33,063 bases of DNA from Myxococcota bacterium (GTDB lineage Bacteria; Myxococcota_A; UBA796; CAJQPC01). Below, piece by piece: positions 1 to 33,063 of the stretch. Numbering within the stretch: the stretch's first letter is position 1; every line of letters begins with the position of its first letter. The translations under genes and the position numbers were made by a program. The notes below the pieces were generated by a model that saw nothing but the letters and a program-made list of their open reading frames with translations, ran no database searches and was not told the origin of the DNA. The stretch lies in contig JAKLKD010000065.1 in assembly GCA_023150845.1 (NCBI GenBank), positions 1 through 33,063 on the forward strand, in the 5' to 3' direction.

Positions 1-179
1 TCGCCCCCGCGCCGAAGCCCGTCACGCCGAAGCCCGCGGCGAAGGCCGCGCCCGCCCCGGCGCCCGCGCCCGCCCCGGCCTCGCGGCCGATGAAGCCTTG
101 GCTCGTGGCCTTGCTCGTGATCTTCGCGATCCTGTTCACCGGCATCGGAGTGCTCATCTCCGAGCTGATCCGCCGCTGA
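1..179 (+). CDS. C-terminal end of an Ala/Pro/Lys-rich protein with one terminal membrane helix (partial)
   Basis: The frame is open from base 3 and enters from outside the window; the stop TGA is at 177-179. About 29 residues of low-complexity Ala/Pro/Lys linker lead into a Met-Lys-Pro-Trp segment and then one hydrophobic helix of roughly 20 residues. The protein ends Glu-Leu-Ile-Arg-Arg, so it stops about five residues after the membrane span. This layout (soluble domain upstream, flexible linker, C-terminal anchor) is common in signalling or envelope proteins of this group. The domain that would identify it lies outside the window, so no function is assigned. The next gene starts 35 bases downstream on the same strand. 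Confidence 0.7.
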   Translation, partial: APAPKPVTPKPAAKAAPAPAPAPAPASRPMKPWLVALLVIFAILFTGIGVLISELIRR

Positions 180-214
180 CGCCCCTCCGTCAGCGCCGCT
201 TGGGAGGTGGTGTG

Positions 215-1462
215 ATGCTCTTTGGGCTGCTCCTCGTGTCGCTGAGCGCGCCGGCCTCAGCGAACGGCCAGACGACCCACTCCTGGATCAGCATGCACGC
301 CTTGGACCACCTCCCGCCGGGAGAGCTCCGGGACCTGCTCACCCGGGAGGACCTCGAGCCCTACTTGCTCAACGGCACGATGTTCCCCGACGGGGGCTAC
401 GCCGTCGGCGACGACTACGGCGAGCGGGCCCACTGGGAGCCCTTCCAGTCGGCCTACTTACGCTGGATCCGCGACCACCACGACGCGCCCTATGACGACG
501 AGGGCGCCCAGCACGTCGCCTTCTTGATGGGCCTCGCCTCCCACGGCCTCGCCGATCAGGTCTTCGACGCGATGTACATGGAGCGCTCCAAGACCCACGA
601 CGCCGCCTACGGCTGGGCCGAGGGCGAGAGCATGGACGAGGCCACGGACGTGATCTACGCCCTGCTCGTCGGGCCCCGGGAGCCCCCGGAGGAGTGGTTC
701 CCCGGCGAGCTCTTCGTCACGCTCTACGCCGAGACCCAGGGCTACACCGTCGATGAACAGACCATGAGCGAGGGCATGTTCTGGCTCAGCGTCGCGATCG
801 CCGGGGTCGGCGCGCTGAGCGAACAAGAGGAGATGGTCGCGGAGTACGAGCGCCAGTTCCCTTGGGCCTCGGCCTACCTCACCGACCCCCTGATCCCCGG
901 CAGCCCGCCTTGTGAGGGGGCCCTCGTCGCCCAGTACTGGCAGGTCTTGTGGGCGCGATTGCAAGGTGAAGACGGCTTCGGCCCGACGCCTTACCTCGGG
1001 AACGCCCCCGCCGACGGCACGATGGGCTGGCCAACCATCGCCGACCACCCCGACGCGCTCGTGCACGTCGTCGTCAGCCGGGGCCTCTCCCGCGACGCCG
1101 TCAGCGATTCGAGCGTCACCGTCACCGACGGCGCGGGGCTCACCGTGCCCGTCTCCGTGCGCCTCTTCTACGGTGAGGCCAGCCACGTGCTCAACATCGC
1201 CCCGGCGGAGGGCGCCTGGGCCGCGGACACCGACTTCACCGTCGAGGTGCCCGCGGGGCTCCTGAGCTTCGACGGCGCGAGCTTAGACAGCGCGCACCGC
1301 TTCACCTTCTCGACCCGTCCGCCGCCCGTCGTCGAGCCCGACCCGGTCAAAGAGACCGGCGGGGGCTGTGGCGGCGCGGCGGGGGTGGTCCTGCTCGGCC
1401 TCGGCGTCTCGCGGCGGCGCGGCCGCCGGGCTCACTCCGCGGCGGCCTCGGGGAAGGTGTAG
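215..1462 (+). CDS. Secreted zinc-dependent phospholipase C-like protein with Ig-like domain and MYXO-CTERM-like tail
   Basis: The ATG at 215 follows a GGGAGG ribosome site and opens a classic signal peptide (short hydrophobic stretch ending Ala-Ser-Ala). The mature N-terminal half has spaced His/Asp motifs (Thr-Thr-His-Ser-Trp; Asn-Gly-Thr-Met-Phe-Pro-Asp; a His-Gly-Leu-Ala-Asp-Gln-X-X-Asp helix) resembling the zinc-dependent phospholipase C/S1-P1 nuclease fold. A beta-rich region of about 100 residues follows, reading like a bacterial Big_5-type Ig domain. The C-terminus has Gly-Gly-Gly-Cys-Gly-Gly, a hydrophobic span and Arg-Arg-Arg, as in MYXO-CTERM sorting tails. About 12 extra residues follow the arginines, an unusual extension. 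The last 31 bases overlap the convergent lipoprotein gene. The PLC assignment rests on motif pattern only; substrate is unknown. Confidence 0.6.
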   Translation: MLFGLLLVSLSAPASANGQTTHSWISMHALDHLPPGELRDLLTREDLEPYLLNGTMFPDGGYAVGDDYGERAHWEPFQSAYLRWIRDHHDAPYDDEGAQHVAFLMGLASHGLADQVFDAMYMERSKTHDAAYGWAEGESMDEATDVIYALLVGPREPPEEWFPGELFVTLYAETQGYTVDEQTMSEGMFWLSVAIAGVGALSEQEEMVAEYERQFPWASAYLTDPLIPGSPPCEGALVAQYWQVLWARLQGEDGFGPTPYLGNAPADGTMGWPTIADHPDALVHVVVSRGLSRDAVSDSSVTVTDGAGLTVPVSVRLFYGEASHVLNIAPAEGAWAADTDFTVEVPAGLLSFDGASLDSAHRFTFSTRPPPVVEPDPVKETGGGCGGAAGVVLLGLGVSRRRGRRAHSAAASGKV

Positions 1463-2064
1463 GCGCCGACGACCTGCACATCGACGCCCCAATAATCGAA
1501 GGTGGTGTCGAACTTGACGGTCCAGCCGTCGAAGGTCGCCGTGGAGTCGAGGAGCTCGGCGGTGAAGTCGCCCTTGTCCTCGTTGAAGCGGTAGACAAAG
1601 GCCCAGCCGTCGCCCAAGGCGAGGCCGCGGTAGTCGTTCTCTTCGACGTTGATCCAGCTGCAGACCTCAGCCTTGTCGAGCTTGATCTCGTAGAACAGCG
1701 TGCAGGACGGGCAGGCGGCCTTCATCGCGGCGGCGTCGTCTTCGCTGACGGCGGTGGCCTCCTCGATGACGGTGTCCCCGGCGCAGTCGCTGCTCCAGTG
1801 GTCGTACGAGAAGATGAGCTCACCCGTGTAGCGGCTGGTGTCGGGCACGGGCTCGGGCGGGGTGGTGTCTTCGGGGGGGCTCGTGTCTTCGCCGCCGCTC
1901 GTGTCGTCGGCCTCGCCGGTGTCGTCGGAGGCGGTGTCGTCGCCGCTGGGCTCGGCGGAGTCGGCGCCAGCGTCGCCGCTGTCGTTCCCGACGGTGAGCG
2001 TGACCGCGCCCTTGGAGCAGGCCGCGAGGAGCAGGACGAGGAGCGCAGTGGGGGCTTGGCGCAT
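1432..2064 (-). CDS. Lipoprotein of unknown function with acidic linker
   Basis: This 210-residue protein begins with a lipoprotein signal peptide whose lipobox is Leu-Ala-Ala-Cys. About 50 residues very rich in Asp, Thr, Ser, Glu and Pro follow, a typical surface linker in this group. The C-terminal domain of about 130 residues contains several Cys (in Ser-Asp-Cys-Ala, Ala-Cys-Pro-Ser-Cys and Val-Cys-Ser-Trp) that could form disulfides, and many aromatic residues. I do not recognise the domain. A GGAG ribosome site precedes the ATG. The stop lies inside the 3' end of the convergent phospholipase-like gene. Confidence 0.8.
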   Translation of the reverse strand: MRQAPTALLVLLLAACSKGAVTLTVGNDSGDAGADSAEPSGDDTASDDTGEADDTSGGEDTSPPEDTTPPEPVPDTSRYTGELIFSYDHWSSDCAGDTVIEEATAVSEDDAAAMKAACPSCTLFYEIKLDKAEVCSWINVEENDYRGLALGDGWAFVYRFNEDKGDFTAELLDSTATFDGWTVKFDTTFDYWGVDVQVVGAYTFPEAAAE

Positions 2065-2089
2065 CGGGGGTCTCCAGGAGAAGAGGAGC

Positions 2090-2095
2090 AGTATA
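2090..2095 (-). promoter_or_regulatory. Candidate -10 element for the 1432-2064 lipoprotein gene
   Basis: On the minus strand the hexamer TATACT (5 of 6 matches to the sigma-70 -10 consensus) lies 25 bases upstream of the lipoprotein ATG. No convincing -35 hexamer sits 16-18 bases further upstream, so this rests on one element. Confidence 0.3.
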
Positions 2096-2146
2096 GCGAA
2101 GACGCAGAGGGGGGCGCCAGATCTAGCGGCGCGCTATGACAGGCTT

Positions 2147-3022
2147 ATGTCCCTCAGCGTCGGAATTGGTGCGGCGATCGTGGCTGGCTTGGGCTGGGCG
2201 GCCCTTGACGTGCTGCGAAAGCGGCTCGCCGCGCACCTCAGCCCGACGGTCCAGGCGGCCTTGCTGCTCTGCGGGCAGGCGCCGCTGTTCTTGATCTGGG
2301 CCTGGTCGTCCGGGGCGAGCGCGCCGTCGTCGGGCTACTGGGCGCCGGGGCTCGTGCTCGTCGGCATCACCGTGGCCGCCCAGGTGCTCTTCGCCGCGGC
2401 GCTCCAGGCCGGGGCGCTGAGCCTCACCATCCCGATGCTCTCGTTCACCCCGGCGCTGAGCGCGATCTTCGCCTGGGCCTGGCTCGGCGAGGTGCCGACG
2501 GTGCGGCAGCGGATCGGCGTCGCGCTCATCGTCGTCGGGGCCCTGGCGCTGCACAGCGGCGCGGAGACCTGGCGGGCGCCTTGGCGGCTCTTGCTCGGCC
2601 CCCTGCGTGACCGCGGGGCCCGACTGATGCTCATCGTCGCGGCCTTGTGGTCCCTCACGATCACCTTCGACAAGCACTGCATGGAGTTCGCCGCGCGCCC
2701 GGCCCACGCCGCCACCCAGAGCGTCGTCGCCGCGCTGAGCCTGCTCGTCGTGCTTTTGCTCCGGGGGGAGCTCGGCGCGCTCCGGGGCGTGCGTGGGGTC
2801 TGGGGCACCTGGCTCGCCGCGGTCTTGGCCTTGGCCCTGGCCGTCGCGATGCAGCTCCTGGCGCTGCAGACCGTGCTCGTGAGCCTCGTCGAGGGCGTCA
2901 AACGCAGCTTCGGCCTCATCTCGTCGGTGATCTTGGGCAAGCTCATCTTCGGTGAGCCGGTCACCTTGAACAAGGTCCTCGGCGTCGGCCTGATGGCCTA
3001 CGGGCTCTCCCGGCTGCTCTGA
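2147..3022 (+). CDS. EamA/DMT-superfamily inner-membrane transporter
   Basis: The 291-residue product is almost entirely hydrophobic, with about ten predicted membrane helices in two similar halves, the layout of EamA (DMT superfamily) metabolite exporters. The first half carries the usual motif around Pro-Met-Leu-Ser-Phe-Thr-Pro followed by a Trp-Leu-Gly-Glu helix end. The second half has the corresponding Leu-Val-Glu-Gly-Val-Lys-Arg-Ser and Phe-Gly-Glu-Pro segments. The ATG at 2147 is chosen because the product then begins directly with the first helix; the open frame continues upstream, but that sequence is antisense to the neighbouring lipoprotein. The ribosome site is weak. The substrate cannot be told. 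The stop is six bases from the convergent CDF gene. Confidence 0.85.
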   Translation: MSLSVGIGAAIVAGLGWAALDVLRKRLAAHLSPTVQAALLLCGQAPLFLIWAWSSGASAPSSGYWAPGLVLVGITVAAQVLFAAALQAGALSLTIPMLSFTPALSAIFAWAWLGEVPTVRQRIGVALIVVGALALHSGAETWRAPWRLLLGPLRDRGARLMLIVAALWSLTITFDKHCMEFAARPAHAATQSVVAALSLLVVLLLRGELGALRGVRGVWGTWLAAVLALALAVAMQLLALQTVLVSLVEGVKRSFGLISSVILGKLIFGEPVTLNKVLGVGLMAYGLSRLL

Positions 3023-3028
3023 GGGGGC

Positions 3029-3982
3029 TCAGCGCCGGGCGGAGAGCGGGCAGGTCGGCGTCGCGCAGGCGTCTTCGCCGCCCTCGACCTGGAGCGTCGT
3101 GTGCACCGCGCCGTAGCGGGCGGCCAGCCGGGCCTCGACGGCGCGGCGGACCTGGGCGGCGTTCGCGCCGGGGGCGGCGACGAGGTGGGCCGAGAGCACG
3201 ACGTTGCGGCCGTCTAAGGTCCAGACGTGGAGGTCGTGGAGCGCCTCCAGGCCGGGGACGTCCTGGACCGCGGCGGTGATCTCTTCAGCGGTCACGCCCG
3301 GAGGGGCGAACTGGAGCAGCACCGCGCTGGCCTCGGCGAGCAGGTGCCAGGTGCTGCGCAGCACGATGAGCACGATGAAGAGGCTGATGATGGGATCGGC
3401 GCCGGGGTAGCCCGCCCAGACCGCCACGCCCGCGGCGATGGCCCCCGCCGAGCCCAAGGCGTCGGCGAGCATATGCGCCAGGGCCCCGCGCACGTTGAGG
3501 TTGTCGCCGTCGGCCCGGGACAGCGCCCAGGCGCTCCCAAGGTTGATGATGAGGCCGACCACCCCCGCGGCGATCACCGGGCCGGGCAGCACATCGACGG
3601 CCCCCGCGAGCAGGCGCTCGATGGCCTCCTTGGTGATGAAGCCCGCGGCGAAGATGAGCGCGATGCCGTTGATGAAGGCGCCTAAGGTCTCCGCCCGGCG
3701 CCAGCCGTAGCTGCGATCGGGGCTCGCCGGGCGCAGGGCCAGCTCCGCCGCGCCCCAGGCCAAGGCGATGGCGCCGACGTCGCTCACCATGTGCGCCGCG
3801 TCGGCCAAGAGCGCCAAAGAGCCGCTCCAGAGCCCCAAGGCGACCTCGACCACCAAGAACGCGGCGTTCAGGGCGAGGGTGACCTTCAAGGCGCCCCGGG
3901 CGTCACCGCCGCCCACGACGTGGGCGTGGCCGTGGCCATGCCCGTGGGCGTGACCGTGCTCGTGGCGGTGGGCGTCGCTCAT
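3029..3982 (-). CDS. Cation diffusion facilitator (CzcD/ZitB-type) metal exporter
   Basis: The product has 317 residues, the usual size of the CDF family. The first ~22 residues are dominated by His-Gly and His-Ala repeats, a typical metal-binding tail. Six membrane helices follow with the two paired metal-site motifs: His64-x3-Asp68 in helix 2 and His170-x3-Asp174 in helix 5, the H/D arrangement seen in zinc-transporting members. A C-terminal cytoplasmic ferredoxin-like domain of about 80 residues follows (around Leu-His-Asp-Leu-His-Val-Trp). These proteins exchange cytoplasmic Zn2+ (or Co2+/Cd2+) for protons. The ATG has a GGGGAG ribosome site. No metal regulator is adjacent. Family is certain; the metal is inferred. 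Confidence 0.93.
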   Translation of the reverse strand: MSDAHRHEHGHAHGHGHGHAHVVGGGDARGALKVTLALNAAFLVVEVALGLWSGSLALLADAAHMVSDVGAIALAWGAAELALRPASPDRSYGWRRAETLGAFINGIALIFAAGFITKEAIERLLAGAVDVLPGPVIAAGVVGLIINLGSAWALSRADGDNLNVRGALAHMLADALGSAGAIAAGVAVWAGYPGADPIISLFIVLIVLRSTWHLLAEASAVLLQFAPPGVTAEEITAAVQDVPGLEALHDLHVWTLDGRNVVLSAHLVAAPGANAAQVRRAVEARLAARYGAVHTTLQVEGGEDACATPTCPLSARR

Positions 3983-4066
3983 GCTCAGGCTCCCCGGCGC
4001 GGGTCGTGTGCTCTCACCATCGCCGCCTAGGTCGGGATTGTCAACGGGCGCCGCCTGGAGCTGACC

Positions 4067-5548
4067 TCACTCGTTCGGGAAGAGCTCGTCGGGGTAGAGG
4101 CGCAAGAGATCGAGCACCGGGCGCGGGGTCTCCCGGCCGAAGCCGCAGCGGGCGGCGGTGGACATGTGCTCCATCAGGGTGATGAGGGCCTCCCGGTCGG
4201 TCATCTTCGGCATCAGGGACGCGCCAACCCGGCAGGCCGTGCAGGCCCCACAAGACTCCGAGGCCGTGAACTCGAAGAGGTGCGCGGCCAAAGCGCGTGG
4301 GGTGACCTCCTCGCTGAGCACCATGAGGCTGCCGTAGCCCATGCCGGGGACGTGCTCAGGGTCGAGCGGCAAATCCAGCTCATCGGCGTTGAGCACCCGG
4401 CCCCGAGGCCCGCCGACGAGCACCATCTGCACGCCGTCCTTGAGCCCGCCCGCGCCCTCGTCGATGATCTGACCGACGGTCATTCCGTTGAGCACCTCGA
4501 CGACGCCCGGGTCACGCACGGCGCCGGACACGCAGATGAGGCGCCGGTCTTGGCCGCGGCCCGTCGTGAGCGTGGTGTTCAGCGCGAGCAGGGACTCGAC
4601 GCTGTGCACCACCGTCGGCGAGCCCCGGAGGCCACGGTTCACCGGGAACGGCGCCAGGGGCCGGGCGTGGGGCCGGTCCAGCTCGATTGCGCGCAGGAGC
4701 GAGGCCTCCTCCCCGCAGATGTAGGGGCCCTGGCCGATGACGAGCTCGACGTGCAGGTCGTCGCCGAGCCAGCCCGCGGCGTGGGCCTCGTGGATGGCCC
4801 GCTCGATGGCGCGGTGGGCGCCGACGTACTCAGCCCGGAGGTAGATGAGCGCCTCTCGGGCGTCGGCGGCGCGGGCGGCGGCGCGCAGCCCAGCGAGCAC
4901 GGCGTGGGGGTCGTCCTCGGTGACCACACGGTCCAAGAACGAGCCGGGCTCACCCTCGTCTCCGCGGGCGACGACGAAGCGGCGCTCGGCGGGGATCGCC
5001 CGGGCCTGGCGCCAGCGGGCGGCGTGGGGGCGGTCGGGGCGGCCGGGCTCGTGTAGCCCCAGGGCCTCGACCCGCCGGAGGATCTCTTCGCCTGAAGGCA
5101 GCTCATACATCGCCGCGCTCGGGGTGGCTTTCCCGTCGAGCACCCGGCGGAGCAGCGCCGCGGGCTTGGCGAGGCAGACCCGGGGCACCCGGCGGGCGCT
5201 CGCGCCCAAGAGCAAGGAGGCCGAGAGCTCACCGCTCCACAGCTCCAGAGGCAGGCGGTTGACGCCGCCGAAGACCTCGTGGCCGCGCTGGGCGGCCGGG
5301 GCGTCGTGGCAGGTGCCGAGGCAGCGCACGGGCTGGGCGCCGGCGATCCCCGCGAGGCGGTCCCGCAGCTTGGGGCCTCCGGCGAAGGTGCAGGCCGTGC
5401 CCGTGCAGAAGCGCACGAGCTGTTGGGTCTCCTCATCCTGCGGCAGCTCATCATCGAGCGCTTCGGTGTCGCGCTCGTGAGCGAGGGCCTTCGTAGGCTC
5501 GGTCGGGCGCGCCTCAGCGAGCCGGCGCGCGAGATCGTCCAGGCGCAT
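4067..5548 (-). CDS. NuoE-NuoF fusion-like (HoxF/FdsB-type) iron-sulfur protein with degenerate FMN site
   Basis: The start at 5548 has a GGAG site; longer readings lack one. The 493-residue product has an N-terminal thioredoxin-like [2Fe-2S] domain (Cys48, Cys53, Cys76, Cys80), then a Complex I 51-kDa-like region (about 150-330), an SLBB-like segment, and a C-terminal [4Fe-4S] motif (Cys433, Cys436, Cys439, Cys468). Relatives oxidise NADH through FMN in formate dehydrogenases, hydrogenases and Complex I. Here the glycine-rich GRGGAGFP loop expected near residue 168 is absent, the conserved Asn of the N-A-D-E segment is Arg195, and the Asn-Asn pair of N-N-V-E-T is His315-Ser316. Asp197-Glu198 and Gly279-Glu-Glu remain. 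No catalytic partner is encoded nearby. All Fe-S ligands are kept, so it may carry electrons without using NADH; that is inference. Confidence 0.8.
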   Translation of the reverse strand: MRLDDLARRLAEARPTEPTKALAHERDTEALDDELPQDEETQQLVRFCTGTACTFAGGPKLRDRLAGIAGAQPVRCLGTCHDAPAAQRGHEVFGGVNRLPLELWSGELSASLLLGASARRVPRVCLAKPAALLRRVLDGKATPSAAMYELPSGEEILRRVEALGLHEPGRPDRPHAARWRQARAIPAERRFVVARGDEGEPGSFLDRVVTEDDPHAVLAGLRAAARAADAREALIYLRAEYVGAHRAIERAIHEAHAAGWLGDDLHVELVIGQGPYICGEEASLLRAIELDRPHARPLAPFPVNRGLRGSPTVVHSVESLLALNTTLTTGRGQDRRLICVSGAVRDPGVVEVLNGMTVGQIIDEGAGGLKDGVQMVLVGGPRGRVLNADELDLPLDPEHVPGMGYGSLMVLSEEVTPRALAAHLFEFTASESCGACTACRVGASLMPKMTDREALITLMEHMSTAARCGFGRETPRPVLDLLRLYPDELFPNE

Positions 5549-5636
5549 GGGGGCTCCGTCCTTGGGGGTGCGTGGCGGGATGCACGGAGCGTGCCAAACC
5601 GTCCAACGCCCCGTTTCGGCGCCTCCGCGTGTCAAG

Positions 5637-5656
5637 TCACACAGATCGTTGTGTGA
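5637..5656. promoter_or_regulatory. Perfect 7-bp inverted repeat in a divergent promoter region, candidate operator
   Basis: TCACACA and TGTGTGA are separated by six bases, in the 172-base gap between the NuoF-like gene (minus) and the GST/selenoprotein operon (plus). The position suits an operator controlling one or both. On the minus strand a TTGACA hexamer (5635 to 5630) adjoins it, without a good -10 at 17 bases. The half-sites face the opposite way from a CRP site. No regulator gene is nearby. Confidence 0.4.
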
Positions 5657-5720
5657 GAACACCCTAGGCGCGCACAGGTGATTAGAGTCCTGGGAGCCGT
5701 GACCGCGCGCTGGAGGCACC

Positions 5721-6439
5721 ATGATCGAGCTCCTGTACTGGCCAACCCCCAACGGATGGAAGATCAGCATCGCCTTGGAGGAGCTTGAGCTCCGATCAGC
5801 ATCGCCTTGGAGGAGCTTGGGCTCCCCTACACCGTGCGCTCGGTGAACATCGGCCGGGGCGACCAGTTCCAGCCCGAGTTCCTCGCGGTGAGCCCCAACA
5901 ACCGCATCCCGGCGATCATCGACCACGCCCCGGCAGACGGCGGCCCGGCGATCTCCGTCTTTGAGTCAGGGGCGATCCTGCTCTACCTCGCCGAGAAGAC
6001 CGGGCGGCTCCTCCCCACGGACACCCGGGGGCGGCTTGAGGTGACCCAGTGGCTCATGTGGCAGATGGGCGGCCTCGGCCCCATGCTCGGCCAGACCCAC
6101 CACTTCCGGCAGTACGCGCCGGAGCAAATTCCTTACGCCATTGAGCGCTACACCCGAGAGGCCGCGCGTCTCTACGGGGTGCTCGACCGCCGCCTCGCCG
6201 ACCGCGAGTACATCGCCGGGGACTACTCCATCGCCGACATCGCGGCCTGGCCCTGGATCCTCCCCTACAAGCGCCAAGGCCAGGATCTCGAGAGCTTCCC
6301 CAACGTCAACCGCTGGTTCCGGGCCGTCGGGGCCCGCCCCGCCGTGCAGCGTGGGCAGGCCGTCGGCAAGGAGCAGGTGGTGCAGAACATGGACGAGCAG
6401 GCGAAGGACGTGCTCTTTCGCCGCCCGGCTGACAAATAA
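5721..6439 (+). pseudogene. yfcG: YfcG/Nu-class glutathione transferase-like gene, frameshifted by a 32-bp tandem duplication
   Basis: The ATG at 5721 follows TGGAGG and starts a thioredoxin-fold N-terminus (Tyr-Trp-Pro-Thr-Pro-Asn-Gly) typical of YfcG/YghU disulfide-bond reductases. After 24 codons a 32-bp tandem copy shifts the frame, and translation from this ATG stops at the TGA at 5844. From about 5807 the correct frame continues to 6439 with clear family motifs (Ser-Pro-Asn-Asn-Arg-Ile-Pro-Ala-Ile; Phe-Glu-Ser-Gly-Ala-Ile-Leu-Leu-Tyr-Leu) and an intact alpha-helical C-terminal domain. Removing one copy restores a 228-residue protein. A TTG at 5807 could begin a shortened product, but it lacks a ribosome site and would lose the first strand and active-site loop. 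The downstream selenoprotein begins 23 bases after the stop, so the pair looks like one redox operon. The duplication may be a real mutation or an assembly error. Confidence 0.85.
5762..5825 (+). repeat. 32-bp direct tandem duplication within the GST gene
   Basis: Copy 1 is 5762-5793 and copy 2 is 5794-5825. They differ at one base (A versus G at repeat position 27). Because 32 is not a multiple of three, the duplication shifts the frame of the GST gene. The mismatch argues against a simple re-read of identical sequence and would fit either an older duplication or two strain variants joined during assembly. Confidence 0.97.
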
Positions 6440-6462
6440 CCCTCAACCGAGAGGAAGAGACG

Positions 6463-6999
6463 ATGTCGCAGGCTGCCCTCGATTCGTTGACCGTGCTCAC
6501 CCCCAGCGGCGAGGCCGTGCCGCTCCCGAGCCTCTGGGCCCGGGGGCCGGTCACCCTCGTGTTTGTCCGGCACTTTGGCTGAATCTTCTGCCGTGAGCAG
6601 GTCGCTCACCTCATGCAGAACGCGGCGCGCTTCAGCGCCTTAGGCGTTGAGCTGGTCGTCATCGGCAACGGCGCCCCCCACTTCGCCCAGGCCTTCTTGG
6701 AGGAGTTTCAGGTCACCCTGCCGCTCTACACGGATCCTTCGCTCAAGGTGTACGAGGCGATGGCGCTGCGGCGGGGCTGGCGCACGGCCTTCTCCCGCAA
6801 GACCTTCTCCGCCTCCGTCGAGGCGCTCAAGCGTGGGTTCCGCCAGGGCCGCACCCAAGGCGACGCCACCCAGCAGGGCGGCGTCTTCGTCATGCGGCGA
6901 GGCGGCGCAATCGTCTACCGCTACGTCAGCGAGGCCGCCGGGGACCACCCGCCCCTCGACGAGGTGCTCGCGGCGGCGGCCCAGGCCACCTCAGGCTGA
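6463..6999 (+). CDS. Peroxiredoxin-like (AhpC/TSA-2) selenoprotein, Sec40 encoded by in-frame TGA
   Basis: The ATG at 6463 follows GAGGAAGAG. The frame reads 39 codons to Arg-His-Phe-Gly, then TGA at 6580-6582, then Ile-Phe-Cys-Arg-Glu-Gln and a further 136 codons to the TGA at 6997. Relatives of the peroxiredoxin-like AhpC-TSA_2 family have Cys at this exact place in Arg-His-Phe-Gly-Cys-x-x-Cys-Arg-Glu-Gln, so the TGA sits at the active-site position, giving a Sec-x-x-Cys redox motif (Sec40, Cys43). Both sides are well conserved and need no frame change, and a SECIS-like hairpin follows. The full product is 178 residues, normal for the family. A start at the ATG at 6613 would lose the active site. 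It probably reduces peroxides or disulfides in the cytoplasm, in an operon with the upstream GST-like gene. Selenocysteine genes (selA, selB, selC, selD) are not in the window. Confidence 0.88.
6593..6609 (+). promoter_or_regulatory. Bacterial SECIS element candidate
   Basis: A perfect six-pair stem, GTGAGC with GCTCAC, encloses the five-base loop AGGTC, beginning 11 bases after the TGA. The loop matches the G-G-U core of known bacterial SECIS apical loops such as that of E. coli fdhF. A lower stem CTGC (6588-6591) with GCAG (6615-6618) may extend it across an internal loop. Position and loop fit SelB recognition; this is not experimentally shown. Confidence 0.8.
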
Positions 7000-7019
7000 G
7001 CCGCCGAGGGTGACGCAAC

Positions 7020-9971
7020 CTAGGGGCTGAGCCGCGCCGCCCAGGCCGAGACCGCCGCCGGGTGCCCAGACAAGAGCGCCTGGATCGCGGCGGTGGCGGG
7101 ATCTTGGGCCTCGGGCGCCTCGTCGCTGGCGCTCGCGCTGGTGTCGTCGTTCACCTCAGCCCAGCCCCCGTCGAGGCCAAGCGCCGCGGCCCAGGCCTCC
7201 GTCGCCGCCGGGGCCGCGCGCAGAAGGCCGAAGGTGGCCAGCTCCTCGGGGGTGCGGGCGTCGGTCTTTGGCGCCCGGCCGGTCGGCCCAGGGGTAGGCG
7301 CAGGCCGCGCCGCCTCCCAGGGGGGCGTCCAGGCGTCGAGCTCGGCGAGGCTGCGTGGGGTGGACTGCACGACCTCTCGCATCAAAGCGGGGAGGATCGT
7401 GCCCGCCACGGGGCGTAAGGAGTCAAGCAGGCCCGGCAGCCAGGGCAAGAGCAGGGCCTCGGGCAGCTCCATGAACGCGCGGCTCAGCAGCTCCGCGGCC
7501 AAGGCCGAGACCAGGGGCGTGAAGCTCAAGGCCAAGAGCAGGCTTCCTAAGGCGCCGGGCAAGGCCGAGAGGCTCATGGGGTTGTCCATGAGCGCGTTGA
7601 ACTCGGCGCGCACCTCATCACCGCGCTTGAGCTCCAAGGTCCACTCCGCGGCCCACAAGAGCCCGAGCTTGCCCGGGTCGGTGGTGAGCGGCGCGGCCTG
7701 GCGCACGGCGATGATCACCTGGCTCCGCTGGCAGCCCAAAGAGAGCGCGAGGCTCTCCAAGGAGAAGACGAAGGCCAACATGCCCGCGAGCTGCTCAGGG
7801 CTCGTGCCCCGGTCGGCGAAGCTCTGGGGCAAGAGCGAGGCGTAGTGCTGGTAACCCGTGGCCACGAAGTCCCCGAGCCAGCGCGGCATGCCCTCGGGCC
7901 GGGCGCGCAGGTGGTGCACGAGGCGCCGCACCCGCTCAAAGAGCTCCCGGGCGTTCGCGGCGCTCAGCTCCAAGCGCAGCAGCTCCACGGCCCGCTCACC
8001 GAGCTCTTCAGAGAGCCGGTCCCGCTCAGCGAACAAGAGCGCGTCTTCAGCGAGGCCCAGGACCGTCGCCGCCGTCGCGCTCGGCGCGAAAGCCCGCTCG
8101 CGGAGCCGCCGCTCCAGCACCTGCTCGACGGTGATGCCCTCATACGCGAGCTCGATGAGATCGCGCAGGGCGGGGCCGTGGAGCTTGATGTCCCAGCTCT
8201 CTTGCACCCGGGGCACGCCGAGTCGGCGCTCGCCCATGACCGGCCGCACGGCGTCGCTCGACGGGAGGAGCGCGCGCAGGCGCCAGAGCAGGTCGGAGAC
8301 GGGGAGGAGCTTCGGGCCCTCCTTCCGCAGGTCCATCAAGGCGCGGGTGACCGTAGACTTGCCGGGGATGACGCCGACGGGGGCGAGGCGGTCGTAGACG
8401 TCGCGGACCAAGGGCGGCAGGGTGGAGTAGCCCACCTTGCCGACCCGGTCGCCGCCCATGACCATGCCGCAGAGGTGGCGCACGCTGCGCCGCATCGTCG
8501 GGTCGCCCTTGTCGAGGCAGGTCTCGGCGGCGTCGGCGAAGTCGAAGGGGCTCGGGTGCAGGCGCCCGCGCATCCGGGCGAGCAGCAGCGAGGTCTGGTA
8601 GATCGCGATGGCGTCGGCGGTGGACGCCATGTAGTGGTTCTCCCGGGCCTTGGCGACGACCCCGGTGCACCACTGGAGGAGCTGCTCGTGGTCCTCGGCC
8701 TGGAGACTCGGCGGCCGGGAGAGCACTGAAGACGCGCCCCCTTCAGTGGTGACCTCTTCAGGCGGCGGCGCGGCGGCCTTCTTCGTCTTGGCCTTGGGCT
8801 TCGGCGCCTCCACCTCGGCGCCCTCGGCGGCCTCCCCCTTGGCGGCCTTCGCCGCCTTGGGCAGAGGCATCGCCTTGAGGTTGAAGGCCTTGAGCGCCTT
8901 CTCCCAGCTCTGCTCGGCGACGGAGATGCTGCCCCGGGCGAGGCCAAACTGCCGCTCGATGGCGGAGTAAGACGAGGGGATGAAGCCGTACTGCCAGGGC
9001 GTGTTGGTGCGGGCGGGGATGTCCCAGCGGGGGTCGTCGGGCTGGCCGAGGCGCCCCGTGCCCCACTCCGGCACGTCCGAGGCGGCGTGGGCGGCGCCGC
9101 AGATGTACATCGCGTCCTTCGGCGAGATGCCCTTCGCGACGAGGTGGTCCTTCATGCGGGTCCACATGAAGCGCTCGCGCAGGCGGTCGCCCTCGACGTG
9201 CTCGGCGCGGCTGCCGAGGCGGCGGATGAGCGCCCCGACGAGCACCATCACCTGCCGCCAGGTGTTGTAGTCGGCGCCGATGGTCGGCTCATCGACGTAC
9301 ACGCTCCACCACTCGGAGAAGGTCGAGGCCCGGCTGTGCTCCAGCAGGCTCTCCAAGAACACCGGGAAGGTGGGCACGAGGCTGCCCAGCTCCACACCTA
9401 AGGCGCCGCCGTGCAGCCGGGCGTTCTCGTCGTCATCCGCGGGGCCGCTCGGGCCCGTCGGCGAGGACTCCTGGTTCGGCGACCACTGGAAGACGTGGTC
9501 CGAGGAGCGGTCCACGAAGACCAGCTCGACCTCGGGGTTGGCGAGGCCGTAACAGATCGCCTGGTACTCCGCGGAGAACGGCGTCATCGGCATCACCAAG
9601 GACAGCGGCAGCCAGCGCGGCGGGAAGGCCTCGCTCTCCCCAGCGAAGGCCTGCATCGCCACCGGGGGCACACAGGAGGCCAGCTCCGGCAACAACGCCT
9701 GGAGATCCTCGCAGGCCTCGATGAAGATGACCTTCGGGGCGAAGCGCTGGAGCCTGCGGATGAGCTGCACCGCGCAGGAGGGGCTGTGGTGGGCGACGGG
9801 GAAGATCTGCAGGGGCTCCCCCAGCACCCGGGCCACGTCGTCGGAGAGCCCGGCGAGCAAGGCGCTGAGGTGCTGGGCGTCGGGGGCCAGGTCGGCGGCG
9901 GCGCCGAGGAGCTGGGCCCGGAGCGCGGCGAAGGACTCGTCCTCGAGGACGCTGACGGTGGGGGCCATCAT
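7020..9971 (-). CDS. DUF5682 (YehM-like) protein, last gene of the MoxR-vWA operon
   Basis: The 983-residue product begins at tandem ATG codons (9971 or 9968) just after the stop of the ATPase gene, with GGTGAG as ribosome site. The N-terminal ~340 residues hold DUF5682 hallmarks: Val-Ala-His-His-Ser-Pro (His61-His62), an Ile-Glu-Ala-Cys strand (Glu85), Phe-Ser-Ala-Glu-Tyr-Gln-Ala-Ile (Glu135), a Phe-Val-Asp-Arg strand (Asp154) and Tyr-Ile-Cys-Gly-Ala-Ala-His (His295). A low-complexity Ala/Lys/Pro linker covers about 372-405. The C-terminal ~570 residues are mostly helical. No signal peptide or membrane span is seen, so it is probably cytoplasmic. E. coli YehM, in the yehLMPQ cluster, is the nearest known counterpart and is shorter (about 760 residues). 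Function is unknown; the family always deserves reading with its MoxR/vWA partners. Confidence 0.88.
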   Translation of the reverse strand: MMAPTVSVLEDESFAALRAQLLGAAADLAPDAQHLSALLAGLSDDVARVLGEPLQIFPVAHHSPSCAVQLIRRLQRFAPKVIFIEACEDLQALLPELASCVPPVAMQAFAGESEAFPPRWLPLSLVMPMTPFSAEYQAICYGLANPEVELVFVDRSSDHVFQWSPNQESSPTGPSGPADDDENARLHGGALGVELGSLVPTFPVFLESLLEHSRASTFSEWWSVYVDEPTIGADYNTWRQVMVLVGALIRRLGSRAEHVEGDRLRERFMWTRMKDHLVAKGISPKDAMYICGAAHAASDVPEWGTGRLGQPDDPRWDIPARTNTPWQYGFIPSSYSAIERQFGLARGSISVAEQSWEKALKAFNLKAMPLPKAAKAAKGEAAEGAEVEAPKPKAKTKKAAAPPPEEVTTEGGASSVLSRPPSLQAEDHEQLLQWCTGVVAKARENHYMASTADAIAIYQTSLLLARMRGRLHPSPFDFADAAETCLDKGDPTMRRSVRHLCGMVMGGDRVGKVGYSTLPPLVRDVYDRLAPVGVIPGKSTVTRALMDLRKEGPKLLPVSDLLWRLRALLPSSDAVRPVMGERRLGVPRVQESWDIKLHGPALRDLIELAYEGITVEQVLERRLRERAFAPSATAATVLGLAEDALLFAERDRLSEELGERAVELLRLELSAANARELFERVRRLVHHLRARPEGMPRWLGDFVATGYQHYASLLPQSFADRGTSPEQLAGMLAFVFSLESLALSLGCQRSQVIIAVRQAAPLTTDPGKLGLLWAAEWTLELKRGDEVRAEFNALMDNPMSLSALPGALGSLLLALSFTPLVSALAAELLSRAFMELPEALLLPWLPGLLDSLRPVAGTILPALMREVVQSTPRSLAELDAWTPPWEAARPAPTPGPTGRAPKTDARTPEELATFGLLRAAPAATEAWAAALGLDGGWAEVNDDTSASASDEAPEAQDPATAAIQALLSGHPAAVSAWAARLSP

Positions 9972-9972
9972 C

Positions 9973-11100
9973 TCACCCGAGCTGCTTGAGGGCCTCTTTG
10001 CCACCCTCCAAGAAGCCGACCCAGTCACCCTTCTCTTTGCTGGCGTGCTTGTCGACGACGCTGTGCCAGAAGCGGTTCATGACGCTCACGTCCTCGGGGA
10101 TGCGGCGCACGAGGGTGCCGACGACCGACGCCGCGACGAGCTCCGGGCGCACGACGGCGTCGCCGAAGAAGCGACTGTGCAGCACGGCGTCCTCCAGCAC
10201 GCCGATCTGCTCGGCGGTCGAGAGCGAGGACTCCAGGCGGCCGTCGTCGGTGTTCGCCGCGGCGGAGGCCTGGCGCAGATCCTCAAAGGTGCGCAGCAGC
10301 ACGTCGAGGAGCGAGGGCGGCACGTCGATCTCAAACCCGGCGCGGGCGAGCAGATCTTTGACGCGGAAGAGCACAATCTTCTTCTCGGCGGCCCGGGACT
10401 GCACGATGGGGATCTGCACGAAGTTGAAGCGGCGCTTGAGCGCGGAGGAGAGGTCGTTCACCCCGCGGTCGCGGCTGTTCGCCGTGGCGATGAGGTTGAA
10501 GCCGGGCCGGGCGAAGACGGTGTTGTCGTCGCGAAGCTCGGGGATGGAGATGTACTTCTCAGACAGGATCGAGATCAGCGCGTCCTGCACGTCCGAGGTG
10601 CAGCGGGTGAGCTCCTCAAACCGGCCCATCTCGCCGCGCTGCATGGCGGTCATGATGGGCGAGGGGATCATCGACTCCTTGGACTGCCCGGCGGCGATGA
10701 CCATGGCGACGTTCCAGGAGTACTTGATCTGGTCTTCCGTGGTGCCCGCGGTGCCCTGCACGACGTAGGTGCTGTTGGAGCAGACCGCCGCCGAGAGCAG
10801 CTCGGCGAGCCAGCTCTTGCCCGTGCCCGGGTCGCCGATGAGCAGCAGGCCGCGGTCCGACGCCAAGGTGACGATGGCGCGCTCGACGATGGACGCCGGG
10901 CCGAACCACTTCTGGGGGATCTCCCGGGGCAGCTTGTCTTGGGGGCTTGAGCCCAAGACGAAGGTGCGCACCATACGCGGGGTGAGGCGCCAAGAGGACG
11001 GGCGCGGGCCGGTGTCATGGGCCGCGAGGAAGGCGAGCTCCTCGGCGTAGCGGGCCTCGGCGGGGAGGCGCAGGACCTCGGACTTGGACGTGTCGCTCAT
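9973..11100 (-). CDS. MoxR-family AAA+ ATPase, YehL subfamily
   Basis: The 375-residue product carries Walker A Gly-Asp-Pro-Gly-Thr-Gly-Lys-Ser (89-96), a sensor-1 Ala-Thr-Ala-Asn strand (Asn208) and an Arg-Arg pair (223-224) in the arginine-finger region, then the helical lid. The Walker B region is atypical: Met-Gly-Arg-Phe-Glu-Glu (158-163), with Glu162-Glu163 instead of hydrophobic-Asp-Glu. The following Thr-Ser-Asp-Val-Gln-Asp-Ala-Leu-Ile-Ser helix matches the YehL subfamily. MoxR ATPases act as chaperone-like remodelers, normally with a vWA partner, which here is the gene immediately upstream. Ribosome site CGGAG. The gap to the vWA gene is 21 bases and the DUF5682 start adjoins its stop, so they are very likely cotranscribed. 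Confidence 0.93.
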   Translation of the reverse strand: MSDTSKSEVLRLPAEARYAEELAFLAAHDTGPRPSSWRLTPRMVRTFVLGSSPQDKLPREIPQKWFGPASIVERAIVTLASDRGLLLIGDPGTGKSWLAELLSAAVCSNSTYVVQGTAGTTEDQIKYSWNVAMVIAAGQSKESMIPSPIMTAMQRGEMGRFEELTRCTSDVQDALISILSEKYISIPELRDDNTVFARPGFNLIATANSRDRGVNDLSSALKRRFNFVQIPIVQSRAAEKKIVLFRVKDLLARAGFEIDVPPSLLDVLLRTFEDLRQASAAANTDDGRLESSLSTAEQIGVLEDAVLHSRFFGDAVVRPELVAASVVGTLVRRIPEDVSVMNRFWHSVVDKHASKEKGDWVGFLEGGKEALKQLG

Positions 11101-11121
11101 CGTGGGCTCCGGTCGAAAGGG

Positions 11122-12672
11122 TCAGGGCAGCGCGGCGCGCAGCTCTCGGATGAGGGTCTTGAGGCTGCCCGACATCAGGGGGATGCCGTGCGTCTTGAAC
11201 TGCTGGCGGAAGTAAGGGTTCACGTTGAAGTAGCCCCCGCTGGACACGGATCCGACGGGGATGAAGGTGACGCCGGCCGCGACGACGTTCTTGATCATCG
11301 CGAAGAGCGGCTGGTCGTTGTTGAACTCGTAGAAGTCGGAGATCCACACCATGACGGTGTCCTTGGGGTCCTGGATCTTCGCCTGGGCGACGAGCATGGC
11401 CTTGGGGCCGTCGTTCCCGCCGCCGAGGTTCGTGCGCAGCAGGACCTCCAGCGGGTCGTTGATCCAGGGGCTCAGGTCGATGACCTGGGTGTCGAAGACC
11501 ACGAGGTGGCCGTCCACCTTCGGCAAAGCCGCGAAGATCGACGCCAGGATGGTGCAGTTGACCATCGCGCTCACCATCGAGCCCGACTGGTCCACCACGA
11601 CGATGAGCCGGGTGTTGGAGGTGCGCGCCGAGCCCCGGCGGTAGTAGAGCCGGTTCACCATGAGGCGGCGGCGCTCGGGGTCCCAGTTGATGAGGTTCTT
11701 GTTGATCGGGCGCTTTAGATCGAGGTTCCTGAACACCCGCTTCGGCGGAACACGAGGATCCACCTTCGCTTTGGAGGCGCTCTTGACCTGGCGCTTGAGC
11801 ACGTCGGCGAGGTCGTTCACGTACTTCTTGATCAGCATCTTCGCGTTCGTGAGGGCCTCACCGCTGAGGTTCTTCTTGTCGCGGAGGAGCTGCTCGACGA
11901 GGTCCATCGACGGCGTGAGCTTCTCGGCCAAGGCGCGGTCCTTGAGGACCTCTCGCAAGGCCATGCGATTGATGAGGCTCTTCTCCAGGTGGGAGAGGGC
12001 GTTCTTGACCTCGGGCTCCGACATGAGGCCGCGGCCCGCCCGGGCCTCGTTCACGGCGAAGTTGAGGTCGTCGTCGTGAATCTCGGGGGCGACGCCCGTG
12101 GCGTCGGTGTCTTGGGCGTCGGGGCCATAACCGCCGCCGCTTCCGCCGCCGCCGCCTCCGTCCCCTCGCAGCCCGCCCCGGGGGTAACCGAGGGCCTGCT
12201 CAAAGCGGCTGACGTCCTGGAGCCAGTCGTTGTACTGCTTCGCCGAGACCTGGGACGAGCCCATGCCCGGCGAGAACACGTTCTGGAGCATCTTCCCGAA
12301 GAGCATCATCGCCCGGAGCTGCTCCCGCGCGCCGTGCCCGTCCTGGCCCAGGCTGGAGGCGAAGCTCGTGGCCTGGGCGCTCGGCGCCTCGGCGTCTTCA
12401 CCGGGCTCGCCGTCTTCACCCTCCTCGGCGGGCTGGGGCGGGTTCAGCACCTGCTCCAGGCGCTCGTAGTCGTCGCGCAGGCTCTTGTCGCGGCGCAAGA
12501 GGTCGTTCACCGAGGGGCGACGGTCGAGCACCAGGGGCGGCACGTCTACCTTCCCGGCGATCTCCAAGGCGAGCTTCGACAGCTCCTTCGGGGGGCCGTC
12601 TTCGCTCAGGGCCGAGGCCAAGGACCACCAGGAGAGCACCTGGCGGCGGTTCTTCGCGGCGCGCTCGTCCAT
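11122..12672 (-). CDS. vWA-domain protein (YehP-like) with intact MIDAS
   Basis: The 516-residue product has a mainly helical N-terminal region, an acidic Glu/Asp/Pro-rich stretch (about 80-98), a glycine-rich linker (about 166-183) and a second helical region (about 200-300). The C-terminal vWA domain has all metal-site elements: Asp361-x-Ser363-x-Ser365, a Thr near 414 in Leu-Arg-Thr-Asn-Leu-Gly-Gly, and Asp446 in Trp-Ile-Ser-Asp-Phe. It therefore should bind Mg2+ and a protein ligand, as CoxE- and YehP-type partners of MoxR ATPases do. It is longer than YehP (about 380 residues), mainly from the extra N-terminal and glycine-rich parts. No secretion signal. It lies 11 bases after the unknown gene and 21 before the ATPase gene. 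Confidence 0.92.
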   Translation of the reverse strand: MDERAAKNRRQVLSWWSLASALSEDGPPKELSKLALEIAGKVDVPPLVLDRRPSVNDLLRRDKSLRDDYERLEQVLNPPQPAEEGEDGEPGEDAEAPSAQATSFASSLGQDGHGAREQLRAMMLFGKMLQNVFSPGMGSSQVSAKQYNDWLQDVSRFEQALGYPRGGLRGDGGGGGGSGGGYGPDAQDTDATGVAPEIHDDDLNFAVNEARAGRGLMSEPEVKNALSHLEKSLINRMALREVLKDRALAEKLTPSMDLVEQLLRDKKNLSGEALTNAKMLIKKYVNDLADVLKRQVKSASKAKVDPRVPPKRVFRNLDLKRPINKNLINWDPERRRLMVNRLYYRRGSARTSNTRLIVVVDQSGSMVSAMVNCTILASIFAALPKVDGHLVVFDTQVIDLSPWINDPLEVLLRTNLGGGNDGPKAMLVAQAKIQDPKDTVMVWISDFYEFNNDQPLFAMIKNVVAAGVTFIPVGSVSSGGYFNVNPYFRQQFKTHGIPLMSGSLKTLIRELRAALP

Positions 12673-12683
12673 CTCGGCTCCTC

Positions 12684-14042
12684 TCAGGACTTCTTGCGGA
12701 GCAGCTTGCCGGCCCGCTCGTTGAGGTTCGCGAGCGTGCTGGACTTCGTCTTCGCGGCGCTGGCGAGGTCCTCCCAGGGGCCCGAGGGCGCCTTCGCGCC
12801 TTTGGCCTGGGCGGCGAGGGGCTGGAAGGACCAGGACCCGCCGTCCCAGCGCACGAGGCCCCAGAGGCGGTCGGACTTCGCCACCGTCACCGCGTCGAGG
12901 CCCTGGAGGGGGCTCATGCGGTCGAAGGTGATGGGCAGGTGCCCGTCACCGACGGCCACGGAGAGCACACCTTCGACGCGGGTGGGGGCGCCCTCCACAA
13001 AGAGCGGCGCGGCGAGCTGCACGGGGTGCCGGTCGGTCGGCGCCGCCTGGGGCCAAGACTTGAGCGCCATGGCGGCCGCGGCGACCTGGGCGGCGTCAAA
13101 GGGCTGGCCAGGCGCCACCTTGGTGAGGACCAGATCCCCCGTCGTGGCGATCGAGCCGGACACGACGAGGGTGCGGCGATCGGCGGTCTCGCGGAGCGCG
13201 GTCTCGTAGCCCCGCATCACGGCCCACCACGACTCCTCCCCGGCCAAGGCGTCCACACGCCAGCCGGAGAGCGTCGCCCGGACCACCTCCCGTTTGCTGC
13301 CGTGGTCCAGCACGCCCCAGAGCACGGCGCTGACCATGTTCCGGTGGTGCTGGGGCTCGATCATGAACACCGAGAGCTTGGCGCCATCAACCGCCTGCAG
13401 GCTCGGCCGGCTCTGCTTGGGCAGACAGGCCAGAAGCGCCCGGGACCAGAGGTCGGCCCAGCGGGCGCGGGGGGCGTCGGTGAGCGCGGCCAAGGGGAGC
13501 TTGGTGAGCAGCTCTTGGTGGAAGCCGGTGAGGAGCGTCGCCGGGCGCAGCACGGCGGGGGAGATGAGCTGCAGCTCCCCCAAAGACGCGTCGAAGGCGG
13601 TGACGGCGCCGGGCTCGATCTGCCCGAGGCCCGCGAGACCGAGCTCCACGAGCCACTGGCGGGCGTTGCTGAGCAGGCCGTGGGCCTCGGCGGGGAGGTC
13701 CACCGCCGTCGTGGCCGGGACCTCTTGTGCGGGGCGGCCCAGGAGCGCGTCGAGCTGGGCGGCCAAGGCGTCGGCGCGGGCGCCCTGCATGGCCTCGCGG
13801 GCGGCGGCGAGGCCGACCATCGCCGCCTCTTGGGGCGGGCCGGAGCAGGCGGCGTTGACCGACTCCGACACGAGGGGGCCGAGGGGGCTGCCCTCAAAGG
13901 CCCGGGCGAGGGCGCGCAGGGTGTCTTTTTGGGCGTCGGCGAGGCGGCCCAGGCCGCCTAAGAGGAGCTCATCGAGGGCGGTCAGCGCGGCGCTGGCCTC
14001 GTCAAAGCCCGGCGGCGCCGACCGCAGAGGGGTGGGGAGCAT
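12684..14042 (-). CDS. Uncharacterised operon protein between the SWIM and vWA genes
   Basis: I do not recognise this 452-residue protein. The N-terminal ~290 residues are predicted helical and Ala/Leu-rich. The C-terminal part contains a beta-rich stretch (around Arg-Thr-Leu-Val-Val-Ser-Gly-Ser-Ile) and a region resembling a small beta domain (Ala-Pro-Leu-Phe-Val-Glu-Gly-Ala). It ends in a basic Lys/Arg tail. A distinctive central motif is Met-Ile-Glu-Pro-Gln-His-His-Arg-Asn-Met. No signal peptide, membrane span or nucleotide-binding motif is seen. An AGGAG ribosome site precedes the ATG. Gaps of 11 bases on either side place it firmly in the operon. It could correspond to the non-SWIM part of YehQ-like proteins, split off as its own gene; that is only a guess. 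Confidence 0.85.
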   Translation of the reverse strand: MLPTPLRSAPPGFDEASAALTALDELLLGGLGRLADAQKDTLRALARAFEGSPLGPLVSESVNAACSGPPQEAAMVGLAAAREAMQGARADALAAQLDALLGRPAQEVPATTAVDLPAEAHGLLSNARQWLVELGLAGLGQIEPGAVTAFDASLGELQLISPAVLRPATLLTGFHQELLTKLPLAALTDAPRARWADLWSRALLACLPKQSRPSLQAVDGAKLSVFMIEPQHHRNMVSAVLWGVLDHGSKREVVRATLSGWRVDALAGEESWWAVMRGYETALRETADRRTLVVSGSIATTGDLVLTKVAPGQPFDAAQVAAAAMALKSWPQAAPTDRHPVQLAAPLFVEGAPTRVEGVLSVAVGDGHLPITFDRMSPLQGLDAVTVAKSDRLWGLVRWDGGSWSFQPLAAQAKGAKAPSGPWEDLASAAKTKSSTLANLNERAGKLLRKKS

Positions 14043-14053
14043 CCGGTCTCCTG

Positions 14054-14536
14054 TCAGCCGCTGATGAACCAGCTCAGCTCGGGGATGGGTTGGTTGGAGC
14101 AGGGCATCTCGGTGTAGCGCAGGTCGTTCAAGAACCGCGCGAACACCTCGGAGGCGGGCTCCTTCGTCTCGCTGCCCCGGGCGGCGGCCATGAGGCTGCG
14201 GGCGTTGCCGGTGACCGAGGCGTCGAGTCCGAGCGCGGCGGCGAGGCCGTCGGCGCCGAAGACCTTCACGGCCTCCCCGACCATCTCGACGATGTGTTTG
14301 CAGCCGCCGCCGCCGAGCCCGCCGCAGCGCCGGTTGTTGTTGGTGCTGCAGTAGAAGTTGCCAGTCCCCGCCTCGTAGAAGGCGCAGTAGACACGCTCGA
14401 TGTCGGAGCCGCTGGAGATGATCCCTTGGATTCGTTTGCCGCGCAGCTCAACGAAGGGCACGTCCTTCACCTTGCGGCCTTTGGGCGAAGGGCGGGGCGC
14501 GGCGATGACGCTGCGCCGCGCGAGGGAGTCGGACAT
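14054..14536 (-). CDS. Small SWIM-like zinc-finger protein, first gene of the MoxR-vWA operon
   Basis: The ATG at 14536 has an AGGAG site and is preferred over a longer reading that lacks one; the product has 160 residues. Residues about 30-60 form the beta strands usual before a SWIM finger (Lys-Arg-Ile-Gln-Gly-Ile-Ile-Ser-Ser-Gly-Ser). The metal ligands are Cys63, Cys71, Cys79 and His81, a Cys-x7-Cys-x7-Cys-x-His pattern instead of the canonical Cys-x-Cys-xn-Cys-x-His. The Cys-Lys-His-Ile ending is standard for SWIM. SWIM fingers bind nucleic acid or protein. E. coli YehQ, in the related cluster, has one within a much larger protein; here it stands alone. It is separated from the next gene by 11 bases. 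Confidence 0.8.
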   Translation of the reverse strand: MSDSLARRSVIAAPRPSPKGRKVKDVPFVELRGKRIQGIISSGSDIERVYCAFYEAGTGNFYCSTNNNRRCGGLGGGGCKHIVEMVGEAVKVFGADGLAAALGLDASVTGNARSLMAAARGSETKEPASEVFARFLNDLRYTEMPCSNQPIPELSWFISG

Positions 14537-14566
14537 CCTGGGCTCCTGATTTGACCCCGAGACTTT

Positions 14567-14595
14567 ATTCAATCGTCCGGGTGGTCGCAGGCCAA
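14567..14595 (-). promoter_or_regulatory. Candidate promoter of the five-gene MoxR-vWA-SWIM-DUF5682 operon
   Basis: On the minus strand TTGGCC (14595-14590) and TTGAAT (14572-14567) are 17 bases apart, each matching four of six consensus positions, 30 bases upstream of the SWIM gene ATG. It lies in the 116-base gap shared with the divergent protoporphyrinogen oxidase gene. A second minus-strand TTGACA at 14615-14610 has no matching -10. Moderate-to-weak evidence. Confidence 0.35.
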
Positions 14596-14652
14596 AGAGT
14601 GTCCACCCCTGTCAATGAGGCGATGTGGGCGGATTCAGGATAGGTGGCGCCT

Positions 14653-16005
14653 ATGCCAGAGATGATCGTCATCGGCGCAGGCGTCAGCGGGCTCTCGACG
14701 GCGGTGACGTTGCGGGCGGATGGCTGGTCCGTTCGGGTGCTTGAGGCGGGGGACTCCCCCGGTGGCAACGTGCGCAGCGAGCGCGTCGAGGGTCGGGTGC
14801 TCGACCGGGCGGCGAACGGCTGGCTCGACAACGAGCCCGCCATGGACCGCCTGCTCACCCGCCTGGGCCTCCACGGCCGGGTCATCCGGGCGAGCGACCG
14901 CTACAAGACCCGCTGGATCTGGGCGATGGGGGAGCGCCACCCCGCGCCGCTCTCGCCCCCGGCGCTCCTCAAGACCCGCCTGCTCTCTTGGCCCGCGAAG
15001 CTGCGCCTGCTCCTGGAGCCGCTCTTGCCCCGGCGGGTCAGCGACGAGGACGAGTCCTTGGCGGACTTTGTGCGGCGCCGCCTGGGCGAAGGCCTCCTCG
15101 ACCGCATGATCGCGCCGATGGTCACCGGCATCTTCGCCGCCGACCCCGAGCGCCTGAGCCTCGCCGCGGCCTTTCCGCGGATGGCGGAGCTAGAGCGTGA
15201 ACACCGCAGCCTGTTCTTGGCCATGCTCCGCCTCCGTCGCGGCGGCGCCCCGGCGGGCCACCTCGTCACCTTTGACGGCGGCGCGGGATCTTTGCCCGAG
15301 GCCCTCGCGGCGAGCCTCGGCGACGCGGTCTCCTTGGGTACCCCGGCGCTGAGCCTCGCCCGTGTCGGTGAAGGCTGGCGGGTGCGCACCCCGCATGGGG
15401 AGCTTCACGCCGACGCCGTGGCCTTGGCCTGCCCCGGCTTCGTGCAGGCGGAGCTCCTGCGGCCCCTCGATCCCGCCGCCGCCGCCGCCCTCGCGGAGAT
15501 CCCCTACGCCCCCGTCGCCGTCGTCGTCACGGCCTCTCCCCGGGGCGCCTGGGCCTGGGAGCCCGAGGGCTTCGGCGTGCTCAAGGCCCGGGGGGAGGAC
15601 CTCGGCGGCGCCTTGGGCGCGGTCTTCACCTCCTGCGTCTTCCCCGACCAGGCCCAAGGCGACGAGCACCTCATCCGCACCATCCTCGGCGGCGCCATTC
15701 ACCCCGAGGCGGCGCTGGGGGATGACCAGGTCCTCATCGGCCGCGCCCGGGCCGCCTTGGCCACGCTCTGCGGCGGGGAGCGCCACCCGCCCCACCTCAC
15801 CCGGGTCTTCCGCCATCCCCGCGGCATCCCGCAGTACCTCCCCGGTCACCCCGCCCGGGTTCGTGCCGCCCGCGGCGCCGAGGAGCGCCTGCCGGGCCTC
15901 TTCTTGACCGGCAACCACCTCGACGGCGTCGGCGTGAAGGACGGCGCCCGCGGCGCGGAGCTCCTGACCGCCCGGGCGCGCGCCCTGCTCACACCCCGAG
16001 GGTGA
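14653..16005 (+). CDS. hemY: Protoporphyrinogen oxidase (HemY/HemG-type FAD enzyme)
   Basis: The 450-residue product opens with the FAD dinucleotide motif Val-Ile-Gly-Ala-Gly-Val-Ser-Gly-Leu-Ser, followed by Leu-Glu-Ala-Gly and Gly-Gly-Asn-Val-Arg-Ser. It also has the family's Asp-Arg-Met-Ile-Ala-Pro-Met-Val-Thr-Gly-Ile-Phe-Ala-Ala-Asp segment and ends with Phe-Leu-Thr-Gly-Asn-His-Leu-Asp-Gly-Val-Gly-Val, the second FAD-contact region. These fit oxygen-dependent protoporphyrinogen IX oxidase, the penultimate step of heme synthesis; related amine-oxidase-fold enzymes cannot be fully excluded. The ATG at 14653 is preferred; a GTG at 14644 and an ATG at 14662 are alternatives. No other heme gene is adjacent. 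The 3' end overlaps the convergent oxidoreductase gene by 17 bases. Confidence 0.87.
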   Translation: MPEMIVIGAGVSGLSTAVTLRADGWSVRVLEAGDSPGGNVRSERVEGRVLDRAANGWLDNEPAMDRLLTRLGLHGRVIRASDRYKTRWIWAMGERHPAPLSPPALLKTRLLSWPAKLRLLLEPLLPRRVSDEDESLADFVRRRLGEGLLDRMIAPMVTGIFAADPERLSLAAAFPRMAELEREHRSLFLAMLRLRRGGAPAGHLVTFDGGAGSLPEALAASLGDAVSLGTPALSLARVGEGWRVRTPHGELHADAVALACPGFVQAELLRPLDPAAAAALAEIPYAPVAVVVTASPRGAWAWEPEGFGVLKARGEDLGGALGAVFTSCVFPDQAQGDEHLIRTILGGAIHPEAALGDDQVLIGRARAALATLCGGERHPPHLTRVFRHPRGIPQYLPGHPARVRAARGAEERLPGLFLTGNHLDGVGVKDGARGAELLTARARALLTPRG

Positions 16006-16999
16006 TCTTCCCGACGTGGTCCCCTTGGCCGAGCCGCCCCAGGGCCTCGGGCAAGGCCGCCGCGTCGAGGTGCGCGTCGAGGGCCGGGCGAAGGCCCGCC
16101 TGGGCGAAGGCCCGGTTCATCTGCTCAAAAGCGTCGCGGTGCCCGACGAGCACGCCGAGCAGGCGGATGGCCTGCATAAACACCCGGGTGAGGGTCAGCT
16201 CCGTCTTTGTGCCCGAGAGCACGCCGATGAGGTGCACCGTGCCGCCGGGGCGTGTGGCCTTGATCGACTCCTCCAAGGTGCCAGCGCCGCCGACCTCGAT
16301 GACGTGATCGACGCCGCGCCCGTCGGTCTGCGCCCGCGCCCAGGCGGACCAGCCCGGCGTCTGCCGGTAGTTCAGCCCGGCGTCGGCGCCGAGCGCCCGG
16401 GCGCGCTCAAGCTTCATGTCGCTCGACGAGGTGATGAGCGCCCGCGCGCCGAGGAGCTTGGTGAGCTGCAGCGCGAACAAGGAGACCCCGCCGGTGCCCT
16501 GGATGAGCACGGTCTCCCCGGGGCGCAGCCCGCCGTTCTGCACGAGCGCAGTCCAGGCCGTGAGCGCCGCGCAGGGCAAGGTGGCGGCCTCGTCATCGCT
16601 GAGGTGCGCGGGCGGCACCACGACGCCCTCCTCGCTGAGCAGCATCCGCTCCGCCGCGACCCCGTCCAAGGGGCCGCCGAGGGGCGTCTTGAGCTTCTCC
16701 ATCGTCGGCTCCCCGCTCACCCAGCCCTGGAAGAAGGTTGGGCAGACCCGGTCGCCGACCTTCACCCGCCGCACGCCCGGCCCGGCCTCCACCACGCGGC
16801 CGACCCCGTCAGAGAGCGGGATCAGCGGCAGGCGCTGCTTGGGGTTGTACATGCCCTCGACCATGAGCAGGTCACGAAAGTTGAGGGACATCGCCGACAT
16901 CTGCACGACGATCTGTCCGGGGCCCGGCGTCGGATCAGGCCGCTCCACCCGACGAAGGTTCTGGAGACCAAAGCCGCCTTGAAGCTCCCACGCCCACAT
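15989..16999 (-). CDS. Zinc-independent MDR-family NAD(P)-dependent oxidoreductase (quinone oxidoreductase-like)
   Basis: The 336-residue product has the medium-chain dehydrogenase/reductase layout: a GroES-like N-terminal domain (Asn-Phe-Arg-Asp-Leu-Leu; Gly-Val-Gly-Arg-Val-Val-Glu-Ala-Gly), then a Rossmann domain (Ile-Gln-Gly-Thr-Gly-Gly-Val-Ser). The usual catalytic-zinc Cys after the first strand is replaced by Arg-Asp, and the four-Cys structural zinc lobe is absent. It is thus a zinc-free reductase, probably acting on quinones or enones with NADPH. A strong AGGAG site precedes the ATG. The substrate cannot be inferred, and no neighbouring gene suggests a pathway. Confidence 0.88.
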   Translation of the reverse strand: MWAWELQGGFGLQNLRRVERPDPTPGPGQIVVQMSAMSLNFRDLLMVEGMYNPKQRLPLIPLSDGVGRVVEAGPGVRRVKVGDRVCPTFFQGWVSGEPTMEKLKTPLGGPLDGVAAERMLLSEEGVVVPPAHLSDDEAATLPCAALTAWTALVQNGGLRPGETVLIQGTGGVSLFALQLTKLLGARALITSSSDMKLERARALGADAGLNYRQTPGWSAWARAQTDGRGVDHVIEVGGAGTLEESIKATRPGGTVHLIGVLSGTKTELTLTRVFMQAIRLLGVLVGHRDAFEQMNRAFAQAGLRPALDAHLDAAALPEALGRLGQGDHVGKITLGV

Positions 17000-17070
17000 A
17001 TCCGCTCCTGAAGCGCCAACGGCGGGGGGTGAGCCCGCCGTGCGCCGTGTTGAGCCTCACGAGAGGAGGA

Positions 17071-18717
17071 TCAGCCCTCGCAGTCACCCATGAGCGCGTA
17101 GTCCACCTCGATGGTGGAGCCGCCCTCGGGGACGTACCCATCGGCGAAGTCAACGGTGTTGGTGGCGTAGTTGTACGACCAGCCCGTGACCACGACGATG
17201 CCGTCCACCTTGACCTCGATGGACTCCTCGACGGGGGTGTCAGTGAGCTCGAAGGAGGTGAGGTCGGCGGCGGAGTTCTCGGCGAGGACCTCCATGCTGG
17301 AGCCGAAGTCGGCGGCGCAGATGGAGAGGAAGGTGCCGCCCGTGGCCAAGGTGGCCTCGTAGAAGCCGGTGTAGGGCTCGTTGCCGCCGCAGCCCGTCGG
17401 GTAGTCGCCGCCGATGGCGTGCAGGACCACGTCGTCGGGGTCGGCCTTCATGCTCTGGAAGAGCGAGATGTAGTAGGTGTAGGGGTTGATCGACTGCTCA
17501 CGCTCGTCGGACACACCCACCAGGGCGAGGGTGGCGTCCTCGCGGTAGAAGCCCTCGTTGCAGCCGCCGGAGCCGATGTTGGAGGACTTGAGCGCGGCCT
17601 CCAGCAAGGTGAAGGCCATCTCGGTGTAGCTGCCCATCTTGGGGCAGGACGAGCCGCCGTAGTCGAGGCAGGCCATGGTCGAGAAGATCGACTGCTGGTC
17701 GGACTCGGACATCGTGTTGTCGATGTAGGTGTCGGAGCCGAGCATACAGCCGTTGTCGGCGACGACGGCGGCGACGTGGTAGTCGGCGTCCATCGCGGCG
17801 AGGGTAGACACGAAGGTCGTGAAGTTCGCGCCGACGTTCGCGACGTCGTCGTACATCGAACAGGACCAGTCGATGGCGAAGATGATGTCCGTGGAGCCGT
17901 TGATGGGCTGCTCAAAGACGTCCACCGTCTCGCCGTAGAGCGCGCCGACGCCCTTCTGGGTGGCCATGACCGTGGGGGCGGCCGGGTCGTTCGAGGCGAC
18001 GGTGACGTACTGAACGTCGCTGTACTCATCGAGGGGGGCGTAATCGACCCACACGTCCAGGGCGGCGCCGGGGGCGATGGTCCAGGGCAGGGGGCCGTTG
18101 ACGTCCTCAGCGGCGTCAAAGACGAGGTCCGTCGAGGCGGTGTTCGCCGACAAGGACTCGACGATGAGGTCGTCGTTGCCGATGTTGGAGATGGTCAAGG
18201 GCTGGAGCTTCTCGCAGCCGATGTACATCGTCCCGAAGTCGTAGGTGATCGGGTCGATGTCGATGACCGGCGCGATGCCCTCGCCGATGAGCTCAACCTC
18301 AGCGACGGGCTCATCGGGGTCGTCGGAGGAGATGAGCAGGAAGGTGGTGTCGTTCGCCGAGGTCACCGGGCGGTAGGTGACGCTGAGCGTGGTCGAGGCG
18401 TCGGGCTGGACGAGCACGGAGCCGACGGCGCCGATCTCGAAGGGCGCGTCCTCATCCTCAAGCTCGATGGAGTAGATGTGCAGGTCCGCCGTGCCGACGT
18501 TGCCGATGGTGACGGTCTGGGAGGACGAGGCCTCCTCGGTGACCGACAAGGAGCCGAAGCTGACCGAGGTGGGGCTGGGCTCGATGTCCGGCACGCCCTT
18601 CTCGTCGATCTCATCGACGCCGTCGTTCGTCTTCTCGAGATCGTAGTCAGGGGTGCAGCCGAAGAGCGCCAGGGCCACGACGGGCATCGAGAGCGAAGGG
18701 CGGTTGAACGAGCGCAT
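17071..18717 (-). CDS. Choice-of-anchor-D / vWA-like lipoprotein
   Basis: The ATG at 18717 has an AAGGAG site; the 548-residue product begins with a lipoprotein signal ending Leu-Phe-Gly-Cys (Cys21). Two Ig-like choice-of-anchor-D (ASPM/SPD-2/Hydin-type) repeats occupy about 45-145 and 152-260, each with the pattern Phe-Gly-x-(Leu/Met)-x-(Val/Ile) and Ile-(Gly/Ser)-Asn-(Val/Ile)-Gly. A vWA-like domain follows with Asp283-Trp-Ser285-Cys-Ser287 as a MIDAS start, and several Cys that may form disulfides. It is probably anchored in the outer membrane and binds a partner or surface; the exact role is unknown. Similar lipoproteins are numerous in Myxococcota. The gene is divergent from the starch operon. 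Confidence 0.88.
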   Translation of the reverse strand: MRSFNRPSLSMPVVALALFGCTPDYDLEKTNDGVDEIDEKGVPDIEPSPTSVSFGSLSVTEEASSSQTVTIGNVGTADLHIYSIELEDEDAPFEIGAVGSVLVQPDASTTLSVTYRPVTSANDTTFLLISSDDPDEPVAEVELIGEGIAPVIDIDPITYDFGTMYIGCEKLQPLTISNIGNDDLIVESLSANTASTDLVFDAAEDVNGPLPWTIAPGAALDVWVDYAPLDEYSDVQYVTVASNDPAAPTVMATQKGVGALYGETVDVFEQPINGSTDIIFAIDWSCSMYDDVANVGANFTTFVSTLAAMDADYHVAAVVADNGCMLGSDTYIDNTMSESDQQSIFSTMACLDYGGSSCPKMGSYTEMAFTLLEAALKSSNIGSGGCNEGFYREDATLALVGVSDEREQSINPYTYYISLFQSMKADPDDVVLHAIGGDYPTGCGGNEPYTGFYEATLATGGTFLSICAADFGSSMEVLAENSAADLTSFELTDTPVEESIEVKVDGIVVVTGWSYNYATNTVDFADGYVPEGGSTIEVDYALMGDCEG

Positions 18718-19004
18718 TGGAACTCCTTCACGAGGTGGCGTCAGGGGGGGCACGCCGACGAACGTTGGGATTATAGACCGAAGAGAGGGGGGAGCGTAGC
18801 AGGTTTTACGGCGAGCGGCCCGCCACGGCAGCCGCATCTTGAGGCCCCACTACGGCGGAGCCCGGCGCGGTGTGACGACAAGTTCTTGACGTTCTACGCG
18901 GCGCGTGTGCTCGGCGCGTCGCTCATCGGTCCATGGCCCGCAAGATCCCCGGCGCCACTAGGCTATTCTGCGAGTTCTGCCACCCACCCAGAGGAGGATC
19001 CCCC
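18718..19004. other. Divergent intergenic region between the vWA lipoprotein and the starch operon
   Basis: This 287-base gap holds a minus-strand TATAAT (18775-18770), 52 bases upstream of the lipoprotein ATG, without a clear -35. A plus-strand TTGACG near 18892 has no -10 at normal spacing. The plus gene has a strong GAGGAGG ribosome site near 18992. No RNA gene or strong inverted repeat was seen. Confidence 0.5.
18770..18775 (-). promoter_or_regulatory. Perfect TATAAT -10 element upstream of the vWA lipoprotein
   Basis: The minus-strand hexamer is an exact sigma-70 -10 match, notable in such GC-rich DNA, at a suitable 52 bases from the start codon. No matching -35 is seen. Confidence 0.4.
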
Positions 19005-21452
<2,448 letters not shown>

Positions 21453-21550
21453 CCTTGTGGCCGGGCGCCTCACCCCGGCCTCGTTTACCCCCCATCCCAG
21501 TGAACCCCCAGCGGCCGACCGTGTCCCCCGGTCTGGCAGGAGCGAGCGCG

Positions 21551-23044
21551 GTGACGACTCCCCGCAGAACCCTCATCTTGAGCGGCCTCTTCGCGCTGAG
21601 CGCCCTCTCGGCGCCCGAGGCCATCGCCGGTCGCGCCGAGGTCGGCGGCTACTTCCGGGTCTCCGCGCGGCCCGATCTCCAAGGCGGAAACGGCCGCCTC
21701 GGCTACTGGAACCTCTACGGTCGCCTCATGAACGAGGGCTCCTACGCCGCCGTCGAGATGAAGTTTGACGTGCTGGAGCGGCAGCCCCTCGCCAAGGACC
21801 CCTGGACGTCTCTGCACCTGCGCATCGAGGGCGGCTCGGTGTCCAACGCCGACGCCGGGAACGGCTACCTCAACAACTACCGGGTGTCCCAGCTCTACGC
21901 CCGGGCGGGCAACGTGCTCTTGCCCGACGTGACCTGGCAGGTGGGCACGCTGGACATGTTTATGGGGGAGCTGGGCATGTACGACATGCGCCCGGCGCAG
22001 ATCTTCTTCGACACCGTCGGCCTCAGCGCCCGGTACGAGAAGGGCCCCGTGGACCTGCTCCTGGGCGTCGGTGACTCGGGCTACTGGAACCGCGGGGCGA
22101 GCTACCACGCCATGCCGACGGCGGGCGGTTACCTCCGGATGCGGGTGGGGAGCCACGTCGAGCTCGGCGGCGGCGGCCAATACCGCTTCCAGCCCAAGAC
22201 TGAAGGCCACCGCTTCGCGCCCCACAACACCCCCGGCGTCAGCTACGAGGACTACCTGCGCCAAGAGGTCACCGAGCGCTGGTTCGAGGAGAACCCGAAC
22301 GAGCTCCGCGACTTCCCGAACCCCGTGCCGACGAGCGCCCAGAGCGGCCAGCTCATCGGCTACCTCGGCTTCGGCGGCTTCGGGCCCCTGCGCTGGAACA
22401 ACACCTTCGTGCGGTATGAGAAGCTCCACCCCCAGCTCTCGACGACGGAGACCTACGAGGGCACGAGCTACACGATCTACATCAACGACCTCACCGACGA
22501 GCGCACGATGCTCCTCGTCGGCAACGAGATGCAGCTCCGGCTCATCCCCCAGCGCCTCGACGTGGTCTGGGCGGCGCTCTACGGCCAGCACCAAGACGGC
22601 GACAACGACATCGCGCCGTCTGACCACGACCGTTGGTACGCCTCCACCGTGCTGCGCACGCAGATCTACCTCAACGACACCGTACACTGGCTGGTGGAGT
22701 CGAGCGTCGCCCGTGAGGTGTCCACCAACGGAAACGCCTACCGGGAGCACGCCGACTCCATCTTCGCCAGCGAGGGCGGGCTGCCCGACACCCGCGGCCT
22801 GGAGTACGGCGACACCAACACCCGCGACACCTGGCAAGGCAAGACGGGGATCGTGTTTAATCCCCTCGGCCCCGGCGTGTATGTCCGGCCCTCCTTACGC
22901 CTGCTGTACGGTGTTCAACACTCCAACCAGAACAACGCCTTCGGCAGCGCCTTCGTCGACACCCAGGACCAGTTCGCTGACTTCAAGTCCGTAGAGCGTC
23001 ACTGGCACCACCTCGGCTCTCTGGAGATGGAAGCATGGTTCTGA
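21551..23044 (+). CDS. Outer-membrane beta-barrel porin, probably carbohydrate-selective
   Basis: The GTG at 21551 is chosen because AGGAG lies nine bases upstream and the product then opens with a proper signal peptide ending Ala-Ile-Ala. The 497-residue product alternates short amphipathic strands with Gly/Asn/Asp turns and aromatic residues, and ends in Glu-Ala-Trp-Phe, the terminal Phe typical of BAM-inserted barrels. Mid-chain features such as Gly-Tyr-Phe-Arg-Val near the start, and its place between two alpha-glucan hydrolases, suggest a maltoporin-like role importing malto-oligosaccharides. No clear LamB homology can be read by eye. Its end overlaps the next gene by ten bases. Confidence 0.8.
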   Translation: MTTPRRTLILSGLFALSALSAPEAIAGRAEVGGYFRVSARPDLQGGNGRLGYWNLYGRLMNEGSYAAVEMKFDVLERQPLAKDPWTSLHLRIEGGSVSNADAGNGYLNNYRVSQLYARAGNVLLPDVTWQVGTLDMFMGELGMYDMRPAQIFFDTVGLSARYEKGPVDLLLGVGDSGYWNRGASYHAMPTAGGYLRMRVGSHVELGGGGQYRFQPKTEGHRFAPHNTPGVSYEDYLRQEVTERWFEENPNELRDFPNPVPTSAQSGQLIGYLGFGGFGPLRWNNTFVRYEKLHPQLSTTETYEGTSYTIYINDLTDERTMLLVGNEMQLRLIPQRLDVVWAALYGQHQDGDNDIAPSDHDRWYASTVLRTQIYLNDTVHWLVESSVAREVSTNGNAYREHADSIFASEGGLPDTRGLEYGDTNTRDTWQGKTGIVFNPLGPGVYVRPSLRLLYGVQHSNQNNAFGSAFVDTQDQFADFKSVERHWHHLGSLEMEAWF

Positions 23045-23616
23045 CCCGCCGCCAGACGCTCGGCGCGCTCCTCGCCGCCTCAATCGTCGGCCTCACCGGC
23101 TGCCTGCCCAAGTCCGCCCCGGTGCGCGCCGCCAACGCCACGCCGACGGCGCTCTGTGTTGTGCTCACCAAGGTGAACGACGGCGTGCTCACCTCGGCCC
23201 CGGAGAGCCTCAACAAGGGGCTGCAGGACGAGCTCATCGCGCGGAACCTCACGCCGAGCCTCGTGGCCATCGACGCCGCGGCGGCGGAGGCCCTGCGCGC
23301 CCGCCGCGCTACGCCCCAGCGTGTGGAGTGGCTCAGCGCTGGGCAGGCCGACGCGGCCTTGATCGTGCTTGTTGAGGCCCAGGTGGAGTATTACACCCAG
23401 ATCAGCGGGCGCTTCCGCTGGACGGTGGACGTGCGCGTCACGGCCACCCCCGCCTCAGACCTCAGCCAGGCCGTGCAGTCCGAGTTCTCGGTGCCCGTGG
23501 CCTTGCAGTACCAGCATGAGCGGGAGGAGGTGGCCTTGGAGGAGGCGGGCCCGGTGATTGAGCGCCAGGTGGCGAGCGTGCTGGATCAGCTCGTCGGCGG
23601 GCTCTCGGCCCCATGA
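23035..23616 (+). CDS. Small lipoprotein of the starch operon
   Basis: The 193-residue product has a signal peptide with an Arg-Arg start (Thr-Arg-Arg-Gln-Thr-Leu) and lipobox Leu-Thr-Gly-Cys. The mature part is a mixed alpha/beta domain: a beta strand around Ala-Leu-Cys-Val-Val-Leu, and a strand-rich middle (Val-Glu-Tyr-Tyr-Thr-Gln-Ile-Ser-Gly). It resembles the general shape of periplasmic lipoproteins that assist outer-membrane assembly, but I cannot name the family. It overlaps the porin gene at its start and the amylase gene at its stop (ATGA), so translation is probably coupled. It may help the porin or amylase reach the outer membrane. Confidence 0.85.
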   Translation: MVLTRRQTLGALLAASIVGLTGCLPKSAPVRAANATPTALCVVLTKVNDGVLTSAPESLNKGLQDELIARNLTPSLVAIDAAAAEALRARRATPQRVEWLSAGQADAALIVLVEAQVEYYTQISGRFRWTVDVRVTATPASDLSQAVQSEFSVPVALQYQHEREEVALEEAGPVIERQVASVLDQLVGGLSAP

Positions 23617-25355
23617 TCCGCCTGGGTCGCCTCGGGCGCCTGGCCGCAGGGCTCCTGGCGCTCACGGCCTGCAGCGGTCGTGGGGACGTGGCGGGGGAGG
23701 GCGCGAAGGGCGGCGTGCGGCCCCAGCGCGTCGATGACCTCGTCTACTTCGTGTTTGTGGACCGCTTCGCCAACGGCGACCCCACAAACGACAAAGACGC
23801 CGACCCCTCCGACCCCCAGGCCTGGCACGGCGGCGATCTGGAGGGCGTGATTCAGCGCCTCGACCACCTCGCCGCCTTGGGCGTGAAGACCGTCTGGCTC
23901 TCGCCGATCTTTCTGTGTCAAGACGAGAAGTTTTACGGCTGGGGCGCCTTTCACGGCTACTGGGTGCGAGATCTGCGACAGATCGACCCCCGGTTTGGCG
24001 ACGAGGCCACGCTCAAGCGCCTCTCCGACGAAGCCGAGCGCCGGGGCATGCGGCTGGTGCTGGACGTGGTCTACAACCACACGAGCTTCGACGCGGCGAT
24101 CTTGACCGAGCACCCCGCCTGGTACAACCCGGCCTTGACCATTGAGGACTGGAACGACCCCGAGCAGCTCGTGAACCGCCAGGTGCATGGCCTGCCCGAC
24201 CTCAACCAGTCAAACCCCGAGGTCTACGCTTACCTGCGCGACGCGACGCTCAAGTGGGCGCTAGGCTTCGGCGTAGACGGCCTGCGCATCGACGCCGTGC
24301 GCCACATGCCCACGGACTTCTTCGCGAGCTTACACACAGACCTCCGCGCCGCCGCGCCAGGCCTGTGGACCTTAGGCGAAGACTTCCAAGGCGACCCCCG
24401 GCTGCTCGCGAAGACCTTTAGCGAGGGCGGCTTCGACGGGATGTTTGACTTCCCCCTGCGCTACGCGATGATCGACAGCCTGTGTCGGGGCGCGCACCTG
24501 GGGCGGCTGGGATCTGTGCTCAGCGGCGACCGACTGTATCAACACCCCGAGGACCTCGTCACCTTCTTGGACAACCACGACATGCCCCGGGTCTTGACCG
24601 AGTGTCAGGGTGACCGAGACGCCGTGCGCCGGGCTTGGGTGACCCAGATGGCGCTCCGCGGTGTGCCCGCGCTCACCTGGGGTGCTGAGGTTCACCTGGA
24701 GGGCGGCGACGAGCCCGACAACCGCCGCGACATGCCTTGGGAGCGTGTTGACGAGGTGGACCCGACGCTCAAGGCCCTGATTCAGCTCCGTGAGGCGAAC
24801 CCTTGGCTGCGGGACGCCCCGTCGCGGGTGCTGCGTGTGGACGAGACCGGGATCACCGTGCTGCGGGTGGGGCCGGAGTCGGTGGCGCTCTTGGAGCTGA
24901 ACCTCGGCGAGACGGAGCGCCCCTCGGACCAGCTCGGCCCTGGGCCTTGGGCGGGGGTGTCCTCCACAGGCGCGGGCTGCGCGGGCCCCGTCCAGCCGCG
25001 CTCGGCCCGAGTCTGTGTCGGATCGTTGCCCGGCGAGGTCTTGGCGTCGTTGACCGCGCGCATCCTGAGCCCCGCGCCGACCCGGCTCACCGTGCGTGTG
25101 GCCGAGGCTGAGGAGGGCTTGATGCTCGTGGGCTCGGCGCCGGAGCTCGGCGCCTGGTCCCCCGAGGGCGGGGTGTCCTTCGCCCCCGACGCGGCCGGCG
25201 GCTTGAGCGCCAGCGTCGTGGCCCCCGCGGGCACCGTCTTCGCCTACAAGCTCGTGCGCCGTGGGCCCGACGGCGCGCTCACCTGGGAGGAGCGCGGCGA
25301 CCGCTACGCCTTGCTCGATGAGGACGCTGAGTTGGTGGTGGGGTGGGGGGAGTAG
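23613..25355 (+). CDS. Alpha-amylase (GH13) lipoprotein with CBM20-like starch-binding tail
   Basis: The start overlaps the previous stop as ATGA. The 580-residue product has a lipoprotein signal ending Leu-Thr-Ala-Cys, then a GH13 domain with Asp-Val-Val-Tyr-Asn-His and catalytic Asp227 (Gly-Leu-Arg-Ile-Asp-Ala-Val-Arg-His), Glu256 (Leu-Gly-Glu-Asp) and Asp323 (Asp-Asn-His-Asp). About residues 485-575 read like a CBM20 starch-binding domain (Val-Gly-Ser-Ala-Pro-Glu-Leu-Gly-Ala-Trp). It should cut alpha-1,4 links of starch or glycogen at the cell surface. Being lipidated, it stays with the cell. Together with the upstream debranching enzyme and porin it forms a complete alpha-glucan uptake unit. 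No sugar-binding transporter is in the window. Confidence 0.93.
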   Translation: MIRLGRLGRLAAGLLALTACSGRGDVAGEGAKGGVRPQRVDDLVYFVFVDRFANGDPTNDKDADPSDPQAWHGGDLEGVIQRLDHLAALGVKTVWLSPIFLCQDEKFYGWGAFHGYWVRDLRQIDPRFGDEATLKRLSDEAERRGMRLVLDVVYNHTSFDAAILTEHPAWYNPALTIEDWNDPEQLVNRQVHGLPDLNQSNPEVYAYLRDATLKWALGFGVDGLRIDAVRHMPTDFFASLHTDLRAAAPGLWTLGEDFQGDPRLLAKTFSEGGFDGMFDFPLRYAMIDSLCRGAHLGRLGSVLSGDRLYQHPEDLVTFLDNHDMPRVLTECQGDRDAVRRAWVTQMALRGVPALTWGAEVHLEGGDEPDNRRDMPWERVDEVDPTLKALIQLREANPWLRDAPSRVLRVDETGITVLRVGPESVALLELNLGETERPSDQLGPGPWAGVSSTGAGCAGPVQPRSARVCVGSLPGEVLASLTARILSPAPTRLTVRVAEAEEGLMLVGSAPELGAWSPEGGVSFAPDAAGGLSASVVAPAGTVFAYKLVRRGPDGALTWEERGDRYALLDEDAELVVGWGE

Positions 25356-25383
25356 GGCAGCGCGCAGAGGCTGAGGTGGGGTG

Positions 25384-25413
25384 ACCGGCAGAAAAACTCT
25401 TGTGAAGGCCGGT
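25384..25413 (+). repeat. Six-bp inverted repeat between the amylase and cytochrome genes
   Basis: ACCGGC (25384-25389) and GCCGGT (25408-25413) flank an 18-base A-rich spacer in the 112-base gap. No T-run follows, so it is not a standard terminator. It could be a transcript hairpin or an operator for the cytochrome gene. Confidence 0.35.
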
Positions 25414-25467
25414 TCTCAGCGTGGACCCGGCCAAGGGAAGCCGATATGCCCCGGCGCGGAGGTGTCG

Positions 25468-26922
25468 ATGTGGTTCATGCTCGGGGCGCTCGGATGCGGA
25501 GAGTCGGCGAAGGACAGCCAGCCCCCGGACAGCCCTGGTCTGACCGAGACCGGCGACACGGCGACGCAGGCGCCGGACCCCTTCGTGGCGCTCCCCGACC
25601 GCTCGGGCGGGCTCACCAACGTCAGCGAAGATCTGGACACGATCCTGGAGCACGGCGCCTTGGACGGCGCCTGTGACGCTTGGCGTGCGCAGCCCGACGA
25701 CGCACAGAAACGCCTGCTCTGCGGCAAGTGGATGTTCTTCTACGAGACATTCGGCACAGAGGAGGTGCCTCGGGCGCTCGTGGACTTTGTGTTGGACGGC
25801 TTCGTGGAGGACGTGGGCCCCGCGTTCTCCAGCTATGGCCTCATCCCCGACCCGAGCTCAGAGCACGGCTATCCGCTGGGCATGGCGCTTGGGCCAGGGG
25901 AGGAGGGCCTCGCCTTCACCTGCGCGAGCTGCCACTTCGCCCGCCTGCCTGACGGTCGTTACGCCGTCGGCGCGGCCAACCACCAGTACGACTACGGCAC
26001 CCACAACCTCTCGATGGCGCTCTTGCCCCTCGCGGCCATGGAGAGCGTGACCGGCGCCGAGGTGGACGAGCTCGCCCGCGCCGACATCCAGCCGCTCCTG
26101 GACCGCCTCGCCGCGGACTCTTCGCTGCAGATCAGCTTCTTGGGGCTCCTCTTCTCGCTGCTCGGCAAAGAGGCGCCGACCTTTAGCGCCGAGAGCCAGC
26201 GGCACTACGCCGAGTGGCTGCCGGGCACCCAAGACTTCATGATCGAGCCGCTGCCGGTGAACGATGAGGTGCACACGGTGAGCAAGATCAGCGCCCTCTA
26301 CGGGCTGCCGACAGAGGAGGAGGCCGCGGCCGCGGGCATGGCCCACGCGATGCTCGGCTGGACGGGGAACACCCGCTCCCTCGCGGGCTTTGTGCGGCTC
26401 TTTGACCAGCTCGGCGGCGGTGACGGCCCCAACTTCAGCGACGATCAGCTCGCGCCCCTGGTGGACTACATCAGCTCCCTCTCCGTGCCTTCACCTCCGC
26501 CCGCCGATGCGGAGGCCGTCGCCCGGGGCGCCGCGGTCTTTGTGGACGCGGGCTGCCTCGGCTGCCATGAGGGTCCGGGCGGGTCCGGGCTCACGCTCTA
26601 CGACTACGCGGAGATCGGCACCGACGACGCCCTCGCCCGCTGGATGGACGCCGATGGTGACGGAGAGCCTTGTTGTGAGGCCGATCTTGGAGAAGACACG
26701 CTCACCGGGCAGCTCAAGTCGCCCCGGCTCTGGGGCCTGTGGGCGATGGAGCGGTTCCTGCACAACGGCGCGGTGGGCTCCTTGGAGGAGCTCGTCTGCC
26801 TCGACGGCCCGCGCACGCCGATCACCACGCCCGCCATGAGCAACGACGGGCACCTGTACGGCTGCGACACCTTAAGCGACGAGGAGAAGCGGGATCTCCT
26901 CGTGTACCTGCGCGCCCACTGA
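25468..26922 (+). CDS. Di-heme cytochrome c lipoprotein, CCP/MauG-like
   Basis: The ATG at 25468 has GGAGG five bases upstream and gives a short lipoprotein signal ending Leu-Gly-Cys; 484 residues in all. Two heme c motifs are present: Cys152-Ala-Ser-Cys155-His156 and Cys363-Leu-Gly-Cys366-His367. The C-terminal Leu-Lys-Ser-Pro-Arg-Leu-Trp...Phe-Leu-His-Asn-Gly-Ala-Val-Gly-Ser-Leu-Glu-Glu-Leu matches the C-terminal pattern of di-heme cytochrome c peroxidase/MauG relatives. An Asp-rich stretch near 402 (Asp-Ala-Asp-Gly-Asp-Gly-Glu-Pro-Cys-Cys) may bind Ca2+. It probably works in surface electron transfer or oxidation. It ends 12 bases from a convergent MopE-like gene. Confidence 0.88.
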   Translation: MWFMLGALGCGESAKDSQPPDSPGLTETGDTATQAPDPFVALPDRSGGLTNVSEDLDTILEHGALDGACDAWRAQPDDAQKRLLCGKWMFFYETFGTEEVPRALVDFVLDGFVEDVGPAFSSYGLIPDPSSEHGYPLGMALGPGEEGLAFTCASCHFARLPDGRYAVGAANHQYDYGTHNLSMALLPLAAMESVTGAEVDELARADIQPLLDRLAADSSLQISFLGLLFSLLGKEAPTFSAESQRHYAEWLPGTQDFMIEPLPVNDEVHTVSKISALYGLPTEEEAAAAGMAHAMLGWTGNTRSLAGFVRLFDQLGGGDGPNFSDDQLAPLVDYISSLSVPSPPPADAEAVARGAAVFVDAGCLGCHEGPGGSGLTLYDYAEIGTDDALARWMDADGDGEPCCEADLGEDTLTGQLKSPRLWGLWAMERFLHNGAVGSLEELVCLDGPRTPITTPAMSNDGHLYGCDTLSDEEKRDLLVYLRAH

Positions 26923-26934
26923 GGCGCGTGAGGC

Positions 26935-28989
26935 TCAGGGGCACATCACGGTGAGGTCATCGACATAGTGGGTGTTGCTGGAGCCGCCCGTGGCCCCGGT
27001 CACGCCGACACGAAGCTCGCTGTAGGGGAAGGAGCTGAGCGTGTGGGTGAACAGGGTGCTGCCGTCGAGCGCCACGGTGATGGTGTTGCCGGACTTGGTC
27101 ATCTCCAAGAAGAACTCCCCGGCGTCCTCGATGGTGGGGATGGCCGAGCTGGTCGCGTAGACGCCGAAGCCCGCCGTGTCCACGAGCGCGATGTGGTTGC
27201 CGTCGGGGTCCCAGCCGCCGTTGTAGTAGGTGTCGACCTCGACGGCGTAGCCGGTGAGGTTGAGCACGCCGAGGCCGCCGCCCGCGCTGCCGATGGCCGT
27301 GGCGGCGGTGGCGGGGTCGAGCAGGGCCATGGCGAGGCCGTCGGCGCCTGTGCCGGTGCCGCCGCCGGTTGAGAAGTTGAAGGAGATGTAGAGATCGTCA
27401 GCGGGCACGGTGTCGCTCAAGAGCGCCGTAGACACCTTGCCCACCACGGCCTCGGTGAGGGAGAGGTAGCCGTTGCCGCTTGCGCTCGCCCAGGCGCCGT
27501 CGCCGTTCACCGTGAGGCCCGTAGGCAGGCCCGAGTCGAAGTCGCTCTCCAAGTAGACGATCTGGTCGGTGACGCCGTCGCAGTCGTTGTCGGTGTCGTC
27601 GCAGGCCTCGGTGGCGTCGGGGTTCACCGCGGCGTCGGTGTCGTCGCAGTCGTCGCTGTCGGTGGTGTGCGTGGCGCTCGGCGCCTCGCAGGCGCGGGTG
27701 CGGTCGCTGAGATCACCGAAGCCGTCGCCGTCGTCGTCGGCGTACCAGCTCGTGCGTGAGGAGGGGAGCAGGCTGGAGTCGTCGTCGTCGATGAGGCTGT
27801 CGCAGTCGTTGTCGATTGTGTCGCAGATCTCCGTGGCGGCGGGGCTCACGGCGGCGTCGCTGTCGTCGCAGTCCGTGGCGCTCGCCGAGAAGCCGCTCGG
27901 CGTGTCGCAGGCTTGGGTGGTGACGTCGGGGTCCCCGTAGCTGTCGCTGTCACCATCGGCGTACCAGGTCGAGGCCGAGCCGAGGTCCAGGGAGCTGTCG
28001 TCATCGTCGATGAGGCTGTCGCAGTCGTTGTCGAGGTCGTCGCAGATCTCGGTGGCGGCGGGGCTCACGGCGGCGTCGCCGTCGTCGCAGTCCGCCGCGT
28101 TGGACACCGAGCCCGCCGGGGTGGCGCAGCTCAGGGTGGGGCGGTCGGCGTCGCCGTAACCATCGGCGTCGGCGTCGACGTAGGAGGTGGCGCCGGTGCT
28201 GAGGTCTACGCTGTCGTCGTCGTCGTCGATGAGGCTGTCGCAGTCGTTGTCGCGGCTGTCGCAGATCTCCTGAGCGGCGGGGTTGACCGCTACGTCGGCG
28301 TCGTCGCAGTCTGTCGCATCCGTCGAGTAGCCCTCGGGCACCTCACAGGCCTCGACGGGGTAGTCGGCGTCCCCATAGCCGTCGCTGTCGGTGTCGGCGT
28401 AGGAGGTGGTCGTCACGCCCTCGTCGATGGCGCCGTCGCAGTTGTTGTCGCGCTCGTCGCAGATCTCGACGGCGTCGGGGTTCACCCCAGCGTCGCCGTC
28501 GTCACTCTCCTGGCAGGCGGCGAAGCCGTCGCCGTCGTTGTCGGCGTAGCCCACGGAGCCGTCGCAGTTGTAGTCGTTGGGGTCGTCACAGGCGGTCTCG
28601 GCGGCGCTGGGGTTGTAGGCGGGGTCGGCGTCGTCGCAGTCGCCGCCGAGGGTGACGTAGCCCTCCGAGGGCTCACAGGCCTCCGCGGCGGTCGAGTCAT
28701 CACCGTAGCCGTCGTTGTCGGCGTCGGCGTAGACCACGGTCGTCACGTCCTCGTCCACCGCGCCGTCGCAGTTGTTGTCTTGGCCGTCGCAGAGCTCAGC
28801 GGCGTCGGGGTTCACCGCGGCGTTGTCGTCGTCGCAGTCCTCGTCCTCGGGGAAGCCGTCGGCGTCTTGATCCGTCGGCGCGTCGCTGTCCGTCGTGGGC
28901 ACGCCGGTCTCCTCAGGCGGGCTCGTGTCGTCCCCTTTGCAGGCCATGAGGGTGAGGCAGGTGAGCGTGGCGAGGAGGGCGTTTCGCAT
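26935..28989 (-). CDS. MopE-repeat lipoprotein with C-terminal L-type lectin-like domain (paralogue 1)
   Basis: The 684-residue product starts with a lipoprotein signal ending Leu-Met-Ala-Cys. Seven blocks of about 50-70 residues (about 40-475) each have Asp-x-Asp-x-Asp-Gly-type loops and an Asp-Cys-Asp-Asp...Cys-Asp...Asp-Asn-(Asn/Asp)-Cys-Asp core, the MopE-type putative metal-binding motif. Block 3 has lost the first Cys (Glu-Ser-Asp-Asp). The C-terminal ~200 residues resemble an L-type lectin (Gly-Ala-Asp-Gly-Leu-Ala; Ala-Val-Glu-Val-Asp-Thr-Tyr; Asn-His-Ile-Ala-Leu). MopE in Methylococcus binds copper; here Ca2+ or copper binding and glycan adhesion are inferences. GAAGGA ribosome site. 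A close paralogue lies immediately upstream. Confidence 0.92.
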   Translation of the reverse strand: MRNALLATLTCLTLMACKGDDTSPPEETGVPTTDSDAPTDQDADGFPEDEDCDDDNAAVNPDAAELCDGQDNNCDGAVDEDVTTVVYADADNDGYGDDSTAAEACEPSEGYVTLGGDCDDADPAYNPSAAETACDDPNDYNCDGSVGYADNDGDGFAACQESDDGDAGVNPDAVEICDERDNNCDGAIDEGVTTTSYADTDSDGYGDADYPVEACEVPEGYSTDATDCDDADVAVNPAAQEICDSRDNDCDSLIDDDDDSVDLSTGATSYVDADADGYGDADRPTLSCATPAGSVSNAADCDDGDAAVSPAATEICDDLDNDCDSLIDDDDSSLDLGSASTWYADGDSDSYGDPDVTTQACDTPSGFSASATDCDDSDAAVSPAATEICDTIDNDCDSLIDDDDSSLLPSSRTSWYADDDGDGFGDLSDRTRACEAPSATHTTDSDDCDDTDAAVNPDATEACDDTDNDCDGVTDQIVYLESDFDSGLPTGLTVNGDGAWASASGNGYLSLTEAVVGKVSTALLSDTVPADDLYISFNFSTGGGTGTGADGLAMALLDPATAATAIGSAGGGLGVLNLTGYAVEVDTYYNGGWDPDGNHIALVDTAGFGVYATSSAIPTIEDAGEFFLEMTKSGNTITVALDGSTLFTHTLSSFPYSELRVGVTGATGGSSNTHYVDDLTVMCP
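27560..28872 (-). repeat. Seven tandem MopE-type Asp/Cys repeat units within the 26935-28989 gene
   Basis: The codons for Asp-Cys-Asp-Asp and Asp-Asn-Asp-Cys-Asp recur as near-identical GTCGTCGCAGTC-like runs. They are coding repeats, not CRISPR: unit lengths vary and there are no unique spacers. Confidence 0.9.
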
Positions 28990-29350
28990 CGGAAGGATCC
29001 TTCGTGGAGCGGTTCTTGAGGCGGGGGCCAGTGTAGACGGGATCTGAGGCCTCGGGGCCCTTTGGCTGGCCGCGCGGCGCCGAGGGCCACGGCGGAGGGG
29101 TGTCGTCGTGGCGGGGCTGTGGGGCTGACCGGGCGGAAAGATTACAGCAAAATCGTTGTTATCGGCATTGCCTCAATCTGGCGCCGTCGAGGGTGCCACA
29201 AATGAGGCCTGAGAAAAATCGCAGAGTTCGCCGCATAGGAAGGTGAATAATCGGCTCGACACGCATCAGGTCCTCACACGGCATTCAGCGCGCAGACAAA
29301 GCAACACTAACGTTGCCTGCTTCTAGACTACCGCAACCCCCACCACCCGC
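28990..29350. other. Intergenic region between the two MopE-like genes, with an AT-richer segment
   Basis: This 361-base gap would carry the promoter of paralogue 1 and the end of the paralogue 2 transcript. The half nearest paralogue 2 (about 29140-29340) is clearly AT-richer than its surroundings. A minus-strand GCAAC...GTTGC hairpin (29301-29316) followed by TTTG is too weak to call a terminator. No gene, tRNA or insertion sequence was recognised. Confidence 0.5.
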
Positions 29351-31408
29351 TCAAGGGCACATCACCTTGAGGTCATCAAACAGGTGGTAGTTGGTCAACC
29401 CGCCCGTTGAGGCGGACAGGGCGATCCGCACCTCGCTGTAGGGGAAGCCTGTGAGGGTGTAGGTGAACACCGTGGACCCGTCCAGGGTGACGGTGAAGTC
29501 GTCGCCGGACTTGATGAGCCCCAGCTCCCGCTCGGTGCCGTCGTCGAGGTTGGGGATGCTTGAGCTGCTCACGAAGGCCGTGAGCGTGGTCGTGTCCATG
29601 AGCGCGATGTGGTTGTTGTCGGGGTCTTTGGGGTAGTTCGTGAAGGTGTCGAGCTCGACGGCGTAGCCCGTGAGGCCGTAGAGGCCGAGGCCCTCGCCGT
29701 AGACGCCGATGGCGGTGTCGGGGGTGGTGGGGTCGAGGAGGCCCAAGGCGAGGCCGTCCGCGCCGTCGCCGCCGCCGGTGATGAAGCGGAAGGTGATCTC
29801 CAGGTCGTCGGCGGGGATGAGGTCGGTCAGGAGCGCGTCGCCGACGAGGTAGTAGTCCACAGCGGTCAGGCGCACCATGCCGTCGCTCCCGGCGCGGATC
29901 CAGGCCGCGTTGCCGTTGAGCACGATCCCCGCGGGCAGGCCGCTGTCGAAGCCGCTCTCAAAATAGACCACCTGGTCCACCACGCCGTCGCAGTCGTTGT
30001 CGAGGTCGTCGCAGTCCTCCGTCGCGCCGGGGTTCACCGCAGCGTCGCCGTCGTCGCAGTCGCTGTCATCGGCGACGGCGGCGCTCGGCGCCTCACAGGC
30101 CTGGGTGGAGGCGCTGGGGTCGCCGTAGCCGTCGGCGTCGAGGTCGTCGTACCAGAGGCTCGTCGAGGCGAGCAGGCGGCCGGGGTCGTCGTCGTCGGTG
30201 AGGCCGTCGCAGTCGTTGTCGAGGCCGTCGCAGACCTCGCTGGCCCCGGGGTAGATGGCCCGATCCCCGTCGTCGCAGTCCGTCGCGCCGCTCACAAAAC
30301 CGCTCGGCTGGACGCAGGCCGTCGCCCGGGCGCTAGGATCTCCGGCGCCGTCCCCGTCATCGTCGGCGTACCAGGCGCTCGCGCTCGCGGCGCTCAGGCT
30401 GGGGTCGTCATCGTCGCTGAGGCCGTCGCAGTCATCGTCCTCGCCGCCGTCGCAGACCTCGGTTGCGCTGGGGTTCACCTGGGCGTCGCCGTCGTCGCAG
30501 TCCTCCCCCCGCCGCACACGCCCGGCGTCGACGAGGCAGGCGGTCTCGGCGGTGGCCGGGTCGCCGTAGCTGTCGCCGTCGTCGTCGGCGTAGGAGGTTG
30601 TGGCGCTGGAGAGGTCGAGGGACGGGTCGGAGTCATCAGTGAGGCTGTCGCAGTCATTGTCGACGCTGTCGCATGTTTCAGATGCGACAGGGCTCACGCT
30701 TGCGTCGTCGTCGTCGCAGTCGGCGCTGTTCTCGACGGTGCCCGCCGGGGGAGCGCAGGTCGTGAGGGGCGCGGCGGGGTCGCCGTAACCGTCGCCGTCC
30801 TCGTCGGCGTAGACCGTGACGAGTAGGCCCTCGTCGACGGCGCCGTCGCAGTTGTTGTCGCGGTCGTCACAGGTCTCCGGCGCGCCGGGGTAGCTCGTGC
30901 TGTCGCTGTCGTCGCAGTCCTCACAGGCGGAGCGTCCGTCGCCGTCGCCGTCCGCCTGGCCCACGGAGCCGTCGCAGTTGTAGTCCTTGGGGTCCTCACA
31001 GTCGGCCTCGGGCGCGCCCGGGAAGCTCGCCGCGTCTCCGTCGTCGCAGTCTCCGGCCTCGGCGACGAAGCCCTCGGTGACCTCACAGGCCGTGACCGCG
31101 CCGCCCTCGTCGCCGTACCCGTCGCCGTCGCCGTCGGGGTAGACGAGCTGGCCCAGGCCCTCGTCGGTCGCGCCGTCGCAGTTGTTGTCTTGGCCGTCGC
31201 AGGTCTCCGTGGCGTTGGGCGAGACGTATGGATCGCCGTCGTCGCAGTCCTCCGGCGCGGGGACACCGTCACCGTCAGCGTCGAGCGGCGCTTCGCTGTC
31301 GTCGGGGGCCGGGCCGGTGTCGTCGACGACGCTCGGCGCGTCTTTGCAGGCCGCCAACAGGAGCAGGGCCGCGAGCGTCAGGGGGAACGTCAGGCGTTGG
31401 GGCATCAT
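29351..31408 (-). CDS. MopE-repeat lipoprotein with C-terminal L-type lectin-like domain (paralogue 2)
   Basis: Tandem ATG codons at 31408 and 31405 follow GAGG; the longer gives 685 residues. The lipobox is Leu-Ala-Ala-Cys (Cys21). Seven Asp/Cys MopE-type blocks span about 43-479, followed by a lectin-like domain with Gly-Ala-Asp-Gly-Leu-Ala, Ala-Val-Glu-Leu-Asp-Thr-Phe and Asn-His-Ile-Ala-Leu. Block order matches paralogue 1, including a shared odd block 2 with a Cys-x-Asp-Pro-x-Asp-Tyr-Asn-Cys-Asp-Gly-Ser-Val-Gly ending. The pair therefore arose by whole-gene duplication. Here block 3 keeps the Cys lost in paralogue 1. Surface location and metal or glycan binding are inferred. Confidence 0.92.
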   Translation of the reverse strand: MMPQRLTFPLTLAALLLLAACKDAPSVVDDTGPAPDDSEAPLDADGDGVPAPEDCDDGDPYVSPNATETCDGQDNNCDGATDEGLGQLVYPDGDGDGYGDEGGAVTACEVTEGFVAEAGDCDDGDAASFPGAPEADCEDPKDYNCDGSVGQADGDGDGRSACEDCDDSDSTSYPGAPETCDDRDNNCDGAVDEGLLVTVYADEDGDGYGDPAAPLTTCAPPAGTVENSADCDDDDASVSPVASETCDSVDNDCDSLTDDSDPSLDLSSATTSYADDDGDSYGDPATAETACLVDAGRVRRGEDCDDGDAQVNPSATEVCDGGEDDDCDGLSDDDDPSLSAASASAWYADDDGDGAGDPSARATACVQPSGFVSGATDCDDGDRAIYPGASEVCDGLDNDCDGLTDDDDPGRLLASTSLWYDDLDADGYGDPSASTQACEAPSAAVADDSDCDDGDAAVNPGATEDCDDLDNDCDGVVDQVVYFESGFDSGLPAGIVLNGNAAWIRAGSDGMVRLTAVDYYLVGDALLTDLIPADDLEITFRFITGGGDGADGLALGLLDPTTPDTAIGVYGEGLGLYGLTGYAVELDTFTNYPKDPDNNHIALMDTTTLTAFVSSSSIPNLDDGTERELGLIKSGDDFTVTLDGSTVFTYTLTGFPYSEVRIALSASTGGLTNYHLFDDLKVMCP
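29972..31282 (-). repeat. Seven tandem MopE-type Asp/Cys repeat units within the 29351-31408 gene
   Basis: Same unit design as in the neighbouring paralogue and in the same order. Variable unit length and an open reading frame throughout mark them as coding repeats. Confidence 0.9.
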
Positions 31409-31582
31409 GGACCTCGGATCGGCGATCGGGCCGTTGAGGCGGGGGTCTTGGGCGCTGGGCCACTGTCGGTCTAACATTGCGCGGCGGGGGTTCGTAGGGA
31501 GGCGCGCGACGTCGCCCGGCTCATGGGCTAAAGGGCTCGTTGCGGGTCGGTCTACCCCCGGCGCGCGAGACGGAGAGAGGTC

Positions 31583-31984
31583 ATGGATCACGCGGCGATG
31601 ATCAACTGGCTCATGGAGGAGGGTCGCGCCCACGCTACCCGCGAGGCGGAGCTGCAGGCCTGGTTTGAGGCCCGGCGCGCGGCGGGCGTCGCGCCCACCT
31701 GGGAGGATCTGGCGGTGCTCGTGGAGCACCAGCGGCGCACGCTGGACCACCAGTCCAACTTCTGCTTCGGCATGATCAGCTTCTTGGAGCAGATCGAGGA
31801 GGCCCGCATCGACGCCGCCCAGAGCGTACGCGCCGAGCTCGAGGGCAAGCTCTCGGAGCTGCTCCGCGCCCAGGTCCGCGGCGCCGTGCGCCGTCACCTC
31901 ACGGGCTTTAGCCCCGTGCGCCGCGCGGGCACCTGGCTGCGCCGGGCGGGGGAGCTGCTCTCCGGCGAGCGCCCCCCGCGCTGA
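31583..31984 (+). CDS. Small hypothetical helical protein
   Basis: The ATG at 31583 follows GGAGAGAGG. The 133-residue product is predicted almost wholly helical, with an acidic N-terminal half and a strongly basic Arg-rich C-terminal third (about 93-133). It has a single Cys and no signal peptide or membrane span. I do not recognise the family. It is divergent from MopE paralogue 2 (174-base gap with no clear promoter) and converges on the ATP-grasp gene 18 bases away, so the context gives no function. Confidence 0.75.
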   Translation: MDHAAMINWLMEEGRAHATREAELQAWFEARRAAGVAPTWEDLAVLVEHQRRTLDHQSNFCFGMISFLEQIEEARIDAAQSVRAELEGKLSELLRAQVRGAVRRHLTGFSPVRRAGTWLRRAGELLSGERPPR

Positions 31985-32002
31985 GCGCGGCGCCTCGGGG
32001 GC

Positions 32003-33063
32003 TCAGCCCCCAGCGTACATCGTGACGTTCTTGGCGCCGTCGAAGGCGAGCTGCACGGTGCGGTCCCAGTCGGGGTGCCGCAGGATGATGAAGCCGTCGC
32101 TGAGCAAGGTCTGCTTCCAGTCGCGGCGGTGGGTGCCCACCGGCAGGAGCTGCTCGGTGCAGATCCAGGGGTGGGACCGGGCCAAGAACTCCTGGAGGCC
32201 GTCGATGCGGGTGATGCGGCCCTGGCCCAAGGCGCGCTTAAAGAGGATCGCCACGTTGTAGCGGCGCTCGGTGCGGCCCTCAAAGCTGCGCCAGCACACC
32301 GCCCGAGCCCACTCGCGGAAGAGGTCGACGTCGCAGGTGTAGTTCATCTGGTCGACGAGGTGGGCGCCGCCGGGGCGGCAGCCGATCTCGCCGAACACGA
32401 CCTCACCGTTGGACTTGAGGTACCACTCCATGTGGGTGAAGCCCGTGCCCATGTTGAGCGCCTTGAGCACGCCCATGCCGAGCTCGATGCCCTTTTGGAG
32501 CTTCTGCTGCTTGAGATCCCGCACGGTGACGATGACGGGGCTGATCCACTCCTCCGTACGCGCCACCAAGGGGCGGGGGAGGTACTGGGCGACGTTCACG
32601 AAGCGGGGCTGGCCCTCCACACAGACCGTGTCGAAGGTGAACTCTTCGCCATCGACGAACTCCTCGCAGCTCGCCTCGCTGACGTGGCTCATCCGGGGGA
32701 GGATCCGCTCCAGCTCCGCGGCGCTCTCGATGCGGTAGGTGTCGGCGCTCCCGGCCCCGGCGATGGGCTTGAGGATCAGCGGGAAGCCGATCTCCTCCGC
32801 CGCCGCCCAGGTCTCCGCCGCCGTGCGCACCCGCCGGGCGATGGGCACCCGGAGGCCTGCCGCCGCGACGCGCTCCTTCATGAGCTGCTTGTCGCGGAAG
32901 CCCATGACCGTGCTCACGCTCATGCCCGGGATGCCCAGGCGCTCCCGCAGGCGCGCGGCGAGGAGCGTCAGCACCTCCCAGATGCCCTCGACCCGGTCCA
33001 CGGAGCGCCCGCGCAGCCAGGCCGTCACCCGGCGGATCACGTCCTCCTCGTCGAGGATTCGGG
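32003..33063 (-). CDS. ATP-grasp domain enzyme (5' end outside the window)
   Basis: The frame stays open to the window edge: upstream of a GTG at 33040 it reads Arg-Ile-Leu-Asp-Glu-Glu-Asp, so the true start is probably outside. At least 353 residues are present. ATP-grasp features are Phe-Pro-Leu-Ile-Leu-Lys-Pro with a following Gly-Ala-Gly-Ser loop, Glu-Glu-Phe-Val-Asp-Gly-Glu-Glu-Phe-Thr, and the metal-binding Glu-Ile-Gly-Cys-Arg-Pro-Gly-Gly-Ala. A Phe-Arg-Asp-Lys-x-x-Met-Lys helix precedes them, as in carbamoyl-phosphate-synthase-like and amino-acid ligases. These enzymes join a carboxylate to an amine or thiol using ATP; the substrate here is not known. Confidence 0.88.
   Translation of the reverse strand, partial: RILDEEDVIRRVTAWLRGRSVDRVEGIWEVLTLLAARLRERLGIPGMSVSTVMGFRDKQLMKERVAAAGLRVPIARRVRTAAETWAAAEEIGFPLILKPIAGAGSADTYRIESAAELERILPRMSHVSEASCEEFVDGEEFTFDTVCVEGQPRFVNVAQYLPRPLVARTEEWISPVIVTVRDLKQQKLQKGIELGMGVLKALNMGTGFTHMEWYLKSNGEVVFGEIGCRPGGAHLVDQMNYTCDVDLFREWARAVCWRSFEGRTERRYNVAILFKRALGQGRITRIDGLQEFLARSHPWICTEQLLPVGTHRRDWKQTLLSDGFIILRHPDWDRTVQLAFDGAKNVTMYAGG

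Follow-up and report, generated by a model that had tools for sequence, protein, structure and literature searches.

An in-frame UGA in a SelL/PRXL2-like redox gene of a Myxococcota bacterium very probably encodes selenocysteine

A 33,063-nucleotide contig of a Myxococcota bacterium (all of which we call the window) contains a redox gene whose reading frame is interrupted by a TGA, raising the question of whether this codon ends translation or is read as selenocysteine (Sec). One frame runs from the ATG at position 6463 through the TGA at 6580-6582 to a terminal TGA at 6997-6999, giving 178 residues with the internal TGA at position 40. The translation around it reads ...FVRHFG-U-IFCREQVAHL..., i.e., the first Cys of the motif R-H-F-G-[C/U]-x-x-C-R-E-Q is replaced by TGA. 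The features of the gene are as follows.

6463 to 6999, plus strand: candidate selenoprotein gene for a SelL/PRXL2-like redox protein of 178 residues (UxxC, with Sec as residue 40), ending in TGA 6997-6999
6580 to 6582, plus strand: in-frame TGA, predicted Sec, first UxxC position; TGA at the same codon in relatives and TGC or TGT in Cys forms
6589 to 6591, plus strand: TGC, second (probably resolving) Cys43 of UxxC, an invariant column
6593 to 6609, plus strand: SECIS-type apical hairpin with a 6-bp stem, the loop AGGUC at 6599-6603, and 16 nt from UGA to loop

We searched 142 genomes, the nearest sharing the host's genus and the most distant only its phylum, for close homologues (E value below 1e-20). 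Of these genomes, 34 have such a homologue with one in-frame TGA, including the sister species (88% identity). In all 32 Sec forms that were read in detail, the TGA lies at the same codon within the motif R-H-[FY]-G-U-x-x-C, and UxxC is common to the whole set. Between the window gene and its counterpart in the sister species, dN/dS was 0.28 upstream of the TGA and 0.09 downstream, which indicates that both flanks are selected as protein. A reading made earlier from the sequence only had placed the TGA at the active-site Cys, in frame on both sides, and the TGA at the same codon in relatives bears this out.

Under the standard code, the sole ORF listed in the frame of 6463 spans 6613..6999 (ATG, 128 amino acids [aa]), which is the truncation that the sequence-only reading expected of automatic gene calling. 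It is very unlikely that this ORF, although it is the only standard one over most of the stretch in its frame, represents the real gene, with a noncoding leader or a separate short peptide upstream. Its product would have neither the first strand nor the UxxC active site, whereas residues 1 to 39 show homology throughout the relatives and selection at the protein level. Moreover, 24 Sec forms are invariant at residues 36-37, 39-40, 43, and 45, as well as at several Gly and Gln positions in the C-terminal half. Standard gene calling in this lineage would therefore leave a 128-aa fragment without the active site.

Still less probable is a pseudogene, in which a nonsense mutation has turned TGC or TGT into TGA and the gene is decaying. 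The adjoining glutathione S-transferase (GST)-like gene does carry a frameshifting 32-bp duplication, but about 34 genomes, that of the sister species among them, share this very TGA codon, and dN/dS is low on both sides. A sequencing or assembly error at 6580 is just as improbable: drafts can contain errors, and there is one suspicious duplication nearby in the window, but many species, each assembled independently, have this TGA at the same codon. The recurrence of this TGA, together with purifying selection on its flanks, thus argues against both an error and a pseudogene.

An alignment with homologues carrying Cys at position 40, which had been proposed as a check, showed TGC or TGT in the Cys forms and TGA in the Sec forms. 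A GTDB-wide scan, which could find Cys forms only because its queries were Cys back-translations, returned 138 Cys-form relatives across many phyla, and relatives in other phyla have TGC or TGT at the Sec codon position. In a quick tree of 119 sequences, Sec and Cys forms are intermixed, with about 11 changes, at least three of which are forced by starred branches. This mixing points to repeated Sec/Cys exchange in the gene family, as read from a poorly resolved tree. Genes of the host's relatives group with named Myxococcota records, which points to that phylum for the host. With 32 genes of the Sec form and 66 of the Cys form, the comparison allows Sec-to-Cys exchange and SECIS gain to be studied within one family.

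The hairpin starts 11 nt after the TGA and has the sequence GUGAGC-AGGUC-GCUCAC. The published model of bacterial SECIS elements calls for a loop of 3 to 9 nt, a stem of 4 to 16 bp, a G in the first two loop positions, 16 to 37 nt from UGA to loop, and a minimum free energy of at most -7.5 kcal/mol (PMC13188914). With a 5-nt loop, a 6-bp stem, G at loop position 2, a distance of 16 nt, and a minimum free energy of -9.4 kcal/mol over a 30-nt stretch (-25.5 over 61 nt), the window hairpin agrees with the model on every count. The earlier description of a six-pair hairpin with the loop AGGTC, 11 bases on and resembling the fdhF SECIS, was therefore accurate.

Covariation was measured over 18 type-A sequences, i.e., those with the same register as the window, with N padding in the loop for alignment. 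Across these, 96.3% of cells were paired, and both-sided changes occurred in 9 cells versus 2.1 expected. The covariation score was 0.273, compared with 0.102 ± 0.024 for shuffled data (0/500) and at most 0.131 for slid partners. Covariation is clearest where the wobble base of the Arg codon tracks its opposite base (U-A, C-G, or G-C); as the three innermost stem pairs never vary, the signal rests on two outer pairs. As a second control, hairpin stability was compared with that of synonymous recodings of the same peptide. The hairpins of the 32 Sec forms were more stable than their recodings (mean z, -1.47; P = 3e-9 by a Wilcoxon test), and the window gene alone stood at 0.043. The 66 Cys forms had a mean z of 0.00 (P = 1e-9 for the difference between Sec and Cys forms). 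In Sec-form genes, compensatory and synonymous changes preserve the hairpin, which Cys-form genes lack.

In about 10 Sec forms, including the dehydrogenase fusions described below, the SECIS takes another register: its sequence is typically GUCGCGC-AGUU-GCGCGAC, and the loop follows the UGA by 25 nt, which also satisfies the bacterial SECIS model. In L136, L137, L139, L140, L144, L145, L151, and L163, this SECIS-like hairpin (loop AGUU) lies 9 nt further downstream than that of the window gene. The presence of two registers in one family might reflect reinvention or migration of the recoding signal around a fixed Sec codon.

The sequence-only reading implied that the host makes Sec and proposed a search for the sel genes. 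In the host genome (7.1 Mb in 444 contigs, 95.7% complete), selA (487 bits; cutoff, 268), selB (311 bits; cutoff, 242), and selD (374 bits; cutoff, 125) are all present. The host selD (G000:C167:174-1097, L019) is itself a Sec gene: an in-frame TGA lies within DCAG-U-ASK, and a strong hairpin comes next. Across the relatives, selA was found in 33 of 34 Sec-form genomes versus 66 of 108 others (P = 2.4e-5 by Fisher's test), and the sole Sec-form genome without selA (G034) has a tRNA-Sec above the Rfam cutoff.

The remaining component, tRNA-Sec, scored above the Rfam cutoff in most of 58 relatives, with ARAGORN confirming those examined, and is present in another genus of the host's family (G002). 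It was not found in the host draft, which was searched with the Rfam model, a clade-specific covariance model, a BLAST query, and a pattern, nor in the sister draft (840 contigs), which was searched with the same two models and the BLAST query; scoring was confined to the best candidates from a permissive first step. The first pattern proved too strict, as relatives also carry GAGTTCGATTCTC. No conserved neighbor of use emerged when the genes flanking tRNA-Sec were compared. In a third genome of the same family (G003), a contig stops inside the tRNA-Sec gene (C264 end, L207), which makes loss of the gene during assembly of the host and sister drafts plausible. The G003 contig also suggests that assemblers may break at tRNA-Sec, with possible underreporting in drafts of the host's family. 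The claim of Sec synthesis thus stands for selA, selB, and selD, with tRNA-Sec not found in the draft.

Genome-wide reassignment of TGA, for instance to Trp, is the least credible alternative, having the in-frame TGA in its favor and nothing further, whereas the same ORF terminates in TGA, selA, selB, and selD are present, the column holds Cys and never Trp in homologues, and a SECIS-like hairpin under selection follows the codon.

We are therefore highly confident that positions 6463-6999 are a genuine bacterial selenoprotein gene, in which UGA 6580 is decoded as Sec to give a SelL-related/PRXL2 (AhpC-TSA_2) product. Computation establishes the recoded codon and its conservation, the SECIS-type structure, the presence of selA, selB, and selD, and the family; from these sequences we infer that Sec is actually inserted at position 40.

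With the TGA read as Cys, the protein matches AhpC-TSA_2 (PF13911) at 73.8 bits (gathering cutoff, 27). It also matches the SelL-related redox protein family NF040769 at 131.3 bits (cutoff, 120), as do 24 of 24 members of the Sec-form alignment A1. The best solved-structure match of the family profile is prostamide/prostaglandin F synthase, PRXL2B (PDB 9us9 and 9usa; E = 3.7e-24), over positions 13-173, including the active-site motif, which is FGCVVC in the solved protein. The motif PxxxT(S)xxC of classical 2-Cys and 1-Cys peroxiredoxins is absent; the active site is RHFGUxxC, at the thioredoxin-like CxxC position. Likewise, the protein lacks the UxxU motif of SelL proper, the second position being TGC (Cys). 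The earlier label of a peroxiredoxin-like AhpC-TSA_2 protein thus holds for the Pfam domain and needs narrowing to the SelL-related/PRXL2 group rather than the classical peroxiredoxins.

Judging from these similarities, the product is most likely a Sec-x-x-Cys thioredoxin-fold reductase or peroxidase. In thioredoxin-fold CxxC chemistry, the first residue is the nucleophile and the second Cys is the resolving thiol; by analogy, Sec40 is likely the nucleophile and Cys43 the resolving thiol. In the mechanism that we propose, SelB and tRNA-Sec would decode UGA 6580 as Sec, directed by the hairpin at 6593-6609, to yield a single-domain thioredoxin-fold protein. Sec40 would then attack and reduce a peroxide or disulfide substrate, and Cys43 would resolve the product through an intramolecular Se-S bond. 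A cellular thiol may re-reduce the enzyme, either thioredoxin or glutathione, the latter possibly via the YfcG/YghU-like GST in the host genus.

Six loci of relatives (L027, L028, L030, L031, L042, and L047) join a Sec-form UxxC domain to a short-chain dehydrogenase in one ORF, and PF00106 was confirmed in two of them (L028 and L031). Such fusions may be a clue to the substrate and would fit a two-step redox conversion; they offer a concrete, biochemically testable pointer to function. Separately, both genomes of the genus have a paralogue (G000:C253:2748-3218, L168, and G001:C171, L169) with Ser as the first active-site residue (RHLGSPFC). The host copy was considered as a further selenoprotein and rejected, its active site being SPFC and its TGA a true terminal stop.

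Upstream of the selenoprotein gene lies the GST-like gene, which the sequence-only reading had presented as a partner.

5722 to 6439, plus strand: GST-like gene, YfcG/YghU group glutathione-dependent disulfide-bond oxidoreductase; 5′ part out of frame, remaining ORF 5807-6439
5762 to 5825, plus strand: 32-bp tandem duplication, two copies with one mismatch; shifts the GST frame and is absent from the sister genome

The best NCBIfam matches of the GST ORF are to the Escherichia coli proteins YfcG (238 bits) and YghU (186 bits), both below the equivalog cutoffs (332 and 325, respectively), and in the window the start of the gene is out of frame. At the corresponding locus of the sister genome (L133), the 32-bp unit is present in a single copy and the GST gene is intact; the duplication in the window may be real or an assembly artifact. 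Among the loci tested, that of the sister genome, from the host's genus, was the only one to give a GST match at the search threshold beside the selenoprotein gene, and we rejected the pairing as a general functional link. The two genes do adjoin in the host and sister genomes, but with the pairing limited to the genus among the loci tested, and with the window's GST thrown out of frame by a duplication, real or artifactual, the claim of a partnership is weak. Directly downstream of the selenoprotein gene, on the minus strand (7020-12672), lies a cluster encoding DUF5682, MoxR-like AAA_5 ATPase, and VWA_CoxE proteins.

Selenium use in Myxococcota is already known. A 2006 list gives 11 selenoproteins for Anaeromyxobacter dehalogenans, with the window's not among them by name (PMC1794560). 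Among the open-access papers searched, none joins Myxococcota, selenoprotein, and selenocysteine, although such an absence proves little. The window gene is a well-supported added case of a known kind of selenoprotein, with the dehydrogenase fusions and the two SECIS registers as side results.

Bacterial SelL reportedly has a single SECIS within the coding region. The window protein falls in the same curated-HMM family and likewise has Sec in a thioredoxin-like motif, but it is UxxC with one Sec, whereas in SelL proper a single SECIS serves two Sec residues (PMC3316567). An AhpC/TSA family selenoprotein (cd02970/PF13911) has been catalogued as UxxS (PMC13188914, PMC9312934); it shares the Pfam/CDD domain and has Sec first in the motif, in contrast to the UxxC of the window protein. 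By review convention, a different motif in the same domain marks a different subfamily (PMC9312934), so UxxC in PF13911 could count as one. That peroxiredoxin-like bacterial selenoproteins had been predicted before, as the sequence-only reading stated, is correct: UxxC families were reported in the Sargasso Sea and GOS metagenome surveys (PMC1088965, PMC2398784), and algal AhpC_b has prokaryotic Cys homologues (PMC7539508). These proteins are likewise UxxC, distantly peroxiredoxin-like, and of thioredoxin fold but are assigned in those surveys to other domains (PF00578, PF08534, PF04592, and COG0450); the distinction drawn here is one of domain assignment.

PRXL2B and SelU (PRXL2A) are also among the closest known systems; in the alignment of the family profile, the likeness to PRXL2B extends over the whole domain and the active-site motif, and the solved PRXL2B is a Cys form. 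Prostamide/prostaglandin F synthase acts on prostaglandin endoperoxides. Tentatively, and with the balance of probability against it, the Sec forms might constitute a UxxC subfamily of SelL/PRXL2 selenoproteins that spans the phylum Myxococcota and has so far gone uncatalogued, with some members fused to a short-chain dehydrogenase and with SECIS registers at 16 and 25 nt that were reinvented or migrated around a fixed Sec codon. If so, the PRXL2B likeness and the dehydrogenase fusions would be in keeping with a lipid endoperoxide or hydroperoxide being reduced first and the resulting product then undergoing oxidoreduction. The window gene adds a Sec-x-x-Cys member to a family that has been catalogued in bacteria with UxxS or, in SelL, with two Sec residues.

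Follow-up and report, generated by a model that had tools for sequence, protein, structure and literature searches.

Seven MoxR subfamilies have been named, one of which, YehL, is encoded in E. coli K-12. The open literature yielded no statement of what YehL does: yehL and yehM were found only in lists or passing mentions, and DUF5682 was not found. The window studied here is a stretch of 33,063 nucleotides (G000:C48) from a 7.1 Mb Myxococcota genome assembly of 444 contigs. In it, a minus-strand run of five adjacent genes encodes relatives of YehL, YehM and YehP together with a zinc-finger protein and a 452-aa protein, raising the question of whether this cassette is a variant of the E. coli yehLMPQ operon or a system of its own, and what such a system might do. 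While MoxR/vWA systems and yehLMPQ were already known, the cassette represents a cross-phylum branch with its own gene order, a new 452-aa protein family and a modified zinc finger. A description of the five-gene cassette was not found in the open literature, the subscription literature being outside our scope.

Organization of the locus

The run spans positions 7020-14536 of the window and encodes, 5' gene first, a SWIM-like zinc-finger protein, the 452-aa protein, a vWA protein, an AAA+ ATPase and a DUF5682-like protein (Table 1). The ATG starts at 14536, 14042, 12672, 11100 and 9971 leave intergenic gaps of 11, 11, 21 and 1 bases. A ribosome site (AGGAG or GGAG) lies ahead of each of the first four starts, and a weaker one (GGGTGAG) ahead of the DUF5682-like gene. 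The genes and gaps of 1-21 bases given in the first-pass annotation stand; the strong ribosome sites it names hold for the first four genes. The GC3 of each gene is 0.93-0.95, as expected for real genes at 70% GC. Searches against Pfam matched the ATPase (AAA_5, E 7e-38), the vWA protein (VWA_CoxE, 3e-25) and the DUF5682-like protein (DUF5682, 4e-28, two stretches, 98 bits), and the 452-aa and zinc-finger proteins matched no family in Pfam or NCBIfam. Tentatively, we read the locus as a single operon encoding a remodelling machine of MoxR type that belongs to the YehL superclade. The operon promoter should lie in the 107-bp region upstream, where a sigma-70 consensus was not found; promoter, terminator and Rfam scans gave nothing.

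Table 1. Coordinates of the cassette genes and the adjoining intergenic region in the window
Feature	Coordinates	Strand	Remarks
SWIM-like zinc-finger protein	14054..14536	-	160 aa from ATG 14536; C-x-TNNNR-x-C ... C-x-H
452-aa protein, new family	12684..14042	-	helical N half and tandem-OB-like beta C half
vWA co-chaperone, VWA_CoxE family	11122..12672	-	516 aa; MIDAS motifs
YehL-superclade MoxR AAA+ ATPase	9973..11100	-	375 aa; Walker A/B, arginines
DUF5682-like protein	7020..9971	-	983 aa from ATG 9971; upstream GTG 10028 also open
Intergenic region, 107 bp	14537..14643	.	separates the cassette from a divergent FAD oxidoreductase gene (GTG 14644, +)

A third branch of the YehL superclade

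The ATPase contains the Walker A motif GDPGTGKS, a Walker B motif with E for D (RFEEL) and arginines R223/R224. The Walker A, sensor and arginine positions are conserved, and the Walker B aspartate is replaced by glutamate in every aligned branch. The MIDAS of the vWA protein (DQSGSM ... LGGG(N/T)D ... SDF) has an invariant DxSxS and an invariant later aspartate, with N in the window at the LGGG(T/N) position. ATPases of the cassette are 66-97% identical across phyla, versus 39-45% to YehL-type relatives, including the DUF5691-type system of the host itself. In a tree of 68 ATPases (a quick tree with SH-aLRT support only, as is the one that follows), the window-type, yeh and DUF5691-type proteins separate with support of 100, 95 and 100, and the window-type stem amounts to 1.86 changes per site. 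Inclusion of 17 other AAA_5 proteins as outgroup recovers a YehL superclade (99), which unites the window ATPase with YehL to the exclusion of other MoxR/AAA_5 proteins, and its window-type (93), yeh (96) and DUF5691-type (100) members. On these trees the superclade has three branches, matching three gene arrangements. Together with the Pfam matches and profile comparisons, they identify the ATPase, vWA and DUF5682-like proteins as true relatives of the YehL, YehP and YehM families, and for these three proteins the description of the locus as a divergent yehLMPQ-type system with its own order is upheld.

In E. coli K-12 (NC_000913.3) the order yehL-M-P-Q corresponds to AAA-DUF5682-vWA-SWIM. 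Like the cassette, this compact operon encodes a YehL-superclade AAA+ ATPase, a DUF5682 protein with the same motifs, a CoxE-like vWA protein and a zinc-finger protein. It differs in its order, in the absence of a 452-aa protein and in YehQ, which has 614 aa and two canonical CxC...CxH fingers, and YehL is only about 39% identical to the window ATPase. Other relatives carry the yeh-type order, and in some of these DUF5682 and vWA are fused (L011, L008, L014).

The DUF5691-type loci have the arrangement SWIM-DUF5691-AAA-DUF5682-vWA, as in the Methylosinus plasmid pOB3b3. The host genome has DUF5691-AAA-DUF5682-vWA on contig C330 and a SWIM gene at the edge of contig C231, which probably form one such locus. 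These loci share with the cassette five genes, a SWIM gene in first position, and homologous AAA, vWA and DUF5682 proteins. They differ in that vWA is last rather than third, the SWIM protein is a canonical one of 431 aa, the ATPase is 41-46% identical and of another clade, and profile comparison of DUF5691 with the 452-aa protein showed no relation. Because of this arrangement a fifth gene alone is not new; the 452-aa protein, which the first-pass annotation counted among the marks of a distinct version, belongs to a new family. All three branches occur together in one actinomycete, a Nonomuraea relative (G377, the genome of locus L104), whose three DUF5682 loci lie on C25, C22 and C35 (L152, L158 and L163).

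Conservation and distribution

All five genes are present on one strand and in the same order in 74 of the 84 related loci examined, and several of the remaining 10 are truncated by the end of their contig. Because a few contigs are represented twice, from two collections (L028/L073, L032/L096), the independent loci are slightly fewer than 84. A search of 84,980 species genomes placed the best 80 ATPase loci in Actinomycetota, Cyanobacteriota, Myxococcota, Chloroflexota, Planctomycetota and Spirochaetota; these are the top of a longer list and say nothing firm about lifestyles without the cassette. The cassette thus occurs in at least six phyla and is not private to the host genome. Among the matches listed, and judged by the ATPase, the nearest named relatives are assemblies that carry the label Myxococcota or Deltaproteobacteria. 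Conservation of the neighbourhood, for which the first-pass annotation had proposed a survey in Myxococcota, is borne out and extends far beyond that phylum; the "distinct version" it described does have a separate branch and its own order, but is a third branch of wide occurrence and no local variant.

The recurrence of the same genes, order and orientation in six phyla is beyond chance. In relatives of the same taxonomic order, the 452-aa gene shares contigs with the divergent DUF5682 gene, and these contigs have an identical five-gene order. Median gaps across loci are -1, 9, 13 and -4 bases (start codons chosen automatically), and such short gaps, with strict conservation in six phyla, imply one complex or pathway. 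A branch so fixed in its order also reveals the components that the design cannot do without. No conserved sixth gene was found among the 84 loci, the few cross-phylum neighbour clusters being generic-looking. Within the phylum of the host the cassette is patchy, the 452-aa protein being found in 18 of 377 sampled genomes.

A few loci depart from the standard arrangement. About 2.6 kb of unrelated genes lie between vWA and AAA in L030 (5773-8349, G035), a rare break of the cassette; the zinc-finger gene is absent upstream of the 452-aa gene in L032 (1-2171, G055), where an unrelated ORF is found; and the DUF5682-like gene is in two ORFs in L031 (2155-4983, G059), through a frameshift or assembly error. 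In Nostoc-type cyanobacteria the AAA gene is separated from the DUF5682 gene by one or two genes for Uma2, a putative restriction endonuclease; L076 (9208-10454) has one on each strand, and L078, L080 and L085 have similar genes. The annotation of one Streptomyces plasmid labels both the zinc-finger gene and the 452-aa gene 'hypothetical protein'.

The zinc-finger and 452-aa proteins

In 33 sequences of the zinc-finger protein, C75, TNNNR, C83, C91 and H93 are invariant (numbering of the 172-aa ORF). The ligands follow the pattern Cx7Cx(n)CxH in place of the CxCx(n)CxH of the SWIM zinc finger (PF04434), and none of the 33 members has a Pfam SWIM match. Profile comparison with the DUF5691-type SWIM protein gave a weak similarity in the expected register (P=7.5e-4), and comparison with the YehQ fingers gave no match. 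Judged by these motifs the protein is SWIM-like, so that of the "stand-alone SWIM protein" previously annotated the Cys3-His set is kept and the canonical spacing is not.

The 452-aa protein has no Pfam name and, by profile comparison, appears to be a new family. Its AlphaFold2 model (pLDDT 93.5) consists of a helical N half (about 1-205) and a beta C half (about 209-413). The best Foldseek matches were HIN, LEF-3, RPA and SSB proteins, at E 0.01 or weaker, and VIA-align placed residues 212-415 onto tandem OB proteins with Z about 5 over 150-165 residues. This weak match hints that the C half may resemble tandem OB folds, and is a hint of fold, no evidence of DNA binding.

Three other identities for these proteins were rejected. 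As a diverged DUF5691 (PF18944), the 452-aa protein gave profile P values of 0.42-0.52 and no Pfam hit in 35 members, though a very remote relation may exist. As the C-terminus of YehQ it gave P 0.4. The zinc-finger and 452-aa proteins as a split form of the 431-aa canonical SWIM protein gave P 0.06, rising to 0.26 with deeper profiles; a short stretch in common, RQWLxEL, had at first seemed promising, and only the zinc-finger half keeps some support.

The DUF5682-like protein

The model of the DUF5682-like protein (pLDDT 80.8; residue numbers count from the ATG at 9968) contains an N-terminal alpha/beta domain (about 50-345) and a C-terminal helical solenoid (about 600-870). The protein belongs to DUF5682 (PF18934) with 98.5 bits against a curated cut-off of 26, in two stretches, and its N-domain aligns with those of the other branches at E=7e-22. 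The motifs [GP]xxHH, E, D, RExxM and G[AG]xH are conserved from the window through to YehM, though a few members vary, having for example HY or HL at the second histidine.

These motifs recall the TraB/PrgY/GumN-TIKI-EreA-ChaN proteins, which likewise have two GxxH-type motifs, a second-strand glutamate, an R[EN]xxM helix ahead of the final motif and an alpha/beta topology. TIKI proteins are built on a parallel-sheet core and use His/Glu catalysis, in some cases metal-dependent (PMC6254334). The topology of the DUF5682 N-domain is compatible with TraB/TIKI, with the motifs in order. A pooled N-domain profile aligned with a TraB profile built from relatives at P=4.9e-4, a modest value from shallow profiles; the alignment covers 206 columns and keeps the two histidine motifs in register. 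Ten unrelated and two reversed control comparisons gave none better than 0.04. The window branch departs from the superfamily in having P for G in its first motif (PxxHH) and a long helical extension. Of the 2His/2Glu set of TIKI and Ere proteins (PMC6254334), H60(H61), E84 and H294 are conserved; only a single Ere-type glutamate can be recognised, the second, next to the first histidine, being absent. A sequence profile search of DUF5682 against PDB gave no hits. A fold search with the whole model returned only helical-repeat proteins, none above Z 7, and since the solenoid filled the list, it does not bear on the N-domain. On motifs and alignment, the N-domain of DUF5682, including that of YehM, is likely a TraB/TIKI-like hydrolase domain, suggesting a putative hydrolase run by the MoxR/vWA pair. 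H60, H61, E84 and H294 are candidates for mutation that have counterparts in E. coli YehM, turning the orphan yehLMPQ operon into a testable question.

Possible function of the cassette

MoxR ATPases serve as chaperones for dedicated complexes, and in the case of RavA a vWA partner, ViaA, stimulates the ATPase (PMC3893208). From the gene content, order, conservation, phylogeny and ATPase and MIDAS motifs described above, we favor, tentatively and at somewhat less than even confidence, a YehL-type ATPase/vWA machine that remodels the TraB/TIKI-like domain, with the zinc-finger and OB-like proteins as its recognition part. The AAA+ protein would form a hexamer, on which the vWA protein would dock through its MIDAS and present the DUF5682-like protein. 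ATP-driven remodelling would then switch or mature the N-terminal hydrolase domain, with the helical solenoid as a scaffold. The zinc-finger and OB-like proteins would recognise a target or signal by binding nucleic acid or a protein partner, and would set the time or place at which the machine works. The biological outcome may be stress maintenance or conflict. These contacts are proposed from gene order and fusions: the DUF5682-vWA fusions of yeh-type loci argue that these two proteins touch and, by analogy with RavA-ViaA, support a vWA protein that may couple the ATPase to DUF5682. The fullest form of this proposal, a hitherto undescribed cross-phylum machine in which the YehL-type AAA+/vWA pair controls a TraB/TIKI-like hydrolase and the zinc-finger and tandem-OB proteins are nucleic-acid sensors, is unlikely as a whole; if true, it would provide the first mechanism for E. 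coli YehLMPQ.

CoxD-CoxE, NorQ-NorD and RavA-ViaA are the models for a housekeeping chaperone, in which the MoxR/vWA pair would insert a metal or cofactor, or assemble an enzyme elsewhere in the cell, and DUF5682 would be a non-catalytic adaptor. In favor of this role, the vWA domain belongs to the CoxE family, the MoxR systems investigated to date mature enzymes (PMC3893208), and the ATPase is highly conserved from phylum to phylum, as would suit a fixed client. Yet at the loci examined no phylum has a client gene conserved beside the cassette, and the conserved H/E motifs of DUF5682 suggest more than an adaptor, leaving this role on the unlikely side, if a serious contender. The reading of the cassette as an ordinary yehLMPQ operon, changed only by drift and with no separate function, is very improbable and already largely refuted: three parts are homologous to YehL, YehM and YehP, but the window-type ATPases form a separate long-stemmed clade with a different, fixed order, and branches coexist in one genome (two systems in the host and three in G377).

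In a conflict role, either anti-phage or as self-limiting immunity, foreign nucleic acid would be the signal for the SWIM-like and OB proteins, the MoxR/vWA pair would set a threshold and the hydrolase domain would be the effector. OB folds often bind ssDNA, the cassette is patchy in its phylum, and many of its named hosts are filamentous, mycelial or myxobacterial. MoxR-vWA ternary conflict systems, which also combine a MoxR ATPase and vWA with further partners, are known from multicellular bacteria (Kaur et al. 2020, PMC7159879, a paper that uses neither YehL nor SWIM as a term). Unlike these, the cassette has no VMAP, iSTAND, FtsH or beta-propeller component and no variable effector domains, its parts do not differ from host to host in the manner of those effectors, and it has no conserved neighbour. 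PADLOC gave only weak mad8/TerY/IetA matches to the ATPase and vWA domains, at chance level, and membership of a defence system by this route was rejected. We consider a conflict role quite improbable; neither it nor the metal-cofactor role, both raised in the first-pass annotation, draws direct support from this locus, and the remodelling of a putative hydrolase remains our preferred reading.

Other features of the window

Two neighbouring minus-strand proteins encoded at 26935-31897 each combine an L-type lectin-like domain with seven metal-binding motifs of MopE type. A minus-strand ORF at 17071-18837, which overlaps a plus-strand ORF of similar length, encodes ASPM-SPD-2-Hydin (ASH) and HYDIN-type Ig-like domains.
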